Below are positions 1 to 64,000 of a DNA stretch of 64,000 nucleotides, one piece after another. A program made the position numbers and the translations under genes. A model generated the notes under the pieces. That model ran no database searches. It saw only the letters and a list, made by a program, of their open reading frames with translations, and was not told where the DNA came from. Origin of the DNA: Sphingobium xenophagum NBRC 107872 (GTDB taxonomy: Bacteria; Pseudomonadota; Alphaproteobacteria; Sphingomonadales; Sphingomonadaceae). Numbering within the stretch: position 1 is the first letter of the stretch; each line of letters begins with the position of its first letter. The stretch spans positions 62,001 to 126,000 of the forward strand of contig NZ_BARE01000011.1 of the NCBI RefSeq assembly GCF_000367345.1, given 5' to 3'.

Positions 1-1
1 T

Positions 2-1624
2 CGGCAGCATTGGCGCGAAAGTGTTATCACCCGGCCCGGACTCGATGATCGTGGCGACGTCTTTTTCGCGGCGATCGAGATGACCCGCATGCCGATGATC
101 CTGACGGACCCCGCACAGCCAGACAATCCGATCGTGTTCGCGAACAAGGCGTTCCTTGATCTGACCGGCTATGAAGAGAGCGAGATCCTGGGACGGAACT
201 GTCGTTTTCTCCAAGGTGCGCAGACCGATCGTGCCGCGGTTGACGAACTGCGCGATGCGATCGCCCAGCGTGAGTCGATCGCCGTCGAGATACTGAACTA
301 CAAGCGGGACGGGACACCGTTCTGGAACGCGGTGTTCATTGGCCCGGTTTACGACACGTCGGGCAACCTCCTCTATTTCTTCGCCAGCCAGTTGGACGTG
401 ACGCGCCGCAAGGAAAGCGAGCAGGCGTATCAGCAGTCGCAGAAGATGGAATCGATTGGCCAACTGACTGCCGGGCTTGCGCACGACTTCAACAATCTTC
501 TGCAAGTGGTGACCGGCAATCTGGAACTATTGTCGGGCCGCGTCGCGGATGAAAAAGCGCAGGCTTATCTCGCGCGCGCGCAGGGCGCTGCAGAGCGTGG
601 CGCCAAGCTGACCGGGCAATTGCTGGCATTTGCACGCAAGACGCGGCTGGACCCGCGCGCGATCGATGTGAATGCCTGCATTGTCGGGTTTGCCGACATG
701 CTGGAAAGTTCGCTGGGCCGCTCAGTCGAGCTTCATCTGAGCCTGCGCCACGGGCTGCCCAAGGCGGTGCTGGATGCCGAACAGTTTGAGATGGCCATCC
801 TCAACATAGCGCTCAACGCGCGCGACGCGATGCCAGGCGGCGGGCTGTTGACGATCTGCACCTTGAAGCTGCATCTGAACGGCGATGCAGAGGCGCGGCA
901 GCTGAAATCCGGCGATTATGTCGTCATTGAGCTGCGCGACGAGGGGGAGGGGATGCCGGAGCATGTCGCCGCGCGCGCCGCCGAGCCCTTTTTCACGACC
1001 AAGCCGACCGGCAAGGGCACCGGCCTGGGGCTCGCCATGGCTTCCGGTTTCGTCCAGCAATCGCGTGGCCGGCTGGAGATTGACAGCGCGCCGGGGAAGG
1101 GCACGACGATCCGCATGCTGTTTCCGGTGGCTGGTGCGGACGCGCTGCCCACGGTTCACACGGCGGGGCATCCTGTCGGCGAAAGCGCCAAGGTGGACGG
1201 CGCACACATCCTGCTTGTCGAGGACAGCCCCGACGTACTCGCCCTTGCCCAGGAGCATCTGGTCGAGGCGGGATACCGCGTGACGGCGGTGGAAAATGGC
1301 GACCTTGCTTTGGTGGAATGGGAGCGGATTCGCGCGACCGATCCCATCGACCTGCTGTTTACCGACCTGGTCATGCCCGGCACGCTCAATGGCATCGCGC
1401 TGGCCGAAGCGATCACTGCGCAGGATCGGGATATGCCGGTTCTCATGACGACGGGCTATAATGAGGAACTGGTTGCAGAAGGACCGTTGCGGCGCGGGCT
1501 GGATGTGCTTGGCAAGCCGTGGCGCAAGGCCGAGCTGCTGGACCGGGTGGCGCAAGCGCTGGCAAAACGCGCCGCCGGTCAAGCGCGTCGCATTCCGTCC
1601 GAGTTCGGCGCAGCCGAAGAATAG
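2..1624 (+). CDS. LOV-domain hybrid histidine kinase/response regulator, 5' end cut by window
   Basis: Blue-light sensing hybrid kinase of the cytoplasm. From the Met codon at 80, a PAS/LOV domain covers about residues 5-110 with the photoactive motif GRNCRFLQG, Cys41 being the expected flavin-adduct cysteine. A HisKA H-box (GLAHDFNNL, near residue 135) follows, then an HATPase domain with DEGEGMPEH and GKGTGLGLAM motifs (about 220-350), and a C-terminal receiver domain with the phospho-acceptor Asp in FTDLVMPG (about 375-500). The frame is open to the left edge (26 more sensible codons including DVFFAAIEM), so the true start most likely lies outside the window; the Met at 80 is not a convincing start. 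No DNA-binding output is present, so signalling is probably by phosphotransfer. It is convergent with the DUF3237 gene, 22 bp away. The light-sensing role is inferred from the Cys motif. Confidence 0.88.
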   Translation, partial: RQHWRESVITRPGLDDRGDVFFAAIEMTRMPMILTDPAQPDNPIVFANKAFLDLTGYEESEILGRNCRFLQGAQTDRAAVDELRDAIAQRESIAVEILNYKRDGTPFWNAVFIGPVYDTSGNLLYFFASQLDVTRRKESEQAYQQSQKMESIGQLTAGLAHDFNNLLQVVTGNLELLSGRVADEKAQAYLARAQGAAERGAKLTGQLLAFARKTRLDPRAIDVNACIVGFADMLESSLGRSVELHLSLRHGLPKAVLDAEQFEMAILNIALNARDAMPGGGLLTICTLKLHLNGDAEARQLKSGDYVVIELRDEGEGMPEHVAARAAEPFFTTKPTGKGTGLGLAMASGFVQQSRGRLEIDSAPGKGTTIRMLFPVAGADALPTVHTAGHPVGESAKVDGAHILLVEDSPDVLALAQEHLVEAGYRVTAVENGDLALVEWERIRATDPIDLLFTDLVMPGTLNGIALAEAITAQDRDMPVLMTTGYNEELVAEGPLRRGLDVLGKPWRKAELLDRVAQALAKRAAGQARRIPSEFGAAEE

Positions 1625-1646
1625 TCCGGTCCCTCGCGTCGACCGA

Positions 1647-2147
1647 TCAGGTGACGCGCCAGACCCATAGCCGGATCGAGTCGGAGTAACGTGCGCCAGA
1701 GCAGATGAAGATGCTGCTGTTGAGCCATTCATAAGGGCCAACGGGTGCGATGAATTCGGGGACGGTGCGGAAATAATAACCCGACGGATCGACAGGCTCC
1801 CCGCCTGCCAGACGCGCCATGACATCGGCAGGCCCATGCCGCAGCCCCCTGTTGCGGATCTGGATGACCGCGCCATCATCGGTTTCGATCGCATAGGTCG
1901 CGTCCGCGACCGTGACGCCATCCGGCCGCAGAAGCTGCCAGTCGCTTCCACCGCCCAGGATATGGCCGCGAATGCCTGGCCCCTCGACCGTGCCGGACAG
2001 GATCGGTATGATCCGCCGCATGCCGTCCGGCGTCGGGCCAATCTGTATCGGATCGGCCAGTTGCGCGCTGGCCGCATAGAGGAATTCAAGGCCGGGCCGG
2101 ATGGCATCGACAGGGATATTGTCAGGCGACATGGTCATCGGCTCCAT
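1647..2147 (-). CDS. DUF3237 family protein, cytoplasmic
   Basis: Small beta-barrel-type protein of the DUF3237/UPF0311 family, biochemical function unknown. The 166 residues carry the family landmarks: G-T-V-x-G-P, GGGSDWQLLRPDG near residue 67, and EWLNSSIF near the C-terminus. No signal peptide is seen. It is the last gene of the leftward operon, 44 bp after the glycerate kinase-like gene. Start is uncertain: Met codons at 2147, 2138 and 2132 are all in frame, and a GGAG at about 2142-2145 is best spaced for 2132. A second, secreted DUF3237 paralogue lies at 30210, also at the end of a receptor-led gene block. A role in carbohydrate/organic acid catabolism is inference from context only. 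Confidence 0.85.
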   Translation of the reverse strand: MEPMTMSPDNIPVDAIRPGLEFLYAASAQLADPIQIGPTPDGMRRIIPILSGTVEGPGIRGHILGGGSDWQLLRPDGVTVADATYAIETDDGAVIQIRNRGLRHGPADVMARLAGGEPVDPSGYYFRTVPEFIAPVGPYEWLNSSIFICSGARYSDSIRLWVWRVT

Positions 2148-2191
2148 CTACGGGCGATCCGGTTACAAGAGTGCAGTCTAGCATTTGCCAG

Positions 2192-3073
2192 TCATGGGCG
2201 GGCAAGGCGCTGGCAGGACATCACATTCTGTTGTGCATCGAGCTGAAACAATATGTCCGCGCGCGCCGGAAGGTCGGCGAACATATGGCGGGTCACACGC
2301 TCATAATGGCTCACGAAGCGGGCCACGGCGGCGTCATCCATGATAGCTGGCGCATCCGGCGCGGCCGCGCGAAGCTTATGTTCCTGAAGTAGCCGGTTGG
2401 CGAGAACATGATCGAACGAAGGCGGCTGCAACATCACCAGATGGTCGATCCGCGAAAACAGCTGCGCATAGGAAGTCTGCAGGGCCATGTTCACATGGCG
2501 TCGCCAGATGCCTTCGGCGTCCTCCTGCGCCTCCAGCGCGTTGAGCGGCTTGATCAGGCTGTCGGCATCCTGTGGCCGAGCGCCCACGCACCAGCCTTCG
2601 AACAGCAGAATGTCGACCTTGCCGGCATGGCGTGTCCAGTCGGCCCGCGGCAATCGGTCGTCCAGCGCCTTGCTGAACCGCGGGATCAGGGCTTCCCGCC
2701 CGGCGGCCATATCATCCAGCAACGCGATCCCCGCATCGACATCATGCGTCCCCGGCACCCCGCGCGTCCGGAAAAGGGGATGTATGTCCTGCGCGATCCG
2801 CTCGCGCGCCGCCAGGGGCAGGTAAAGATCATCGAGCGAAACCACCGCCGCCGATACCCCATGTTCAGGTAACAGCGACGCGCAGAGGAAGCGACAGAGC
2901 GTGGATTTTCCACTGCCCTGTGCCCCGTTGATCCCGACGATCAGGGTGCGCCCTGCCAAGCTGTGCCACTGCGCGATCTGCTGTGCGAGCGGCCGCCACC
3001 AGCGATCGACTATCGCCGCGTAAGAGGCGGGCAACTGTTCCGCCGCGATAAGATTATCAATGGACACAGGCAT
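2192..3073 (-). CDS. D-glycerate 3-kinase-like P-loop kinase
   Basis: P-loop kinase of the plant-type glycerate kinase (GLYK) family, expected to phosphorylate D-glycerate with ATP. The 293 residues begin with a helical segment followed by a Walker A loop, GINGAQGSGKST, near residues 48-59. The family motifs SLDDLYL (Asp-Asp after a beta strand), the HPLF...RGVPGTHD segment and FEGWCVG are all visible, as in GLYK and the related uridine/pantothenate kinase fold. It starts inside the stop codon of the upstream dehydrogenase (TAATG), so the two are translationally coupled. With a hydroxypyruvate/glyoxylate reductase-like neighbour, the natural reading is D-glycerate to phosphoglycerate. The position phosphorylated and the true substrate are not shown by sequence. 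Confidence 0.82.
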   Translation of the reverse strand: MPVSIDNLIAAEQLPASYAAIVDRWWRPLAQQIAQWHSLAGRTLIVGINGAQGSGKSTLCRFLCASLLPEHGVSAAVVSLDDLYLPLAARERIAQDIHPLFRTRGVPGTHDVDAGIALLDDMAAGREALIPRFSKALDDRLPRADWTRHAGKVDILLFEGWCVGARPQDADSLIKPLNALEAQEDAEGIWRRHVNMALQTSYAQLFSRIDHLVMLQPPSFDHVLANRLLQEHKLRAAAPDAPAIMDDAAVARFVSHYERVTRHMFADLPARADILFQLDAQQNVMSCQRLARP

Positions 3074-4044
3074 TACAGGCTATCGCGGGGCGTCCGGCCC
3101 TCCCGCCAGTCGTCCAGATTGGCAAGGGCGCGCATGCCCATCGCTTCGCGCGTTTCCCGCGTTGCGCTGCCCAGATGGGGGAGGAGGACGGTATTGGGCG
3201 CATCGCGCAGGCGTTGGGAGACATGGGGTTCGCCAGCAAAGACATCCAGCCCCGCGCCGCCGATCCGCCCTGCTTCCAGTGCGTCGATCAACGCGCCTTC
3301 GTCGACCACGTCACCCCGCGCGGTGTTGATCAATATGGCATGGGGGGCCATGTGCGCGAAAATGGCCGCATCGATGATGTTGCGGGTTTCCGCGCCGCCG
3401 GGGATATGCAGCGATACGACGTCGCTTTGCGCCACCAGATCGACCAGTGACGGCACGAAGCGCGCCCCAAGGCGCTGTTCATCTTCCTGCGCGCCCGGCC
3501 GCCGTGAAAAATAGACGATGTCCATGCCAAAGCCGAAACGGGCGCGCTCCGCCATCGCCTGCGCGATCCGGCCAAAGCCGACCAGCCCCAGCGTCTTGCC
3601 GCGCAAGCTGGTCCCAAGCAAATGGGTCGGCCGCCAGCCGGTCCATTGCTCGGCACGCAATTCCCGTTCGCCTTCGCCTGCGCGGCGCGTTGTCATCAGC
3701 ATCAGCGTGATGGCGATGTCAGCGGTCGCGTCGGTCAGCACGCCGGGCGTATTGGTTACGACAATGCCCGCCGCCCGCGCCGCCGCGAGATCGATATGAT
3801 CAACGCCTGCGCCGTAATTGGCGATGATCTGCACCCGTCGCCCCGCCACGCCCAATATGCTGGCATCCAGCGGATCGGTGATGGTGGGGCAGATCGCATC
3901 GAAGTCACGCATGGCCGCGGCCAGTTGCGCGCTCGTCAGTGCCACATCGCTATCGTTGAATGTCGCGTCATAGCGCTGCGCGATCAGCGCTTCGACCGGC
4001 TCGGGCCATTTGCGTGTCACCAATATCCGGGGCTTGTCGACCAT
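3073..4044 (-). CDS. D-2-hydroxyacid dehydrogenase (glyoxylate/hydroxypyruvate reductase-like)
   Basis: NAD(P)-dependent reductase of the D-isomer-specific 2-hydroxyacid dehydrogenase family, 323 residues, normal length. The Rossmann segment is GKTLGLVGFGRIAQAMA around residue 147-163. The catalytic triad is visible as Arg in NTARGDVVDEGAL, Glu in FAGEPHV and His in LLPHLGSATRETREAM, the last being typical of GyaR/hydroxypyruvate reductases. It lies 9 bp after the dioxygenase and overlaps the kinase by one base. Probable reactions are glyoxylate to glycolate or hydroxypyruvate to D-glycerate; the kinase next door favours the second. Cofactor preference was not assigned. Confidence 0.88.
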   Translation of the reverse strand: MVDKPRILVTRKWPEPVEALIAQRYDATFNDSDVALTSAQLAAAMRDFDAICPTITDPLDASILGVAGRRVQIIANYGAGVDHIDLAAARAAGIVVTNTPGVLTDATADIAITLMLMTTRRAGEGERELRAEQWTGWRPTHLLGTSLRGKTLGLVGFGRIAQAMAERARFGFGMDIVYFSRRPGAQEDEQRLGARFVPSLVDLVAQSDVVSLHIPGGAETRNIIDAAIFAHMAPHAILINTARGDVVDEGALIDALEAGRIGGAGLDVFAGEPHVSQRLRDAPNTVLLPHLGSATRETREAMGMRALANLDDWREGRTPRDSL

Positions 4045-4053
4045 CGTTTCGGA

Positions 4054-4968
4054 TCAGTTCTTTGGTGCCGAGGCGGAGAAATAGGCCGTGAACGGATCAT
4101 CGGCATGTTCGGGCGGTTCGCCTTCGCGCACGGTGGTACGCCGCATGTCGCGCCGCTCGTTATAAATGTCGAAATCGCCGCCCCGGTGCATGGTGGTCAG
4201 GTTGTCCCAGATCACGATGTCGCCCGGTTCGTAGGCGACGCCGAACACATATTGCGGCTGGGTGGCGAATTCGATCAGATATTTGATCAGCGCGCGGCCT
4301 TCCTCACGCGGCAGGCCCACGACATCCATCGCATGGCTGCCGATATAGATGGCGGTACGTCCAGTCGCTTCCTGATGCATGATCATGGGCTGGCGCGCTT
4401 TGGGTCGGCCGTCAATTTCTTCCTCCGTGATCGGAAAACCGGCGAGCAGTCGCGAATACCAGAGCGAATGGTCGGCTTCCAGCGTATCGATCTTCGCCCG
4501 GATGTCGGCCGGCAGATCCTCATAGGCCGATCGCATGTCCGCGAAATAGGTAAGGCCGCCTTCCTTGGGCACTTCATAGGCAAGGAGCAGCGAATAGGCC
4601 GACCGCAGTTCCATGAAAGAAGAATCGGTATGCCAGAGCCGATCGCCTTTCTTGTGCAGCACCATATTTTCATCGACCAGTATCTCGCCCGCCGGGGTGA
4701 GGTTGCTGGCGTCGAATATTTCCGGCGTGTTCGGGTGGCGGCGCGGCCGGTTCTTGACCGCAGGCGCGGTTTCCAGATGGCCGAAATGGCGACTGAAGGC
4801 GATGTGGGCGGCATTGTCGAACCCGGTCCCGCGAATGACGCATACGCCCCATTGGTTCATCGCGTCCTTGATGGCGGCGAAATCGGCGTCGCTCAACGGT
4901 TTGCCGACGTCGATGCCGGAGAGCTCCGCGCCAAAGCGCGCTGTTATGGGGGTCGCAGTCAGAGCCAT
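4054..4968 (-). CDS. TfdA/TauD-family Fe(II)/2-oxoglutarate dioxygenase
   Basis: Cytoplasmic non-heme iron dioxygenase that couples substrate hydroxylation to 2-oxoglutarate decarboxylation. The 304 residues show the facial triad H113-x-D115 (LWHTDSSF) and H261 (TTMHRGGDF), a Thr at 140, and Arg at 272 and 277 for 2-oxoglutarate and possibly substrate carboxylate. As I recall the TfdA ligand numbering (about 113, 115, 262), spacing is closer to TfdA than to TauD. TfdA-type enzymes split aryloxyalkanoate ethers and release a 2-oxoacid. Start at 4968 (MALTATP) is chosen because AGGA sits 9 nt upstream; an ATG at 4974 is too close to it, and an open extension to 5211 runs into the transporter gene. 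Substrate unknown. Confidence 0.87.
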   Translation of the reverse strand: MALTATPITARFGAELSGIDVGKPLSDADFAAIKDAMNQWGVCVIRGTGFDNAAHIAFSRHFGHLETAPAVKNRPRRHPNTPEIFDASNLTPAGEILVDENMVLHKKGDRLWHTDSSFMELRSAYSLLLAYEVPKEGGLTYFADMRSAYEDLPADIRAKIDTLEADHSLWYSRLLAGFPITEEEIDGRPKARQPMIMHQEATGRTAIYIGSHAMDVVGLPREEGRALIKYLIEFATQPQYVFGVAYEPGDIVIWDNLTTMHRGGDFDIYNERRDMRRTTVREGEPPEHADDPFTAYFSASAPKN

Positions 4969-4982
4969 GATCATAATTCCTG

Positions 4983-6395
4983 TTAGGCTTGGTCGGCTTT
5001 CGCCGGAAGGATGGTGTTTTCGGTGGGAACGGGATTGCGGGCGGCCCGGCGCTTGCCGACACGGGCGAGCAGGACGAGCGACACGGCAGAGAGCAGCGGT
5101 GTGGCCGCCAGCAGCACGAACAGCAGGCGCGGCTGCATGTTCATCGCCAGCAGATAACCGCCCAGCAGCGGCGCGAAGATCGAGCCGATCTTCGCCACCG
5201 ACGTTGCCCATCCAGCGCCATTGGCGCGGATCGCGCTGGGATAGAAGATGCCAGCGATGGAATGCATGCCAAAATGCGTGCCGCTGATCATCGCCATGCT
5301 GAGCAGGGAGAAGGCGGCCAGCCCCTGTAGCGAAACGGGCGCCAGACCCATGACCAGCAGCAGCGGCGCCGCCAGCATGGGATAGAAGGCGATGGCGATC
5401 GGACCCAGGCGGTCAGTGAAGCGCATGAGCGCCAGCCCCGCGATCGAACCGCCGATCGAACTGACGGACATGATCATCGCCGCCTGGGTCCGGGTGAAGC
5501 CGACATCCTCAAAGATGATCGGTCCCCAGTTCGACTTGAAATAGACCGCCATCGAACTGCCGATATAGGCGAGCCACAGCAAGCTGGTGATCGGGCGCAG
5601 GTCGCCTTTGAACAGGGTCGTGATGCGGAAGCTTTGCCCGGTTGAGGCCACCGCTTCGTCGGTGACCGTGAAATGATCCTGCGGCCGCGCGCCAAGCCCC
5701 GGCGCCAGCGCGTTCAGCGACCTGGCGATCTTTTCGGGCGATCGTCCCTTCACCGCCAGATAGCGAGCGGATTCGGGGAGGAGGGCAAAGAGAATGGGCA
5801 CGAGCAGCAGCGTCGCCACGCCCGACACCATGAATACCGATTGCCAGCCATAATCGGGCGCCAGCCAGACCGTCATCGGCCCGGCGACCACGCCGCCCAG
5901 CGTATAGCCCATCATGATGACGGTCACGACAGTCGCGCGATAGCGGCTGGGCACGAATTCGATGTTCAGCGCCCAGGCAAGCGGCATCAGCCCGCCCAGC
6001 GCCAGGCCATTAAGGAAACGGAGGATGAGGAGCATATGCATGTTTGGCGCAAGCGCCATGGCTATGCTGGTGGCGCCAAAGGCCACGACCGATGCGATGA
6101 TGATCGGGCGCCGCCCATAACGGTCGCCCAGCCAGCCAAAGGCGATCCCGCCCAGCATCGCCCCGAACACGCCCGTCGCGAACAGTTCGCCCAGCGAAAT
6201 CACGTCCGCACCAAATCCGTCGCGCAGATAGGGCGCGACGAAAGAGATGACGAGCATGTCGAAGCCATCGAGGAAGGTGACCGCCCAGGATAGCGCCACC
6301 AGCCGGATGATGAACGCATTGATCCGCTGACGTTCGATCACATCTGTCAGATGGATGACGACAGGGGGTGACGGATCGGTTGCGTTCATGCTCAT
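4983..6395 (-). CDS. MFS transporter, AAHS-like organic/aromatic acid importer
   Basis: Inner-membrane major facilitator with 12 expected transmembrane helices in 470 residues. The first helix carries the DGFDMLVI signature typical of the aromatic acid:H+ symporter group (PcaK, BenK), and GWLGDRYGRRPIII is the loop 2-3 MFS motif. Start at 6395 has AGGAG five nt upstream. It sits 24 bp after the TonB-dependent receptor and 14 bp before the dioxygenase start, so outer and inner membrane uptake plus the first enzyme are co-transcribed. This supports a carboxylated, probably aromatic or aryl-ether, substrate for the operon; the exact compound is not readable. Confidence 0.9.
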   Translation of the reverse strand: MSMNATDPSPPVVIHLTDVIERQRINAFIIRLVALSWAVTFLDGFDMLVISFVAPYLRDGFGADVISLGELFATGVFGAMLGGIAFGWLGDRYGRRPIIIASVVAFGATSIAMALAPNMHMLLILRFLNGLALGGLMPLAWALNIEFVPSRYRATVVTVIMMGYTLGGVVAGPMTVWLAPDYGWQSVFMVSGVATLLLVPILFALLPESARYLAVKGRSPEKIARSLNALAPGLGARPQDHFTVTDEAVASTGQSFRITTLFKGDLRPITSLLWLAYIGSSMAVYFKSNWGPIIFEDVGFTRTQAAMIMSVSSIGGSIAGLALMRFTDRLGPIAIAFYPMLAAPLLLVMGLAPVSLQGLAAFSLLSMAMISGTHFGMHSIAGIFYPSAIRANGAGWATSVAKIGSIFAPLLGGYLLAMNMQPRLLFVLLAATPLLSAVSLVLLARVGKRRAARNPVPTENTILPAKADQA

Positions 6396-6419
6396 ATCGG
6401 CTCCTGTCGATCCCGCGCC

Positions 6420-9335
6420 TTATGAACCGAAGTGGAAGCGCGCGCCGACCTTGAACGCACGACCGACCGGATCGAACAGAATCTGGTTGGTGCCGCCCGA
6501 CGGGCCGGGCATTGCGGGCGGATCACGATCCAGCAGATTGTTGACCGTCGCAAACAGCTGGAAGGTCCGGCCATTGCCGGTATCGACATTCACGCGGGCC
6601 GTCATGTCAAGGTAGAAGCGGCTGGGGACATTGTTGTTGTCGACGCTGTTGGGCGCGGTAACGGCATAGCCATCCTGATCCGGCCCGACGAAATTGGTCC
6701 AGTAGATTCCCGACGGAATGTAGCGGCCATGGCCGGTCAACTGGAACTTGCCAACGGTCCAGGTGAGGACGCCGTCCAGCACATAGTCGGGCACGCCCGG
6801 TATCGTCCCGGTGCGAACGCCGGTCTGGCCCGCGCGGTCCACCGCGCCCAGGGCATCGACGGTGGTCAATTCTTTGGTGATGTTCGCGATCAGTTGCGCA
6901 TTCAGTTCGCCCCACGATCCGATCGGCTGACGATATTGGAATTCGATGTCATAGCCGCTGGTCTTGAGCGCATTGGAATTGAGGATGACGTCGCGAACCT
7001 GAAGAATCTGGTTGTTGGCGTCGCGCGTTATCTGGCTGCAGAAATTGGTGGCCCCTTGCGCGCAGCGGTTGACCAGCGTCTGCGCGCCCAGCGCGCCGAT
7101 CGCATCGGCCACCTTGATATTATAATAATCGACCGACAGACGCAGCCGCTGGAACGGGCCGCTGCGCGGCGCGATCACGAAACCGCCGGTCCAGCTGTCC
7201 GCCTTTTCAACGGAAAGATTGGGATTGGAGCCGGTTATGACGAAGGGATTGGTCTGCAATCCCCCGTTCAGCGGGTCGGACAGGCCGATCGAGCGGAGCG
7301 TCTGCGGCCCGAACAGTTCAAAGATGTTGGGCGCGCGGATGTCGCGTGACCGCGTGCCGCGCAACCTGACGCCTTCTACCGGTTCATAGACCAGGCCAGC
7401 CTTCCAGGTCGTGACCGATCCTGTCGTGCTGTAATGGGTGCGGCGGGCCGCGCCATTGAGATCGAGCGCATAGCCAAAGGCTGAATCGCGCAACAGCGGC
7501 ACGGCGACCTCGCCAAATACCTCCTTCACGGTCACGCCGCCCGACAGGGCCGACCCGTTGAGCGAATAGAAGCCGTTTGCCGCCGAAATGGGGTCGGCGG
7601 TGCCATCGACCGTATCCCGGCGATATTCCGCGCCGACCGCCACCGTAACAGGCCCGGCAGGCAGGTCGAACAATTCGCCGCGCAGGTCGATGCCTGCGAC
7701 ATGCTGTTCATTGACGGTATGTTGCAGGCCGTTGCCGGTGATGTAGCCCACCGACGCCTGGCTATATTGCCCTTCGCCAAAGGGGTTGAAGGGGACGCAG
7801 GAGGCATCGTCATTACTGGCGATCGCATCGGCATTGACGCGGCAGACGGTCTGGCCGCCAGACTGTACCGCATCCACCGCCTTCAGCAGATTGGCCTGAT
7901 TGACGAGGTTGGTCGCACGCTGGGTGAAGTTGGTGCGGCCATATTGGTAGAAGCCGTTGACCGTCCACCTGTCGCTCAGTCGCCCCTCTACGCCTAGAAC
8001 GCCGCGATAGGTTTCCGTGGTCGATGTTGCACGGCCAGGGCCAAGGTCGAACGCGGCCTTGCCCAGGATGAAGGAAGCCACGCCATTGGCGTCCATCGCC
8101 GACGCGACGGTGGCGGGAATGAATGGATTGTCGCGCTTGATGCGGCCCAGCAACGTGCCATTGAAGTCACGGAAGATCGCGCCGTCGACCGTGCCCTTGA
8201 CGCGGCCATAGGATATGTCGGCGGTGAGCGTCACATCATCGGTCAGTTCCGCCGTCAGCGCGCCATAGCTGGAAACCCGCTCCAGCGGCACTTTAAGCCG
8301 CAGGGCCGAAATGAAGCCGTTACGCCCCTGTCCTTCGCCGCCAAGCATGAAGAGCGGGCCGACCAGCGTGCCATATTGGAATTGACCCGGCGTGCCGTCG
8401 GGAAGGAACTTCGTGCCGCGCAGCGGGTCGGTAGCCGTCGTGCCGATCGCCTGACCAGCTGCATTATAGGATCGGTTGATCAGGCCGCCCGGCGTCATCG
8501 TCGATGTATTGACCCCGGCGATGATGAGGTTGGCGGGCAGGCCACCGGCGCCCGGCGTGTTACCGAGGATCAGGGTCTGGCTGTTGCACCAGCTACGGCT
8601 TGTACAGGTGCCCAATCCTTCCAGCTTTTCATATTCCACTGCGCCGATGATATGGACGCGATCGCTCAGGCGCATGCCGCCCGACAGGCTGGCGAACAGA
8701 TTGCCGTCATCGCCCCGCTGGGACATGCCGGCGGCAAATTCGCCGTCCAGCCCTTCCTTCTTGCGGTCAAGGATGAAGTTCACGACGCCTGCGACGGCAT
8801 CCGAACCATAAGCGGCCGAAGCGCCGCCAGTCACGACATCGACAGTGCGCAACAGGGACGATGGAATGAGGTTGGTGTCGACCGAACCCTGCACGGTGCT
8901 GGGGACGAAGCGCTTGCCATCGACCAGGACAAGCGTGCGTTGCGGATCAAGTCCTCGCAGATCGAGCAACCGGGCGCCGATATTGCCGCCCAGATTGGCC
9001 TGGGCCGCAGGACCGCTCGATGCGCGGAAACTGGGCAGCTGGTTCAGCGCTTCGCCGACATTGGTGATGCCCAGCGCATCCAGACGTTCCGCCCCGATCG
9101 AGGTGACGGGCGTCGGCGCGTTGAAGCTGGACCCAAGGCGCGTCCCCGTCACGACGATGTCGGTTGTGGGGAGATCGGCGGGGACCACGTCGTCCGATTG
9201 CCGGGTGGCGGGCGGCGAGGCCGTCACGGCATCCTGTGCGGCTGCGCCGATCGGCAATGCCGCCATCAGTGCCCCGGCAATGGCCCGGCCGCTCACATTT
9301 GCACGCATGTGCTGGGTGCTCAATCGCATCATCAT
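6420..9335 (-). CDS. TonB-dependent receptor (operon head)
   Basis: Outer-membrane active transporter, 971 residues. A signal peptide (MMMRLSTQHMRANVSG... ending GAAAQD) is followed by the plug domain with a TonB-box-like TDIVVTGTRLGSS, the plug landmark LRGLDPQRTLVLVDGKR and GGASAAYGSDAVAGVVNF, then a long beta-barrel ending in an aromatic C-terminal strand (KVGARFHFGS). Start 9335 is supported by AGGAG six nt upstream; an in-frame extension to 9392 is not convincing. Several Cys pairs in extracellular loops (for example CTSRSWC) may form disulfides. It heads the operon with MFS, dioxygenase, dehydrogenase and kinase. Substrate is inferred only from those neighbours. Confidence 0.93.
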   Translation of the reverse strand: MMMRLSTQHMRANVSGRAIAGALMAALPIGAAAQDAVTASPPATRQSDDVVPADLPTTDIVVTGTRLGSSFNAPTPVTSIGAERLDALGITNVGEALNQLPSFRASSGPAAQANLGGNIGARLLDLRGLDPQRTLVLVDGKRFVPSTVQGSVDTNLIPSSLLRTVDVVTGGASAAYGSDAVAGVVNFILDRKKEGLDGEFAAGMSQRGDDGNLFASLSGGMRLSDRVHIIGAVEYEKLEGLGTCTSRSWCNSQTLILGNTPGAGGLPANLIIAGVNTSTMTPGGLINRSYNAAGQAIGTTATDPLRGTKFLPDGTPGQFQYGTLVGPLFMLGGEGQGRNGFISALRLKVPLERVSSYGALTAELTDDVTLTADISYGRVKGTVDGAIFRDFNGTLLGRIKRDNPFIPATVASAMDANGVASFILGKAAFDLGPGRATSTTETYRGVLGVEGRLSDRWTVNGFYQYGRTNFTQRATNLVNQANLLKAVDAVQSGGQTVCRVNADAIASNDDASCVPFNPFGEGQYSQASVGYITGNGLQHTVNEQHVAGIDLRGELFDLPAGPVTVAVGAEYRRDTVDGTADPISAANGFYSLNGSALSGGVTVKEVFGEVAVPLLRDSAFGYALDLNGAARRTHYSTTGSVTTWKAGLVYEPVEGVRLRGTRSRDIRAPNIFELFGPQTLRSIGLSDPLNGGLQTNPFVITGSNPNLSVEKADSWTGGFVIAPRSGPFQRLRLSVDYYNIKVADAIGALGAQTLVNRCAQGATNFCSQITRDANNQILQVRDVILNSNALKTSGYDIEFQYRQPIGSWGELNAQLIANITKELTTVDALGAVDRAGQTGVRTGTIPGVPDYVLDGVLTWTVGKFQLTGHGRYIPSGIYWTNFVGPDQDGYAVTAPNSVDNNNVPSRFYLDMTARVNVDTGNGRTFQLFATVNNLLDRDPPAMPGPSGGTNQILFDPVGRAFKVGARFHFGS

Positions 9336-9375
9336 TTCCCTCTCCTGGCCTTCTGCTGCGGCCTCTGGAGCAATG

Positions 9376-9402
9376 TATGTATCACGGTACATATATTGTC
9401 AA
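9376..9402 (-). promoter_or_regulatory. Receptor-operon promoter with palindromic operator
   Basis: On the minus strand a TTGACA -35 box (9397-9402) is followed after 17 nt by a weak -10 (CATACA, 9374-9379). A perfect inverted repeat TATGTA-N6-TACATA (9376-9393) covers the spacer and touches the -10. Its position between the receptor and the divergent MarR gene makes it a candidate operator for that regulator. Promoter and binding are inferred from sequence only. Confidence 0.5.
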
Positions 9403-9522
9403 CGGCTTCATCCATTGGCCAGATCGGCAGGAAAACGCGCATTTTGCAGTTGCTTAAGAGCGCCGCTAAGAACGACTGAGGGGGATAAAATTCAGCGCAC
9501 CCCGCATTGCGATGGGAATGAT

Positions 9523-10062
9523 ATGGCTACCGACGACTCCAATCCGGTCGACCCGTTCGACAGCAACACGCCGCAATATCGCGCCTATTTTCCCGAAGGA
9601 TCGCGGGACGATGTCGAATTTCGGCTCACGCGCATGCTCTCGCTCGCGGCGCGGCGTTGGGGAACGCATGTCGAAAGCCGGATGCTGGCGGCGACCGGTC
9701 AGTCCAGGCCCAGATGGCAGACCCTTTTCGTCCTGAGTGTTGCGCCGCCGCCTGTTACCACATCGCTGCTCTCGGCCCGTCTGGCGATCCAATGGCCGCC
9801 GCTGATCCGGACGTTGAACGCCTTGGAAGCCGACGGTCTGATCCGCCGGACGGAAAATCCCACCGACAAGCGATCACGCCATATCGAGATAACGCCCGCC
9901 GGTATCGAGGTCGTCGAACAGGTGCAGCCGATCCTGTCCGAGATCCGGTCGGCGGTATTTGCCAAACTGAGCGAACAGGACATGGAACTGGCGACGCGCG
10001 TGCTGGGGATGATCATTGCGGGCGTGGGTGAGGCTCAGGACATGGACGATGACCCCGTGTAA
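9523..10062 (+). CDS. MarR-family transcriptional regulator
   Basis: Winged-helix dimeric repressor of 179 residues. The wHTH is seen as IQWPPLIRTLNALEADGLI (recognition helix) followed by the wing RTENPTDKRSRHIEITPAG, with the conserved D-x-R-S wing motif of MarR proteins, and a C-terminal helical dimerisation segment. The frame is open far upstream, but that part lies antisense to the receptor; the start at 9523 (MATDDSNP) puts the gene just downstream of the divergent promoter. MarR members typically sense phenolic or carboxylic ligands, fitting an aromatic-acid operon. It is convergent with the glutamate-synthase-like gene, 25 bp away. Confidence 0.88.
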   Translation: MATDDSNPVDPFDSNTPQYRAYFPEGSRDDVEFRLTRMLSLAARRWGTHVESRMLAATGQSRPRWQTLFVLSVAPPPVTTSLLSARLAIQWPPLIRTLNALEADGLIRRTENPTDKRSRHIEITPAGIEVVEQVQPILSEIRSAVFAKLSEQDMELATRVLGMIIAGVGEAQDMDDDPV

Positions 10063-10087
10063 CGGGGATGGCTTGTCCCTGTGGCGA

Positions 10088-11725
10088 TTACGCCCGTCTT
10101 GCAAAGCTGGCCGGATCGGCCGCGTTCCACCAGTTCGCAAGCCGCGGATCGCGTGCGCCGTCCAGCAATTCTCCCGGTTGCACGAACGGATAGATTTCGT
10201 CGATCGATCGCATCTCCGCCGCGTTGATCCGCTGGCGCAGACCATCGGGGGTGAATTCGTCCGGTGAATTGAGGCCAGCGGCCACGACAATGTCGTGGAG
10301 CGCGTCGAGCGTCGCCCTCTGGAAGCGGGCGACCCGCTCTGCCTTTTCCGGCACCACCAGCGCACGCTGACGCGCGGGCGATTGGGTGGCTACCCCTGTC
10401 GGGCATGTATCGGTGTGGCAGCGCATGGACTGCACGCAGCCAAGCGAGAACATGAAGGACCGGGCCGCATTGCACCAGTCAGCGCCCAGCGCCGCATTCA
10501 TCGCGATCGCCGCGCCGGAATTAACCTTGCCCGATGCGGCAAGGCGCACCTTGTCCTTGAGGTTCGTGCCCACAAGCGCGTTGCGCGCCAATATCAACCC
10601 TTCGCGCAACGGCATGCCGACCCGATCGGACAATTCGGTCGGCGCAGCGCCCGTACCGCCTTCCGCGCCATCAATGACGATGAAGTCGACCAGTATCTCC
10701 GTCTCGATCATCGCTTTTACCACGGCGAACAATTCATGCGGATAGCCCACGCATAATTTGATGCCGACCGGCTTCCCGCCGGAAAGATCGCGCATCTGCG
10801 CGGCGAAGGCGAGCAGTTCGCGCGGCGTCGAAAAGGCAGTGTGAAAAGGTGGCGACAGGCAGTCCTCGCCTTCTGGAATATCGCGAATCCTGGCGATCTC
10901 CGCCGTCACCTTCGGGCCTGGCAGCAAACCGCCATGGCCGGGCTTTGCACCCTGGCTCAACTTGATTTCCGTCATGACCACTGCGTCATTGGTGGCCTTG
11001 TCGCGAAAATGAGCCGGATCGAAATTGCCGCTGGCATTGCGGCAGCCAAAATAGCCAGACCCCAATTCCCAGACTATGTCGCCGCCATGTTTGAGATGAT
11101 AGGGCGACAGTCCGCCCTCGCCCGTGTCATGATAGAATCCGCCAATCCTGGCACCCAGGTTCAGCGCTTCGATCGCATTGCTGCCCAATGCCCCGAAACT
11201 CATCGCCGAAATATTGAGCCGTGCGGCGCTGTAGGGTCGACTGCACTGGTCCGTTCCAACAGAGACGCGTGTATATTTCTCGGCATGGCGCGATGGCGCT
11301 ATCGAATGGGCCAGCCACTCATATTCCTCGGAATAGACGTCCAGTTCGGTACCAAAGGGATGGGTCGACACATCACCCTTGGCGCGCGCATAGACGAGCG
11401 CGCGCTCGTCATGACTGAACGGGCGTCCATCCAGATCGCTCTCCACGATGTAGGATCGCAGGAAGGGCCGCAGCCATTCAAAGAACCAGCGGAACCGCGC
11501 CGAAACGGGATAGTTGCGGCGAAGGGAATGGTGCGTCTGCAATAGGTCGATCAGCGCCACGACCAGCAGCGGCACGAACAGCAGCAGCAGCCAAAAGGCG
11601 CGGGGATGGCGCAAGCCTATCAGCGTCACGGCGATCGTGCCGACCAGACCCGCCAGCAGCAGGGCGTTGCGGGACAGGGCGTGGTCGCGGAACAGGGAGT
11701 CCGCCAGGGCAGGGCGCCTGTTCAT
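10088..11725 (-). CDS. FMN-binding glutamate synthase-like membrane protein
   Basis: Protein of 545 residues with an N-terminal hydrophobic hairpin (about residues 20-65, two helices) and then the FMN/synthase domain of glutamate synthase (about 100-520). Diagnostic pieces are ISAMSFGALG, the FMN region IVIDGAEGGTGAAP, the glycine-rich SGKVNSGAAIA and the iron-sulfur-type cysteine cluster C-x5-C-x4-C (CVQSMRCHTDTCPTG). The glutaminase domain and NADPH subunit of classical GltBD are missing, so it cannot be an ordinary glutamate synthase alone. Its start overlaps the stop of the TPP enzyme by four bases (ATGA), indicating coupled translation. The physiological reaction is unknown. Confidence 0.85.
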   Translation of the reverse strand: MNRRPALADSLFRDHALSRNALLLAGLVGTIAVTLIGLRHPRAFWLLLLFVPLLVVALIDLLQTHHSLRRNYPVSARFRWFFEWLRPFLRSYIVESDLDGRPFSHDERALVYARAKGDVSTHPFGTELDVYSEEYEWLAHSIAPSRHAEKYTRVSVGTDQCSRPYSAARLNISAMSFGALGSNAIEALNLGARIGGFYHDTGEGGLSPYHLKHGGDIVWELGSGYFGCRNASGNFDPAHFRDKATNDAVVMTEIKLSQGAKPGHGGLLPGPKVTAEIARIRDIPEGEDCLSPPFHTAFSTPRELLAFAAQMRDLSGGKPVGIKLCVGYPHELFAVVKAMIETEILVDFIVIDGAEGGTGAAPTELSDRVGMPLREGLILARNALVGTNLKDKVRLAASGKVNSGAAIAMNAALGADWCNAARSFMFSLGCVQSMRCHTDTCPTGVATQSPARQRALVVPEKAERVARFQRATLDALHDIVVAAGLNSPDEFTPDGLRQRINAAEMRSIDEIYPFVQPGELLDGARDPRLANWWNAADPASFARRA

Positions 11726-13431
11726 GACAGCAGGTTCCGCACGATGCCCACGACATCGCGCCCGCGTCCGTTCAGTACCGCCTTGGCCGAATAGAGCGCC
11801 ATGCCGGCCACCTGCCCCGGCTTCACATTGGGCGGCATCACCAGTTCAAACCGATCGGTCACGACATCGAGCAGTGCCGGGCCCGGCTCGGCAAGCCAGG
11901 CTTGCACCATCGATTCAAGGTCTTGCGCCTTTTCGACCCGCCATCCGCGAAAACCGATGGCTTCGGCCACCCGCGCAAAGTCGGGATTGACCAGTTCCGT
12001 ATAGCTGTCGAGCAGCCCCTCGACCTTCTGTTCAATCTCCACGAAGTCGAGCGCGCCATTATTGTAGACAACCACCTTGATCGGCAGCTTTTCCTGAATG
12101 GCGGTCAGCAGGTCACCCATCAGCATGGCGATCCCGCCATCGCCCGACAGGGAAATGACCTGCCGGTCCGGGAAGGCCGCCTTGGCCCCCAGCGCCTGAG
12201 GCATGGCATTCGCCATCGTGCCGTGGCTGAGACTGACGACCGTGCGGTTTTGCCCGGTCGAGGCGATATGGCGCAGGCACCACACCATCGGCGATCCGCC
12301 ATCCGCCGTGAATATCGCATCGGCGTCCGCATGACGGGAGATCATTTCCGTCAGATATTGCGGATGGATCGCGCCGCCCTTGCCTTCCGTCGCGTGCTTT
12401 GCCTGCGCCGCCACCGCCTTGCGATGATGATCCAGGCATTCATTCACAAAGCTGTCATCCTCGCGCGGCGTGATGCGCGGCAGCAAGGCTTCAAGCGTCG
12501 GGCCAATATCGCCAACCACCCCGATATCGACGGGATGGCGGCGTCCCAGATGCGTGCCGTCAAGATCGACCTGCAGGATGGTTGCCTTGTCCGGGTAGAA
12601 TTGCCGCCATGCAAAATCGCAACCAAGGAGCAGCAGCACGTCGCATGACATCAAGGCGTGATAGCCCGACTCGCTGCCAAAAATGCCGGTCATGCCTACG
12701 TCGAACTGATTGTCGGCTTCCAGAAAATCCTTGGCGCGCGATGTGCGAGCGACCGGCGCGCGCAACCGGCTGGCCAGCGCTACTACCGCATCATGCGCCA
12801 TCTCGCATCCTGACCCGCCATAGATCGCCACGCGCTTGCCGGCATTGATTGCGCTTGCCAGCCGGTCAAGCTCCGCGTCGGAAGGCAGCACGACCGGCGC
12901 GGCGCGGTGCACGGCGAAATGCGGCTCGTCAGGCGCTTTGGCGCTCGACACGTCGGCAGGCACGATCAGCACCGCCACTCCGCGCTTCGCCAGGGCGGCT
13001 TGCGCCGCCATCGCGGTCATGCGCCGCGCCTGGGCAGGCGTGCGGATTTCCTCGCAAAAGACGCTGCACGATGCATAGACCGATTTGAAATCGACCTCTT
13101 GCGGGAAGTCAAAGCCAAGCTCGTCGCGGACGATCTGGCTGGCGATCAGTATCACGGGCGCGCGATTGCGGTGCGATTCGAACAGGCCGTTGATGAAATG
13201 CAGGCTGCCGGGACCACAGGACCCCGCACAGGCAGCAAGTTCGCCGGTCAGCATGGCGTCGGCGCCCGCCGCAAAGCCTGCCGCTTCCTCATGCCGGACA
13301 TGCACCCAGCGTATGTCGCTGGTCCTGATCGCATCGGTGATGTGATTGAGCGTGTCTCCGGGAACGCCATAGCAGCGGCGTACGCCGGCAGATTGCAGCG
13401 TTTCTATGATCACCTGTGCGACTGTCGTCAT
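11722..13431 (-). CDS. poxB: Pyruvate oxidase-like TPP enzyme (PoxB family)
   Basis: Thiamine diphosphate enzyme of 569 residues, closest in architecture to pyruvate:ubiquinone oxidoreductase (PoxB), which makes acetate and CO2 and passes electrons to quinone. Visible are the N-terminal Pyr domain with the catalytic Glu in HVRHEEAAGFAAGA, a central FAD/nucleotide domain (GGSGCEMAHDAV), and the PP domain with the TPP motif SLSGDGGIAMLMGD ending in VVYNN. Start 13431 (MTTVAQ) follows AGGA by seven nt; the frame upstream is open but lacks support. It is coupled by ATGA overlap to the FMN glutamate synthase-like gene. Acetolactate synthase-type activity is a less likely alternative. Confidence 0.85.
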   Translation of the reverse strand: MTTVAQVIIETLQSAGVRRCYGVPGDTLNHITDAIRTSDIRWVHVRHEEAAGFAAGADAMLTGELAACAGSCGPGSLHFINGLFESHRNRAPVILIASQIVRDELGFDFPQEVDFKSVYASCSVFCEEIRTPAQARRMTAMAAQAALAKRGVAVLIVPADVSSAKAPDEPHFAVHRAAPVVLPSDAELDRLASAINAGKRVAIYGGSGCEMAHDAVVALASRLRAPVARTSRAKDFLEADNQFDVGMTGIFGSESGYHALMSCDVLLLLGCDFAWRQFYPDKATILQVDLDGTHLGRRHPVDIGVVGDIGPTLEALLPRITPREDDSFVNECLDHHRKAVAAQAKHATEGKGGAIHPQYLTEMISRHADADAIFTADGGSPMVWCLRHIASTGQNRTVVSLSHGTMANAMPQALGAKAAFPDRQVISLSGDGGIAMLMGDLLTAIQEKLPIKVVVYNNGALDFVEIEQKVEGLLDSYTELVNPDFARVAEAIGFRGWRVEKAQDLESMVQAWLAEPGPALLDVVTDRFELVMPPNVKPGQVAGMALYSAKAVLNGRGRDVVGIVRNLLS

Positions 13432-13521
13432 GCGCCTGTCCTTTGAAGCGTACTCGTCTGAGCCAGGAAACGCACAAGGGGCGCAAGTGGGATCATTGCG
13501 CACGCGAAAATATCGCGCAGA

Positions 13522-13546
13522 AACAAATCAGGCGTAGAGTCGTTCC
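13522..13546 (-). promoter_or_regulatory. Possible EcfG-type (general stress) promoter for the poxB-like operon
   Basis: Minus strand GGAAC (13542-13546), 16 nt spacer, TGTT (13522-13525). The alphaproteobacterial EcfG consensus is GGAAC-N16/17-CGTT, so one of nine positions differs. It lies about 90 nt before the start codon. Weak but well placed; unproven. Confidence 0.3.
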
Positions 13547-13577
13547 TGAGGATTGGCTGAAAGGCAGGGGGTAGAGA

Positions 13578-15560
13578 ATGTTGGACGAGCAAGAGGCCGC
13601 GACCGGCGCGCAGCCTGCGCCCCGGATGCAGGTGAATGCGCCGGTATTCTATATCTCGGCGGTGCTGATCGTCGCCTTCGCCGCGTTCGGCGCGCTGTTC
13701 CCCGATCGTGCGGGGGACATGTTCAACTCTGTGCAGAGCTTCATCGTGCGCGATTTCGGCTGGTTCTACATCGCCTCTGTCGCCGGCTTTCTCATCTTCG
13801 CGCTCTACCTGATGCTCAGCCGCTATGGCGACATCAAGCTGGGGCCCGACGACAGCGAACCGGAATATAGCTATCTTTCATGGTTTGCGATGCTGTTCAG
13901 CGCAGGCATGGGGATCGGCCTGATCTTCTTTGGCGTGGCCGAACCGGTGCAGCATTATGCACTGCCCCCGGTGGGCGAAGGCAAAACCGTGGAGTCCGCC
14001 AGGCAGGCCATGGTCCTGACTTTCTTTCACTGGGGCCTTCACGCCTGGGCGATCTACATCGTTGTTGGGCTGGCCCTGGCCTATTTCTCGTTCCGCCGCG
14101 GACTGCCCCTGACCATCCGTTCGGCGCTGTTTCCCCTGATCGGACGGCATATTTACGGGCCGGTCGGCCACGCCATCGACATATTTGCCGTCTTGGGCAC
14201 GATGTTCGGGGTGGCGACGTCGCTGGGCCTTGGCGTGCTACAGGTCAACGCAGGTTTTAGCCATTTGTTCGGCATCCCCACCAACAGCAGCGTCCAGCTC
14301 ATACTCATCGCCGCGATCACCGGCATGGCCACGCTGTCGGTCGTGGCCGGGCTCGACAAGGGCGTCAAGCGCTTGTCGGAACTCAACATCGTGCTGGCCA
14401 TCGCGCTGCTGCTCTTCGTGCTCTTCGCCGGATCGACCGTATTCCTTCTACAGGCCTATGTGCAGAATATCGGCGCCTATCTGGGCGCGGTGGTCCAGCG
14501 CACGTTCCGCATGTACGCCTATGAGCCGAACCCGTGGATCGGCAGTTGGACGATGTTCTACTGGGGTTGGTGGATCGCTTGGTCGCCCTTTGTCGGCATG
14601 TTCATCGCCCGCATCTCGCGCGGGCGCTCCATCCGCGAATTCGTGACCGGCGTGCTGCTCGTGCCGGTGCTCTTCACCTTTCTGTGGATGACCGTATTCG
14701 GCAATACAGCCATCTCGCTCGACATGAGCGGCGTCGCGCCCATTGCCCGGACCGTGGTCAACAACCTTCCCGTCGCGCTGTTCGAAGTGCTGGAGCAACT
14801 GCCGCTTTCGACGCTGGCGTCGGGTATCGCGACCTTGCTGGTCATCACCTTCTTCGTAACGTCGGCTGATTCAGGGGCCCTGGTGATCGACATGATCACG
14901 TCTGGCGGGGCGGAAAATACGCCCGTCTGGCAGCGCGTATTCTGGGCGGTCTGCGCCGGTACGGTGGCGGCGGTGCTGCTGCTGGCGGGCGGGCTGCGCG
15001 CTTTGCAGACCGCCGCCATCGCCAGTGCCTTGCCCTTTGCCGTTGTCATGATCTTCATCTGCTATGGCCTCTTAAGGGCGCTGCAAACCGAGTCCGACAC
15101 GGACGCGCTCGACCTTTCCGGCGCGCAAGACAGCGAAGATGAAACGCTGGGCTGGCAACGTCGCCTCGCCAATATCGTCCATTTCTACAAGGAAGCGGAA
15201 GTCCGCGCCTTCATAGACGATGTTGCGTCCCCTGCGCTGGATGCCGTGGCTGCGGAAATGAGCGCGGCGGGCTTTGCGCCTGACATATCGCGCGGGCCGG
15301 ACCATGTGACGCTCGCCGTAAACCATGGCGACCGCGGTGCCTTCAGATACAGCGTGAAGCTACGCGGCTTTCGCACGCCAAGCTTTGCCTGGGCCGAAAC
15401 ACGCAAGGCGCAGCAAGGCGACAAGCTGCACTATCGCGCGATGGCGCAAAGCCCCCAAGGCGATCAGCCCCGTGATGTGACCGGCTATACGCGCGAACAA
15501 CTGATCCACGAAATTGTGGGCCGCTATGCCAGCTTTCGCCACATACGCCGCATGGCTTGA
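13578..15560 (+). CDS. BCCT-family transporter (choline/glycine betaine/carnitine)
   Basis: Secondary transporter of the betaine-choline-carnitine family, 660 residues with 12 predicted membrane helices. The family signature is clear: GMGIGLIFFGVAEP in TM3 and FYWGWWIAWSPFVGMFIARISRGR in two adjoining pieces around TM8 (Trp-rich aromatic box). A long cytoplasmic C-terminal domain (about residues 510-660, with EVRAFIDDVASPALDAV) resembles that of E. coli BetT (677 aa) and may act in osmosensing. Start at 13578 follows an AGGGGGTAGAG ribosome-binding region. It is divergent from the poxB-like operon across 146 bp. Choline versus betaine preference is not decided. Confidence 0.92.
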   Translation: MLDEQEAATGAQPAPRMQVNAPVFYISAVLIVAFAAFGALFPDRAGDMFNSVQSFIVRDFGWFYIASVAGFLIFALYLMLSRYGDIKLGPDDSEPEYSYLSWFAMLFSAGMGIGLIFFGVAEPVQHYALPPVGEGKTVESARQAMVLTFFHWGLHAWAIYIVVGLALAYFSFRRGLPLTIRSALFPLIGRHIYGPVGHAIDIFAVLGTMFGVATSLGLGVLQVNAGFSHLFGIPTNSSVQLILIAAITGMATLSVVAGLDKGVKRLSELNIVLAIALLLFVLFAGSTVFLLQAYVQNIGAYLGAVVQRTFRMYAYEPNPWIGSWTMFYWGWWIAWSPFVGMFIARISRGRSIREFVTGVLLVPVLFTFLWMTVFGNTAISLDMSGVAPIARTVVNNLPVALFEVLEQLPLSTLASGIATLLVITFFVTSADSGALVIDMITSGGAENTPVWQRVFWAVCAGTVAAVLLLAGGLRALQTAAIASALPFAVVMIFICYGLLRALQTESDTDALDLSGAQDSEDETLGWQRRLANIVHFYKEAEVRAFIDDVASPALDAVAAEMSAAGFAPDISRGPDHVTLAVNHGDRGAFRYSVKLRGFRTPSFAWAETRKAQQGDKLHYRAMAQSPQGDQPRDVTGYTREQLIHEIVGRYASFRHIRRMA

Positions 15561-15573
15561 TCGCGTGGCCCCG

Positions 15574-16371
15574 TCAGCATGGCCCCTCCAGCCGGGGATT
15601 GCCGGAACCGACGGGCTTGTCCTGCGCGGTGATCGCAGCAATCAGGCCGTCGGCCAGCCATTGCCCCAGCCACTGGCCGACAAGCGCTATGCCGCGATCT
15701 TCGCCTAGCTGGACCGTCACCTTTCGACATGCCGCACCGAAGGGCAGGCCGCCACGCAGGTCAAGCAACGTCTGCAACTCCATAGCGTCGATGGTCCTGA
15801 CGCGACATTGTTCGTCCTGACGCCATAACAGCGCCGTTTCAGGCGTCCCCAGATATTGGGACGCTGGCGGCTCTTCCCCGGCAACCAAAGCGGACCAGAT
15901 GGCAAAGGCATTCGTCTTGAGGTCAACAAGGTCGATTGCCCTCTGGAACGTCAATAAGGCGTATTCCCAGTCAAGGTCGTGCAGATGATCCAGCGCGACC
16001 GCCGGGCCGTCCGCCGAGATGAACAATTCTTCCAGCCCCAGTTCCAGGCAGGCGATTTCCGCGATTTCCGGATCGTGCGGTTGGAGCCTTGCCAGCGTCA
16101 CGGGGAAATCATGCGCATAGGCGTCGAGCGTCCAGCTGCTTGGCGGCACATCGTCGATATGATGCGCGGCGGCATGCAGAAACCTCTCCTCGCCAATCCA
16201 GGCACGGGTTCGCGCAAAGCTGCTTTCAAGGCAGGTGACGAGCTGGGACCGGTAATTATTCTGATAGACGGCAAAGCCCGCCTCGCAGGACGATTGGATA
16301 CGCGCAGCGGCAGCCATATCGGCGCGCACGAGCCAGTCGCGCATGTCGCGCTGAAGTGCGAGAAGGCTCAT
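15574..16371 (-). CDS. bufC: DUF2063 protein, bufferin maturation partner (BufC/HvfC type)
   Basis: Protein of 265 residues with the DUF2063 N-terminal helical domain (LQRDMRDWLV, then FAVYQNNYRSQLVTCLESSF, typical of the family) and a C-terminal winged-helix-like part. In characterised bufferin and related MNIO systems the BufC/HvfC partner recruits the precursor leader to the MNIO enzyme. Its start codon overlaps the MNIO stop by four bases (ATGA), so a 1:1 complex is likely. It is the last gene of the leftward operon and ends 14 bp from the convergent BCCT gene. Confidence 0.85.
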   Translation of the reverse strand: MSLLALQRDMRDWLVRADMAAAARIQSSCEAGFAVYQNNYRSQLVTCLESSFARTRAWIGEERFLHAAAHHIDDVPPSSWTLDAYAHDFPVTLARLQPHDPEIAEIACLELGLEELFISADGPAVALDHLHDLDWEYALLTFQRAIDLVDLKTNAFAIWSALVAGEEPPASQYLGTPETALLWRQDEQCRVRTIDAMELQTLLDLRGGLPFGAACRKVTVQLGEDRGIALVGQWLGQWLADGLIAAITAQDKPVGSGNPRLEGPC

Positions 16372-17198
16372 GCCGCTGCCCTCACTGCGCCAGCGGCGAT
16401 CGTCCGCGCGGTGCCCAGTTCCGCGAGCAGCTCCCCCAAAGGCGGTATGTCATCGTCCCGCTCGATCATCGTCGCCACGGGGCCAAGGCGTGGCAGGATA
16501 TGGGCGTAAAGGTCCCATACCGACGGGGGGACAGGCCGATCATGCGTGTCGATCAGCAGATGTTCGCCCTGGCTATGGCCGGCAAGATGGACCTGACGCA
16601 CATGATCATGCGGGACACCATCCAGATAGGCGATCGGATCGAAGCCGTGATTGCTGGCGCTGACAAAGACGTTGTTGACGTCCAGCAGCAGGCCACAGCC
16701 CGTTCGTGCGCACACCCTGTTCAGAAATTCCCACTCAGTCATGTCGCCCGACGCGAAATCGAGATAGGATGACGGGTTTTCGATCAACATGGCGCGGCCC
16801 AGCGCATCCTGCGCCCGATGAATGTTCGCGCAGACAATATCGAGCGCTTCCATCGTATAGGGCAGGGGCAGGAGGTCGTGGGAATTGAACCCCTCGATCC
16901 GCGACCAGCTCAGATGATCAGACACGAACAGCGGTTCGATCTCGTCGACGAGTGCGCGCAGGCGGTTAAGATATAAGCCGTCGATGCCGTCGGCGGAACC
17001 GATCGACATCGACACGCCGTGCAGCGCGACCGGATAGCGGGCGCGAATGTCGCGCAATATCCGCCGGGGCCGACCACCATCGACCATGAAATTTTCGGAG
17101 ATCACCTCCAGAAAATCAACGGCGACATCGCGGTCGAAAAAGTCGGCATAGTGCGGCGTGCGCAGGCCAAGGCCGAAGCCGGAGAAGGACGGGATCAT
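16368..17198 (-). CDS. bufB: MNIO (DUF692) multinuclear iron oxygenase, bufferin maturase
   Basis: TIM-barrel enzyme of 276 residues that in this family uses two or three irons to convert precursor cysteines (to 5-thiooxazole in bufferins). Expected metal and active-site residues are all visible: EVISENFM, HGVSMSIGS, VSDHLSW, LIENPSSY, LLLDVNNV, VHLAGH, IDTHD and MIERDDDIP. Start 17198 (MIPSFSGFGLGLR) is used because family members begin right before G-x-G-L-R and GGAG lies eight nt upstream; the open frame continues to 17411 but that extension is the antisense-like shadow of the precursor gene. It sits 59 bp after the six-Cys precursor, separated by a hairpin. Confidence 0.92.
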   Translation of the reverse strand: MIPSFSGFGLGLRTPHYADFFDRDVAVDFLEVISENFMVDGGRPRRILRDIRARYPVALHGVSMSIGSADGIDGLYLNRLRALVDEIEPLFVSDHLSWSRIEGFNSHDLLPLPYTMEALDIVCANIHRAQDALGRAMLIENPSSYLDFASGDMTEWEFLNRVCARTGCGLLLDVNNVFVSASNHGFDPIAYLDGVPHDHVRQVHLAGHSQGEHLLIDTHDRPVPPSVWDLYAHILPRLGPVATMIERDDDIPPLGELLAELGTARTIAAGAVRAAA

Positions 17199-17223
17199 CA
17201 GGACGCTCCCTGCTGCAAGGGAA

Positions 17224-17247
17224 CCCGGCGCTGACGGGAGCGCCGGG
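17224..17247 (-). other. Intercistronic hairpin between precursor and maturase
   Basis: Perfect 9-bp stem CCCGGCGCT/AGCGCCGGG with a 6-nt loop, in the 59-bp gap between the six-Cys precursor and bufB. It is followed on the minus strand only by GTTCCCTT, so it is at best a leaky terminator or 3' end stabiliser. Such an element would give more precursor than enzyme mRNA; that role is inferred. Confidence 0.55.
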
Positions 17248-17257
17248 CTTTCGAATG

Positions 17258-17527
17258 TTATTGGGGTTCGGTCAGGCTGCCGCCAGCAGCCTTGCATGCC
17301 TTGACGGTCATGGCCTTGAAGCCGTGGCCCTTGCAGACATTCTGCCCCTTGCATTCGTTGCTGGCCGTCTTGCAATCGGACGTGCCCTTGCAGCTGTTGA
17401 TGCCGTAGCAATGCACGACCTTCGTATCGGCGCTATCCTTCGCGATGGCCGGGGCAGCGGCGGCAGCCACGATCGCGATGGAGGCAGCGGAAGCGGCGAT
17501 GCCAAGGCCAGTGTTGAGAGTGAGCAT
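17258..17527 (-). CDS. bufA: Bufferin-type RiPP precursor with six cysteines
   Basis: Secreted small protein of 89 residues. A Sec signal peptide ([16 protein letters not shown]... cut after APAIA, about residue 29) doubles as RiPP leader. The mature part has six Cys spaced in repeated C-K motifs ([29 protein letters not shown]), the pattern of BufA2/HvfA-like MNIO substrates. After modification it would bind metal, probably copper, in the periplasm. A SigF-type promoter (17573-17600) lies just upstream and bufB-bufC follow. Metal identity and the number of modified cysteines cannot be read from sequence. Confidence 0.88.
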
Positions 17528-17572
17528 GAGGGATTCTCCAAAAAAGCAGGTTGCGCCACGATGGCTCCTGTC

Positions 17573-17600
17573 TTTCGGTCCCGCCGGTCGACTGGTTACA
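17573..17600 (-). promoter_or_regulatory. SigF-type ECF promoter of the bufA-bufB-bufC operon
   Basis: Minus strand TGTAACC (17594-17600), 16-nt spacer, CGAAA (17573-17577). It is identical in -35 and spacer length to the two promoters flanking 18.86 kb, and lies about 45 nt before the bufA start. It resembles the GTAACC-N16-CGAA promoter known to me for Caulobacter SigF. Confidence 0.8.
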
Positions 17601-17638
17601 GCAGCGAACGAAAATTCCTGCTGGAACGCTGTGTCGCC

Positions 17639-18280
17639 TCACCAGCGCAGCAGCCTTGGCCCCACCAGCATGCCGAGCAGGGTCGCCAACACGATGCCGA
17701 GCGAATACCAGGTCAGAACGAAGATGGCCGACACTTCGGGGCAGTGCAGGCAATAGACGGTCGCCGCAAATGCGCCGGCAGAAAGGCCCGCCGCCGCCCC
17801 GGCCGCCCTGAGCCGCGTAGGGGCGAGCCTGCGGAAGGACCAGAGCAATCCCGCAAAGATCGGCGCGGACAGCGACAGGACCATCCATGGACAGCTTTTC
17901 CAGCTCTCGCCCAGCCACATCGCCAGCCATTGGGACGACGGAGTCCGCGCCAGTTCGAGAAAGCCTATGCCCGCCAGCAGGACGACCGGGATCACGAGCA
18001 GCCACAGGCCACGCAGCCGACCGCTATCGGGCCGGGCGAGTTGCGCGGTTGTCATCAATGCGGCGACCGCCAGGGAAAAGGTATAGCCCCATTTCATCCA
18101 GAAGGATGTGCCCTGCATCGCCGTGCCCAGATCCGGCCGCATCCCAAGCGCGATCAGGATCAATATGGCCGATCCTGTTCCTCCGGCGGCCATGCCGATG
18201 GCCAGCCTTCGCGCGACGCTATTGCGACCGACCGGGCGCGTTTCCTTGGCCAGATGCCTGACCAGATCGTCCGTGTTCAT
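17639..18280 (-). CDS. nrsF: NrsF/DUF1109 membrane anti-sigma factor
   Basis: Inner-membrane protein of 213 residues with six hydrophobic helices, DUF1109 family. In Caulobacter NrsF holds SigF inactive and releases it on chromate or cadmium stress through two conserved cysteines (about 131 and 181). Here Cys130 (ESWKSCPW), Cys177 and Cys180 (YCLHCPE) occupy those places, so metal or thiol sensing is plausible. The start overlaps the sigF stop by four bases (ATGA), the usual sigma/anti-sigma coupling. It is 111 bp upstream of the bufA operon, which has its own promoter. Confidence 0.9.
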   Translation of the reverse strand: MNTDDLVRHLAKETRPVGRNSVARRLAIGMAAGGTGSAILILIALGMRPDLGTAMQGTSFWMKWGYTFSLAVAALMTTAQLARPDSGRLRGLWLLVIPVVLLAGIGFLELARTPSSQWLAMWLGESWKSCPWMVLSLSAPIFAGLLWSFRRLAPTRLRAAGAAAGLSAGAFAATVYCLHCPEVSAIFVLTWYSLGIVLATLLGMLVGPRLLRW

Positions 18281-18816
18281 CGCAGCGCTCCTTGTACCCG
18301 ACCCATCAGCGCCTTCAGTCCGCGATGTACCGAAACCTTTACGTCCGATTCCCCTATACCCTCCGCGCTTGCCGCCTCGGCGACGCTCAGTCCCTCGATC
18401 CGCGTGGCGCGGATCGCCCGCGCCTGCTTGTCAGGCAGCCCTTGCAACAGGTCGTCCACATCCAGCCGGGCGATGCTGCTCGCCTCGAAATCCGCAGCGG
18501 TGAGCCATTCATCGTAATCCTCGATCGGCCGCAGACGGCCGACGCGGCGCAGGTGGTCGATCATTTTGTATCGCGCGACCGCGTACAGCCAGGCGGTGAA
18601 TGGGCGCTCTCGGTCGTAGGTGGCGCGGCGGGTATGAACGGCAATAAGGGTTTCCTGCACCATATCCTCGACATCGTCGTCAGCGCCGCGAAGCCGACGC
18701 CGATAGAAGCCCCGCAGCAGCGGAACAAGCAGGCGCAGCAATGCTTCATGGGCCTTGGCGTCGCCATTCAGCCCATCGATCATCAACGCACGCAGATGCT
18801 CCTCTGTGGTCTGCAT
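18277..18816 (-). CDS. sigF: ECF sigma factor SigF
   Basis: Sigma-70 family ECF factor of 179 residues. Region 2 is seen as DVEDMVQETLIAVHTRR followed by PFTAWLYAVARYKMIDHLRR, and region 4 as LSVAEAASAEGIGESDVKVSVHRGLKAL (helix-turn-helix) near residue 130-165. Gene order sigF-nrsF-bufA-bufB-bufC matches the bufferin regulon of Caulobacter-like bacteria. Its own promoter (18836-18863) carries the same TGTAACC-N16-CGAA pattern, implying positive autoregulation. It is divergent from the four-Cys bufferin gene. Confidence 0.92.
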   Translation of the reverse strand: MQTTEEHLRALMIDGLNGDAKAHEALLRLLVPLLRGFYRRRLRGADDDVEDMVQETLIAVHTRRATYDRERPFTAWLYAVARYKMIDHLRRVGRLRPIEDYDEWLTAADFEASSIARLDVDDLLQGLPDKQARAIRATRIEGLSVAEAASAEGIGESDVKVSVHRGLKALMGRVQGALR

Positions 18817-18835
18817 TCTGTCTCCTCATTCGCAT

Positions 18836-18863
18836 GTTCGGAGGAAGTCGTGGCCAGGTTACA
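18836..18863 (-). promoter_or_regulatory. SigF-type promoter of sigF-nrsF
   Basis: Minus strand TGTAACC (18857-18863), 16-nt spacer, CGAAC (18836-18840), about 20 nt before the sigF start codon. Same elements and spacing as the other two sites in this locus, so sigF appears autoregulated. Confidence 0.8.
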
Positions 18864-18868
18864 GCTTT

Positions 18869-18887
18869 GCGCGAAAAATTTTCGCGC
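18869..18887. promoter_or_regulatory. Palindrome between the divergent SigF promoters
   Basis: Perfect 19-nt palindrome GCGCGAAAA-A-TTTTCGCGC placed between the two outward-facing -35 boxes, 5 nt from the sigF -35 and 8 nt from the bufA -35. Could be an operator for an additional regulator acting on both directions. No candidate regulator is encoded beside it apart from SigF. Confidence 0.5.
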
Positions 18888-18895
18888 GAAATGTC

Positions 18896-18923
18896 TGTAA
18901 CCGGATTTGCGCCTGTCACGAAC
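18896..18923 (+). promoter_or_regulatory. SigF-type promoter of the four-Cys bufA and doxX
   Basis: Plus strand TGTAACC (18896-18902), 16-nt spacer, CGAAC (18919-18923). It lies about 100 nt before the bufA start codon, leaving a leader that contains a strong hairpin (18970-18994). Confidence 0.8.
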
Positions 18924-18969
18924 TTGCCGACGTGACACGGGCTTTCCCCAGCCTCCTCCCCGGTCACCG

Positions 18970-18994
18970 CGCGGTCCGGCCTGTCCGGACCGCG
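18970..18994 (+). other. Leader hairpin upstream of the four-Cys bufA
   Basis: Perfect 10-bp stem CGCGGTCCGG/CCGGACCGCG with a 5-nt loop, ending about 29 nt before the start codon and 21 nt before the Shine-Dalgarno AGAGGA. There is no U-tract, so it is not an intrinsic terminator; an mRNA-stabilising or translational role is possible. Confidence 0.5.
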
Positions 18995-19023
18995 TGAAGA
19001 GGCCCAGGATCAAAGAGGACATC

Positions 19024-19302
19024 ATGATGCGTACCACCCATGCCGCGCTCGCTGCGAGCATCGCCATCGCTTCGGCAGCCGCGCTCGCCATGCCTGCCCA
19101 TGCCCAGGAAAAGCCGAAGATGGAAAAATGCTACGGCGTCTCGCTCGCCGGCAAGAACGACTGTGCTGCGGGCCCCGGCACCAGCTGCGCGGGCACGTCC
19201 AAGGTCAACTATCAGGGCAACGCCTGGAAGCTGGTCAAGGCAGGCACCTGCACATCGATCAAGACGCCCAAGGGTAACGGATCGCTGACGCCCAAGGCCT
19301 GA
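19024..19302 (+). CDS. bufA: Bufferin precursor with four cysteines (DUF2282, BufA1 type)
   Basis: Secreted RiPP precursor of 92 residues with a Sec signal peptide ending AMPAHAQ (about residue 28). The mature part shows the DUF2282 pattern of four Cys: [25 protein letters not shown] and a closing AGTC. Such bufferins are exported, modified by an MNIO enzyme and bind copper in the periplasm. A second in-frame ATG at 19027 is better spaced from AGAGGA and may be the real start. Unlike the usual layout, no bufB/bufC follows; doxX does, 49 bp on. Modification by the divergently encoded bufB-bufC is inferred. Confidence 0.9.
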
Positions 19303-19351
19303 CCGAAGCGGCCGGGGCGTGCCTTCGTCCCGGCCCTGCTGGAGATGATCG

Positions 19352-19795
19352 ATGCTTGTGCCAATCCATGATCGTTGCACTCGGCGCATCGCCGCGATGT
19401 TGCCGGATGCATTGCTGCTATTCGTCGCCCGTATGGCCATCGCGTCCATATTCTTCCTGTCCGGACGCACGAAGGTAGAGGGTATCCTGACCATCACGGA
19501 CGGCACATATGAGCTGTTTCGTACCGAATATGCGCTGCCGCTGGTGCCGCCGGACATCGCCGCGACCATGGCCACCGGGGCGGAACATCTTTTCTCTATC
19601 CTGCTCGTGCTGGGGCTGGGTACGCGTTTTTCAGCGCTGGCTCTCCTTACGATGACGTTGGTCATCCAAATTTTCGTCTATCCCGACGCCTGGCCGACGC
19701 ATCTTAGCTGGATTGCCATCCTGCTGCCCCTCATCGCGCGCGGCGGAGGCGCCTGGTCAGCCGATGCGCTGCTGCGCCGAAGGTCGGATCGCTGA
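19352..19795 (+). CDS. bufD: DoxX-family membrane protein (BufD type)
   Basis: Integral membrane protein of 147 residues with four predicted helices and the DoxX landmark [21 protein letters not shown]. DoxX proteins often accompany MNIO/bufferin loci (BufD), though their role there is not settled; quinone- or redox-linked membrane functions are suspected. GGAG seven nt before the start supports 19352. It forms a two-gene unit with the four-Cys precursor and is closed by a strong terminator at 19809. Confidence 0.85.
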
Positions 19796-19808
19796 GTTGA
19801 GGCCGAAC

Positions 19809-19846
19809 AAATGCCGGCAGGATCGAATGATCCGCCGGCATTTTTT
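19809..19846 (+). terminator. Intrinsic terminator after doxX
   Basis: Stem AAATGCCGGC/GCCGGCATTT extended by GGATC/GATCC with one bulged A and a GAAT loop, followed by a run of six T. It lies between doxX and the convergent S9 peptidase and could also serve the latter weakly. Confidence 0.9.
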
Positions 19847-19864
19847 CATATTATAACCGTCCGA

Positions 19865-22024
19865 TCATTCCGCCGCCGGAGCGCTGGCGGGTGTGGATGT
19901 GATCGGCCCGCCCTTCACCGCAGGCGCACCTTTCAGATAATGGGCCAGCCAGCCCTGCACCTCGCGATAGAATTGGCGGCTATCCTCCGGCTTGGTGATC
20001 CAGTGCCATGCGTCCGGGAAGATCAGCAGGCGGCTTGGCACCTGCATCCGTTGCAGCGTCGACCAGGTTTCCAGCGTGTTCGACATCGGCACGCGATAGT
20101 CCCTTTCGCCTGCGGTCAGCAGCATCGGGGTCTTCCAGTCCTTGCCATATGTGATCGGGCTCTGGTCGCGCCAGACCTTGCTGTCGCCCCAGGGCGGGCC
20201 GCCGCTGGCCACTTCGCGCCCATAGTTGAAATCGCTGGTGCCCCATTGGGTCAGCAGATCGACTTCACCGGCATGACTGACGATACATTTGTACCGGGTG
20301 GTCGTGGCTTCCATCCAGTTGGCAAGATGCCCGCCATAGCTCGCGCCGCCGATACAGGCATTGGTGGTGTCGATAAAGCCGTACCGCTTGCCGGCCTCGT
20401 CCACAGCCTGATTGATTTCGTTGGCAGGGCCGCGCAACGGGTCGAGCTTGATGGCGCGGGCAAAGGCTTCGCCATAACCCGTTGATCCGGTATAGTCGGT
20501 CAGCAGCACGACATAACCGGCGCTGGCCAGAAGATGGTAGTTCCAGCGCAGACCAATCTGATCAGCGTTGGACGATGCCGGGCCGCCATGCATCAGCACC
20601 ATCAGGGGATATTTTTTCGTCGCGTCGAATGCGGGCGGCGTGACGACCATATTGTGGATACGCCGTCCCCTGTCGCTGGTGAACCAGAAATGCTGGGGGC
20701 TGGACCAGTCGATCGTTTCGGCAAGTGCCGTGTTGACGTTGGTCAGATTGCGATGACGCCCACTTTTGGGGTCGATGCGGACAATCTCCGCCGGGTTCAC
20801 CGCGCTGCCATAGCTGGCAATCAACTCGGTCGATTTGGCATCGGACGGAATGTCTATGGCGGTATAGCCGCCGACCTTGGCCGCGATCGCCAGTTCGGGT
20901 TTTCCACCGGCAACCGGCACGCGATAGACATGCTCCAGACCTGCGTCAGGCACGGTCAGAAACAAGGTCCGGCTGTCAGGCGTCACGGCGTAGCCATCCA
21001 CTTCGCGATCAAACGCGCCGGTCAGCAGCGTTGCAGCGCCGCCAGCGGGCCACGCAACGCGATGTAGTCGGGCCAGATCATATACTTCATCGCCCTGGCT
21101 GTTGAATTTGACGATCAGATTTTTGCCGTCGGGTGTGAATTTGGGATCGCCATATTCGCCCAGGACCGGCGTGGCCAATGTCGGTTCGCCACCGTCGGCG
21201 GACATGCGGTACAGGCCGTAATTGACCCGTGCATGGGCTGCATCCCACCGCTGCGTCGTGGCGATGAACAGGATTTCCTGTCCATTGGGACTCCATATGG
21301 GCGACAGGCTCGCGCCGCCATCATTGCGCGGGGAGCCGCCAAATCCCTCCATTTTCGCCAGTTGCGTCGTGGAGATGATGTCACGCGCTGCCGCGCCCTG
21401 GGTTAGCGGCTGGACCCACAGGCTGGGGCGGCGATCGTCCAGCCATTCGTTCCAGTAGCGGATCGGGAAATGTTCATAGACGCGCATGGAAAATTTGCGC
21501 GCCTTGCGCTCATCGGCTGCCTTCTTGTTGGTCGCCGCGTCGACTGCGCCGGGATAGACCATGCTTTCAAACAGGATCGCCTGCCCGTCGGGTCGCCATT
21601 GCGGTCTGGCCGCACCCGTCGGCACGTCCGTCGCGCGCCGGGCTTCGCCACCCGCCAGGTCGAGGATGTAGATCTGCGCGACATCATCGCCTTCGCGCTT
21701 GGTAGAAAAGGCGATGCGGCGGCTGTCGGGCGCCCAGGCCGGATCACTCTCTCCCGCCTTGCTCGACGTTATCCTGCGCGGAGCCGCGCTGCCGTCGGTC
21801 GGCACGATCCACAGATCGCTGACGGATTCATCCTTCGCATAGGATGGTTCGCGCAGGGAATAGATGACCCATTTGCCGTCCGGGCTGGTCAGCGGCGCGC
21901 CGACCGACTTCATCATCCACAGCGTCTCATGCGTGAGCACCTGCTTGGGCTGGGCGAACGCTGGCGTGGCGCTCAGCCCCGCGACCATCGCCGCGGACAC
22001 CAGAAAATGTGCGATCTTTCCCAT
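19865..22024 (-). CDS. S9-family (prolyl oligopeptidase-like) serine peptidase, secreted
   Basis: Exported peptidase of 719 residues, acylaminoacyl-peptidase/dipeptidyl-peptidase IV-like. A signal peptide (MGKIAHFLVSAAMVAG... ending AFAQP) is followed by WD40-like/PD40 beta-propeller repeats (PDGKWVIYS, WSPNGQEILF, FTPDGKNLIV) over about residues 40-420 and an alpha/beta hydrolase domain with the nucleophile GGASYGGH and the catalytic His in FPDAWHWITKPED near the C-terminus. Start 22024 has AGGA six nt upstream. Probably degrades peptides in the periplasm. Single transcription unit with 240 bp of upstream non-coding DNA. Confidence 0.92.
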   Translation of the reverse strand: MGKIAHFLVSAAMVAGLSATPAFAQPKQVLTHETLWMMKSVGAPLTSPDGKWVIYSLREPSYAKDESVSDLWIVPTDGSAAPRRITSSKAGESDPAWAPDSRRIAFSTKREGDDVAQIYILDLAGGEARRATDVPTGAARPQWRPDGQAILFESMVYPGAVDAATNKKAADERKARKFSMRVYEHFPIRYWNEWLDDRRPSLWVQPLTQGAAARDIISTTQLAKMEGFGGSPRNDGGASLSPIWSPNGQEILFIATTQRWDAAHARVNYGLYRMSADGGEPTLATPVLGEYGDPKFTPDGKNLIVKFNSQGDEVYDLARLHRVAWPAGGAATLLTGAFDREVDGYAVTPDSRTLFLTVPDAGLEHVYRVPVAGGKPELAIAAKVGGYTAIDIPSDAKSTELIASYGSAVNPAEIVRIDPKSGRHRNLTNVNTALAETIDWSSPQHFWFTSDRGRRIHNMVVTPPAFDATKKYPLMVLMHGGPASSNADQIGLRWNYHLLASAGYVVLLTDYTGSTGYGEAFARAIKLDPLRGPANEINQAVDEAGKRYGFIDTTNACIGGASYGGHLANWMEATTTRYKCIVSHAGEVDLLTQWGTSDFNYGREVASGGPPWGDSKVWRDQSPITYGKDWKTPMLLTAGERDYRVPMSNTLETWSTLQRMQVPSRLLIFPDAWHWITKPEDSRQFYREVQGWLAHYLKGAPAVKGGPITSTPASAPAAE

Positions 22025-22266
22025 AGTCAATCCTGTTCCAAGACGGCGGCGCAGCAGTTGTGGGCCGCGCGGCCTCATTCTATCGAAGCTGCCCGAACCG
22101 GCAGCGATAACATAGGCATATGCGTCACCTTCACGGCGGACGGAAGAAGGAAGTCGATCCATTCGCCGCTTGAGCGGCGATCGCCCGAACACGCATAGTT
22201 GCGGGATACGGGCAATGGTCCGCGAAGGTAGCGCGCTTCCTTGGGCCCGGTTGCTTTGGAGCCAGG
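22025..22266. other. Non-coding gap, nothing recognised
   Basis: 242 bp between the S9 peptidase start and the ligD stop codon. It should hold the peptidase promoter, but no clear -35/-10 pair, operator or terminator was recognised. Confidence 0.5.
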
Positions 22267-24774
22267 TCAAATTTCCGGCAGGGCTTGCGCTGCAAATCCC
22301 CAGCCTTTGAGGCCTTTGCTCCTCTTCAGCAGGGTGTCGGGATCATCGATGGAGAAGGGATGGGCGTCCTTCATCCTGTCCAGTTCTTCCCAGTCGATCG
22401 GTATGGCGACAGGCGCGCCGGGGCGGGCGCGGGCGGAATAGGGGAGGATGGCCGTGCTGCCACGCTGGTTTCGCAACCAGTCTATGAAGATGCGGCCCTT
22501 TCGCTTCGCCTTGCTCATCGTCGCAGTGAAGCGGTCAGGCTCTGCGGCGCTCAGAGCCTGGGCGAAGCGCGACGCGAAATCCTTGTGCGTGTCCCAGTTG
22601 TGACCGGGCGTCAGCGGTACGACGACATGCACGCCCTTGCCACCCGACAGCATCGCGAAGGAGACAAGCCCGATGTCAGCGAGATGATCGCGTATATCCT
22701 TGGCCGCTCGCTTCACCTTGTCAAAGTCCAGTCCTTCGTCCGGGTCAAGGTCGAAGATCATACGGTCGGGCTTCTCCACATCGTCGGTTCTGCTGGCCCA
22801 GCCGTGAAATTCAATCGTCCCCATCTGGACGCAGGCCAGCAGGCCGTCCGCGCTGTCGACATAGATATAATCTTCCGACCCGCCGTTTTTCTCGCGAATG
22901 GGCATCTGTCGGACTTCCTGTCCGAAGGCGCCGCTGTCATGCTTCTGAAAGAAGCATTTCTTCGCTCGCCCTTGTGGACAGCGGACCAGGCTGATGGGCC
23001 GGTTGGCGGAGAAAGGCAGCATCAGCGGCGCTATGCGGGAATAATAATCCGCCAGTTCCCCCTTGGTCTGGCCGGTTTCGGGGAAGATGACCCGATCACG
23101 GCTGCTGATGTCGATCGCGCTCTTCGGCACAGGGGCAGGCGCGGGCTTTTCCGGTTTCACCGTCTTTGCTGGCTTATCGGCACGCAGACCCAGGAAGCTG
23201 CCATGACGGACGCGACCATCGGCAGTGAATTCGGCGAAGGCGATTTCGGCAACCAGCTTCGGCTTGATCCAGCTTACGCCGCGCGTCTCCGCGCGGGGCA
23301 CGTCGACCGGGGCCGTGTCGGTTGCCAAGCGGGCCATGGCCTTGTCCAGTTCGTCCATCGCCTGACTATCGAAGCCGGTCCCGACCTTGCCCTTGTAGAC
23401 CAGCTTTTGCCCCTCATGCTGGGCGAGCAGCAGGGACGCGAAAGGACGTCCCCTGGCATTGCTCCTGGTCCATCCGACAAGGACGAACTCCTGGCGCCGG
23501 GTGCATTTGACCTTCACCCAGCTGCGGGTTCGGGAACTGCGATATGGCGCGTCGGCGCGCTTGGAGATGATGCCTTCCTGCCCGGCCTCGCAAAGCGATC
23601 GGAACAAGGTTTCTCCGGCCCCCAGAACATGATCGGAGACATGGATGGGCGATTCCGCCTGATGCAGCAGCGCTTCCAGCCGCTCCTTGCGCTCGATGGT
23701 GGGCAGCCCCTTGAGGTCTTGCCCATCGAGCGAAAGCAGATCGAAGGCGAACAGGTGCAGCGGCCGTGTCGCATCCTCCTGCCCATGCCCGCGCTTGAGC
23801 GTCTGCTGCAATGTCGAGAAATCGGGATTGCCATTGCCGTCCAGCGCCACCACTTCGCCGTCTATCAGGCACGGCGGCAGGTCCAGCGCGGCGATCGCAC
23901 CCGTGAGCGGCGCGAATTTTTCGGTCCAGTCCAGGCCGTTGCGCGTAAAAAGCGTCACTTTCTGCCCGCTTGCGGCGATCAGCGCGCGATAGCCATCATA
24001 TTTGATCTCGTGCAGCCAATCGTTCCCGGTCGGCACGGCATCCACCAACGTGGCGAGTTGTGGCTTCACGAAGCGGGGCAGGGCCGTGGCGCGCGTTTTC
24101 CGCCTGTCGCTTATTTTGGCGGTATGATCCTTCGCTGCCGCCATCTTCGCAGCGAAGCCTTTGCCATGCGCCCCGGCAAGGGACTGTTCGCCAGCCTTGT
24201 CGGCCTCAATCTCCGCCATCGATCGGCCCGTCACTATGCTGGTAAGCGCACGTTCGACCAGCGCATCGCCCGACCCGGCCTCCTTGTCGTCAATCTTGCG
24301 CAACAGCCAGTTTTCGCGCTTCTCCTTGGGACGCCCTTTCATCCGCACCAACAGCCACTCGCCCTTCATCCGCTCCCCATGCAGAATGAAATGCAGGTGC
24401 CCATCCTCTATATCGGCAGCGCTCTTTCCTGCGATCGGTTCCCAGGTGCCGCGATCCCACAACATTACCGTGCCGCCGCCATATTCGCCCTTGGGGATCA
24501 AGCCTTCGAACGTGCCATAATCCAGCGGGTGATCCTCCGTCCGCACGGCCAGCCTTTTGTCGGCCGGGTCGATGCTTGGCCCTCGCGTTACGGCCCAGCT
24601 TTTGAGCACCCCGTCCATTTCCAGCCGAAAATCCCAATGCAGGCGGGTCGCGGCATGTTTCTGCACGACGAAGCTGTTGCCGCCTGTTTTCGCCACCTTG
24701 CCCTTGGGTTCGCGCGTGCGGTCGAAATCCCGCTTGGCATTGTAGGTGGAAAGGGCATCCTTTCTGGCCATCAT
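22267..24774 (-). CDS. ligD: Multifunctional NHEJ DNA ligase D
   Basis: End-joining enzyme of 835 residues in the order phosphoesterase - ligase - polymerase. The 3'-phosphoesterase domain occupies about 1-165 (HWDFRLEMDG, DHPLDYGTFEGLIP). The ATP-dependent ligase follows with the nucleotidyl-lysine motif HEIKYDGYRAL near residue 255 and DGEVVALDGNG. The C-terminal primase-polymerase domain (about 545-835) shows NRPISLVRCPQG and FDLDPDEGLDFDKVK with the metal-binding Asp pair. Start is ATG at 24774 or 24771; the frame is open further into the MgtC-like gene, which is rejected. It overlaps that gene by four bases and is co-transcribed with ku. Confidence 0.95.
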   Translation of the reverse strand: MMARKDALSTYNAKRDFDRTREPKGKVAKTGGNSFVVQKHAATRLHWDFRLEMDGVLKSWAVTRGPSIDPADKRLAVRTEDHPLDYGTFEGLIPKGEYGGGTVMLWDRGTWEPIAGKSAADIEDGHLHFILHGERMKGEWLLVRMKGRPKEKRENWLLRKIDDKEAGSGDALVERALTSIVTGRSMAEIEADKAGEQSLAGAHGKGFAAKMAAAKDHTAKISDRRKTRATALPRFVKPQLATLVDAVPTGNDWLHEIKYDGYRALIAASGQKVTLFTRNGLDWTEKFAPLTGAIAALDLPPCLIDGEVVALDGNGNPDFSTLQQTLKRGHGQEDATRPLHLFAFDLLSLDGQDLKGLPTIERKERLEALLHQAESPIHVSDHVLGAGETLFRSLCEAGQEGIISKRADAPYRSSRTRSWVKVKCTRRQEFVLVGWTRSNARGRPFASLLLAQHEGQKLVYKGKVGTGFDSQAMDELDKAMARLATDTAPVDVPRAETRGVSWIKPKLVAEIAFAEFTADGRVRHGSFLGLRADKPAKTVKPEKPAPAPVPKSAIDISSRDRVIFPETGQTKGELADYYSRIAPLMLPFSANRPISLVRCPQGRAKKCFFQKHDSGAFGQEVRQMPIREKNGGSEDYIYVDSADGLLACVQMGTIEFHGWASRTDDVEKPDRMIFDLDPDEGLDFDKVKRAAKDIRDHLADIGLVSFAMLSGGKGVHVVVPLTPGHNWDTHKDFASRFAQALSAAEPDRFTATMSKAKRKGRIFIDWLRNQRGSTAILPYSARARPGAPVAIPIDWEELDRMKDAHPFSIDDPDTLLKRSKGLKGWGFAAQALPEI

Positions 24775-25244
24775 TTCGTCCGATCCAGCGGATCGAGCCA
24801 GCGGCGTTCGACAAAGCCCAGGACGGTGAGCATGATGATCGCCACGATCGTCGCGCTGACGACCAGCGGCCAGAGCGCCGCGCCGCAGGCGATGCCGATA
24901 ACCGCCGCCAGCCAGATATGCGCTGCGGTCGTCAGGTTGCGGACCTCGCCCTTGCTGAATACGATCAGCCCGGCCGCGATGATGGCGGTAAAGGCGGCCG
25001 CTGCCTCGAACACGCGCAACGGGTCGATATTGCCCCCGCCTTGCAACTGGAGATGCAGGGCGATGGCGCACACGGTCATTAGCGCCGCGGTAAAGCAGAT
25101 AAGGCCGTGGGTCCGCATGCCCGCTGCATGGCCACGCAATTCCCGGTCCATGCCCAGCAACAGGCCCAGCACCGCCGCAGCACCCAGCCGTAGCAGCACG
25201 GGGCCATCGATCAGATGGAGGGGCGTGACGGGGTTCAGTTCCAT
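24771..25244 (-). CDS. MgtC/SapB-family membrane protein
   Basis: Small inner-membrane protein of 157 residues with four hydrophobic segments and the MgtC/SapB family start (LRLGAAAVLGLLLGMDRELRG, then AAGMRTHGLI). MgtC relatives affect magnesium and acid stress survival and ATP synthase activity; this short form lacks the C-terminal ACT-like domain. It starts inside the ku stop codon (TGATG) and overlaps the ligD start, so it is translated as part of the NHEJ operon. A GTG directly before the ATG is an alternative start. Any link to DNA repair is unknown. Confidence 0.85.
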   Translation of the reverse strand: MELNPVTPLHLIDGPVLLRLGAAAVLGLLLGMDRELRGHAAGMRTHGLICFTAALMTVCAIALHLQLQGGGNIDPLRVFEAAAAFTAIIAAGLIVFSKGEVRNLTTAAHIWLAAVIGIACGAALWPLVVSATIVAIIMLTVLGFVERRWLDPLDRTK

Positions 25245-26113
25245 CACGCGCTCTTGCGTTTTGACGCTGCGGCTTTTTTGGGCTTGGCCTTGGCGGCGGT
25301 GCTTTTTGTGGTCGCGCTCTTGCCCGATCCAGCGGATTTTTTCAGTGCGGCCATCAGGTCGATGACATTGCCTGCCTTGGCCCCGGCCGGTTCATCGTCG
25401 ACATCCTCGATGATCCGCTTGCCCTTCGCCTTCTTTTTCTTGTCGATCAGACGGTGAAGCGCATCGACATAGCGGTCGTGAAACTCCTCCGGCTCGAAGG
25501 GGGCTGTGCGCTTCTCGATGATGCTAACGGCCAGGTCGAGCATCTCCGGGTCAGCCTCATCGCCAGGGAGTCCGCGAAAATAGCTCTGGGCCTTGTTGAC
25601 TTCATCGGCATAGCGCAGCACTTCCAGCACCAACCCGCGTCCGCAGGGCTTGAGCGACACCAGTTGTTCGCGCCCACGCACGGATAACTGCCCCAGGCCG
25701 ACTTTCTTCGTCTGCCGCAGCGCATCGCGCAGCACAGTATAGGCTTCCTCCGCCAGATCGTCGGCGGGGACCACGAAATAGGGCTTTTCATAGTAAAGCA
25801 CATCAATCGCATCGGCGTCGACAAATTGAACGAGGTCCAGAGTCTTGCGACTCTCGATCTTCACCGACTCAATCTCTTCCTGATCCAACAGGACGTAATT
25901 GCCCTTGGAAATCTCATATCCTTTGAAGATTTCGTCGCGATCGACCGGACCGATGCCGCTGACCACCTTGTCGTAATGGATCGGCTTGCCGCTGGGTTCG
26001 TGGATCTGGCGGAAGGATATGGCCGGTCCAGACTTGGTGGCAGGATAGATTTCGACCGGAATCGAAACCAGCGCCAGCTTGATTTGACCCTGCCAATATG
26101 CGCGTGCGGGCAT
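25244..26113 (-). CDS. ku: Ku DNA end-binding protein
   Basis: Homodimeric bacterial Ku of 289 residues that threads onto double-strand break ends and recruits LigD. The core beta-barrel starts with YWQGQIKLALVSIPVEIY and contains SFRQIHEPSGKPIHYDKV and YYEKPYFVVP. The C-terminal 50 residues form a lysine/alanine-rich tail (KKKKAKGKR... KAKPKKAAASKRK), as in Ku proteins that bind DNA through a basic extension. SD GGAGG lies six nt before the start. First gene of the ku-mgtC-ligD operon. Confidence 0.95.
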   Translation of the reverse strand: MPARAYWQGQIKLALVSIPVEIYPATKSGPAISFRQIHEPSGKPIHYDKVVSGIGPVDRDEIFKGYEISKGNYVLLDQEEIESVKIESRKTLDLVQFVDADAIDVLYYEKPYFVVPADDLAEEAYTVLRDALRQTKKVGLGQLSVRGREQLVSLKPCGRGLVLEVLRYADEVNKAQSYFRGLPGDEADPEMLDLAVSIIEKRTAPFEPEEFHDRYVDALHRLIDKKKKAKGKRIIEDVDDEPAGAKAGNVIDLMAALKKSAGSGKSATTKSTAAKAKPKKAAASKRKSA

Positions 26114-26132
26114 GCATTACCTCCGCGCTATC

Positions 26133-26157
26133 AGCGTATGGCCGCAAGGTTGGTTCC
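26133..26157 (-). promoter_or_regulatory. Possible EcfG-type promoter of the NHEJ operon
   Basis: Minus strand GGAAC (26153-26157), 16-nt spacer, CGCT (26133-26136), against the consensus GGAAC-N16/17-CGTT. It would start transcription just before the GGAGG of ku. NHEJ genes under stress sigma control would make sense, but the match is imperfect. Confidence 0.33.
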
Positions 26158-26242
26158 ACCGCCGCACTGGCACGCAGCGGCAAGCAAGTCCCCCCGATCG
26201 GCAAGCGGCCTGATCGTCAGCCGCGATTCAAATAGCCCGCTA

Positions 26243-26282
26243 TTTTCGGAAACGAAAAGCAGCGAAAAAGAGCGAAGAAAAC
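26243..26282 (+). promoter_or_regulatory. DeoR/GlpR-like operator upstream of the receptor-glp gene run
   Basis: An inverted repeat TTTTCG-GAAA-CGAAAA (26243-26258) runs into three units spaced exactly 10 bp, beginning CGAAAAGCAG (26253), CGAAAAAGAG (26263) and CGAAGAAAAC (26273). Helically phased TTTCG/CGAAA repeats are typical targets of DeoR-family regulators such as GlpR, which is encoded 4.5 kb downstream in the same run. Binding is inference. Confidence 0.5.
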
Positions 26283-26330
26283 ATGCCGTCATCCCGTCAG
26301 AGAGATGCGGCTTTTCGGGAGGGAATCATC

Positions 26331-28511
26331 TTGCGCACCAGTCATCTGAGCCTGCTCATCTCCACCAGCCTTGCCGCCGCGTTCGCAGTTCCCGCTTCGG
26401 CGCAGGATCAGTCGGCGGCTAACGCGGTCGTGAGCGATCCCAACGAGATTATCGTCACGGCCCAGAAGCGGGCACAGAGCGTGCAGGACGTTCCCATCTC
26501 GATCACTGCGGTCGCCGGATCTTCGCTCGGCACGCTACAGATGCGCAGCGGCACCGAAATCGCCCGACAGACACCCAATCTCTCGGTCAGCGTGCTGGGC
26601 AATGAGGACCAGCCCAAATTCTCGGTCCGCGGCATCGCCCAGTCGGCATTCGACCTTAACGCTTCCTCGCCCACTGGCATTTTCTACGACGAAGTTTTCG
26701 TCCGCGCTTCCTTCCTCGGTGGCGCGCAACTGTTCGATATGGACCGGGTAGAGGTGCTGCGCGGTCCCCAGGGCACGTTGTTCGGCAAGGAAACCGTGGG
26801 TGGCGCTGTCAGCTATATCACCCGGGCGCCGCAATTCGACAATTCGGGCTTCATTTCGGCCGAGCTTGGCAATTATAGCTATGTTGGCCTGCAGGGCGCG
26901 GCCAATACCCAACTTGTCGAAGATCGTCTCGCCTTGCGCGTCTCTTTCAATACCAGCGACAGCGACGGTTTCGTCAAGAATCTGTTGCCAGGAGGACGTG
27001 ACAAGTCGAACTTCAACAAGGTCGCGATCCGCACCGCGCTTAAATACAAGGATGATGCGGGCTTCGACGCAACCCTGCGCTACAGTTTCACCCGTAGCGC
27101 ACCCGAAGCCGTCGGCACCAACGTCACGGGATATCTGCCAGGCAACACCAATGCATTCGGATTTGACCCGCGCCGTGACCCCAATACCGGCGAACTGCTC
27201 GGCCCGCGCGAGGGCTATTATGACCGGGACGGTCGCATCCGGGTACGCGGCGATGGCGTCAGTCTCACGCTCAACAAGGATCTGGGCAATGTCGCGCTGA
27301 CGTCCATCTCCTCCTACCTTAAGGGCTATTTCCTCAACGAAGTTGACGGTGACGGCAGTGCCGCCAATCTGTTGGCTCTGGATTTCGAGGCAAGGACAAA
27401 GGAATATTCACAAGATCTTCGTCTTGCGACGCAGTTTGACGGACCGTTTAACCTGATCGCGGGCCTTTATTATTTCCGCGATACGCTCGACAACCTGTTC
27501 CATGTGTCGCAGTTCGACGGAGGCTTCGACGCGCGGCAAACCTATCGTCAGACGCGGACCTCCTATGCCGCATATATGGACGGTAGCTTCAACTTCTCGC
27601 CGACATTTAGCCTCTATGGCGGTGTCCGAGTGACGCATGACAAGGCGAAAATGCGCAATTTCCAGTCGGTCGTGAACATTCCCGGCCTTGGCATTCCGAC
27701 GACCAATGTCGATTATACCGAGACCCAGCCCAGTGGCCGGTTGGGCCTGCGATACAAGGCATCGTCCGATTTCATGGCGTTCGTCCAATATGCGCGAGGT
27801 TATCGCAGCGGCGGCTTTAACGGGGGTGCGGTTGTGTTCCCAGGTGACCTGACGACCGCCAAGCCCGAATTTCTCGACGCCTATGAAGCCGGGATCAAGA
27901 GCCGGTTGTTCGACCGGCGCGTGACATTGAACCTGTCTGCATTCCACTATCAGTTCAAGGATCAGCAGTTCATCGATTCGATTTCGGTGATCAACCAGGC
28001 GCTGGTCAATGCGGGCAAATCCCGGATCAATGGCATAGAGGCGGAAATCACTGCCAGCATCACGCCACAGTTGCGGCTATCGACCGGACTTGGATTGCTC
28101 GACGCGAAATATACGAGCCTGATACTCAACGGTACGGACCTTGCCGGCAATCGCATGATCGAAGCGCCCAAATTCTCGATGAGCGCCGCGGCAGACTACA
28201 GGATTCCGCTCAGCGCTTCGGCCGAACTGACGCTCCATGGCGACATGGTCCACAAAAGCTCTCAGTTCTTCACGGCCTATAACGACAAGGTCTTTCCCTT
28301 CAGCCTTGGCCGTACGCCGGGATTCGAAGAATATAATGCGCGGATCGGCGTTTCCTTTGACGACGGGCAATATGAAGTCGGGCTGTGGGGCAAGAATCTG
28401 ACCGGAAACGACACGCTGGTTGGCGTCGGTATCGAAACGAACACCTTCCTGCGGTTCGGGACTGTCCCCTATCCGCGCCGCTACGGCATCGATTTTCAGG
28501 CGAAATTCTGA
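26331..28511 (+). CDS. TonB-dependent receptor heading the glycerol gene run
   Basis: Outer-membrane receptor of 726 residues. Signal peptide RTSHLSLLISTSLAAAF... ends ASAQD; the TonB box/plug start is EIIVTAQKRAQSVQDVPISI, the plug includes FDMDRVEVLRGPQGTLFGK, and the barrel ends in a C-terminal aromatic residue (GIDFQAKF). I prefer the TTG at 26331 as start: GGGAGGG lies seven nt upstream and it gives an ideal signal peptide. The ATG at 26283 would add a polar 16-residue extension and begins right on the operator repeats. The hydrolase gene starts within the stop codon (TGATG). Substrate unknown; linkage to glp genes suggests glycerol-containing compounds. Confidence 0.9.
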   Translation: MRTSHLSLLISTSLAAAFAVPASAQDQSAANAVVSDPNEIIVTAQKRAQSVQDVPISITAVAGSSLGTLQMRSGTEIARQTPNLSVSVLGNEDQPKFSVRGIAQSAFDLNASSPTGIFYDEVFVRASFLGGAQLFDMDRVEVLRGPQGTLFGKETVGGAVSYITRAPQFDNSGFISAELGNYSYVGLQGAANTQLVEDRLALRVSFNTSDSDGFVKNLLPGGRDKSNFNKVAIRTALKYKDDAGFDATLRYSFTRSAPEAVGTNVTGYLPGNTNAFGFDPRRDPNTGELLGPREGYYDRDGRIRVRGDGVSLTLNKDLGNVALTSISSYLKGYFLNEVDGDGSAANLLALDFEARTKEYSQDLRLATQFDGPFNLIAGLYYFRDTLDNLFHVSQFDGGFDARQTYRQTRTSYAAYMDGSFNFSPTFSLYGGVRVTHDKAKMRNFQSVVNIPGLGIPTTNVDYTETQPSGRLGLRYKASSDFMAFVQYARGYRSGGFNGGAVVFPGDLTTAKPEFLDAYEAGIKSRLFDRRVTLNLSAFHYQFKDQQFIDSISVINQALVNAGKSRINGIEAEITASITPQLRLSTGLGLLDAKYTSLILNGTDLAGNRMIEAPKFSMSAAADYRIPLSASAELTLHGDMVHKSSQFFTAYNDKVFPFSLGRTPGFEEYNARIGVSFDDGQYEVGLWGKNLTGNDTLVGVGIETNTFLRFGTVPYPRRYGIDFQAKF

Positions 28512-30208
28512 TGATGCCGTACAGGGCCAATCCGGGGCTGCTTGTCGCCCTGATCGCCAGTCTCGTCGCCATTGCCGGGCTCTTCCTCGCTTCAGCGATC
28601 CAGACCGGCGACGGCGTGACTGTTTCGGAGGTCCATTTCCGGGGCGCAAGCGGCGCGCAAATGCGAGCATTGCTGTTCCGGCCGCGCGCAGCGACAAGTG
28701 CGAAGCCCGCACCTGCCATCCTTGCCGTCCATGGTTATCTCAACAGCGCGGAGATGCAGGCCAACTTTGCAACTGAATATGCCCGCAGAGGCTATGTCGT
28801 GCTGGCGCCCGACCAGCGCGGACATGGCGGCAGCGACCCCGTCGCCTTCGCCGATGGTTTTGGCGGCCCGGATGCGCTCGCCTATCTTCACAGCCTGCCT
28901 TTCGTCGATCGCCGCAATATCGGGCTGGAGGGACACAGCATGGGCGGGTGGACCGTGCTCAGCGCGGCCAAAGCGATGCCCGACGGCTATCGTTCGCTCG
29001 TGCTGGAAGGCTCAAGCGTTGGGGCGCCCTTTGCGCCAGAGGGCACACGGGCTTTCCCGAAAAACTTGCTGGTCGTTTTCGGGACGCGCGACGAATTTGG
29101 CGGCTTCATGTGGGGGCCTGAATCGCCACTGGCGACCGGCGCGGTCAAGAAGCTGCGCGACCTGTTCGGCAGTACCGAACCGATCGTACCGGGGCGCCTC
29201 TACGGTCGGATCGCAGATGGCAACGCCCGCATGCTGCTGACGCCCGCCGTGACCCATGCATGGTTGCACCAGTCGTCCGCCGGCATCACCCCTGCGCTCG
29301 ACTGGTTCAGTCGCACATTGGACGGGGGCAGGGCGCTTGACGTCACGGATCAGGTCTGGCCGTGGCGGGAGGCGGGTAATTTCGTGGCGCTCATGGCAGT
29401 GCCCCTGCTGATAGCCGGATTGATCGCGGCTTCGGCAACTTTTTTCGCCACAAGGTCCGCGCCCAAGCAGAATCCGGCCCCGCCGCCATCGGGGGCCAGG
29501 CCGATCGCCAAACTTGTCGCCATAGCGCTTCTCCCCGCTTTGCTGTTCATTCCGGCCTGCATGGCGACCGAAGCCTTGCTCGGCCAGAACGCCCTTTTCC
29601 GGCAGACATTCACAAACCAGTTTGCAGGTTGGGCCCTGCTCAGCGCTTTGATCTCCCTATTCATGCTGCGGCGCAAGGCCGGGGGTCTGGGCATGCGTGA
29701 GGTGCCGCGTGCATTGGCGCTTGCCGCGATCATTCTGTTGCCCGCTTACCTGCTGGTGCTGGGGGCGGACCAGCAGCTTCACGTCAATCCTTCCTGGTGG
29801 TTCATCACCATCCGTCCGATCTCGCTGGAGCGCGCGCGCGATTTCCTTCTTTATGCGCCCTTCTTCGTGATGAGCTGTCTCTGCTCGCTGCAACTGATAC
29901 AGGCCGTTTCGCCGCTTGATGTCGGCAGCATGGGCGGCGCGGTGGCCCGTGCCATGGCTGCGCTGGCTGGCGGGTTCGCCCTTTTCCTCGTTGCCCAATA
30001 TGGCGTGCTGGCGGCCACGGGTCACCTGCTTATGCCTGGAGAGGGACTGCGCGTGATTTCGGCGATCGGCTTTGCGGTGATTCTGGCTTTTGTCGGCCTG
30101 TTCGGCGCCGTGTCGCAGCGCAGCCATGGTTCGGTCGTGCCGGGCGCCCTTGTGTCGGGGCTATTCGTTACTTGGCTTCTCGTCGCCACCCAACCGATCG
30201 GAGTGTGA
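28511..30208 (+). CDS. Membrane alpha/beta hydrolase with C-terminal polytopic domain
   Basis: A 565-residue fusion. An N-terminal membrane anchor (GLLVALIASLVAIAGLFLA) precedes an alpha/beta hydrolase domain (about residues 35-270): oxyanion region ILAVHGYLNS, PDQRGHGGSDP, nucleophile elbow LEGHSMGGW and a likely catalytic His in AVTHAWLHQ. The rest (about 285-560) is a run of roughly seven hydrophobic helices. The catalytic part would sit in the periplasm if the anchor exports it. It overlaps the receptor by one base and the secreted DUF3237 gene starts two nt after its stop. An esterase releasing an alcohol such as glycerol would fit the operon; this is inference. Confidence 0.8.
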   Translation: MMPYRANPGLLVALIASLVAIAGLFLASAIQTGDGVTVSEVHFRGASGAQMRALLFRPRAATSAKPAPAILAVHGYLNSAEMQANFATEYARRGYVVLAPDQRGHGGSDPVAFADGFGGPDALAYLHSLPFVDRRNIGLEGHSMGGWTVLSAAKAMPDGYRSLVLEGSSVGAPFAPEGTRAFPKNLLVVFGTRDEFGGFMWGPESPLATGAVKKLRDLFGSTEPIVPGRLYGRIADGNARMLLTPAVTHAWLHQSSAGITPALDWFSRTLDGGRALDVTDQVWPWREAGNFVALMAVPLLIAGLIAASATFFATRSAPKQNPAPPPSGARPIAKLVAIALLPALLFIPACMATEALLGQNALFRQTFTNQFAGWALLSALISLFMLRRKAGGLGMREVPRALALAAIILLPAYLLVLGADQQLHVNPSWWFITIRPISLERARDFLLYAPFFVMSCLCSLQLIQAVSPLDVGSMGGAVARAMAALAGGFALFLVAQYGVLAATGHLLMPGEGLRVISAIGFAVILAFVGLFGAVSQRSHGSVVPGALVSGLFVTWLLVATQPIGV

Positions 30209-30209
30209 C

Positions 30210-30719
30210 ATGAGGCGCTTTGTTGCGGCTCTCGCCGCCTCCATGCTCCTGACCGATGCAGCGGAAGCGGCGGCAGCATCCACCGGCGCGCCGCAACTGC
30301 GGTTCGTTTTCGAGGAACGCGTTGATCTAGGGCCGAGCGAACCGGCCGGCGAAGGGCCGCATGGCACCGGGAACAGAATCGCTCTGCTGGGCGGCACAGT
30401 CAGCGGTCCGGCCTTGAGCGGGGCAGTCGTTCCCGGCGGGGCAGACTGGCAACTGATCCGCAAGGATGGATGTACGGAGATTGTCGCCGATTATTTCATC
30501 CGCACGCATGACGAGGCTCTGATCCATGTACGCAACCTGGGCCTTGCGTGCGCGGCAGACGGCCAGCGTATCGCTTATGCACGGGCGAACCCCGTTTTCA
30601 CCGCTCCGCTCGGCAACCATGAATGGCTTAACAAGTCGGTCTTCACCTCGACGATCGAGCCGGTAGTGCTTGGCGGCCAGCTTCGCCAAGTCATTGTGCG
30701 CTTCTATGAAGTCCTTTGA
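30210..30719 (+). CDS. DUF3237 family protein with signal peptide
   Basis: Exported relative of the protein at 1647, 169 residues. A signal peptide (MRRFVAALAASMLLTDAAEA) precedes a DUF3237 domain with GTVSGPALSG, GGADWQLIRKDG and HEWLNKSVF. Family function is unknown. Start 30210 is two nt after the hydrolase stop and the gene belongs to the receptor-hydrolase block. Presence of a leader here but not in the other copy suggests that the two act in different compartments on related compounds. Confidence 0.85.
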   Translation: MRRFVAALAASMLLTDAAEAAAASTGAPQLRFVFEERVDLGPSEPAGEGPHGTGNRIALLGGTVSGPALSGAVVPGGADWQLIRKDGCTEIVADYFIRTHDEALIHVRNLGLACAADGQRIAYARANPVFTAPLGNHEWLNKSVFTSTIEPVVLGGQLRQVIVRFYEVL

Positions 30720-30760
30720 CCAAAGCGCCGCATCCGTCGGGTTTGGCCTCCACGACGATT

Positions 30761-31585
30761 ATGTCTATGCGGGATGGCATGGTTCAACGACCCAAATCAG
30801 ACGAAAACGCCTCACGCGACCTGGCGGCAGTGCGGCAAGTGCGACTGGTCGAGCATCTTGGTGGCGCCGGGCATGCCAAGGTGGAGGATCTGGCGCAGTT
30901 GTTGGGCGTAACGCCACAGACGATCCGTGGGGACTTACGCCAGCTGGACGAGCAGGGCGCGGTTTCACGCGTGCGGGGCGGAGCCATGCTGCGATCGCGG
31001 CTCGACAATATCGGCTATCATTCGCGTCAGGCCATGGCAGCCGACGCGAAAGGCCGGATTGGCAAAGCCGCAGCGGATCTGGTGCCGGACGGTGTGTCGC
31101 TCTTCATCAATATCGGCACCACCGTGGAAGCGGTTGCCACCTTCCTGGCCCAGCGCCAACGGTTGATGGTCGTCACCAACAACCTCAATGTCGCCGAAAT
31201 ACTTGCCGATGCACGGGGGATAGAGGTCATCGTGGCGGGCGGTCGGCTGCGGGCGGAGGACCGCGCTGTTGTAGGTCCGCTCACGGTCGATTTCCTCGGC
31301 GCTTTCAAGGTGGATTATGCGGTAATCGGTGCGAGCGCGCTCGATGCGGATGGCAATCTGCTCGATTTCGACATAGACGAGATCAAGGTTTCGCAATCGA
31401 TCGTCGCGCATGCCCGTCATGTTGTCCTTGTCGCGGATTCCTCGAAGCTTTCTCGCCACGCGCCGGTGCGCTTCGCGACGATGAACGATGTCGATACCTT
31501 CGTAACCGACCGGATCACCGATCCGCGCCTTGCACAAATCTGTGCCGAAATGGGCGTTCGGGTCATCGCGACAGACCCGGCGTGA
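30761..31585 (+). CDS. glpR: GlpR, DeoR-family glycerol regulon repressor
   Basis: DeoR-type regulator of about 274 residues. The N-terminal HTH is visible as AKVEDLAQLLGVTPQTIRGDLRQL, with the wing RVRGGAM, followed by a sugar-phosphate isomerase-like sensor domain (SLFINIGTTVEAVA, VVTNNLNVAEIL, GPLTVDFLGAFKVDYAVIGASA). Position directly before glpD and glpK identifies it as the repressor that responds to glycerol 3-phosphate. Start is uncertain: a TTG at 30716 overlaps the DUF3237 stop, and ATGs at 30761, 30767 and 30779 are in frame; 30779 has GGGATGGC just ahead. It probably acts at the operator 26243-26282. Confidence 0.88.
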   Translation: MSMRDGMVQRPKSDENASRDLAAVRQVRLVEHLGGAGHAKVEDLAQLLGVTPQTIRGDLRQLDEQGAVSRVRGGAMLRSRLDNIGYHSRQAMAADAKGRIGKAAADLVPDGVSLFINIGTTVEAVATFLAQRQRLMVVTNNLNVAEILADARGIEVIVAGGRLRAEDRAVVGPLTVDFLGAFKVDYAVIGASALDADGNLLDFDIDEIKVSQSIVAHARHVVLVADSSKLSRHAPVRFATMNDVDTFVTDRITDPRLAQICAEMGVRVIATDPA

Positions 31586-31670
31586 TCAGCATGCCGTATC
31601 AGGAGCCATGCCCTGTACCGCGCGGCAGCCTTGCAACGCCGCCCTTTCTGGACGTTCGGGACATGATTTG

Positions 31671-33215
31671 ATGCCAGATTCAGCGACAGACCCGGAAATG
31701 CCCCCAGCCAACCCTCCGCACGGCATGCCTGCGATATACGATATTCTGGTCATTGGCGCTGGCATCAATGGCGCGGGGATCGCGCGCGATGCCGCGGGCC
31801 GAGGCCTGAGCGTCCTTGTCATGGAGGCAGGGGATATAGCCCGCGGTACCTCTTCGGCATCGACCAAGCTCATTCATGGCGGTCTGCGCTATCTTGAGCA
31901 TTTCGAATTTGCGCTGGTACGGGAATCGCTGGCGGAGCGAGAGCGCCTGTGGAAGATCGCCCCGCACGCGGTTCGACCGATGCGCTTCGTTTTGCCGCAC
32001 CGTTCGGGCCTGCGCCCGCGATGGCTGCTAAGGCTTGGTCTGTTCCTTTACGACCATATTGGCGGCCGCCGAAAGCTGCCGCCGACCAGTACGCTTGACC
32101 TGCGGACACATGAGGCTGGAAAGCCGCTGAAACATGGTTTCCGCACCGCCTTTGCCTATTCGGATTGCTGGGTCGACGATGCCCGCATGGTCGTGCTTAA
32201 CCTGCGCGATGCGGCTGATCGAGGGGCAACCGTCCTGCCGCATACGCCTGTTGCCGGTCTTGAGCGGGCGCAGGGCGTCTGGCGCATCCGCGCAGGCAAT
32301 GGCACGCAATATGCGGCGCGCGCCGTGGTCAACGCCGGCGGGCCGGCTGTGCTTGACGTGCTTGACCTCGCCGGCCAGCGTGGCAGCCAGCGCATGCGGC
32401 TGGTCCGCGGTTCGCACATCGTCGTATCCCGCTTGTTCGACCATGATTTTTCCTATTTCTTCCAGCTCCCCGACGGACGCATCTTCTTTGCCATTCCCTA
32501 CGAGCAGGACTTCACCATGATCGGCACGACCGATGCCGACCACAGCGGTTCACTGACCGACATCAGGCCCGATGCCGCCGAGATCGCCTATCTCTGCGAG
32601 GGCGCGAACGGCTATTTCCGCAAGCAGATCACGCCCGCCGACATAGTGTGGAGCTTTGCTGGTGTTCGCCCGCTGATCGATGACGGATCGGGCCGGCCGG
32701 AAGCGGCGACGCGCGGTTATCGGCTCGATCTGTCGGAGGCGATCGAGGGCGCGCCTTTGCTCAGCGTGTTCGGTGGCAAGCTTACCACCTACCGCCATCT
32801 CGCGCAGTCGGCGATCGACCTCCTGGCCAGTCGGATACCGGAACTGGCAGGCCCCGGCTGGACCGACAGCGTGGCCCTTCCCGGCGGCGACTTCCCGATG
32901 GACGGGGCTGCCAAGCTGGTGGAGGAACTCATCGCGCACTATCCCTTCCTCCAGCGCGGCTGGGCGGAGCGGCTCATCGCCTCTTATGGCAGGCGCGCCT
33001 GGCTCGTGCTGGGCGGCGCGCAGGGTTTGCAGGATTGCGGCGTTCACTTTGGCCATGGCCTGACCGCATGCGAGGTCGATTATCTGATCGCGCAGGAATG
33101 GGCGCGAAAGGCTGACGACATACTCTGGCGGCGCAGCAAGCTGGGCCTGCATCTTTCCGCCGTGCAGGTGGCAAGCCTGGAATCCTACCTGGGCACCAAA
33201 ATGGGAGCGTCATGA
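31671..33215 (+). CDS. glpD: Aerobic glycerol-3-phosphate dehydrogenase
   Basis: FAD-dependent membrane-associated enzyme oxidising glycerol 3-phosphate to dihydroxyacetone phosphate with electrons to quinone. The 514 residues start with the dinucleotide fold IYDILVIGAGINGAGIARDA, then GTSSASTKLIHGGLRYLE, the GlpD signature region, and FFAIPYEQDFTMIGTTD with SFAGVRPLIDDG, ending with the C-terminal domain. The first 18 residues before MPAIYD are low in homology-like features, so the Met at 31725 is an alternative start. It overlaps glpK by four bases. Confidence 0.94.
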   Translation: MPDSATDPEMPPANPPHGMPAIYDILVIGAGINGAGIARDAAGRGLSVLVMEAGDIARGTSSASTKLIHGGLRYLEHFEFALVRESLAERERLWKIAPHAVRPMRFVLPHRSGLRPRWLLRLGLFLYDHIGGRRKLPPTSTLDLRTHEAGKPLKHGFRTAFAYSDCWVDDARMVVLNLRDAADRGATVLPHTPVAGLERAQGVWRIRAGNGTQYAARAVVNAGGPAVLDVLDLAGQRGSQRMRLVRGSHIVVSRLFDHDFSYFFQLPDGRIFFAIPYEQDFTMIGTTDADHSGSLTDIRPDAAEIAYLCEGANGYFRKQITPADIVWSFAGVRPLIDDGSGRPEAATRGYRLDLSEAIEGAPLLSVFGGKLTTYRHLAQSAIDLLASRIPELAGPGWTDSVALPGGDFPMDGAAKLVEELIAHYPFLQRGWAERLIASYGRRAWLVLGGAQGLQDCGVHFGHGLTACEVDYLIAQEWARKADDILWRRSKLGLHLSAVQVASLESYLGTKMGAS

Positions 33216-34708
33216 TGAAGGCGGTGCTGGCAATCGATCAGGGCACGACGTCGACCCGCGCGCTGATTGTGGGCCAAGATGGCGCAATTGTAGCGCGAGC
33301 GCAGGTCGAATTGCACCAATCCTATCCCCGGACCGGCTGGGTGGAGCATGATCCGGAGACGATCTGGCGCGATGTGGTGGCAACCGCGCGGCAGGCTCTT
33401 TCGCAGGCCACAGAAGCTGGAATTGACGTTGTCGCCATCGGGATCACCAACCAGCGGGAAACCTTTGTGGTGTGGGACCGGGAGACCGGCAGGGCCGTTC
33501 ATCCCGCGATCGTCTGGCAGGACCGGCGTGGCGCGGCTTTATGCGAACGCCTGATCGGGGAAGGCGTGGAAACGGAAGTATCGGCGCGCAGCGGCCTTCT
33601 GCTTGATTCCTACTTCTCGGCCAGCAAACTGGCCTGGCTTCTCGATACCATGCCGGGTTTGCGGGGCGACGCAGAGGCGGGCAAATTGGCCTTCGGGACG
33701 ATCGACACCTATTTGTTGTGGCGGCTGACGGATGGCCGCGTTCACGCAACCGATCCCAGCAACGCCGCGCGCACCCTGCTCTTCGATATTGAGCGGATGG
33801 ATTGGTCGGACGAACTTTGCGCGTTGTTCGGCATATCCCGCACTATGCTGCCACAAGTGATGGACAATGACGCCCTGTTCGGTACCGTCGACGCAGCTGT
33901 CCTAGGACGGGCGTTGCCGATTACGGGCATGGCCGGCGACCAGCAGGCCGCGCTGATCGGGCAGGGATGTCTGAAAGCCGGTCAGGTCAAGATCACTTAT
34001 GGCACCGGCGCCTTTGGCCTGATGCACACTGGCGACACGATCAGCCGATCGCGTCATCGGCTCCTTTCTACCGTCGCCTACCGTGTCGGGGGGCAGACCT
34101 GCTATGCGCTGGAAGGGTCCATATTCGTGGCAGGGGCGGGCGTGCAATGGCTGCGCGACCGGCTCGGCATCATCGCCTCGGCCGCTGAAACCGAAACACT
34201 TGCCCGCACTATTCCGGATAATGGCGGGGTCTATCTTGTCCCTGCGTTCGCGGGGTTGGGTACGCCGCACTGGGACTCGCAGGCCCGCGCTGTCCTGTGC
34301 GGCATGACTTTGGGCACGGGCGCGGCGCATGTGGCCAGAGCGATGCTGGAGGCGGTCGCGTATCAAAGCGAAGAACTGATCGACACGATGCGCGAAGATA
34401 CCGGGCTTTGTGCCGATCTGATCCGGATCGATGGCGGCATGGCGCATAACGCATGGCTCTGCCAGTTTCTGGCCGATGTGCTGGCAACGCCGGTCCGGCG
34501 CCCGGACAATGTCGAATCCACAGCGCTTGGCGCGGCCTTTCTTGCTGGCACAGCCGCCGGAATTTGGCCGTCGCTGGCCGACACGCCATCTTCGTCAAAC
34601 AGGGATGCGGTGTTCGAACCCGCGCTGGCAGCCGCCGAACGCGCGCGGCTGATTGCGGGGTGGCGTGACGCGGTGGCCAGGACCAGGCACCGTACGAACG
34701 TGGAATGA
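33212..34708 (+). CDS. glpK: Glycerol kinase
   Basis: FGGY-family kinase of 498 residues, typical length, that phosphorylates glycerol to sn-glycerol 3-phosphate. Visible are the phosphate-1 motif LAIDQGTTSTRALI, NQRETFVVWDRETG, the active-site WQDRRGA and TYGTGAFGLMHTGD, plus the FGGY C-terminal motif FAGLGTPHWDSQARAVLCG. Start at 33212 overlaps the glpD stop (ATGATGA). No glycerol facilitator gene (glpF) is found in the window. Convergent with the FCD regulator, 16 bp apart. Confidence 0.95.
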   Translation: MMKAVLAIDQGTTSTRALIVGQDGAIVARAQVELHQSYPRTGWVEHDPETIWRDVVATARQALSQATEAGIDVVAIGITNQRETFVVWDRETGRAVHPAIVWQDRRGAALCERLIGEGVETEVSARSGLLLDSYFSASKLAWLLDTMPGLRGDAEAGKLAFGTIDTYLLWRLTDGRVHATDPSNAARTLLFDIERMDWSDELCALFGISRTMLPQVMDNDALFGTVDAAVLGRALPITGMAGDQQAALIGQGCLKAGQVKITYGTGAFGLMHTGDTISRSRHRLLSTVAYRVGGQTCYALEGSIFVAGAGVQWLRDRLGIIASAAETETLARTIPDNGGVYLVPAFAGLGTPHWDSQARAVLCGMTLGTGAAHVARAMLEAVAYQSEELIDTMREDTGLCADLIRIDGGMAHNAWLCQFLADVLATPVRRPDNVESTALGAAFLAGTAAGIWPSLADTPSSSNRDAVFEPALAAAERARLIAGWRDAVARTRHRTNVE

Positions 34709-34724
34709 GCAGGGTCCGGCGGTC

Positions 34725-35909
34725 CTACCAATAATTCTCCAGCGCCTTCTGGCAGCGAGATTGTGCCGCTACGATCGGGGCCTGACAGGCATCGTCCAGA
34801 TGATCCAGAATCTGGACGCTTGCCGACAATAGTTCGCGCGCAGCGTCGTCGGGCAGTGCGGCGCTGCGAGTCCGGCGCATTAGAATGGAAGACGCGAGCG
34901 CCCTGGCCATGAAATGCATCAGGGGATTGGCTGCAATGTCGGCAATTTCCCGAATGAAGCTGTACCAGGCTGTGCCAAGGGCGGTACCATTGTTGGCCTG
35001 CTGCATCTGAACGAACGCGTACCGGATACGGTTCAGCCCCTCCAATGTGCGCCTTTGCCGCGCAAGTTCGATCATGCCGGTATTGATCTGGTCAAGCACC
35101 TCCCGGCAATCGGCAGTGGAAACACGCTGTGTGGCTAAATACGCATTGGCGACATGCAGCGCGCATCCTGTTCCCGACGCGCTGGCAAAAACGCCTCCCG
35201 CTCTGCCGCGGCGGACCTTCACGATCCGGGCATCGGCAAGTATACGTACAGCTTCGACCGCCACCTCAAGGCTTACGCCATAGTCGCTGCTGATGTCGGA
35301 AAGTGATCCCAGGAAAATGTCCCGGTCCTGCGATACGGAAATTCTTCCAAGCAGAAGATTGGCAAGCCATTCGGCAAGATTGTCGCTCCGGTCGGGCGCC
35401 GGCATTGCATCCCTAACCCCCTGAAAGCGCAGTAACGAACGCACCATCTCGGAAAGGGCATCGTTCCGGCTGGCCAGTGATGGAGCAAGCCAATGCGCTG
35501 CTTCGTTCAGGACATTATGGGCCTGATCAAGGCGCAGTTCGTCGGCAGCCTTTGCAACCGTTTCCCCCAAACTCGGCGCTGTGACCCAAAGCCCGCCCAG
35601 GCCGTTCCCACCGCGGCGCGGAGCAAGGACACCGCGTTGCTGCAATATGCGACTGGTCTGCCGCACAATCCTGCGACCAACACCAAATTCCTTTGAAAGG
35701 ACGCTTTCGGTAATGGGTCGATGCGGCAGGGGAGCGTTGCAAATCCATTGCTCAACTCTGTCTGCGATCGACGAAGAGTTGGAAAGCGTATCGGCATGTT
35801 CGTTGATCACCCGCCTGAACAACTCTCGCGCTCTGGCGCGCTGCGGGTTGTCAAATCCCGGCCCTGTCATTGTGTCGGGCAATGACGAAACGGTCAGATC
35901 GCTCTCCAT
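34725..35909 (-). CDS. GntR/FCD-type regulator with two winged-helix regions
   Basis: Transcriptional regulator of 394 residues, longer than ordinary FCD regulators (about 230-260). Two wHTH-like segments are seen: residues about 65-115 (ITESVLSKEFGVGRRIVRQ, then QQRGVLAPRRGGNGLGG) and about 205-250 (SSDYGVSLEVAVEAVRIL, then VKVRRGRAGGVFAS). The C-terminal 140 residues are an all-helical FCD-like ligand domain (LDQINTGMIELARQRRTLEG). Start 35909 is the first ATG; a TTG two codons upstream is open. The gene and its upstream region look less GC-rich than neighbours. Target genes are unknown. Confidence 0.75.
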   Translation of the reverse strand: MESDLTVSSLPDTMTGPGFDNPQRARARELFRRVINEHADTLSNSSSIADRVEQWICNAPLPHRPITESVLSKEFGVGRRIVRQTSRILQQRGVLAPRRGGNGLGGLWVTAPSLGETVAKAADELRLDQAHNVLNEAAHWLAPSLASRNDALSEMVRSLLRFQGVRDAMPAPDRSDNLAEWLANLLLGRISVSQDRDIFLGSLSDISSDYGVSLEVAVEAVRILADARIVKVRRGRAGGVFASASGTGCALHVANAYLATQRVSTADCREVLDQINTGMIELARQRRTLEGLNRIRYAFVQMQQANNGTALGTAWYSFIREIADIAANPLMHFMARALASSILMRRTRSAALPDDAARELLSASVQILDHLDDACQAPIVAAQSRCQKALENYW

Positions 35910-36283
35910 CCCCAACCTTGCCGATCAGCATCCAGAACATTTTCTGATATGAGCTGCGTTGAATGTTTAAGTTCATACGCAGGGCAAGGCCACAAAAATC
36001 GGACAAAGAACTGGCCCGCGCGGCTTGAATAGGCAGGTGGGCGCAGTTCTCAACCAGGTGTGATCAAACTGAAGTTCAGCGCAACGCGCAATCTGGCTGA
36101 ACCGCAACATGCGGCACGAAAAGGGGTAGATATTGCCTTGGCGGGCGATGGATACAGCTCGTGGATTACGCAGTTCCGCTGGCAAAACCAGCCTCACTGC
36201 CTATTGTCCCGAAAAACATCTCAATCACACGCTAAGCAGATCACCCACCAGAGCTTTTACAGCTGTCTGTTGTGTTGTTGACC
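35910..36283. other. Non-coding gap with lower GC, nothing recognised
   Basis: About 370 bp between the regulator and the esterase stop. It holds short frames on both strands without Shine-Dalgarno signals or family motifs. It should contain the promoter of the FCD regulator; no terminator hairpin for the esterase was found. Confidence 0.5.
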
Positions 36284-37432
36284 CTAGCGCATCAAACCTG
36301 CCGACCGCAGCGCATCCTCGATAATCTTCTGAACGCTGCCCTTATTCGCGGCGGCTCGTGCCGGTTTGACCGACGATAGGGTTTCAAGTCCTGTTTTGGC
36401 CGTCGAAAGTGAATTTGGCGTTTCTACTGTCGCTCGATCCATTGGTTTGGGGCGTTGTACGACCTTTTGATCGTTCAGAAGGCCCCATGACGCCGCGATC
36501 CGTCGTGTGGAGGAGATACCGGCTTCCAGCATGTGCGGCATCGGTGTTCCGCATGCGTCATTGCCGGTGGTGGCAAGCGGCGTGCCATGGCCCATACCCG
36601 TGATGCGATAATCCTCGATCAGAGCGCGACCCTTTGCGTCGTGCCAGATGCGATAGCGATGACCGGAAATATCCTCAGTCGAGTTCGGCGCTTCGTCCAG
36701 TTCGTGGACCGAGAGCCATTGGGCCAGGATTGCGTCGGCATTGCTGCTCTTGACGGTTTGGTCAGCCGCGCCATGCCAGATCGCAATGCGCGGCCAGGGA
36801 CCGGCGTGATCGGATGCGCTTCGTACGCGATCACCAAGCTGGTCGCCAGAGAGCGTGTCAGGCGCGCGCATCGCTTCCAGCGCCTGCTGAACATTGGAGG
36901 CCGCGCCAAAGGGCAGCCCGGCTATGATCGCGCCCCCAGCGAATAATTCCGGATAGCTCGCCAGCAATATCGAGGTCATCGCGCCCCCAGCTGACAGGCC
37001 AGTGATGAATATGCGCGATGTGTCGATCCCATGGGCGTCGATCATGGTTCCGATCATCTGGCGGATCGACAATGTTTCGCCACGGTCGCGGACATTATCC
37101 GCGCGGGAAAACCAGTTGAAGCAGAGATTGGGATTGTTGGAGCGCTGCTGTTCTGGAAATAGCAGGATGAAGCCATGATCATCGGCAAGCTGTGACCATC
37201 CAGCACCATGATCATAGCCGTCCGCAGTCTGGGTGCAGCCATGCAGGACGACGACCAGTGCCGGCTTTTGAGCGACTTGCGCGGGGACGTAGCATTTCGC
37301 CTTCAATGCGCCGGGATTGGTGCCAAAGGATTCAACCTCCTGCAATCGGCTCGGCTGGTTTGCCTCCATTGTCGGACCTGCGGCGGCGCGCATGGCCACC
37401 AACTGGGCGATATTCGCGGACAATTTTCTCAT
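36284..37432 (-). CDS. PHB depolymerase-family esterase
   Basis: Alpha/beta hydrolase of 382 residues of the LpqC/poly(3-hydroxybutyrate) depolymerase-like group (Esterase_phd). Key parts are VVVLHGCTQTADGYDHGAGW (oxyanion region), the nucleophile FITGLSAGGAMTS, an Asp near IWHGAADQTV and His in TGMGHGTPLAT. A Lys/Ser-rich tail closes the protein (residues 325-382). GGAGG seven nt before the start fixes 37432. No typical Sec signal is evident, so intracellular action on short polyester or xenobiotic esters is possible. Monocistronic. Confidence 0.85.
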   Translation of the reverse strand: MRKLSANIAQLVAMRAAAGPTMEANQPSRLQEVESFGTNPGALKAKCYVPAQVAQKPALVVVLHGCTQTADGYDHGAGWSQLADDHGFILLFPEQQRSNNPNLCFNWFSRADNVRDRGETLSIRQMIGTMIDAHGIDTSRIFITGLSAGGAMTSILLASYPELFAGGAIIAGLPFGAASNVQQALEAMRAPDTLSGDQLGDRVRSASDHAGPWPRIAIWHGAADQTVKSSNADAILAQWLSVHELDEAPNSTEDISGHRYRIWHDAKGRALIEDYRITGMGHGTPLATTGNDACGTPMPHMLEAGISSTRRIAASWGLLNDQKVVQRPKPMDRATVETPNSLSTAKTGLETLSSVKPARAAANKGSVQKIIEDALRSAGLMR

Positions 37433-37604
37433 GAAATGACCTCCGGCCTTGAAGAGTGGCCAAGCTGGCCATGATAATCGGCGGCGGATTATGCTGCACT
37501 GCACAATATGGCGATCGACATCGCTACGGCAAGGTCAAAGTTCAAAATTTTCAGGTTCGCCCGCTGACGGGCGGACATTGTCCCGGTCCAGGTCTCCGGT
37601 AACG

Positions 37605-37633
37605 AAAAAGGCGGCGAGGTTGCCCCCGCCGCC
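37605..37633 (-). terminator. Intrinsic terminator after the DUF2383 gene
   Basis: Minus strand stem GGCGGCG/CGCCGCC with a 10-nt loop followed by TTTTT (37605-37609), located directly after the DUF2383 stop codon at 37640. Confidence 0.75.
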
Positions 37634-37639
37634 CCAGCA

Positions 37640-38092
37640 TCAATGCTGCATCGAATGTTTGATGTCGCGCATCTCATCATGGCCGGCCTTGACCGACATA
37701 TAGCTGGTTTCGACCAGGTCGCGTACGGCTGGGCTCAGCTTTCTGTCTTCCAGCGCATCCTCGAACTTGGCTTTGATATGATCTTCGCCAGCTTCGACTT
37801 CGTTGATGATCGCCTTGTCATCATTGCCCGTCACGACCGACTTGAGGTTAAGGAACATGCGATGGGCGCCTGCCAGCAGAGTGCCGTCATCTTCCGGGTT
37901 GCCGCCGAGCGCTGCGACCTGCTGCTGCAAGCGAGTGGCAATGGCGCGCCGTTCGCCAGCACGGCTGGTGAACAGGGCAGTGAAGCGGCTGTTCTCGCTG
38001 TCCTTGGCGGCTTCGGTATAGCCATCGGCGCTGTCGATCGTCGTCGCGATCAGGCTGTTGAGGGTCGAAATATCGTGGCTGTTGTCGGACAT
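37640..38092 (-). CDS. DUF2383/PA2169-family four-helix protein
   Basis: Ferritin-like four-helix-bundle protein of 150 residues, PA2169/DUF2383 family, function unknown. The sequence is rich in charged helices: LIATTIDSADGYTEAAKDSE, SRAGERRAIATRLQQQVAAL, INEVEAGEDHIKAKFEDAL and ETSYMSVKAGHDEMRDIKH. Glu/His residues typical of metal-binding bundles are present, but no iron site is proven. A strong AGGAGG precedes the start. In related bacteria such genes are commonly stress- or stationary-phase-induced; no EcfG box was found here. Confidence 0.85.
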   Translation of the reverse strand: MSDNSHDISTLNSLIATTIDSADGYTEAAKDSENSRFTALFTSRAGERRAIATRLQQQVAALGGNPEDDGTLLAGAHRMFLNLKSVVTGNDDKAIINEVEAGEDHIKAKFEDALEDRKLSPAVRDLVETSYMSVKAGHDEMRDIKHSMQH

Positions 38093-38203
38093 GGGGATTT
38101 CCTCCTGTGGGGGTGGCAGTCACCCCGGCGTCGGGCGACTGCTTGGTCCATCAACGACGATCCCTCCGGAAAGTCGCATCGATTATGCCCGGCTTAACCT
38201 CTA

Positions 38204-39031
38204 TCAGTATGATTTTTCGCCGGCCGATTGCACCTCGTCAGTATGGACGTCGAACCGGACGAGATTGGTCGGGCCGAATGCCGTAGTGAGCGCCACATCG
38301 GTAGCGTCGCGTCCGCGCGCCATCAGGATGCGGCCTATGCGTGGCTGGTTGTGGCGGGCGTCGCGTGTGTACCAGTTGCCGTCGATATAGACGTCGAACC
38401 AGGCGCTGAAGTCCATAGGTGCGTCGACTGGCGGGACGCCTATGTCGCCCAGATAACCGGTGCAGTAACGCGCGGGGATATTCATGCAGCGGCACAGGGT
38501 AACGGCCAGATGCGCAAAATCCCGGCACACGCCCCGCTGTTCCTGAAAGGCGTGCCACGCGGTCATGTCCGAGCGGGCATGATGATAGCCAAATTCTATA
38601 TGGTTGTGGACGAAATCGACGATCGCATCGACCCGTGCCTTGGCCGTCGTATAATGCGCGAAATTGCCCCAGGCGAACGCCATCAACCGGTCCGTCTCGC
38701 AATAGCGACTGCCCAGCAGGAAGGGCATCACGGCATCGGGCAATTCTTCGACCGGCGTGTGCGGACCGTCGGGGGCGGGAACGTCCACCAAACCGCTATC
38801 CTCGATCACGAAATCGCATGACAGGGTGACGCCGCCCGCGGGAATGGTGAGGCGCGTGGCGACATTTCCAAACCCGTCTTCAAAATGATAGAGCGGTACA
38901 TCCGGGTCGGCCAGCAACCGCTGGGGCGTGCGCAGGTCGAGATGCCGGGAAGGATGCAGGCTGAGCAGCGCCATGATCGCTGTCTTATTCTGTGTTTCAA
39001 ATCTGATGTCATATCCGCAACGGATCAGCAT
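38204..39031 (-). CDS. Transglutaminase-like cysteine protease family protein
   Basis: Protein of 275 residues with an N-terminal beta-rich domain (about 1-120) and a transglutaminase-like core: catalytic Cys in QRGVCRDFAHLAVTLCR, His in DFSAWFDVYIDGNWY... region and Asp in TRDARHNQPRIG. Such bacterial proteins hydrolyse or transfer amide bonds; physiological substrates are unknown. Cytoplasmic by appearance. Divergent from the N-formylglutamate amidohydrolase gene, 213 bp away. Confidence 0.85.
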   Translation of the reverse strand: MLIRCGYDIRFETQNKTAIMALLSLHPSRHLDLRTPQRLLADPDVPLYHFEDGFGNVATRLTIPAGGVTLSCDFVIEDSGLVDVPAPDGPHTPVEELPDAVMPFLLGSRYCETDRLMAFAWGNFAHYTTAKARVDAIVDFVHNHIEFGYHHARSDMTAWHAFQEQRGVCRDFAHLAVTLCRCMNIPARYCTGYLGDIGVPPVDAPMDFSAWFDVYIDGNWYTRDARHNQPRIGRILMARGRDATDVALTTAFGPTNLVRFDVHTDEVQSAGEKSY

Positions 39032-39244
39032 GGACGGGACTTTCCTGAGGTGCCGACGGAGCGGCCGTTAATGGCATTGTTTGGGGCAGGGCGACGCGGG
39101 CCGGGGATCAGTGCAGACCGGGGCGCTGGCCAAATGGCTCCGGCAAGCGCATCAGGGTGGTATGACTATGCAGGAAACCCCGGTGCCGACCGCTATGACG
39201 GATAACAAAAAGGGTCGTCGGCTTGGGCATGGGGAAATATCCTG

Positions 39245-40027
39245 ATGGCCGGAGACGGGACGGGTGCATTGTTGGGTCTGAACGATCCGGCACCGTTCGG
39301 GCTATTCAACGCAGCAGGCGCTTCCCCGTTCCTGCTGATAGGTGATCATGCAGGAGCGGCCATTCCGGCTGCATTGGGCGACCTTGGCCTGAGCGCTGCC
39401 GACCGGCGGCGTCACATTGCCATCGATATTGGCGTTCATGAACTGGGGCATAGACTGGCCGAACGGCTCGATGCGGCCTTTCTGTACCAGACTTATTCGC
39501 GCCTCGTCATCGATTGCAATCGCGATCCCGTGCGCGACGATGCGATCCCGGCAGTTTCCGACGGGAGCCGTATCAATGGCAATGAAGCGCTGGACGCGAC
39601 GGCCCGCGCCGCGCGGGTGGCGGCGATCCACGCACCCTATCATCGGGCGATCAGCGACATGATTGCGGCGCGATGCGCGTCCGGGCGCGACACCATCCTG
39701 CTGTCGCTGCACAGCTTCACGCCGGTCATGGACGGGATCGCCCGACCATGGGATGTGGGTGTGCTGCATTGGCGTGGCCGCACCGATTTTGCCCATGCCA
39801 TGCTGGCTACGTTACGGGATGACGGCGTCCTGGCGGTGGGAGACAATGTCCCCTATGCCATGGACGCGACCGACTTTACCGTGCCATTCCATGCGTTTGC
39901 CCGCGACCTTTCCTATGCGGAAATAGAAGTGCGGCAGGATTTGATTGGCCACAGCGAAGGACAACGCATCTGGGCCGACCATCTGCGCCGCGCCGCAGAA
40001 GCAGCTTTACTGCGTATCAGCGAATAG
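39245..40027 (+). CDS. N-formylglutamate amidohydrolase family protein
   Basis: Zinc hydrolase-like protein of 260 residues of the FGase family. Motifs: FLLIGDHAGAAIPAALGDLG (metal His in GDHA), RLVIDCNRDP, ILLSLHSFTPVMDG and GVLHWRGRTDFAHAML. Classical HutG removes formyl from N-formylglutamate in histidine breakdown, but no hut genes are nearby, so the substrate may be another N-acyl amino acid. It precedes the UxaA-type gene by 67 bp and may be co-transcribed. Confidence 0.85.
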   Translation: MAGDGTGALLGLNDPAPFGLFNAAGASPFLLIGDHAGAAIPAALGDLGLSAADRRRHIAIDIGVHELGHRLAERLDAAFLYQTYSRLVIDCNRDPVRDDAIPAVSDGSRINGNEALDATARAARVAAIHAPYHRAISDMIAARCASGRDTILLSLHSFTPVMDGIARPWDVGVLHWRGRTDFAHAMLATLRDDGVLAVGDNVPYAMDATDFTVPFHAFARDLSYAEIEVRQDLIGHSEGQRIWADHLRRAAEAALLRISE

Positions 40028-40094
40028 TGTCCCGGCATGATACTCACCGTCAATTGCACTTGTGCTAGCGCTGGCAACGATTTAGGCACAACCC

Positions 40095-41594
40095 ATGCCC
40101 GACCCAGAAATCATGGCGCTGCAAGTCGCCTCGGACGATGATGTAGCCGTTGCGTTGACGCCGCTCGTGCCAGGGCAGGTGGTCGTCTTGGCTGACTGCC
40201 AAGTCACCCTTGTCGACGCGATTGCACCGGGCCACAAATTTGCGGTCCATGACATAACTGCCGGAAGCGCCGTCCGCCGCTATCGTGCCCCGATCGGGGT
40301 GGCGACACGGGATATCGGCGTTGGCCAACATGTGCATAGCCACAATGTGAAAACCGCGCTGCGCGGCGAACTGGCCTATCATTATGTGGCCAAGCCTGTT
40401 GAGACGGTCGAAAGGCCGGTTGATACGCAGCCCGGTTTCATGGGCTATGTGCGGCAGGACGGCAGTGTCGGCATCCGCAACGAAATATGGATTTTACCCT
40501 CGGTGGGCTGTGTCGGACGCCTGGGCGAACGACTGGCGCGCTGGGGTGATGGGCTGGTTAGCGATCATGTCGATGGCGTTCATGCATTCAACCATCCTTT
40601 TGGCTGTTCGCAATTGGGGCATGATCTGGAAGGCACGAGCGCGATCCTGGCCGCACTGGCACAAAATCCCAATGCTGGCGGAGTGCTGATTTTAGGGCTC
40701 GGTTGCGAATCCAATCAACTCGACCTGATATTGACCCGGATTCCGCGGGAAATGCGCGCACGGATACGCACGGTAAGGGCGCAAAGCGAGCAGGATGAAT
40801 TTGCCGCGGGCAAGGCGGCACTGGAGGCGCTGGCTGAACGGATGGCGCAGGATGTGCGCAAGCCCGTACCATTGTCGGCGCTGCGGCTGGGGGTCAAATG
40901 CGGCGGTTCCGACGCCATGAGCGGCCTGACCGCTAACCCCCTGATCGGCCGGATGGCCGATGCGGTCACGCAGGCAGGCGGCACCGCGGTCCTGACCGAA
41001 ATTCCCGAGATGTTCGGGGCCGAACAATTGCTGCTCGTGCGCGCGGAAAATGAGGCTGTGTTCCATCGGCTGACCCGGGTGGTCAACCGGTTCAAACGCT
41101 ATTTCCTGGACCATGGTGAACCGGTGTCGGAAAATCCCAGTCCAGGCAATATTGCAGGCGGCATCACCACGCTGGAGGAAAAATCGCTCGGCGCGGTGCA
41201 GAAGGGTGGGCTCTCGAACGTCGTCGATGTCATTGATTATGGCCATATCGCGACCCGGACAGGCCTGACTATATTGGAGGCACCGGGCAACGATGCTGTA
41301 TCGACGACAGCATTGGCAGCGGCGGGGGTGACACTGACGCTATTTTCCACTGGCCGCGGCACGCCGCTCGGCAGCCCAGTGCCAACGATGAAGATCGCCT
41401 CCAACTCTGCCCTTGCGGCGGCCAAACCAGGCTGGATCGACTTTGACGCAGGTATGGTCCTGACCAATGGCATGGACGCAGCGGCTAGCGCGTTGCTGGA
41501 TCGTATCATCGCGGTCGCCAGCGGCGAACCGGCGTGCAACGAACGTAATGATGAGCGTTCGATCGGTATCTGGAAACGCGGCGTCACTCTGTAA
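40095..41594 (+). CDS. uxaA: UxaA-family altronate dehydratase-like hydrolyase
   Basis: Full-length (499 residues) member of the UxaA family, iron-dependent dehydratases of sugar acids such as D-altronate. An N-terminal SAF domain (about 1-90, with VGQHVHSHNVK) is followed by the catalytic part: GYVRQDGSVGIRNEIWILP, HPFGCSQLG, LGLGCESNQ, LGVKCGGSDAMSG and EIPEMFGAEQ, whose Cys residues may hold iron. No uxaB/uxaC or uronate transporter is adjacent, so the actual sugar acid is uncertain. Followed by rsgA after 52 bp. Confidence 0.85.
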   Translation: MPDPEIMALQVASDDDVAVALTPLVPGQVVVLADCQVTLVDAIAPGHKFAVHDITAGSAVRRYRAPIGVATRDIGVGQHVHSHNVKTALRGELAYHYVAKPVETVERPVDTQPGFMGYVRQDGSVGIRNEIWILPSVGCVGRLGERLARWGDGLVSDHVDGVHAFNHPFGCSQLGHDLEGTSAILAALAQNPNAGGVLILGLGCESNQLDLILTRIPREMRARIRTVRAQSEQDEFAAGKAALEALAERMAQDVRKPVPLSALRLGVKCGGSDAMSGLTANPLIGRMADAVTQAGGTAVLTEIPEMFGAEQLLLVRAENEAVFHRLTRVVNRFKRYFLDHGEPVSENPSPGNIAGGITTLEEKSLGAVQKGGLSNVVDVIDYGHIATRTGLTILEAPGNDAVSTTALAAAGVTLTLFSTGRGTPLGSPVPTMKIASNSALAAAKPGWIDFDAGMVLTNGMDAAASALLDRIIAVASGEPACNERNDERSIGIWKRGVTL

Positions 41595-41646
41595 CAGCGG
41601 CAAGGCGTCCCTATACAAACCGCCATTTGAGCGGCATGCAGCAATT

Positions 41647-42678
41647 ATGGACTCCGTTGATAAGACCCTGGACGAACTTGGCTGGCGCCCGTTTTTCAGC
41701 GCGCAAATGTCAGAATTGGGCGATAGCGGGTCCAGGCCGTTTCGCGTTATGGCCGTGCATCGCGGTAAGATCGTGGTCGCTGGCGAGGGTGGGGCTCTAG
41801 ACATTCAGCCCGGCTTTGGCGACGGCTTGGCGGCGGAGGATCATCCCACTGTCGGCGACTGGGTGCTTGTCGACAGCGCCACTTGCCAGATCACGCATAT
41901 CTTGCAGCGCGCCAACCTGTTCAAACGGCGCGCGCCGGGTGGTGACCAGAAAACGCAGTTGATCGCTGCCAATGTCGATACGCTGTTCATCGTCGCCTCC
42001 TGCAATCAGGATTTCAGCATTCCCCGGCTGGAGCGTTATCTGATCCTGGCGCGCGACGTAGGGGTTCATCCCGTAATCGTCCTGACCAAGACCGATCTGA
42101 CCGACAAGCCAGAGGCTTTCGCAGCGGCGGCGCGCGATTTGCAGCCGGGATTGGAGGTGGAAAGCATCAATGGCAAAGACCCCGCCAGCGCCGCCCGCCT
42201 GTCGCGCTGGTGTGGCATGGGTCAAACGGTCGCGCTTGTCGGATCGTCCGGCGTCGGCAAATCCACGCTGGTCAACACATTGCGCGGCTCTGATACTATC
42301 GCGACCCAGGCCATCCGCACAGCCGACGACACCGGACGGCACACCACGACAGTGCGGGAAATGCATCGGCTGGACCATGGCGGCTGGCTGCTCGACACGC
42401 CGGGGATGCGCGAATTGCAGCTTACCGATGTGGCGTCGGGCCTTGCCGCTGTGTTCGCCGACATTGTCGAGGCCGCCGAGCAGTGCCGCTTTTCGGACTG
42501 CGCCCACAACAGCGAACCGGGTTGCGCGGTCCAAATGGCGATCGCAAATGGCGTATTCACGCCCACCCGCCTGGATCGCTGGCGTGCCCTGGTTGCGGAG
42601 GAAGCCTATAATAGCGCCAGCCCGGCAGAACGCCGCGCGCTTGACCGTCTTGCAGCGGCGGCGGCCAGGCGAAAATAG
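41647..42678 (+). CDS. rsgA: Ribosome small subunit-dependent GTPase A
   Basis: Circularly permuted GTPase of 343 residues that checks late 30S subunit maturation. After an OB-fold (about 30-110), the G motifs come in the permuted order G4 LTKTDL, G1 GSSGVGKST and G3 DTPGMRE, followed by a zinc finger with CRFSDCAHNSEPGC. The frame is open from 41467, inside uxaA; the ATG at 41647 gives the family's normal length. Housekeeping gene. Confidence 0.93.
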   Translation: MDSVDKTLDELGWRPFFSAQMSELGDSGSRPFRVMAVHRGKIVVAGEGGALDIQPGFGDGLAAEDHPTVGDWVLVDSATCQITHILQRANLFKRRAPGGDQKTQLIAANVDTLFIVASCNQDFSIPRLERYLILARDVGVHPVIVLTKTDLTDKPEAFAAAARDLQPGLEVESINGKDPASAARLSRWCGMGQTVALVGSSGVGKSTLVNTLRGSDTIATQAIRTADDTGRHTTTVREMHRLDHGGWLLDTPGMRELQLTDVASGLAAVFADIVEAAEQCRFSDCAHNSEPGCAVQMAIANGVFTPTRLDRWRALVAEEAYNSASPAERRALDRLAAAAARRK

Positions 42679-42817
42679 GTTGTGCCGGTTGCGCGGTTCA
42701 TGCCCGTCCAACGGATGATCGACGAAGCGCAGGGCGCACCGCCCCAGCGCTGAACCGACTGGACAGATCGCTGCAGATCAGCATCTAATGCGCGCGACAC
42801 AGTCAAAGGTGGGCGGC

Positions 42818-43270
42818 ATGGCGATCAGTCTGACGGTAAATGGCAAGAAGCGGCAGGTGGAGGGTGATCCGGCCAAGCCGTTGCTATGGGTGTTGCGCGA
42901 GGATCTTGACCTGGTCGGCACCAAATTCGGCTGCGGCGCCGGGCTTTGCGGCGCTTGTACTGTTCATGTCGACGGACAGGCGGTGCGGTCGTGCCAGACC
43001 CTGCTGGGCGATGTGAAGGGCGCAGCGGTCACCACGATCGAGGGTGCGGCAGCCACTGACGTTGGCAAGCGCATTGCCGCCAGCTGGATCGCCCAGGACG
43101 TCCCTCAATGCGGCTATTGCCAGGCCGGGCAGATTATGAGCGCAACCGCGCTGCTCAGCCAGACGCCCAAGCCCACCGACGAGGATATTGACGCCGCGAT
43201 GATCGGCAATCTGTGCCGCTGCTCCACCTATGTCCGCATCCGCGCCGCGATCAAGGCGGCCGCGGCATGA
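42818..43270 (+). CDS. [2Fe-2S] subunit of molybdenum hydroxylase (IorA type)
   Basis: Small iron-sulfur subunit (150 residues) of a xanthine dehydrogenase-family oxidoreductase. The plant-type ferredoxin cluster is [16 protein letters not shown] and the second [2Fe-2S] site is [10 protein letters not shown] with [12 protein letters not shown]. It passes electrons from the molybdenum centre. Start 42818 (MAISLTVNG) has AGGTGG ahead; an upstream in-frame ATG at 42788 is less likely. It overlaps the large subunit by four bases. No FAD subunit is encoded, as in isoquinoline 1-oxidoreductase (IorAB) types. Confidence 0.92.
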
Positions 43271-45450
43271 GCCGCGCGACACTCTCCCGCCGCGGGTTCA
43301 TTTCCGCGTCACTGATCGCGGGCGGCGGATTGCTGTTCGATCTTGCCGTGCCGATCGCGAAGGCGGCGGACGGCACGCCGGTCATCATCAACGCCTTCAT
43401 CCGCATCCTGCCGGACAATCGCGTCATCATCGGCGCGAAAAATGCTGAAATCGGCCAAGGCGCCAAGACGATGCTGCCGATGCTCATCGCGGAGGAACTG
43501 GACGTCGACTGGGCGCAGGTCAGCATCGAACAAACCCATGCCGACGCCAAGATTTTCGGCGGGCAGAGCGCAGGCGGCAGCCGGACGACCCCGCGTGAAT
43601 GGCTGCCCATGCGGCAGGCTGGAGCGGCGGCGCGCGCGATGCTGGTCGCCGCTGCAGCAGCGCAATGGGGCGTTGCGGCAGAGATGCTGACGACCGGCAG
43701 CGGCAAGGTGACCGACCCCAAAACCGGCAAGTCGATCCCGTACGCCACACTGGCAGGCGCAGCGGCGAAGCTGCCAGCCCCCGATCCCGCGACGCTCAAA
43801 CTGAAAGACCCGGCAAATTTCCATATCATCGGGCAGTCGGTCGGCGGTGTCGACACGCCTGCCATCGTCGCGGGCAGGCCGCTGTTCGGCATCGATGTCA
43901 AGCTGCCGGGCATGCTCCATGCTGTGCTGGAAACCTGCCCGGCATTTGGCGGCACGTTCAAATCGGCCAATCTGGACGCCGTGCGCGCGCTGCCCGGCAT
44001 TGCCCATGTGCTGACGATCAAGGGCGATGGCACCCCTGAATCCGGCTATGATGGTGTCGCGATCCTCGCCAAAAGCTGGTGGACCGCCAATCAGGCGCGC
44101 GAGACGCTGAAAGTCGAGTGGGACGACAGCGCGGTCACCGGCTTTTCGACCCAGGGCTATGCCGCGCAGGCCGCGACCCGTGCGAAGGGCAAGGCGGACG
44201 GCAATATCGTCCGCACTGGCGATGTCGATGGCGCCTTCGCGTCGGCGGACAAGGTCGTGACCGCAGACTATAGCTACCCCTTTCTCGCCCATGCCACGCT
44301 GGAACCGCAAAATTGCACGGCCCTGTTCAAGGATGGCGCCATCGAAATCTGGGCGCCGACCCAGAATCCGGAGAGCGGGCGCGGACTGGTCGCACAGGCG
44401 CTGGGCCTGCCGCCGGAGAAGATCCGCATCAATTTCTCCCGCATCGGCGGCGGTTTCGGGCGGCGGCTGATGAACGACTATATGGTGCAGGCGGCGCGCA
44501 TCGCCGCGCAAGTGCCGGGCGTACCAGTCAAACTGCTCTTCACCCGCGCTGACGACATGGGCCGCGATTTCTATCGCCCGGCAGGCTGGCACGGCTTCCG
44601 TGCCGCGCTCAACAAGGATGGGGCGCTGACTGCCTTCCACGATCATTTCATCACCTTTGGCAAGGACGGCAAGCCCGTGCGGTCGGCCGAACTGTCACCC
44701 GGTGAGTTGCCTGCGGGTCTGATCGACCATGTGCTGTTCGAGCAAAGTTTCCTGTCCACCAACATGCCGACCGGCTGGCTGCGCGCCCCCGGCTCCAATG
44801 CGCTGGCCTTCGTCTATCAGGCTTTCATGGATGAGATCGCGGCGGCGGCGGGCAAGGATCTGCCTACGCTGATGCTCGAACTCCTGTCCAAGACTGCGCA
44901 GGTCAGTCAGGGAGCCAATCGCCCGCCCTTCGTCACCGCGCGCGCCAGGGGCGTGATCGAAAAAGCGCTGGCCATGGGCGACTGGGCGAACCGCACAGCG
45001 TTGCCCAAGGGGCAGGGCAAGGGCTTTGCCTTTTATTACAGCCATGCCGGCTATTTCGCCGAAGTGGTGGAGGTAGCCGTTGCCGATGGCGTGCCGAAGG
45101 TCAGGACGGTCTGGGTTGCAGGCGATGTCGGCGGCCATATCATCAACCCCATCAATGCGCTGCATCAGGTGCAGGGGTCGGTGATCGAAGGGCTGGGGCA
45201 GGCGCTCGCCGGGCAGGCCATCACCCAGGTCGCCGGAGCGATCGAGCAGGCCAATTTCGATACCCACCCGCTTCAACGCATTCCCGACACGCCAACCATC
45301 CATGTCGAATTCGTCAAGACCGATTACCCTCCCACGGGCCTGGGCGAACCCGCGCTGCCTCCAGTCATTCCCGCGCTGATCAATGCCATCCACGCCGCGA
45401 CCGGCAAACGCATCAGATCACTTCCGGTGACGGCCGAGATGCTGGTCTGA
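43267..45450 (+). CDS. Molybdopterin subunit of aldehyde/isoquinoline oxidoreductase (IorB type)
   Basis: Large subunit of 727 residues carrying molybdopterin cytosine dinucleotide. A twin-arginine-like leader ([16 protein letters not shown]) suggests Tat export of the folded pair to the periplasm. Family segments include [59 protein letters not shown] and [13 protein letters not shown], with the closing [18 protein letters not shown] containing the catalytic Glu. It could oxidise aldehydes released by the amine dehydrogenase encoded 280 bp downstream; this is inference, as N-heterocycle hydroxylation is equally within the family. No XdhC-like maturation factor lies nearby. Confidence 0.9.
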
Positions 45451-45605
45451 AAACAACCCGGTCGGGTAGCGCGATGGGTTTTGGCGCGGCTGATTCCGGG
45501 CGGCCATTTCAGGATGCTTTCATGCCGGGATCGGCGTGGCACCCCTTCGCGCAAGTGTTGCGATTGGGGGTCGGAAGAGGCCGATCAGCCCGTTTGAAAA
45601 AATCT

Positions 45606-45662
45606 TGATAGCTGTCCAGTTTCCTATGGCGGATTTACACAACGCCATACGTTTCCGAAACG
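45606..45662. promoter_or_regulatory. Operator cluster upstream of qhpA
   Basis: Within the 281-bp gap before qhpA are two adjacent perfect inverted repeats: TATGGCG-N11-CGCCATA (45625-45649) and CGTTTC-C-GAAACG (45650-45662). Just ahead, TGATAGCTGTCC (45606-45617) matches 10 of 12 positions of the palindrome in the mau promoter. A regulated promoter is likely; no confident -35/-10 pair was assigned. Confidence 0.5.
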
Positions 45663-45731
45663 ATAGCGCACGATGTGCGTCTGCCTGAGCTTGGGTTTCG
45701 CGCATCTTATGGTGCTTGTGGGGGAAACGGG

Positions 45732-47462
45732 GTGAAGCGGGTAACGGTCTCGAAATTCGGGTTGCTGGCGCTGTTTTCTACGTCAATCCTGTTCGCGCAG
45801 GCCGATGGCGGGCCGGATGGCGCGCTTATGAAAGAAAGCGATCCGGGGATCCCGGTCGCAGACGCGCTGGTCAAGGAAAAATGCGGCACCTGCCACGCGC
45901 CCGATGCCAAGGGGAATTTGTCGCGGATCAGCTGGGTCCGCACCACGCCTGAAGGTTGGTCGCAGGCGATCAAGCGTATGGTCCGGTTGAATGGCCTGGC
46001 GATCACGCCCGAAGAATCGCGCGCTATCGTCAAATCCCTTTCCTCGTCGCATGGCCTGGCCCCGCAAGAGGCGCTGCCGGTCATGTATCTGGCCGAAAAG
46101 CGGATGATCGACGAGACCAATATCCCGAACGAAACCATGCGCGGGGCGTGCGCTGCCTGCCATAGCTTTGCCCAGCCCCTGTCTTGGCGGCGGTCGAAGC
46201 TGGAATGGAAGCAGTTACAGGATCTGCATGTCGCCATGTATTCGCAGGCGGACGCTCAATATCGACGCCCGGCCGAGGATAGCGAGCAACCGGCGGGCCG
46301 CGATCCCAAGGACAAGATGCTGCGCGGCGAATATGCGCTTGGCTATTTGGCGAAGGCCGCGCCGCTGCACACGCCCGAATGGGCCGCATGGCAATCGCGC
46401 CAGAGCGTGCCGCGTCTGGTGGGCGAATGGCTGGTCGTGGCATCGGCGCCGGGGCAGGGGCGTTTCGTGGGCAGCTTCAGTATCAAGCCCGGCAAGGCAG
46501 CGGACGAATTCCTGACCAGCAGTGTGCTGCGCTCGCTCAACAATGGAGCGTCGGTGAACCGCAGCGGGGCAGGCATCGTTTACGCCGGTTATAGTTGGCG
46601 CGGATCGTCAAAAGGCGCGGCCGTCGCTGGCAGGCCCGATGATCTGGGTAGCGCCGCGCGCGAAACAATGTGGTTCGCGCCGGACCAGCAAAGTGCGGTG
46701 GGGCGCTGGTATTGGGGCGATTATCAGGAATTCGGGCTGGACGTGAAATTGACCCGCGCAACGGCTGCGCCAGCGGTGCTGGCCGTCATCCCCGGTTCGG
46801 TGAAGGCCGGGACCAGGGGCGCGCAGTTCCGCATCGTCGGCCACAATCTGCCCGCTTCGCTTACGCCCGCCTACATTGATCTGGGCATGGGCGTGACCGC
46901 GACCAGAATACTGTCGGCCAGTCCGCAGGAACTGGTGGTGATGGCCGACGTTGCCGCCGGGGCGGCGTCGGGACAGCGCAATGTCGCGGTCGGTGGCGCG
47001 GTGCTGGAACAGGCTTTCCCGGTCTACAGCAAGATTGATTATATCAAGGTGACACCGGAAACCGCCCTGTCGCGATTGGGCGGGATCAAATTCCCTAAAG
47101 GCTACGCCCAGTTCGAGGCGATAGGCTTCGAAAATGGCATCGACGGCAAGCAGGGGACGGCGGATGACATTGCGGTAGGGCCGGTCGACGTCACCTGGTC
47201 GACCCAGGAATATCTGGCGGTCTATTATGATGATGACGCCAAATATGTCGGCACGCTCAGTCCCGCGGCGCTCTTCACCCCCAATAGCGAGGGGCCGAAC
47301 CCCGCCCGCCGCTTTGGTCGCAATAATTATGGCGATATTTGGGTCGTCGCCACGGCCAAGGCCGAAAAGGACAAGTTCGGCAAGCCGCTGACCGCCCGGT
47401 CCTACATGGTCGTCGCCGTGCCTGCCTATCAGAAATGGGATCAACCGGAGGTGTCGCAATGA
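45732..47462 (+). CDS. qhpA: Quinohemoprotein amine dehydrogenase alpha subunit
   Basis: Periplasmic diheme subunit of the CTQ-containing amine dehydrogenase, 576 residues. A signal peptide (VKRVTVSKFGLLALFSTS... to about residue 24) is followed by two c-type heme sites, CGTCH (residues 51-55) and CAACH (140-144), and then the beta domains typical of QhpA. It accepts electrons from CTQ in the small gamma subunit and passes them to a soluble carrier. I choose the GTG at 45732 because it gives a clean signal peptide and has GGGGGAAACGGG in front; a longer frame from 45675 is less likely. First gene of a seven-gene operon with ATGA overlaps. Confidence 0.92.
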   Translation: MKRVTVSKFGLLALFSTSILFAQADGGPDGALMKESDPGIPVADALVKEKCGTCHAPDAKGNLSRISWVRTTPEGWSQAIKRMVRLNGLAITPEESRAIVKSLSSSHGLAPQEALPVMYLAEKRMIDETNIPNETMRGACAACHSFAQPLSWRRSKLEWKQLQDLHVAMYSQADAQYRRPAEDSEQPAGRDPKDKMLRGEYALGYLAKAAPLHTPEWAAWQSRQSVPRLVGEWLVVASAPGQGRFVGSFSIKPGKAADEFLTSSVLRSLNNGASVNRSGAGIVYAGYSWRGSSKGAAVAGRPDDLGSAARETMWFAPDQQSAVGRWYWGDYQEFGLDVKLTRATAAPAVLAVIPGSVKAGTRGAQFRIVGHNLPASLTPAYIDLGMGVTATRILSASPQELVVMADVAAGAASGQRNVAVGGAVLEQAFPVYSKIDYIKVTPETALSRLGGIKFPKGYAQFEAIGFENGIDGKQGTADDIAVGPVDVTWSTQEYLAVYYDDDAKYVGTLSPAALFTPNSEGPNPARRFGRNNYGDIWVVATAKAEKDKFGKPLTARSYMVVAVPAYQKWDQPEVSQ

Positions 47463-48913
47463 CCGTGATGCAGGCACCCACCTATCGCCGGGCGGAATAT
47501 CACGGCTTTGCCGCAGGCGGCAGCGAGTTCGTCTATCTGGTAAGCGCGGGCGCCATCTTCGAAATCGACACCCATGTCCGTGTGGTTCTGGACCGTCTTG
47601 ATGGACAGGAACTTACTCACGCAGCGCTCGTGCGCGAATTGGTAGCCGAAGGCAGCACGGCGGAAGAAGCCGATGGGCTGGTGCGCGAATTGCGGCAGGC
47701 GCGGCTCATCCATCTGGGCCACGCCATGCCGGTTGCAGAGGCGCCACAAGCTCCTCCGGCGGACTTTCCGTTGCAGGCGCTGGTGCTGAACGTCACCAAT
47801 CAGTGCAATCTGGCCTGCACTTATTGCTACGAATTCGGCGCGGACAAGATCGCGACGCCAGCGGGCAAACCCAAATATATGACGCTTGAAACGGCGATGG
47901 CGTCGGTCGATCTGCTGATCGCGGAGGCGATCGGCCGCAAGTCGGTACACATCACCTTTTTTGGTGGTGAGACCTTGATGAATTTCAAACTGTTACGCGA
48001 TGTTGTGGCCTACGCTAATGAAGCTACGAACGCAGCCGGCAAGGACATCACCTACAGCCTCACGACCAACGCAACGCTGCTGACGCCGGAGATTGTCACC
48101 TTCCTGTCGGACAATCGCATCGGCGTGACCGTATCGATGGACGGCCCGCCGGAATTGCAGGACAAGCATCGCGTCTTCAAGAATGGCAAGGGCAGCTATG
48201 CGGCGATCGAGCCGCGCCTGCGCACGCTGATCGCGCATCACAAGACGCGGGCCATCACCGCGCGGGTGACGCTGACCGAAGGTGTGACCGATGTCGTCCG
48301 CATCTTCCGCCATCTGAAGGATGATCTGGGCTTCCACGAGGTCGGCTTCGCGCCGGTGACGACGGGGGAGACGCGCGCCTATTCTCTGGACGGCAACGGC
48401 ATGGATAGCGTGCTGGCGCAGTTCAACAGCCTAGCGGACGAGTGGCTGGAATATGCCCTGCGCGGGGAGTCGCACGGCTTCACCAATGTTAGCGAAACGA
48501 TCAGCGAGCTGATTTCAGGCGTCAACAAATCGCACCCCTGCGGCGCGGGGCTGGGCCTGATGGGGGTCAGTCCGTCGGGCGACCTGTCGCCCTGCCATCG
48601 CTTCACGGACGCTGACACGCATAGCATGGGGCATGTCTCCATCGGCATCGACCGCGTCAAGCAGGGAGATTTCCTGGCCAAGGGGCATGTCCAGGCGAAA
48701 TATGACTGCCAGAGTTGCTGGGCGCGCCCGCTATGTGCGGGCGGATGCCATCATGAAGCATTTGTCCGCTATGGCGATACCGGCCACGCCAACCTCCATT
48801 ATTGCGACTGGATACGCCAGTGGACCGACACCTGCCTGCGTATCTACGGCGTGTTGTCGGTGCGTAATCCGGGCTTCCTGGAACGCTTCGCCGAGAGAAA
48901 GGGGTTGTCATGA
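47459..48913 (+). CDS. qhpD: Radical SAM/SPASM thioether synthase for QhpC
   Basis: Cytoplasmic radical SAM enzyme of 484 residues. The cluster motif CNLACTYC has Cys at 116, 120 and 123; the C-terminal SPASM region contains GVSPSGDLSPCHRF and CQSCWARPLCAGGCHHE for auxiliary [4Fe-4S] clusters. An N-terminal PqqD/RRE-like segment (about 1-90) would bind the QhpC leader. In the studied Paracoccus system QhpD forms the three Cys-Asp/Glu thioether bridges in the gamma subunit. It starts in the qhpA stop codon. Confidence 0.93.
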   Translation: MTVMQAPTYRRAEYHGFAAGGSEFVYLVSAGAIFEIDTHVRVVLDRLDGQELTHAALVRELVAEGSTAEEADGLVRELRQARLIHLGHAMPVAEAPQAPPADFPLQALVLNVTNQCNLACTYCYEFGADKIATPAGKPKYMTLETAMASVDLLIAEAIGRKSVHITFFGGETLMNFKLLRDVVAYANEATNAAGKDITYSLTTNATLLTPEIVTFLSDNRIGVTVSMDGPPELQDKHRVFKNGKGSYAAIEPRLRTLIAHHKTRAITARVTLTEGVTDVVRIFRHLKDDLGFHEVGFAPVTTGETRAYSLDGNGMDSVLAQFNSLADEWLEYALRGESHGFTNVSETISELISGVNKSHPCGAGLGLMGVSPSGDLSPCHRFTDADTHSMGHVSIGIDRVKQGDFLAKGHVQAKYDCQSCWARPLCAGGCHHEAFVRYGDTGHANLHYCDWIRQWTDTCLRIYGVLSVRNPGFLERFAERKGLS

Positions 48914-49269
48914 AGCATCTTCGCGCCATCAATAAAAAGGCGCAGCGGATCGACGAGGCCGTGACGCAGATGGAGGCAGCCGCTTCCCCTGATGCGGACA
49001 TGGAGGAGGATGTCGTCGCCCTTCAGCAGACGCCGCGTCCGCATGTGCCGATGGGTTGTTCGCTCTCCTTCTCTCCCGGCTGGGAAGTCGATGCCAGTGG
49101 CGGGACGGCGGGGCTGTGCCAGCCGGTCGAGCGCGATATTTATGATTGCTACGTCACCTGTTTCTGGCCGGTTCAGGTGCCCGATCATGTCAACTACTCG
49201 CCCGACTGGGCCAGTAACTGCGCTACCGCGACCAAGGATTGGCGCAATCTCGATCTCGTTTTCCCATGA
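48910..49269 (+). CDS. qhpC: Quinohemoprotein amine dehydrogenase gamma subunit (CTQ precursor)
   Basis: Small precursor of 119 residues that carries the catalytic cofactor. Residues fit the known crosslink spacing exactly: Cys50-Glu59, Cys70-Asp76 and Cys84-Asp92 for the thioethers, and Cys80-Trp86 for cysteine tryptophylquinone. In mature Paracoccus numbering, as I recall it, these are 7-16, 27-33, 41-49 and 37-43. The N-terminal part (to about residue 43, Glu/Lys-rich, no Sec signal) is a leader removed after modification; it appears longer than the 28 residues I recall for Paracoccus. Export is by the ABC protein QhpF. An additional Cys104 is unpaired in this scheme. Confidence 0.93.
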   Translation: MKHLRAINKKAQRIDEAVTQMEAAASPDADMEEDVVALQQTPRPHVPMGCSLSFSPGWEVDASGGTAGLCQPVERDIYDCYVTCFWPVQVPDHVNYSPDWASNCATATKDWRNLDLVFP

Positions 49270-49277
49270 GGGCCGCC

Positions 49278-50366
49278 ATGCATAAATTTCGTCTGATGCT
49301 GGGCCCTGGCCTGGCGATGCTGGGCGCTGCGCCCATGCACGCAGCTACGCTGTTCATGGGCTCCTATCCCGACCGCCTGCTGGTGTTTGAAGAAAGCAAG
49401 GGGGCCGTCACCGGCACGATCAAGCTGGACACCGGCCTGCCCACGTCGATGCAATTGTCCGACGATGGCAAGCGCATCTATGTAACAACCATCACCACCG
49501 GCGGGATCGAGGTGATCGACACCGCGACGCGCAAGGTGATCAACAAATTCAGCCTGAATGACGGCACCACCCGCTATCGTTTCTGGGGCGGAGTGCCCGA
49601 TCCTACGGGTCGCTATTTCTACACCGTCCTCTCCAAATTCGATAAGGGCATAGACCGCTATACCGTCAGCAAGCCCATGTATGGCGTCATCGACCTGAAA
49701 CAGCAAAAGGTTGTCCGCACGGCCGAGCTCGACAAGGAGGATGAACGTTCTGGCAGCTGGCGCGCGGGGTATAAAGTGTCGCCAGACGGCAAAACGCTCT
49801 ACGCCTTCGGGGAAAAGGTCGCGATCATCGACCTGACGACGCTCAAGGTGACGGACCGGATCGACCTGGCCAAGCCGGAAGGCGCCGGCATGGAAAATGT
49901 CGGCTTTGGCGGCACGTTGGACGCCATCCGTACACCGGGGCAATATGTGGCGCTGTTCAATGCCGCCGACACCTATGTCCATAACAAGATGTTCGGCCTG
50001 GCGCGCTTCGATTTGTCGACCCGGCAGTTTGATTTTACCCCGATCGGCCCTGCCCCAGACGCGATGGCCGGACTACAGGTTACGCCCGACGGCAAGCAGG
50101 CCTACACCGTCGTCACCAACGGCAAATATGGCAATAAGCGCTGCGAATTCTGGCATATGGACATGGCCAGCAATGCCGTGGTCGACAAGGCAGAGTTCCC
50201 ATGCCGGTCGCGTTTCCGCCTGGGCATGTCCATCGATGGCGCGAAACTATATATTTACGGCGCGAGCTATGATCTGGAAGTCTATGACGCCCGAACGCTC
50301 AAGCATGAGGTGACGCTGGATCTGGGCTATGACACCACTGGCGCAGGCATGGTCGCAGTGGAATGA
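49278..50366 (+). CDS. qhpB: Quinohemoprotein amine dehydrogenase beta subunit
   Basis: Periplasmic seven-bladed beta-propeller subunit of 362 residues. Signal peptide MHKFRLMLGPGLAMLGAAP ends near MHAAT; propeller repeats are visible as LSDDGKRIYVTT, DPTGRYFYTVL, VSPDGKTLYAFG, TPDGKQAYTVV and SIDGAKLYIYG. It holds the gamma subunit against the heme subunit and shapes the active site. Start 49278 is preferred for the signal peptide, with GAGGG in front; an ATG at 49266 overlaps the qhpC stop and is possible. qhpG follows with an ATGA overlap. Confidence 0.92.
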   Translation: MHKFRLMLGPGLAMLGAAPMHAATLFMGSYPDRLLVFEESKGAVTGTIKLDTGLPTSMQLSDDGKRIYVTTITTGGIEVIDTATRKVINKFSLNDGTTRYRFWGGVPDPTGRYFYTVLSKFDKGIDRYTVSKPMYGVIDLKQQKVVRTAELDKEDERSGSWRAGYKVSPDGKTLYAFGEKVAIIDLTTLKVTDRIDLAKPEGAGMENVGFGGTLDAIRTPGQYVALFNAADTYVHNKMFGLARFDLSTRQFDFTPIGPAPDAMAGLQVTPDGKQAYTVVTNGKYGNKRCEFWHMDMASNAVVDKAEFPCRSRFRLGMSIDGAKLYIYGASYDLEVYDARTLKHEVTLDLGYDTTGAGMVAVE

Positions 50367-51370
50367 GCCAAAGGCGCTTGATCGTCGGCATCCGGGGCAG
50401 CGGGATTGCGGCGACGACATGCGCACATCTATTGCATGGAGCGGGCCTTCGGGTCGCAAGCGAAGCCGCTCATCGCACGCCGGTGCCGACGATCCTGTTG
50501 AGCGATCCCGCTCTGGCGCTACTGCGCGACGTGTTCGGGCGGCCCGGCCTCTTTGCCGATAGCCCTAGGATCAAGCGTCGAGTGATCGCTTGGGGCGGTG
50601 CGCCGGTGGCGGTCCCCCACAGCGCGGCTCTGGTGTCGGAAGAAGCGGTGCAGGCGGCGTTGGCCAGCGACAAACCTGCCGCCGGCCCCGTGCCGGTCGA
50701 TTTCTCCATTCACGCCGCGCTGCCGCAGCCATCGGGCAAGATGCGTATCTTTGGTGATCGCAACGCCGTCGCCGCGAAGATACGCTTGCGTGACCCGGCT
50801 TGCGCGCAGGAGGGCAGGGTAGAGGCGGTACCGGATGGCTGGCTGTTTCTGGTGCCCGCCGGAACGGGGGAAGGCTGGTTGCTGGGGGTAGGCGGGCCTC
50901 TGGACGACCTGCTGGCGCAGAGCGGATTGATTGCGCCAGTGGTCGACGCCGTCGGGGCGGCCTCCATGCCCTTTCTCGCAGCACCGCGCCTGCATCTGCC
51001 CCTGTGCGGCGACGACTGGCTGGCCTGCGGAACCGCAGCATTGGGCTTCGATCCACTCTGTGGCGATGGCACCGCGCAATCTGTGCGGGAGGCGATACTG
51101 GCCTCCGCCGTGCTGATCGGCATTGCAGAGGGCGGCGATCGCGCGGCATTGCTGACCCATTATCAGTCAATGCTGATTGCGGCGATGCGGCGGCATCTGG
51201 CGCTCTGCGCGCAATTCTATGCCAGCGGCGGGACGGGTGACTGGTGGCGGGCGCAGCATGATGCATTGATGGACGGGCATCGCTGGTGCACCGGCCTGCT
51301 GGCAAAGATGCCGGAGCCAGCCTTCGTGCTGGACGGGTTCCGGCTGGTGCCCCGGCGGCAGGCGGCATGA
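50363..51370 (+). CDS. qhpG: FAD-dependent monooxygenase for CTQ formation
   Basis: Flavoprotein of 335 residues, placed exactly where qhpG lies in quinohemoprotein operons. In the Paracoccus system QhpG dihydroxylates the Trp that becomes CTQ. The N-terminal dinucleotide region IVGIRGSGIAATTCAHLL is a somewhat diverged Rossmann motif, and a flavin-monooxygenase second motif is seen at ALGFDPLCGDGTAQSVREA near residue 230-250. The protein is short for the family and the N-terminal GxGxxA is degenerate, so the assignment leans on context. It overlaps qhpB and qhpF by four bases each. Confidence 0.82.
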   Translation: MSQRRLIVGIRGSGIAATTCAHLLHGAGLRVASEAAHRTPVPTILLSDPALALLRDVFGRPGLFADSPRIKRRVIAWGGAPVAVPHSAALVSEEAVQAALASDKPAAGPVPVDFSIHAALPQPSGKMRIFGDRNAVAAKIRLRDPACAQEGRVEAVPDGWLFLVPAGTGEGWLLGVGGPLDDLLAQSGLIAPVVDAVGAASMPFLAAPRLHLPLCGDDWLACGTAALGFDPLCGDGTAQSVREAILASAVLIGIAEGGDRAALLTHYQSMLIAAMRRHLALCAQFYASGGTGDWWRAQHDALMDGHRWCTGLLAKMPEPAFVLDGFRLVPRRQAA

Positions 51371-53070
51371 GTGGCACAACGCCCACGCCGGTTGCCGACT
51401 GGAGCGCTTACAAGCGACTAAGCCCCTTCCTGCGGCCCTATCGCGGCGCGCTGATGGTCGTTTTGGCGATCAGCCTTGTGTCGACCGCGCTGGGGCTGGC
51501 GCAGCCCTATCTGTCCAAACTGATGATCGACCAGGCGCTTTTGCGACGTGATATGGGCGCACTGGTGCGGATCGCCGCGATCATGATTGGCGTGACCGTT
51601 GCCGGGTTCGCGGTCAATATCCTCGCCAGCTATCGCTATGTCGCCCTGTCGGCGGCGATGCTCTATGATATTCGCGCAGCCCTACTGCGCCATCTCCAGA
51701 CGCTTTCGCCACGCTTTTACGGCAGCTTCCGGCTGGGCGACCTCGTATCGCGGATGAACAGCGACGTAAGCGATGTGCAGCGGATCGCGTCCGACACTAT
51801 GCTATCGGTCGTCAGCAACCTGCTCTTCTTCGTCGGCTGCGTTGCCATGATGCTGTGGCTCGACTGGCGGTTGTTCCTGGTAAGCGTCGTGCTGGTCCCG
51901 GCAAGTCTCGCGACATTCGCATATTATCAGCGGCGGTTGACCGCGCTGACCCGTGACATGCGGGAAAAGGGCGCGGACCTGGGTAGCTTGCTGGTCGATA
52001 CGGTCATGGGTATGCGGGTGGTCGCTTCGCTACGCGCAGGCGAGCATGAAGTCGGACGCTTCCAGCGGAAGAATGATGCCTTTGTCGGCGCAATGTTGCG
52101 GATGCAGGTCGCCTCCTACATGACTGGCGCGTTGCCCGGCACGCTGATGACCGCCGCGACATCGGCGGTGATCCTCTATGGCGGCTGGCGCATCATCGAA
52201 GATGGCATGAGCATCGGTACGCTGGTCGCGTTCATGACCTATCATATGCGGCTGCTATCGCCGATCCAGACGCTGATGGGGCTGACGTCTGGCCTCGCGT
52301 CGGCACGGGTGTCGCTGGGGCGGATATTCGAACTGTTCGATACCAGGGCCGATGTGGTCGAGTGCGCCGATCCAGTGCCGCTGGAGCGGGCGCAAGTGAT
52401 CCGGTTCGACCGGGTGGCGATGCGTTATGATCGTGATGTCGTGCTGCGCGAAATAGACCTGACGATAGCAGCGGGCAGCCTGTGCGCGATTCTTGGACCG
52501 AGCGGGGTGGGCAAATCGACCATGGCGGACCTGATGGTGCGCTATCTTGATCCCGATGCCGGGCGCGTGATGGTCAATGACCGTAACCTGCGCGACTATG
52601 TGCTTGACGATGTGCGGCGGGAGATCATTCTGGTCGACCAGTCGCCCTATCTGTTCAACGATACGATCGCGGCGAATATCGGCTTTGCGCTTCCGGATGT
52701 GCGACAGGCCCAGATAGAAGCTGCGGCCCATGCGGCGGGGCTGGACGATTTTATCGCGCGGCTGCCGCTGGGGTACGACACGCGGGCGGGGGAGCGTGGC
52801 ATGGCATTGTCGGCGGGGGAGCGGCAACGGATCGTTCTCGCGCGGGCATTGCTGCGCTCGCCCAGCATCCTGATACTCGACGAGCCGACATCGGCGCTGG
52901 ACGGGGAAACGGAGCAATTGATAGCTGGTCGGCTGCGCGGGGCGTTGCCCGATGCGACCATCATCATCATCACGCACAAGCCTGCCATGGCGCAGCTGGC
53001 CGACATGATCGTGACGCTGACGGACGGGCGCGCCAGGGTAGAGCGGCGCGGCGAGCCGGTTCATGCCTGA
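51367..53070 (+). CDS. qhpF: ABC exporter for the crosslinked gamma subunit
   Basis: Half-size ABC exporter of 567 residues. Six transmembrane helices fill the first 300 residues; the nucleotide-binding domain has Walker A GPSGVGKST, Q-loop ILVDQSPYL, signature ALSAGERQR, Walker B ILILDEPTSALD and the H-loop ITHKP. In characterised systems QhpF exports the thioether-linked QhpC to the periplasm. No peptidase domain is fused; the leader protease is the separate product of the next gene, which overlaps by eight bases. Confidence 0.92.
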   Translation: MSGTTPTPVADWSAYKRLSPFLRPYRGALMVVLAISLVSTALGLAQPYLSKLMIDQALLRRDMGALVRIAAIMIGVTVAGFAVNILASYRYVALSAAMLYDIRAALLRHLQTLSPRFYGSFRLGDLVSRMNSDVSDVQRIASDTMLSVVSNLLFFVGCVAMMLWLDWRLFLVSVVLVPASLATFAYYQRRLTALTRDMREKGADLGSLLVDTVMGMRVVASLRAGEHEVGRFQRKNDAFVGAMLRMQVASYMTGALPGTLMTAATSAVILYGGWRIIEDGMSIGTLVAFMTYHMRLLSPIQTLMGLTSGLASARVSLGRIFELFDTRADVVECADPVPLERAQVIRFDRVAMRYDRDVVLREIDLTIAAGSLCAILGPSGVGKSTMADLMVRYLDPDAGRVMVNDRNLRDYVLDDVRREIILVDQSPYLFNDTIAANIGFALPDVRQAQIEAAAHAAGLDDFIARLPLGYDTRAGERGMALSAGERQRIVLARALLRSPSILILDEPTSALDGETEQLIAGRLRGALPDATIIIITHKPAMAQLADMIVTLTDGRARVERRGEPVHA

Positions 53071-53683
53071 TCCGGTACGGATCGCGATCATCGACAGCGG
53101 GGTGCATCCCGACCATCCGCATATTGATGCCGCGCGTCTATTGCCGGGATTTTCCGTGGCGCGCGATGGCAGCTTTACCCAAGGCGATACGCTGGACGAC
53201 CTGGGCCATGGCACGGCCGTAACCGCTGCCATCATGGATCAGGCGCCCGATGCCTTATGCCTGCCGATCCGGGTCTTTCATGCGGCGCTTCGCGCCAGTG
53301 CGCGGGCACTGGTCAGCGCGATTGATCTGGCGGTCGAGGCGCGGGTCGATCTGATCAATCTCAGTCTTGGGACCGTCAATCTGGCGCACAGCGCGGCTTT
53401 TGCGGCGGTAGTGGAGCGGGCCAGGGTTGCAGAAATTCAGATTGTCGCGGCGCGCGATGTTGACGGACAGGCCTGCTATCCGGGCAGTCTCGACGGGGTA
53501 CTGGGCGTCACCCTCGATTGGGATTGCCCGCGTGGAATCTATTCTGTGACGGAAGGGGTCATCCATGCCAGCGGACATCCGCGGCCGATTCCCGGCGTTG
53601 AACAGCGGCGCAATCTTCATGGGGTGAGTTTCGCGGTCGCCAATGTCAGTGGGATCATAGGGCGGGAGCGTCAGGCCGGATAG
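53063..53683 (+). CDS. qhpE: Subtilisin-like leader peptidase
   Basis: Minimal S8-family serine protease of 206 residues without a prodomain or signal peptide, thus cytoplasmic. The triad is visible: Asp11 in AIIDSGVHPDHP, His49 in LDDLGHGTAV and Ser189 in LHGVSFAVAN (GVS instead of the usual GTS). In the qhp system this protease cuts the leader from crosslinked QhpC before export. Last gene of the operon; its 3' end overlaps the convergent sulfotransferase gene by 13 bp. Confidence 0.92.
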   Translation: MPDPVRIAIIDSGVHPDHPHIDAARLLPGFSVARDGSFTQGDTLDDLGHGTAVTAAIMDQAPDALCLPIRVFHAALRASARALVSAIDLAVEARVDLINLSLGTVNLAHSAAFAAVVERARVAEIQIVAARDVDGQACYPGSLDGVLGVTLDWDCPRGIYSVTEGVIHASGHPRPIPGVEQRRNLHGVSFAVANVSGIIGRERQAG

Positions 53684-55701
53684 GCTGCGATTTCCGGTCC
53701 CAGCGCCTCTTCCAGAGGACCGAGCCAGGGCGCGAAATGCCGCCAATGATCGACGCCATCAGTGAAGATCGGCTGACGCACCTGTTCCGAACTCGCGGTG
53801 CGAACTGCCCGCTCCGTCCGCCAGAAGGCAAGGCATGCCTCCTCGAACGGCAGGCCGAGATAGTCGAGCAGCCGCGCGACTTCGCCGGGCGTGTCGGCGA
53901 CCATATGTTCATAATGCACACGGTGGACATGGCCGGGCGCAGCCGCATCGAACGCGCTCATCAGCGCCACATAATCGCGATAATAGCGACCGATCTCGCT
54001 CAAATCGTAAGTAAAGGCCTGACCGCGGGCGAAATGCTGTTTCCATCCCGAAAAGCAGCAGCCCATCGGATGGCGACGCGCGTCAATGATCTTGGCGTTC
54101 GGCAGGATCAGCCGGATCAGGCCAACATGCTGCCAATTATTGGGCATTTTGTCGATGAAACGGGGCTTGTCGCTCTGGCGGTGAACGCGGGTGCGATCGA
54201 TATATTCTTCGCCCAGCCGTTGCCGGTCGGCTGGGGTCAGCGACATGATCATCGTGGCGAAATCGGGGAATTCGCCTTCGTCGATGCGCGATTGCAGACG
54301 GCTGGCGATGATCATCATCTCCGGCAGTTCCATCGTCCCCTCAACCTGACTGTGGCTGGAGAGTATCTGTTCGACCAGCGTGGAGCCGGACCGGGGAAGG
54401 CCGACCACAAAGACGGGATCGGGCGCAGCGGCGCCGCCCGTTCCCATTCGCGTGAGGAAGGCGGCAGTAAAGCAGGCTTCCGTTGCCTTGACTTCCGCGG
54501 CAAATTCATCGGCATCATAGGATAGTAGCGAGCGGCGCAGGCTGTTGCCGCGATCATAATGACCAAAGGAAGCGGCATAATCGTGCGCATCCTCCAGCGC
54601 CTTGCCGAGTGAGAAATGGAGGTGGAAGATGTCCTCGCTCCGTGCCGCCGCCTCCGGCGCCAGCATCGACAGCGCCTGTTCCATTACGGCAATATCCGCT
54701 GCGTCGAGCTTGACGGTCTTGAGATTGGCAAGGCTCCACCAGGCTTCGCCCATGGTCGGCAGATAGCGCACCGCCTGGCGATAGGCATGAATTGCGTCCG
54801 CCTGCCGCCCCACCGTCTTGAGCGCATGGCCCAGATTCTGCCAGAGCTGCGGCTGATCCGGCTTTTGCGCTAGCAGCCTTTGATAAATGGCTGCCGCCTG
54901 CGCCTGATCACCCAGCCGCACAAGCACCGAAGCACGCAGCAGCGCATAGCCCGGATTGTCGAGCGGGGATTGCGCCAGAACATCCGCATGGGCGAGCGCA
55001 TCGGTCAGGCGGTTGTTCTGGAGCAGCAGCCGGATCAGGAAATCGCGCGCCAGATCGAACCCCGGCGCGGTCGCCACGGCCCGTTCGACCAATATCAGGG
55101 CCGCGCTCATATCCCCGCGACGCCAGTGAATTTCGCCCAGCAACCGCGCAGCGGCGGGATCGTCCGGCAACCGGGCAAGCCGCGCATCCAGAATCGCTGT
55201 GGCATCGTTCAGGCGCCCCTCATTCATTGCCACCGCTGCTTCAAGCAGATCGCGATCGCGCGACGAGGCATGGATGCCCGACAGGTCTGCGCGCCATGCC
55301 TGGTCGTCACGGCCGACTTTCCGCAATTCGCGCGCCAGCAGGAACCAGCCGCTCGCCACACCGGCTTGTTGGCGGACCAGGCGTTCCAGCGCGGCGATAG
55401 CCTGCGCACTATCGCCCGTTTCGCTTGCTGCCTGTGCGAGTTCCCATAACAGGGCGGCCACGTTCGGCTGGCGACGGGCAAGCGCTGCAAGCCGCGAGAG
55501 AGCGGCATCTGACTGGCCCAAGCGCCGCAAAGCCTGGGCAGCGACCAGTTCGGCGGGCGGCAGGCCGGGGGCTCTTGTCAGTATCTCTTCTGCATGCACC
55601 AAAGCCTCTGCCGGCCGGGTGTCCAGCAGCTTGGCAGCGCGATCCACCGCCACGTTCAGTGCGCGGGAAGGGGAGACCGGCGGGTGCGAAGCAGCGTCCA
55701 T
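53671..55701 (-). CDS. TPR-repeat sulfotransferase family protein
   Basis: Cytoplasmic protein of 676 residues with about ten tetratricopeptide repeats (residues 20-400, for example AAAIYQRLLAQKPDQPQLWQ) and a C-terminal sulfotransferase domain. The PAPS-binding 5' loop is FVVGLPRSGSTLVEQIL near residue 440, and the 3' phosphate region is FIDKMPNNWQHVGLI with IIDARRHPMGCCFS. The acceptor is unknown. Start 55701 (MDAASHPP) is chosen although its GGAAG lies 13 nt away; an open extension to 55761 has no better signal. Divergent from the TonB-dependent receptor at 56072. Why it separates the two amine dehydrogenase operons is unclear. Confidence 0.87.
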   Translation of the reverse strand: MDAASHPPVSPSRALNVAVDRAAKLLDTRPAEALVHAEEILTRAPGLPPAELVAAQALRRLGQSDAALSRLAALARRQPNVAALLWELAQAASETGDSAQAIAALERLVRQQAGVASGWFLLARELRKVGRDDQAWRADLSGIHASSRDRDLLEAAVAMNEGRLNDATAILDARLARLPDDPAAARLLGEIHWRRGDMSAALILVERAVATAPGFDLARDFLIRLLLQNNRLTDALAHADVLAQSPLDNPGYALLRASVLVRLGDQAQAAAIYQRLLAQKPDQPQLWQNLGHALKTVGRQADAIHAYRQAVRYLPTMGEAWWSLANLKTVKLDAADIAVMEQALSMLAPEAAARSEDIFHLHFSLGKALEDAHDYAASFGHYDRGNSLRRSLLSYDADEFAAEVKATEACFTAAFLTRMGTGGAAAPDPVFVVGLPRSGSTLVEQILSSHSQVEGTMELPEMMIIASRLQSRIDEGEFPDFATMIMSLTPADRQRLGEEYIDRTRVHRQSDKPRFIDKMPNNWQHVGLIRLILPNAKIIDARRHPMGCCFSGWKQHFARGQAFTYDLSEIGRYYRDYVALMSAFDAAAPGHVHRVHYEHMVADTPGEVARLLDYLGLPFEEACLAFWRTERAVRTASSEQVRQPIFTDGVDHWRHFAPWLGPLEEALGPEIAAYPA

Positions 55702-56071
55702 GGAGGCTTTTACTTCCTTTCTCGTTTGCACAATGAACAGGATATTGCAGTTGCGCAACAACAGGAGCGACCGAAGGGCGGGAACAGTAAAATTAGGCTG
55801 TTGACTCCTGCCATCGTTACAGCATTATCAAACTTGGACAAGCGTACGAAATAGCGAAAGTCCAAGGGGTATACAGGTAAATTGTGATGCCATGCCGTCG
55901 TTCGGCAGGTCTGGAGGCGTGCGCCGTTTCCGGTCGTGGGGCTGTTTTGCCCTTGCGAAATTCGGGTTGTGACACGCTAGCTGAAAATACGCTGCAATGC
56001 GTCATAATCGCGCGGGATAACCGCGATTTTGGGAGAGTGGAGGGCATCTTTTAAAGGGGGAGTCCAACACT
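55702..56071. promoter_or_regulatory. Divergent intergenic region with inverted repeats
   Basis: 370 bp between the sulfotransferase and receptor genes. A rightward promoter may be TTGACT (55801-55806)-N16-CATTAT. Two inverted repeats are clear: CTTGGAC-N20-GTCCAAG (55833-55866) and AATCGCG-N9-CGCGATT (56006-56028), the second about 45 nt before the receptor start and a candidate operator. Not similar to the qhp/mau palindrome. Confidence 0.4.
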
Positions 56072-58825
56072 ATGAAAATTCCGTCTCGTCGCCGGTCGCA
56101 ACTTGTGAAGATATTGGGCGTGACCACCATATTGGCCGGGCTGGGCGCTACAGGTATGGCGCGCGCGGCCAGTGCCGTTGCTGACCAAGCCGCTGATCCA
56201 GCCATGACATCACCTGCCGATGAAGCGGGCGGTGGCCTCACTGAAATCGTCGTCACGGCGACCCGCAGTGCGCAGAGCATCCAGAAAGTGCCGATTTCCA
56301 TGCAGGCGCTGGGTGCTGAAACGCTGGCGGAGCGGCAGGTCAAGGGCTTGAGCGATTTCGCCACGCTGTTGCCATCCGTATCGTTCGAGGGGATCGGGCC
56401 AGGCCGCAACACCGCCTTTTTCCGCGGCATCGTGCCAGCGGGCGGCGCCTATGCCTCGGTCGGCTATTATCTGAACGACATTCCAATCACGGGCACGGAA
56501 GTGCCCGACATCCATGCCTATGATCTGGAGCGCGTAGAAGCGCTGGCCGGGCCGCAGGGCACGCTTTATGGCGCGGGATCGCTGGCCGGCACCATCCGCA
56601 TCATCACCAACAAGCCCAATATGGACAAGTTCGAGTTCGGCTACGATGTCGAGGCCAATAAATATGGCAAGGGTGACTTTGGCGGCCAACTGGAATCCTA
56701 CATCAACGTGCCGTTAAGCGACACATTGGCGGTCCGCGCCATGGGCTATTACCGGCGTGATGGTGGCTATATCGACAATAGGCCCAATAACGGTCTGCTC
56801 AACAATGGCGATCCGGCCGTTTATACGCTGGGGGACGAAAACCCGGCGACCTTCTTCAATCTCGACAATTCCGACATCGCCAAGGATGACTATAATAGTA
56901 TCAAGGAATTTGGCGGTCGCGTCCAATTGCTGTGGGAGCCGGTGGATGGATGGTCGGTCGCGCCGGAAATCACCGCGCAAAAGCAGGTCGCCAACGGCTA
57001 TTTCGGCTTCGATCCGCGTGTCGGCGATCTGGAAGTGCATGATTATGACAAGACCAGGAATGACGATCGCTGGTATCAGGCGGCGCTCAGCATCCATGGT
57101 CATATCGGCGACTGGGACATTGTTTCGGCTACCGGCTATTTCAAACGTAGGACGCGAACTCTCAACGATTATACTTATTATACAGTCACTTATGACGGTT
57201 TCGGGCCGGGCTACGAAAGCTATTTGCAATTTTTCGATAATTGCACCGGGTCGGGCGCATCACAGCAATGTTCGCTGATCGACCCGACGCAATATTATCA
57301 TGCCGATACACACCGCAACAAATTTACCCAGGAATTACGCCTTTCGACGCCCAAGGATTGGCCGTTCGACGTGACGATCGGCGGTTTCTATCAGCGGCAG
57401 AAAAATAAGACGAACACCTATTATGCCATTCGCGGGCTGGATACGATCACGGGCTATACCCAGACCGGCGGCGGCGATGTGGCAGGTGGCCTGATCGGCG
57501 TACCGGCGATGTTCGCGATCGATTATGATCAGGATGGAATACCCGACACCGCGGATGATAGCGTACCTTACTTCACCGACACGGTTATCAACCCCAACGG
57601 CAATCCGCTTGGCACGATGCTGCTGGGGACACAGGCGGTAAAGGGCGATGGCTTCTACGCTGTCGAGCAGAACCAGCTTTATCATGACAAGGCGATCTTC
57701 GCCGAAGGCCATTATAATATCACGCCGACACTGAAACTGACCGGCGGCATTCGTTATTTCTGGACCGATTATGCGGTCAAGGGCTTTGCCGGTGTCGCAG
57801 GGTCTGCGGCGAATACGGTCACGTCGGTCTTTGTCCCGACCGGGGAAATGGGTTGCCCGACTCCGCTCCCAGCCGAGCGGCTGCAATGCCTCAACACCAA
57901 TTTCCGCGCGACCGACCAGACCGGGCGCTATAAGGAAGATGGCGAAACGCACAAGGTCGCGCTCGACTGGCAGTTCCAGCCCAACAAGATGGTCTATTTC
58001 AATTATTCCACCGGCTTCCGCCCCGGCGGTTTCAATCGTCCACTGCGCATCCGCAACTTCGGCCCGGTCGATGTCGCTCCGTTCAAGTCCGAAACGCTCA
58101 CCAATTTCGAACTCGGCGTCAAAACGACCTGGAACAACATCTTCCGCTTCAATGCAGCGGTCTATTATGAGAAATGGAATAATATCCAATATGGTGTCGT
58201 GGTGTCGGGTGCGCAGGGTGCGGGCATGACCGGCAATGCGGGCAAGGCGGTGGTCAAGGGTATCGAATATGATGCCGACCTGAAGCTGGGCAAGGTGACG
58301 ATCTCGACCTCCGGTGCCTATAATGACGGTAAGCTCAAGGGCAATTTCTGCAACTTCGCGCTGGACAAAGATACATCGACCATCTCCCAACTATCGAGCT
58401 GTACGCTAGGTCAGGATGTGCCCGAATCCAGCCCACCAACGCCGCAGGTCGCTGCTGCCAATGGCACCCGCCTGCCACGCCAGCCCAAGTTCAAGGGCAC
58501 GACATCCATCCGCTACGACACCTATATGGGCGACTATAGCGCCTATGTGCAGGGCGCGGCGCTCTACCAGACCGGAGCGACCCAGGATCTGAACGTCGAT
58601 AATAATGCGCTGCTCGGCAACACAAAGGGCTTTGTCAGCTTCGACTTTTCCGGCGGCATCAAGAAGGACAGTTGGAGCGTGACGCTGTTCATCCAGAACG
58701 CCTTCGACAAGCGCGGTCAGCTGACCAAAAATACCTTCTGTTCGATCGACTTCTGTTCCGGGTCGTCGCGTACCTTCACCATCAAGCCGCAATTTTTCGG
58801 CATCCGCTTCGGCCAGAAATTCTGA
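56072..58825 (+). CDS. TonB-dependent receptor between the qhp and mau operons
   Basis: Outer-membrane receptor of 917 residues. A signal peptide (MKIPSRRRSQLVKILGV... to about ARAAS) is followed by LTEIVVTATRSAQSIQKVPISM (TonB box and plug start, read in two parts), DLERVEALAGPQGTLYGAGSLAG and a 22-strand-type barrel ending RFGQKF. GGGGGAG precedes the start. Location between two amine dehydrogenase operons suggests import of an amine or amine-bearing compound, but it has its own promoter region and terminator. Codon use is slightly more AT-rich than neighbours. Confidence 0.92.
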   Translation: MKIPSRRRSQLVKILGVTTILAGLGATGMARAASAVADQAADPAMTSPADEAGGGLTEIVVTATRSAQSIQKVPISMQALGAETLAERQVKGLSDFATLLPSVSFEGIGPGRNTAFFRGIVPAGGAYASVGYYLNDIPITGTEVPDIHAYDLERVEALAGPQGTLYGAGSLAGTIRIITNKPNMDKFEFGYDVEANKYGKGDFGGQLESYINVPLSDTLAVRAMGYYRRDGGYIDNRPNNGLLNNGDPAVYTLGDENPATFFNLDNSDIAKDDYNSIKEFGGRVQLLWEPVDGWSVAPEITAQKQVANGYFGFDPRVGDLEVHDYDKTRNDDRWYQAALSIHGHIGDWDIVSATGYFKRRTRTLNDYTYYTVTYDGFGPGYESYLQFFDNCTGSGASQQCSLIDPTQYYHADTHRNKFTQELRLSTPKDWPFDVTIGGFYQRQKNKTNTYYAIRGLDTITGYTQTGGGDVAGGLIGVPAMFAIDYDQDGIPDTADDSVPYFTDTVINPNGNPLGTMLLGTQAVKGDGFYAVEQNQLYHDKAIFAEGHYNITPTLKLTGGIRYFWTDYAVKGFAGVAGSAANTVTSVFVPTGEMGCPTPLPAERLQCLNTNFRATDQTGRYKEDGETHKVALDWQFQPNKMVYFNYSTGFRPGGFNRPLRIRNFGPVDVAPFKSETLTNFELGVKTTWNNIFRFNAAVYYEKWNNIQYGVVVSGAQGAGMTGNAGKAVVKGIEYDADLKLGKVTISTSGAYNDGKLKGNFCNFALDKDTSTISQLSSCTLGQDVPESSPPTPQVAAANGTRLPRQPKFKGTTSIRYDTYMGDYSAYVQGAALYQTGATQDLNVDNNALLGNTKGFVSFDFSGGIKKDSWSVTLFIQNAFDKRGQLTKNTFCSIDFCSGSSRTFTIKPQFFGIRFGQKF

Positions 58826-58843
58826 GCGCCTGCTACTGACTTG

Positions 58844-58878
58844 ATAATGCCGCCGGACCAACGATCCGGCGGCATTAT
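58844..58878. terminator. Bidirectional terminator between receptor and cytochrome c genes
   Basis: Uninterrupted 14-bp stem ATAATGCCGCCGGA/TCCGGCGGCATTAT with a 7-nt loop, followed by ATTATTACC on the plus side and AAGTCA-type sequence on the minus side. It lies between two convergent genes and could serve both. Confidence 0.8.
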
Positions 58879-58905
58879 TATTACCAATTCAGTTATGAAA
58901 TCCTT

Positions 58906-59412
58906 TTATTCCTGCCCCGGATAGAGCCGTCGCATGGCGGCCGGCGCGCCGCACTGGCGGATTGCCACCTCGACATAGCGGGTGCGCTCCGCCTTCAGCG
59001 AAACGGATGTCAGCGCGAACTGGCGTTCGTGTGCCACCTCTTGCGCCGTGAAAGGCTTGGCGCCCTTTGGCACGCTGGCCCCGCCCAGGCCAAAGACCAT
59101 GTAATTGACCAGATCGGCAAGCTGTTGATTGTCCTTGATCCGGCTGTGCGCGATATTGGGCAGGCGGATAAGATAGGCCCGCGACTGGGGCGTACACATG
59201 AACCAGCCAACCCGCCCGCGCAATTCGGGCAATAGCGCGGGTGCAGCGCTGCCCTGAATGCCATGACAGCCACCGCAATGTTCGGCATAGTCGGACCGCG
59301 CAAGGTCAGGATCGGTAATTGCGGCGGGCAGCGGACCCAATGGCGGCAGCGCGGCGCGGCCAATACCGACCGCGCCGATCAGGAACAGCGAACCAAGAAC
59401 AAGCCTGCGCAT
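58906..59412 (-). CDS. Monoheme cytochrome c, probable TTQ amine dehydrogenase electron acceptor
   Basis: Periplasmic c-type cytochrome of 168 residues. A signal peptide (MRRLVLGSLFLIGAVG... to GRAAL) is followed by a single heme-binding site, EHCGGCHGIQG near residue 46, and a possible axial Met in YMVFGLGG. It is the last gene of the mau-type operon, 12 bp after the light chain gene, in the place usually taken by an electron acceptor (amicyanin or a cytochrome). It is too short and has too few hemes to be MauG. Confidence 0.87.
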   Translation of the reverse strand: MRRLVLGSLFLIGAVGIGRAALPPLGPLPAAITDPDLARSDYAEHCGGCHGIQGSAAPALLPELRGRVGWFMCTPQSRAYLIRLPNIAHSRIKDNQQLADLVNYMVFGLGGASVPKGAKPFTAQEVAHERQFALTSVSLKAERTRYVEVAIRQCGAPAAMRRLYPGQE

Positions 59413-59424
59413 CGCCGCCCGATC

Positions 59425-59970
59425 CTAGCTGGCGGATCCTACCAGCACCGCGGTCGAACAATGATACTCCATGCTGGTCGTACCGAAGCACCAGATCACG
59501 TCATTGTTGAGTTGCGGCACATAGAGTTGGGTTTCGCGGTCGGTATTGTCGCAACCGCACTGCCCGCAGGCCGGTTTGCCGCAACAGTCGCGATAGGCGA
59601 TGAGATAGGCCTTGCCGTCGTCCGGGTTGATGCAGGTGCCTACCCAGGACACGGGCGAAGGCTCGGCCCCCGGCGGGCAACTGTGGATGCCGCCGCCGCA
59701 GCATGTGCACAGCGCTCCGTCGATGGCGCAATAGCGCCAATAGTCGCACTTGGTGTCGTCTTTCGTCTGGGCGTTGCGCGCGAAACCGGTCTTGCCTTCC
59801 GGTGACCGGTCTGGCTTGGCTGCTTCGGCGCGACTGACCGGCAACAGAGGAAAGGCGGGCGCCGCCACCAACGCCGCCCCCAGTCGCGACAACATGGAAC
59901 GGCGCGACGTGCCGCCCGCCAGCTTGCGCAACAGGCGTTCCCCCATGGCGTCGGCGTCAAATTTCTTCAT
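59425..59970 (-). CDS. mauA: TTQ amine dehydrogenase light chain (methylamine/aromatic amine dehydrogenase)
   Basis: Precursor of 181 residues of the catalytic small subunit. A long Tat-type leader (GGTSRRSMLSRLGAALVA) ends near residue 50. The tryptophan tryptophylquinone pair is Trp109 (PSPVSWVGTC) and Trp160 (NNDVIWCFG), 51 apart as in the Paracoccus enzyme (57/108). Asp84 and Asp128 match catalytic Asp32 and Asp76 with the same offset. Fourteen Cys are available for the dense disulfide network. Sequence alone does not say whether methylamine or aromatic amines are the substrate (mauA versus aauA). Confidence 0.93.
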   Translation of the reverse strand: MKKFDADAMGERLLRKLAGGTSRRSMLSRLGAALVAAPAFPLLPVSRAEAAKPDRSPEGKTGFARNAQTKDDTKCDYWRYCAIDGALCTCCGGGIHSCPPGAEPSPVSWVGTCINPDDGKAYLIAYRDCCGKPACGQCGCDNTDRETQLYVPQLNNDVIWCFGTTSMEYHCSTAVLVGSAS

Positions 59971-59993
59971 CTCACTGACCCCCTATATGCCGC

Positions 59994-60596
59994 TCAGGCA
60001 GCCTGCGCCTTTAACGATCCGATATAATCCTGCACGGTCTTGATCCCCATCTCATGGGCCACGATCAGACTTTCGAGATGTTCGCGGCTGTTGACCAGTC
60101 CTTTGGACAGGATCGTCCCCTCCGCGTCGATCAACACCGCATAGGGCAACTTCGCGACGCCGAAGGCCTGTCCCACTTCAGGGCCATTCACGAATGGATA
60201 AGCCTCCAGCCCGTGCTGCGCGATCATCGCGCGCTGGGCCGCGGCATCATCGTCACCGACGAAACTGAGCGCGACACGCTCGTCGCGGGCAAAGGATTTC
60301 GCCATCGGAATGATTGATTTGCACAGCGGGCATTGCGCGGACACGAACATCAGCAGGCGCAGCGGTATGTCAGGGGCGTGCCCGCCGATCGTTACCGGGC
60401 CGCCGTCCAGCAAGCGCGCATCGACCTTGACCGTGGCGTCGCCCACCGCCGGGCCACCGCCGGTCGTCAATGCACCGGCAGGCGCAACGCGAATGTGCAG
60501 CACGCCGACCTGACGCGCGATCGCGAGCAGCGCCACGCCAAAGCCAAGGATCATGATCCACGACAATATTTGCGAGACAATGAGCGATGTCATCAT
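59994..60596 (-). CDS. mauD: MauD, thioredoxin-like factor for light chain disulfides
   Basis: Membrane-anchored thioredoxin-fold protein of 200 residues. One N-terminal helix (VSQILSWIMILGFGVALLA) is followed by a periplasmic domain with the redox motif SAQCPLCKS near residue 88-93 and the cis-Pro region KLPYAVLID. MauD is required for correct disulfide formation and stability of the light chain. It lies between mauE and mauA with gaps under 25 bp. The second ATG at 60593 is an alternative start. Confidence 0.92.
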   Translation of the reverse strand: MMTSLIVSQILSWIMILGFGVALLAIARQVGVLHIRVAPAGALTTGGGPAVGDATVKVDARLLDGGPVTIGGHAPDIPLRLLMFVSAQCPLCKSIIPMAKSFARDERVALSFVGDDDAAAQRAMIAQHGLEAYPFVNGPEVGQAFGVAKLPYAVLIDAEGTILSKGLVNSREHLESLIVAHEMGIKTVQDYIGSLKAQAA

Positions 60597-60602
60597 GATT
60601 GC

Positions 60603-61133
60603 TTATCTCCGGTGGGCGGCGGGCAACGCGAGGAGCGCGCCGATGGAATTGCAGAGTAGATAGGCCAGATAGAGTGCGACACCGCCGACCATGGCCGTGG
60701 CGATGTCCATCGCGCCGAGCGGTGGCGCGTCCCATAGTCGCGGAACCAACAGTGTCGCCAGCACGGCGTTGCGGCCAACCAGCGACCAGCCGATCGGATG
60801 GCGCAGCTGCGGTCTGCCACAGCCGCAATCGATATGGGTCCGGCCACGCCGGATATTGATCGCCATCGCCCCCCCGAACAACATCAACAGCAGGATCGCC
60901 AGCAGCACCGGCAGCGGCCATCCGCCCGCGATCAGTGCCGCGCCAATCAATATTTCGGCGATCGGCAGGATTGTCGCGGCGGGTGCCACCAGGCCGTTGG
61001 GGAGTAGGCGGTAATTGGCGATCACGCCGGGCAACAGGATGCGATGGCGCAGCTTTTCAAAGCCCGCGATCAGCAGGATGAGTCCAACGCCTACCGATGC
61101 GGCCAGTCCCATGATTGCCAGCCCCAGCGCCAT
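60603..61133 (-). CDS. mauE: MauE, membrane protein for TTQ dehydrogenase maturation
   Basis: Integral membrane protein of 176 residues with about five helices, DoxX-like fold, MauE family. Landmarks are LILLIAGFEKLRHR in the first helix region and a Cys-rich loop HIDCGCGRPQLRHPIGW that probably works with MauD in thiol exchange. It starts two nt after the mauB stop and ends six nt before mauD. Confidence 0.92.
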   Translation of the reverse strand: MALGLAIMGLAASVGVGLILLIAGFEKLRHRILLPGVIANYRLLPNGLVAPAATILPIAEILIGAALIAGGWPLPVLLAILLLMLFGGAMAINIRRGRTHIDCGCGRPQLRHPIGWSLVGRNAVLATLLVPRLWDAPPLGAMDIATAMVGGVALYLAYLLCNSIGALLALPAAHRR

Positions 61134-61135
61134 TG

Positions 61136-62311
61136 TCAGGACGGGTCCGCAACCGTGATGGTGCTGCCCCCGGCTCTTTCTATCCTGTGCTTTTCTTCAC
61201 CCGTCGCGACGTCGACGACAATGGCGTTGCCGCCTTCCCCATTCATGAACAGCATCGGCTTGTCGGTCTGCGACACCTCGATATTGTTCATCGGTTCCTT
61301 GAGCGTGCGCCGCTTGACGACCTTTTGCGTGGCCAGATCGACCTCCCACACTTCGGTGCCGGACGCCTTGTGCGACCAATATTCGCCCATATGCATCAGC
61401 ACGAACAGATGGCCGGACGGTCGATGCAGCGCCATGGGCTGGCGACCGCCCGGATACCAGTTCAGCTCCAGCGGCTTGGTTTCGCCCGGACGGATGCCAG
61501 CGGCCGCCTGGATCGAGAAGGGCGCAGAAATGGTCGGCGTCGGACCCAGCTTGGCCTGATAAATCTGGCCGGTATAGGTCAGGAAGGTCGTTTCCTTCTT
61601 ATGCTTGTCATAGGTGAAATTGTCGAAGATCGGGTCGTCGGTCGCCGAAAAGAAGGGCGCGCTATGGGTGATGTTCGCCTTGGTCCCCTTGATCGCGACC
61701 GTTGCCAGCGATCCGTCCGAGCAAAGGGCGGAAAAGCCAACCCCCGGATTGGGCATCATGCTGGCGCAACCGGGCAGTTCCACGGCGGTTACGAACTTAC
61801 GCTTGACCAGATCGACGATATTCACCCCGGACACGGGACTGAAATCATAGACATAGGCGGTCTTGCCATCGTCGCTGACGATGAAATTATTCTTCCGCGC
61901 GCCAATCAATATGCGGCCCGGCAGCGGGACTTCGGTGATCAGGTTCAATGTCTGGCTGTCATAGACAGAAACCATGTCCTGCCGCGTGCCGCGATCGCCC
62001 TTCGACCAGATGGTTTCGGCGACATAATAATATTTCCCCGCCGGATCGATCGCGAAATCGGCTAGGCGGCGGGTTTCAACCATGCCCTTCATCTTGCCGG
62101 TTTCGCCGTCGAAGATGCTGGTGCCCGGCATGTCCCAACCGCCATCCACAAAGAACCAAGTTGGTTTGGGCGGAGTGATACTCAGGACGTCAGACGTTTC
62201 CATTTCCAGCGCCGCGCCGGTATCGGCGGGCGCGGCCTGCGTCGGGCCGGCGAGCAGTGCCCATCCCCATGCGGCAGCAGCGAACAATCCCCTGGCGGCG
62301 GTCCTCGGCAT
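61136..62311 (-). CDS. mauB: TTQ amine dehydrogenase heavy chain
   Basis: Periplasmic beta-propeller subunit of 391 residues. Signal peptide MPRTAARGLFAAAAWGWALL ends near TQAAP. Landmarks: PTWFFVDGGWDMPGTSIFDG, DPAGKYYYVAETIWSKGDRG and the C-terminal PSGHLFVLMHMGEYWSHK, all typical of methylamine and aromatic amine dehydrogenase heavy chains. Cys pairs (GCASMMPNPGVGFSALCSDG) fit a conserved disulfide. Start 62311 rather than an open extension to 62383 because it gives a proper leader. First gene of mauBEDA-cytochrome c. Confidence 0.93.
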   Translation of the reverse strand: MPRTAARGLFAAAAWGWALLAGPTQAAPADTGAALEMETSDVLSITPPKPTWFFVDGGWDMPGTSIFDGETGKMKGMVETRRLADFAIDPAGKYYYVAETIWSKGDRGTRQDMVSVYDSQTLNLITEVPLPGRILIGARKNNFIVSDDGKTAYVYDFSPVSGVNIVDLVKRKFVTAVELPGCASMMPNPGVGFSALCSDGSLATVAIKGTKANITHSAPFFSATDDPIFDNFTYDKHKKETTFLTYTGQIYQAKLGPTPTISAPFSIQAAAGIRPGETKPLELNWYPGGRQPMALHRPSGHLFVLMHMGEYWSHKASGTEVWEVDLATQKVVKRRTLKEPMNNIEVSQTDKPMLFMNGEGGNAIVVDVATGEEKHRIERAGGSTITVADPS

Positions 62312-62383
62312 CTGGCGTGATCCCCCTTGATCGTGCGGACGGCGGGGCTGACTCATCGGGTCTGTACGCCGGCGTCTGCGCAA

Positions 62384-62412
62384 AGATTGGACAGCTGTCC
62401 GGTATTGGTCAA
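62384..62412 (-). promoter_or_regulatory. mau operon promoter with 12-bp palindrome
   Basis: Minus strand TTGACC (62407-62412), 17-nt spacer, CAATCT (62384-62389). The perfect palindrome GGACAGCTGTCC (62389-62400) lies in the spacer against the -10, the normal place for a repressor site. The TetR gene 87 bp further right is the obvious candidate regulator. A 10/12 copy lies before qhpA. Confidence 0.5.
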
Positions 62413-62486
62413 GGGGTTTCGGGGGCGGAACGGAAATATATTTTGCAATGCAGCAATATGGTGCCCATTTGGCCGGTTTGTTCGCT

Positions 62487-63140
62487 CTAGGCGGCCTCTG
62501 TCATCAACCCTTCAAGATCCCGCGATGTCACCGTTTTGGCCAGCTGGATCAACGACGTCGCGGCAAGCGCGGTAAAGGCCGGCATTTTGTGCGCCCATGG
62601 TTTGCCATAGCCCAGAAACGGGGTGGATCCTTCCATCGACGCGCTGATGAACAGGGCGACGCTATGCACTTCGTCGGCGGTCAGGTCCGGGTTGAGCTCA
62701 GCGACATATTCGCCGATGGCGCGATGCACCCGTTCGTAAAAGGCGCGCACCCGATCGGCGACGAAATCGCTATGATTGGCCAATGCCCATAATTCGGTGA
62801 ATAAATGGGTGGTGCGCTTGCTCTGTATATAATCCAGGCACAGGATGATGACGCGCCGTAGCCGTTCTTCGACCGTCAGGCCCGGCTTGCGCACCATCTG
62901 GTCCATCATCGCGCCATAGGAATCGACCAGTTCGTCCAGCATCACCTGGATCAGCATTTCCTTGCGCGGGAAATGATAGCTGACATTGCCGACCTTCATA
63001 TCACAGCGCGCGGCGATTCGGCGCAAGGTGAAGGCGTCCGCCCCTTCGTCGATCAATACCGCCAGCGCTGCTTTGAGGATCTGGTCGACCGTTTCGGTCC
63101 CGCGTGCGTATATGCCGGGACGGGTGGGTGAGGATGTCAT
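62487..63140 (-). CDS. TetR-family transcriptional regulator
   Basis: Repressor-type regulator of 217 residues. The N-terminal HTH is AFTLRRIAARCDMKVGNVSYHFPRKEML, read in two overlapping parts near residues 36-62, followed by an all-helical ligand-binding domain. It lies upstream of and in the same direction as mauB, separated by the promoter and palindrome at 62384-62412, so control of the mau operon, and possibly of qhp, is likely. Inducer would be an amine or aldehyde; that is inference. Confidence 0.88.
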   Translation of the reverse strand: MTSSPTRPGIYARGTETVDQILKAALAVLIDEGADAFTLRRIAARCDMKVGNVSYHFPRKEMLIQVMLDELVDSYGAMMDQMVRKPGLTVEERLRRVIILCLDYIQSKRTTHLFTELWALANHSDFVADRVRAFYERVHRAIGEYVAELNPDLTADEVHSVALFISASMEGSTPFLGYGKPWAHKMPAFTALAATSLIQLAKTVTSRDLEGLMTEAA

Positions 63141-63251
63141 GTCACTATCTGCCTTGCGCCGCTCCTATCATCCAATAGGACCGGTGGCCACCCTTTGCCG
63201 CCATTTCGGGCGGAGGCATGATGTCATCTGTTGCGTTTTTGCCCGGCTGGC

Positions 63252-64000
63252 CTACCCCTTGGCCCTGCATGGTGCGTTGCGATTGGCGGCCCAGCCGATG
63301 GCGCTTTCGAGCAGGCTGACATGCTGCGCCTGGCTGTAACTTTCGGGCAAATGGCCAATGGCCGAATAGAAAATACGGCCTTTGCCGATGCAGTTTGTCC
63401 AGGCCAGCGGGTGATCGCCCATCCGCAAACCATCCGCCAGCTTATAGCTGCTCTCATCCAGGGTCAGCAGCACATCGGCGCCAGCCGCGCGCGGGTTGGT
63501 ACCGAAAGAATACCATTCGTCGGTCATCCGCCATTCGGCGGGCAGCGCGCTTGCCAGAGGATGCGCCTTGTTCACCGCAATGCGCGCCTCCTGAAATTGC
63601 GGATTGGATGGATGCCCCTTGAACCGCGCGCCGATCAGCCTGTCCGCATACCAGTCCCAGAAATACACCGGGTCGCCCGCCGTGCCATGCATGCCCACAA
63701 AGCCGCCACCGCGCGCCAGATAGGCCTGGAGCGCCTTGCGCTGCGACAATGTCAGCACGTCGCCGCTGACATTGTTCCAGATGACAGCGTCAAATGTGCG
63801 CAGCGTGCCGGGATTGAATGCGCCACCCTTGTCGGTGACGACCATCGACCAGCCCATGCGCTTGGCCATGCCCAGCAACGCCTTGCGCGCTGCATCAACC
63901 GACGGTCCGTCGCGAAAACCGTTGATCTTTTCAAACAGCAACAGTCGCGGACGGCCAGCGGGCAGCGCGAATGTGGGCACATCATTGTCGTATCGGGCGC
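63252..64000 (-). CDS. ThuA-domain protein, 5' end cut by window
   Basis: Trehalose-utilisation-like (ThuA) domain protein, class I glutamine amidotransferase-like fold. At least 242 residues are visible from a GTG at 63980, with LLFEKINGFRDGPSVDAAR, FDAVIWNNVSGDVLTL, GGGFVGMHGTAGDPVYF and PLAWTNCIGKGRIFYSAIGH. The frame stays open to the window edge (ARYDNDVPTF before the GTG-coded residue), so the real N-terminus, likely with a signal peptide, is outside. ThuA homologues oxidise or bind sugars; function here is unknown. Separated from the TetR gene by 111 bp. Confidence 0.85.
   Translation of the reverse strand, partial: ARYDNDVPTFALPAGRPRLLLFEKINGFRDGPSVDAARKALLGMAKRMGWSMVVTDKGGAFNPGTLRTFDAVIWNNVSGDVLTLSQRKALQAYLARGGGFVGMHGTAGDPVYFWDWYADRLIGARFKGHPSNPQFQEARIAVNKAHPLASALPAEWRMTDEWYSFGTNPRAAGADVLLTLDESSYKLADGLRMGDHPLAWTNCIGKGRIFYSAIGHLPESYSQAQHVSLLESAIGWAANRNAPCRAKG

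Follow-up and report, generated by a model that had tools for sequence, protein, structure and literature searches.

Gene content of the locus

The window analysed here, a 64 kb stretch of Sphingobium DNA, carries an ECF sigma factor gene, sigF (18277..18816, minus strand; 179 aa), which was identified by matches to PF04542 (53.5 bits) and PF08281 (42.7 bits) and is 92% identical to its counterpart in L008. It adjoins nrsF (17639..18280, minus strand; 213 aa), which shares its first 4 nt with the end of sigF. The product is a membrane anti-sigma factor matching PF06532 with 255.4 bits (E 5.4e-76). NrsF scored 166.5 bits against the NCBIfam equivalog NF042994, which is under the cut-off of 300. 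Two NrsF cysteines are kept: across 80 sequences, C130 is invariant (100%) and C180 is present in 98.8%. They match C131 and C181 of Caulobacter NrsF (PMC3511200) by position, the Caulobacter protein lying outside the alignment.

Two bufferin precursors were found at the locus. The gene bufA2 (17258..17527, minus strand) encodes an 89 aa Buf2 precursor (NF050166 BufA2, 110.8 bits, cut-off 60) with an N-terminal stretch that, judged by eye, resembles a signal peptide, and with six cysteines that are invariant in 55 sequences. It is followed by bufB (16368..17198, minus strand), encoding a 276 aa MNIO maturase of the BufB2 type (PF05114, 364.6 bits; NF050167, 378.1 bits), and by bufC (15574..16371, minus strand), encoding a 265 aa DUF2063 partner protein (PF09836, 61.2 bits). 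The other precursor gene, bufA1 (19024..19302, plus strand), encodes a 92 aa four-cysteine Buf1 (DUF2282) protein (PF10048, 85.8 bits), in which Cys 36, 47 and 55 are invariant across 55 sequences and Cys 76 is present in 98.2% of them. Next to it lies doxX (bufD; 19352..19795, plus strand), which encodes a DoxX-family membrane protein of 147 aa (PF07681, 64.0 bits).

SigF-type promoters in the window and in the genome

A pattern search of the window returned exactly three matches to TGTAACC-N16-CGAA, while 100 dinucleotide shuffles gave an expected number of 0.00 on average and 0 at most. The sigF-nrsF site (18837..18863, minus strand) has its -35 element TGTAACC at 18857-18863 and its -10 element CGAA at 18837-18840, and the sigF ATG starts 20 nt past it. 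Back to back with it stands the bufA1-doxX site (18896..18922, plus strand; -35 at 18896-18902, -10 CGAA at 18919-18922), about 100 nt ahead of the bufA1 ATG. The third site precedes bufA2-bufB-bufC (17574..17600, minus strand; -35 at 17594-17600, -10 CGAA at 17574-17577). All three have the 16-nt spacer and point towards sigF, bufA1 and bufA2, as an earlier note on this DNA had described; its sites are real, with each interval drawn one base too long. Profile matches and the motif search likewise bear out its view that this is a SigF/NrsF locus in which matching promoters, three in all, precede genes that include two bufferin precursors. The Caulobacter SigF motif, GTAACC-N16-CGAA, has support from 5′ RACE, primer extension and reporter assays (PMC3511200), and the putative window promoters equal it.

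The genome-wide search that the same note had suggested found four exact sites in the 4.49 Mb genome, three of them in this locus and the fourth ahead of an msrA operon. However, the reversed control pattern likewise gave four exact matches, so the count in itself proves nothing; the evidential weight lies in clustering, position and conservation in relatives. Allowing one mismatch made the search unusable, with 32 matches against 59 for the reversed control, which is background. None of the 11 one-mismatch places examined out of 28 was a convincing target, every one of them lying within a stop-to-stop frame of 627-1464 nt. One examined place, on contig C80, differs solely by a missing leading T, and the one-mismatch place at C123:125199 lies 135 nt ahead of a 380-codon transporter-like ORF. 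The pattern GTAACC-N16-CGWA gave five sites in this genome versus 24 for its reversed control. These genome-wide searches covered the 16-nt spacer.

Conservation of the locus among sphingomonads

We found the complete layout at 47 of 80 related NrsF loci. Of these 80 loci, 50 have bufA2 following nrsF within 600 nt on the same strand, and 54 have bufA1 and doxX on one strand and no more than 400 nt apart. An N16 site with at most one mismatch precedes 71 of 77 sigF genes, all 55 bufA1 genes and 53 of 54 bufA2 genes, compared with 0/77, 0/55 and 2/54 in reversed stretches at the same tolerance, both of the latter having 15-nt spacers. A literature search of limited extent turned up no paper describing the locus in sphingomonads.

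The conserved promoter ahead of sigF makes autoregulation likely, in line with part of the earlier proposal of positive feedback on sigF. However, nrsF overlaps sigF and should be co-transcribed with it, so the loop would raise the anti-sigma factor together with SigF, and a net positive sign is thus unproven. In Caulobacter, sigF was described as 'not strongly auto-regulated' under dichromate, and the activity of its promoter survives sigF mutation (PMC3511200).

A single MNIO beside two bufferin precursors

The MNIO gene is single-copy in this genome: bufB was the only one found, and no Buf1-type MNIO was identified. In an MNIO tree, 18 enzymes form one side of a branch with support 92; 14 of these BufB1-clade enzymes have bufA1 called directly upstream and four have no precursor called. 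Neither the window BufB nor any of the 53 other sphingomonad MNIOs falls on this side, and a smaller tree gives the bufA2 side a support of 86. Of 81 genomes, 37 carry both an MNIO and a DUF2282 gene and none carries just one of the two, and in 27 of the 37 MNIO-bearing Sphingobium genomes there is a single MNIO, scoring like BufB2. Since the sole MNIO belongs to the BufB2 type, bufA1 is left without a dedicated enzyme, a point that the earlier note had missed, and this one enzyme probably modifies both BufA1 and BufA2.

It is possible, though rather doubtful, that BufB-BufC serves BufA2 only, and that BufA1 either acts, if it acts at all, as an unmodified cysteine peptide or is a relic left after loss of BufB1. 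The BufB2 type of the sole MNIO found would fit this, as would the core cysteines of the window BufA1, which lie outside CK motifs (NDCAAG, TSCAG); a survey of bufferin gene clusters mentions that unlinked precursors may be unmodified (PMC12452194). The window MNIO also carries Asp249, after the conserved catalytic Asp, at a place that a model-based account links to the reading of BufA2 Cys-Lys motifs (PMC13097082), the correspondence of the residues coming from our own alignment. By the same alignment, the enzyme resembles those of the captophorin class (5-thiooxazole peptides) in having the Asp that this account ascribes to Cys-Lys type enzymes. However, an Asp at this place was found in 52/54 sphingomonad enzymes, in 2/18 of the BufB1 clade and in only 7/14 distant BufB2-side enzymes; as a mark of BufB2 it is not strict. 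The relic reading is further opposed by the exact sharing of 37 of 81 genomes between bufA1 and the MNIO gene, by the two core cysteines of BufA1, which are invariant in 55 sequences, and by the SigF-type promoter kept at 55/55 bufA1 loci, since a relic would decay. Against modification by the one enzyme, the BufA1 sequences themselves showed no change that would indicate adaptation to a BufB2 enzyme. Modification of both precursors by the one enzyme is the reading that we carry forward, and the locus offers a compact natural test of the reach of a bufferin MNIO across two precursor families.

The arrangement differs from that of Caulobacter, where every bufferin operon comes with an MNIO and a DUF2063 gene of its own; here there is one locus with one MNIO and one partner. 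The Caulobacter regulon consists of sigF-nrsF, CC3254-3257, CC2907-2905 (which we take to be the BufA2-B2-C2 operon) and MsrPQ. Both Caulobacter precursors were listed as DUF2282 (PMC3511200). With its precursors, MNIO, DUF2063 partner and DoxX, the window locus resembles the Buf1 and Buf2 gene clusters described in the survey, which assigns sigma/NrsF genes to Buf1 and not to Buf2 clusters (PMC12452194); here, by contrast, sigF-nrsF adjoins a Buf2 cluster. The survey may have counted such loci as Buf1, because they hold both precursors.

A fourth site ahead of periplasmic msrA

The fourth exact TGTAACC-N16-CGAA site lies elsewhere in the genome, ahead of a small ORF and a periplasmic msrA. 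It recurs in 11 of 32 MNIO-bearing versus 0 of 39 MNIO-lacking Sphingobium genomes (Fisher p 5e-5, relatedness ignored); among the 11 sites, five are near-identical and another two are closely alike, and in the remaining 21 of the 32 MNIO-bearing genomes the site is absent. Contrary to the earlier note, the regulon is not self-contained, because a SigF-type site also precedes this distant operon. In the Caulobacter SigF regulon the periplasmic methionine sulfoxide reductase is MsrPQ, and in Sphingobium msrA would, by analogy, take this role.

A proposed SigF/NrsF copper stress regulon

Taken together, we consider it likely that these genes form the core of a Sphingobium SigF/NrsF copper stress regulon, which perhaps responds to thiol or oxidant stress too. 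By extrapolation from Caulobacter, NrsF would hold SigF at the inner membrane until metal or oxidation alters its two periplasmic cysteines. Freed SigF would then bind the three local promoters, of sigF-nrsF, bufA2-bufB-bufC and the divergent bufA1-doxX, as well as the distant fourth one, of the small membrane peptide and periplasmic msrA operon. The two cysteine-rich peptides, once exported, would sequester periplasmic copper, and MsrA would repair oxidised proteins of the periplasm. With just one MNIO in the genome, BufB and its partner BufC would most likely install the thiooxazoles on the two precursors alike.

The SigF-NrsF pair and the promoter motif with its spacer are like those of the Caulobacter crescentus/vibrioides regulon (PMC3511200), which also shares two bufferin operons, DoxX and a periplasmic methionine sulfoxide reductase by the accounts in PMC3511200 and PMC8224329. 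The latter reports that copper induces the Caulobacter SigF regulon along with sigF and nrsF themselves, and that cells with a sigF::Tn5 insertion are sensitive to copper (PMC8224329). A further likeness, from its description there, is the homologous gold-induced gig/dax cluster of Cupriavidus and Legionella, which in Cupriavidus is induced by Cu, Ag and Au (PMC8224329). Caulobacter cells deleted for sigF were no more sensitive to dichromate or cadmium (PMC3511200), which counts against the proposal. A word search of the main text of a nickel RNA-seq study on Sphingobium sp. ba1 gave no match for sigma, DUF or DoxX (PMC5557971).

We judge it unlikely that the signal is instead the oxidation of periplasmic thiols and methionines by agents such as reactive chlorine species, with copper as one of several triggers. 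Periplasmic MsrA as the fourth target and the conservation of the two key NrsF cysteines would suit such a signal. Bufferin-less sphingomonad loci have SigF-type sites too, before other genes, presumably DUF1223-, thioredoxin- and DUF417-like ones as judged by eye. A Brucella ECF sigma/anti-sigma system is described as governing hypochlorous acid resistance (PMC8315932). However, the Caulobacter SigF genes tested were induced at most twofold by peroxide, tBOOH, paraquat and diamide (PMC3511200), whereas copper is reported to have induced the Caulobacter regulon in either medium and in either cell type (PMC8224329). Copper as the signal would also agree with a methionine sulfoxide reductase as target, because E. 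coli MsrPQ is itself reported to be copper-induced (PMC9302797). A copper signal remains our preferred reading, and the comparison with Caulobacter points to a SigF copper response whose logic, sequestering copper and repairing oxidised periplasmic proteins, stays the same while the repair enzyme is swapped.

Concerted change of the -10 element

At seven of the 49 loci with all three sites, CGTA replaces CGAA at all three promoters, and these loci belong, as far as placed, to one SigF lineage. Six of the seven have their SigF in the alignment, and all six carry Arg84, while of the 45 Lys84 loci that have three sites with a 15- or 16-nt spacer, none shows CGTA throughout. The pooled counts, with some species included twice, were K/CGAA 88, R/CGTA 13, K/CGTA 7, R/CGAA 1, K/CGGA 1 and K/CGAC 1, the K/CGTA and R/CGAA cases speaking against the association. 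The three CGTA promoters within one Arg84 SigF lineage provide a natural case of coordinated promoter evolution. That a different sigma factor reads the three motifs, or that they arose by chance, is highly improbable: although the genome-wide count matches the reversed control and the Caulobacter sigF promoter is not abolished by sigF mutation (PMC3511200), the position, the spacing, the concerted -10 change across loci and the zero expectation in the window speak against it.

On balance, we lean towards a fuller reading of the sequence comparisons, in which most MNIO-bearing Sphingobium would mature precursors of two different families, BufA2 of the Cys-Lys type and BufA1 of the DUF2282 type, with one BufB2-type MNIO and one DUF2063 partner, SigF would tie both peptides to periplasmic methionine repair through a recruited msrA, and the sigma factor and three local promoters of one sphingomonad lineage would have changed together.

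The idea that residue 84 brought about the -10 change was kept as a lead only; the two are correlated, but the Lys84/Arg84 difference is a single event on the SigF tree, in which the residue 84 column was left in. In M. tuberculosis sigma-H, N88 is reported to read base -10 (PMC6411747). By hand alignment, an ungapped count from a shared Trp, SigF residue 84 adjoins the N88 position.

SigF-type sites precede sigF, bufA1 and bufA2

Pfam and NCBIfam families placed bufC (15574-16371), bufB (16368-17198), bufA2 (17258-17527), nrsF (17639-18280) and sigF (18277-18816, overlapping nrsF by 4 nt) on the minus strand, and bufA1 (19024-19302) and doxX (19352-19795) on the plus strand. The window holds three exact TGTAACC-N16-CGAA sites where none is expected by chance, which confirms the three matching promoter sites described in the earlier note, and they match GTAACC-N16-CGAA, the established motif of Caulobacter SigF (PMC3511200). 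These were the only matches in the window-wide search, so that no exact site lies upstream of the BCCT transporter and S9 peptidase genes that flank the locus in the family scan. Between the divergent -35 boxes (18864-18895), we observed an A/T tract that forms part of GCGCGAAAA-A-TTTTCGCGC, an inverted repeat located at 18869; the relatives compared there carry an A/T-rich stretch at the same place, in which the inverted repeat is not obvious.

The genome-wide search proposed in that note returned four exact sites in the host genome (4.49 Mb, 138 contigs), but the reversed pattern likewise returned four. The genome-wide count by itself therefore carries no weight, and the weight comes from relatives. 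An NrsF search of genome contigs gave 84 loci, of which the best 80 were retained, 74 of them with sphingomonad names; judged by NrsF, the nearest named relatives are the Sphingobium loci L008 and L009, with 87% and 80% identity to the window protein, respectively. Among these best 80, the complete layout, in which sigF-nrsF has bufA2-bufB-bufC behind it and doxX-bufA1 running divergently from it, was found in 47, while 23 lack both bufferin precursors and 10 are partial or rearranged. We scanned 250 nt upstream for GTAACC/CGAA with a 16-nt spacer, excluding genes with less than 150 nt of upstream sequence. A site with at most one mismatch was present before 71/77 sigF, 55/55 bufA1 and 53/54 bufA2 genes (exact in 46, 41 and 41, respectively). 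In the reversed-stretch control, all 77 sigF and all 55 bufA1 genes showed two or more mismatches, and one mismatch was reached for 2/54 bufA2 genes, each with a 15-nt spacer.

The locus is a varied form of an already known system and not a new kind of system. A bufferin survey (PMC12452194) assigns sigma factor and NrsF genes to Buf1 and not Buf2 clusters, whereas here bufA2 begins within 600 nt after nrsF in 50 of the best 80 of 84 loci. Such mixed loci may have been filed as Buf1 in that survey.

The three -10 boxes change in concert

We compared the -10 boxes of 49 loci carrying all three sites with a 16-nt spacer. CGAA stands at all three positions in 35 loci and CGTA at all three in seven, while CGTA occurs only at sigF in four and only at bufA2 in three. 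This joint shift of the three boxes argues for a single sigma factor reading all three promoters. SigF carries Arg84 in all six all-CGTA loci with an aligned SigF, and no Lys84 locus is all-CGTA among the 45 that have three sites with a spacer of 15 or 16; among 14 Arg84 loci, CGAA is found in two bufferin-less ones, L023 (a poor site) and L043. On the SigF tree the sigF -10 letter changes six times and residue 84 once, and being a single change, residue 84 is at most a candidate for the -10 switch.

Feedback on sigF

The earlier note had also proposed positive feedback on sigF. The sigF promoter is indeed conserved, but nrsF lies in the same operon, so that the loop feeds both arms and a net positive sign is not established. 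NrsF retains, as matched by position, both of the cysteines whose replacement in Caulobacter derepresses the SigF regulon, and sigF there was described as lacking strong autoregulation under dichromate (PMC3511200). Under copper, Caulobacter sigF and nrsF rise by 4.15-4.70 log2 units in M2G and by 1.84-2.88 log2 units in PYE, the lowest value being significant by the laxer test only (PMC8224329 Table 2).

A lone BufB2-type MNIO accompanies two precursors

The host genome encodes a single MNIO and a single DUF2282 gene, plus bufA2. MNIO and DUF2282 co-occur in the identical 37 of 81 Sphingobium genomes; 31 of these have a lone MNIO, all with one DUF2282 gene. Judged by their bit scores, 27 of these lone MNIOs look BufB2-like (at least 348 bits) and one is a fragment; the other three (loci L214-L216, about 297-308 bits) group with BufB1 in the tree. 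Phylogeny of five of the 27 (the window enzyme and those of L213, L219, L226 and L227) put each of them on the BufB2 side.

Enzymes linked to BufA1 and those linked to BufA2 split in a 52-MNIO tree, with the window enzyme on the BufA2 side; the sole exception among enzymes with a called precursor is that of locus L160, BufA1-linked yet on the BufB2 side. In a tree of 94 MNIOs, the BufA1-linked clade of 18 forms one side of a branch with support 92 and contains none of the 54 sphingomonad nrsF-linked MNIOs. At one locus, L218 (G045:C1:310000-329000), nrsF and the MNIO gene are each present twice within 12 kb, and the two MNIOs fall on opposite sides of the BufB1/BufB2 split. In our own alignment, residue 249 corresponds to BufB2-Asp251/FonB-Phe250 of PMC13097082. 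It is Asp in 52/54 sphingomonad enzymes and 2/18 of the BufB1 clade, but in only 7/14 more distant BufB2-side enzymes, and so is not strict as a BufB2 mark.

With a lone BufB2-type MNIO, BufA1 is either matured by a BufB2-type enzyme or not matured. The former is our preferred reading, given that MNIO and DUF2282 co-occur strictly and that the core cysteines are invariant. No adaptive sequence change was seen in BufA1, which is neutral or speaks against BufB2-type maturation, and that BufA1 is not matured at all is the less favoured reading. Tandem precursor genes have been taken to suggest that some MNIOs accept more than one substrate (PMC12452194).

SigF-type sites outside the bufferin locus

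The fourth exact site of the genome (C122:148093-148119) lies 26 nt upstream of a 50-residue ORF (L005:5147-5299) overlapping msrA (L005:5286-5957), whose product begins with a signal-peptide-like stretch as judged by eye. The small ORF is membrane-peptide-like (LKS-LFLRF-GGFAIG), and in several Sphingobium genomes a similar ORF precedes msrA, whether or not the SigF site is present. The upstream region of a close periplasmic MsrA was obtained in 71 of 81 Sphingobium genomes. An exact site was present in 11/32 genomes with MNIO (7/25 with high-scoring and 4/7 with divergent NrsF) versus 0/39 without (27 lacking NrsF, eight with divergent and four with high-scoring NrsF; Fisher p 5e-5, uncorrected for relatedness). 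Since the site is absent from 21 of the 32, its link to msrA is lineage-specific. Four site-less loci (L094, L096, L179 and L180), with MNIO present or absent, carry a four-mismatch sequence at the same position. The Caulobacter SigF regulon includes MsrPQ (PMC8224329), whereas MsrA takes that place here, and MsrPQ of E. coli is copper-induced via CusSR (PMC9302797). Periplasmic methionine repair thus recurs while the enzymes differ.

Sites were also seen near other sphingomonad sigF genes. In the bufferin-less sigF-nrsF loci L031, L041, L050, L067, L069, L078 and L080, they stand before a gene whose product looks secreted, contains the motif QSQGCSSCPPA and resembles a thioredoxin-like DUF1223 protein. 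At L020:8678 and L046:8662 the site lies upstream of a small membrane protein that resembles DUF417/RclC (reactive chlorine resistance), and at L030:5197 and L046:3939, about 2-4 kb from sigF, upstream of a small exported thioredoxin-like protein (HAPWCPVCRQQ). Sites also precede genes divergent from sigF that were classed by eye: a cytochrome b561-like gene at L046:7207(-) and L084:1951(-), and an acetyl-CoA acetyltransferase-like gene in L069, L072, L077, L078 and L080.
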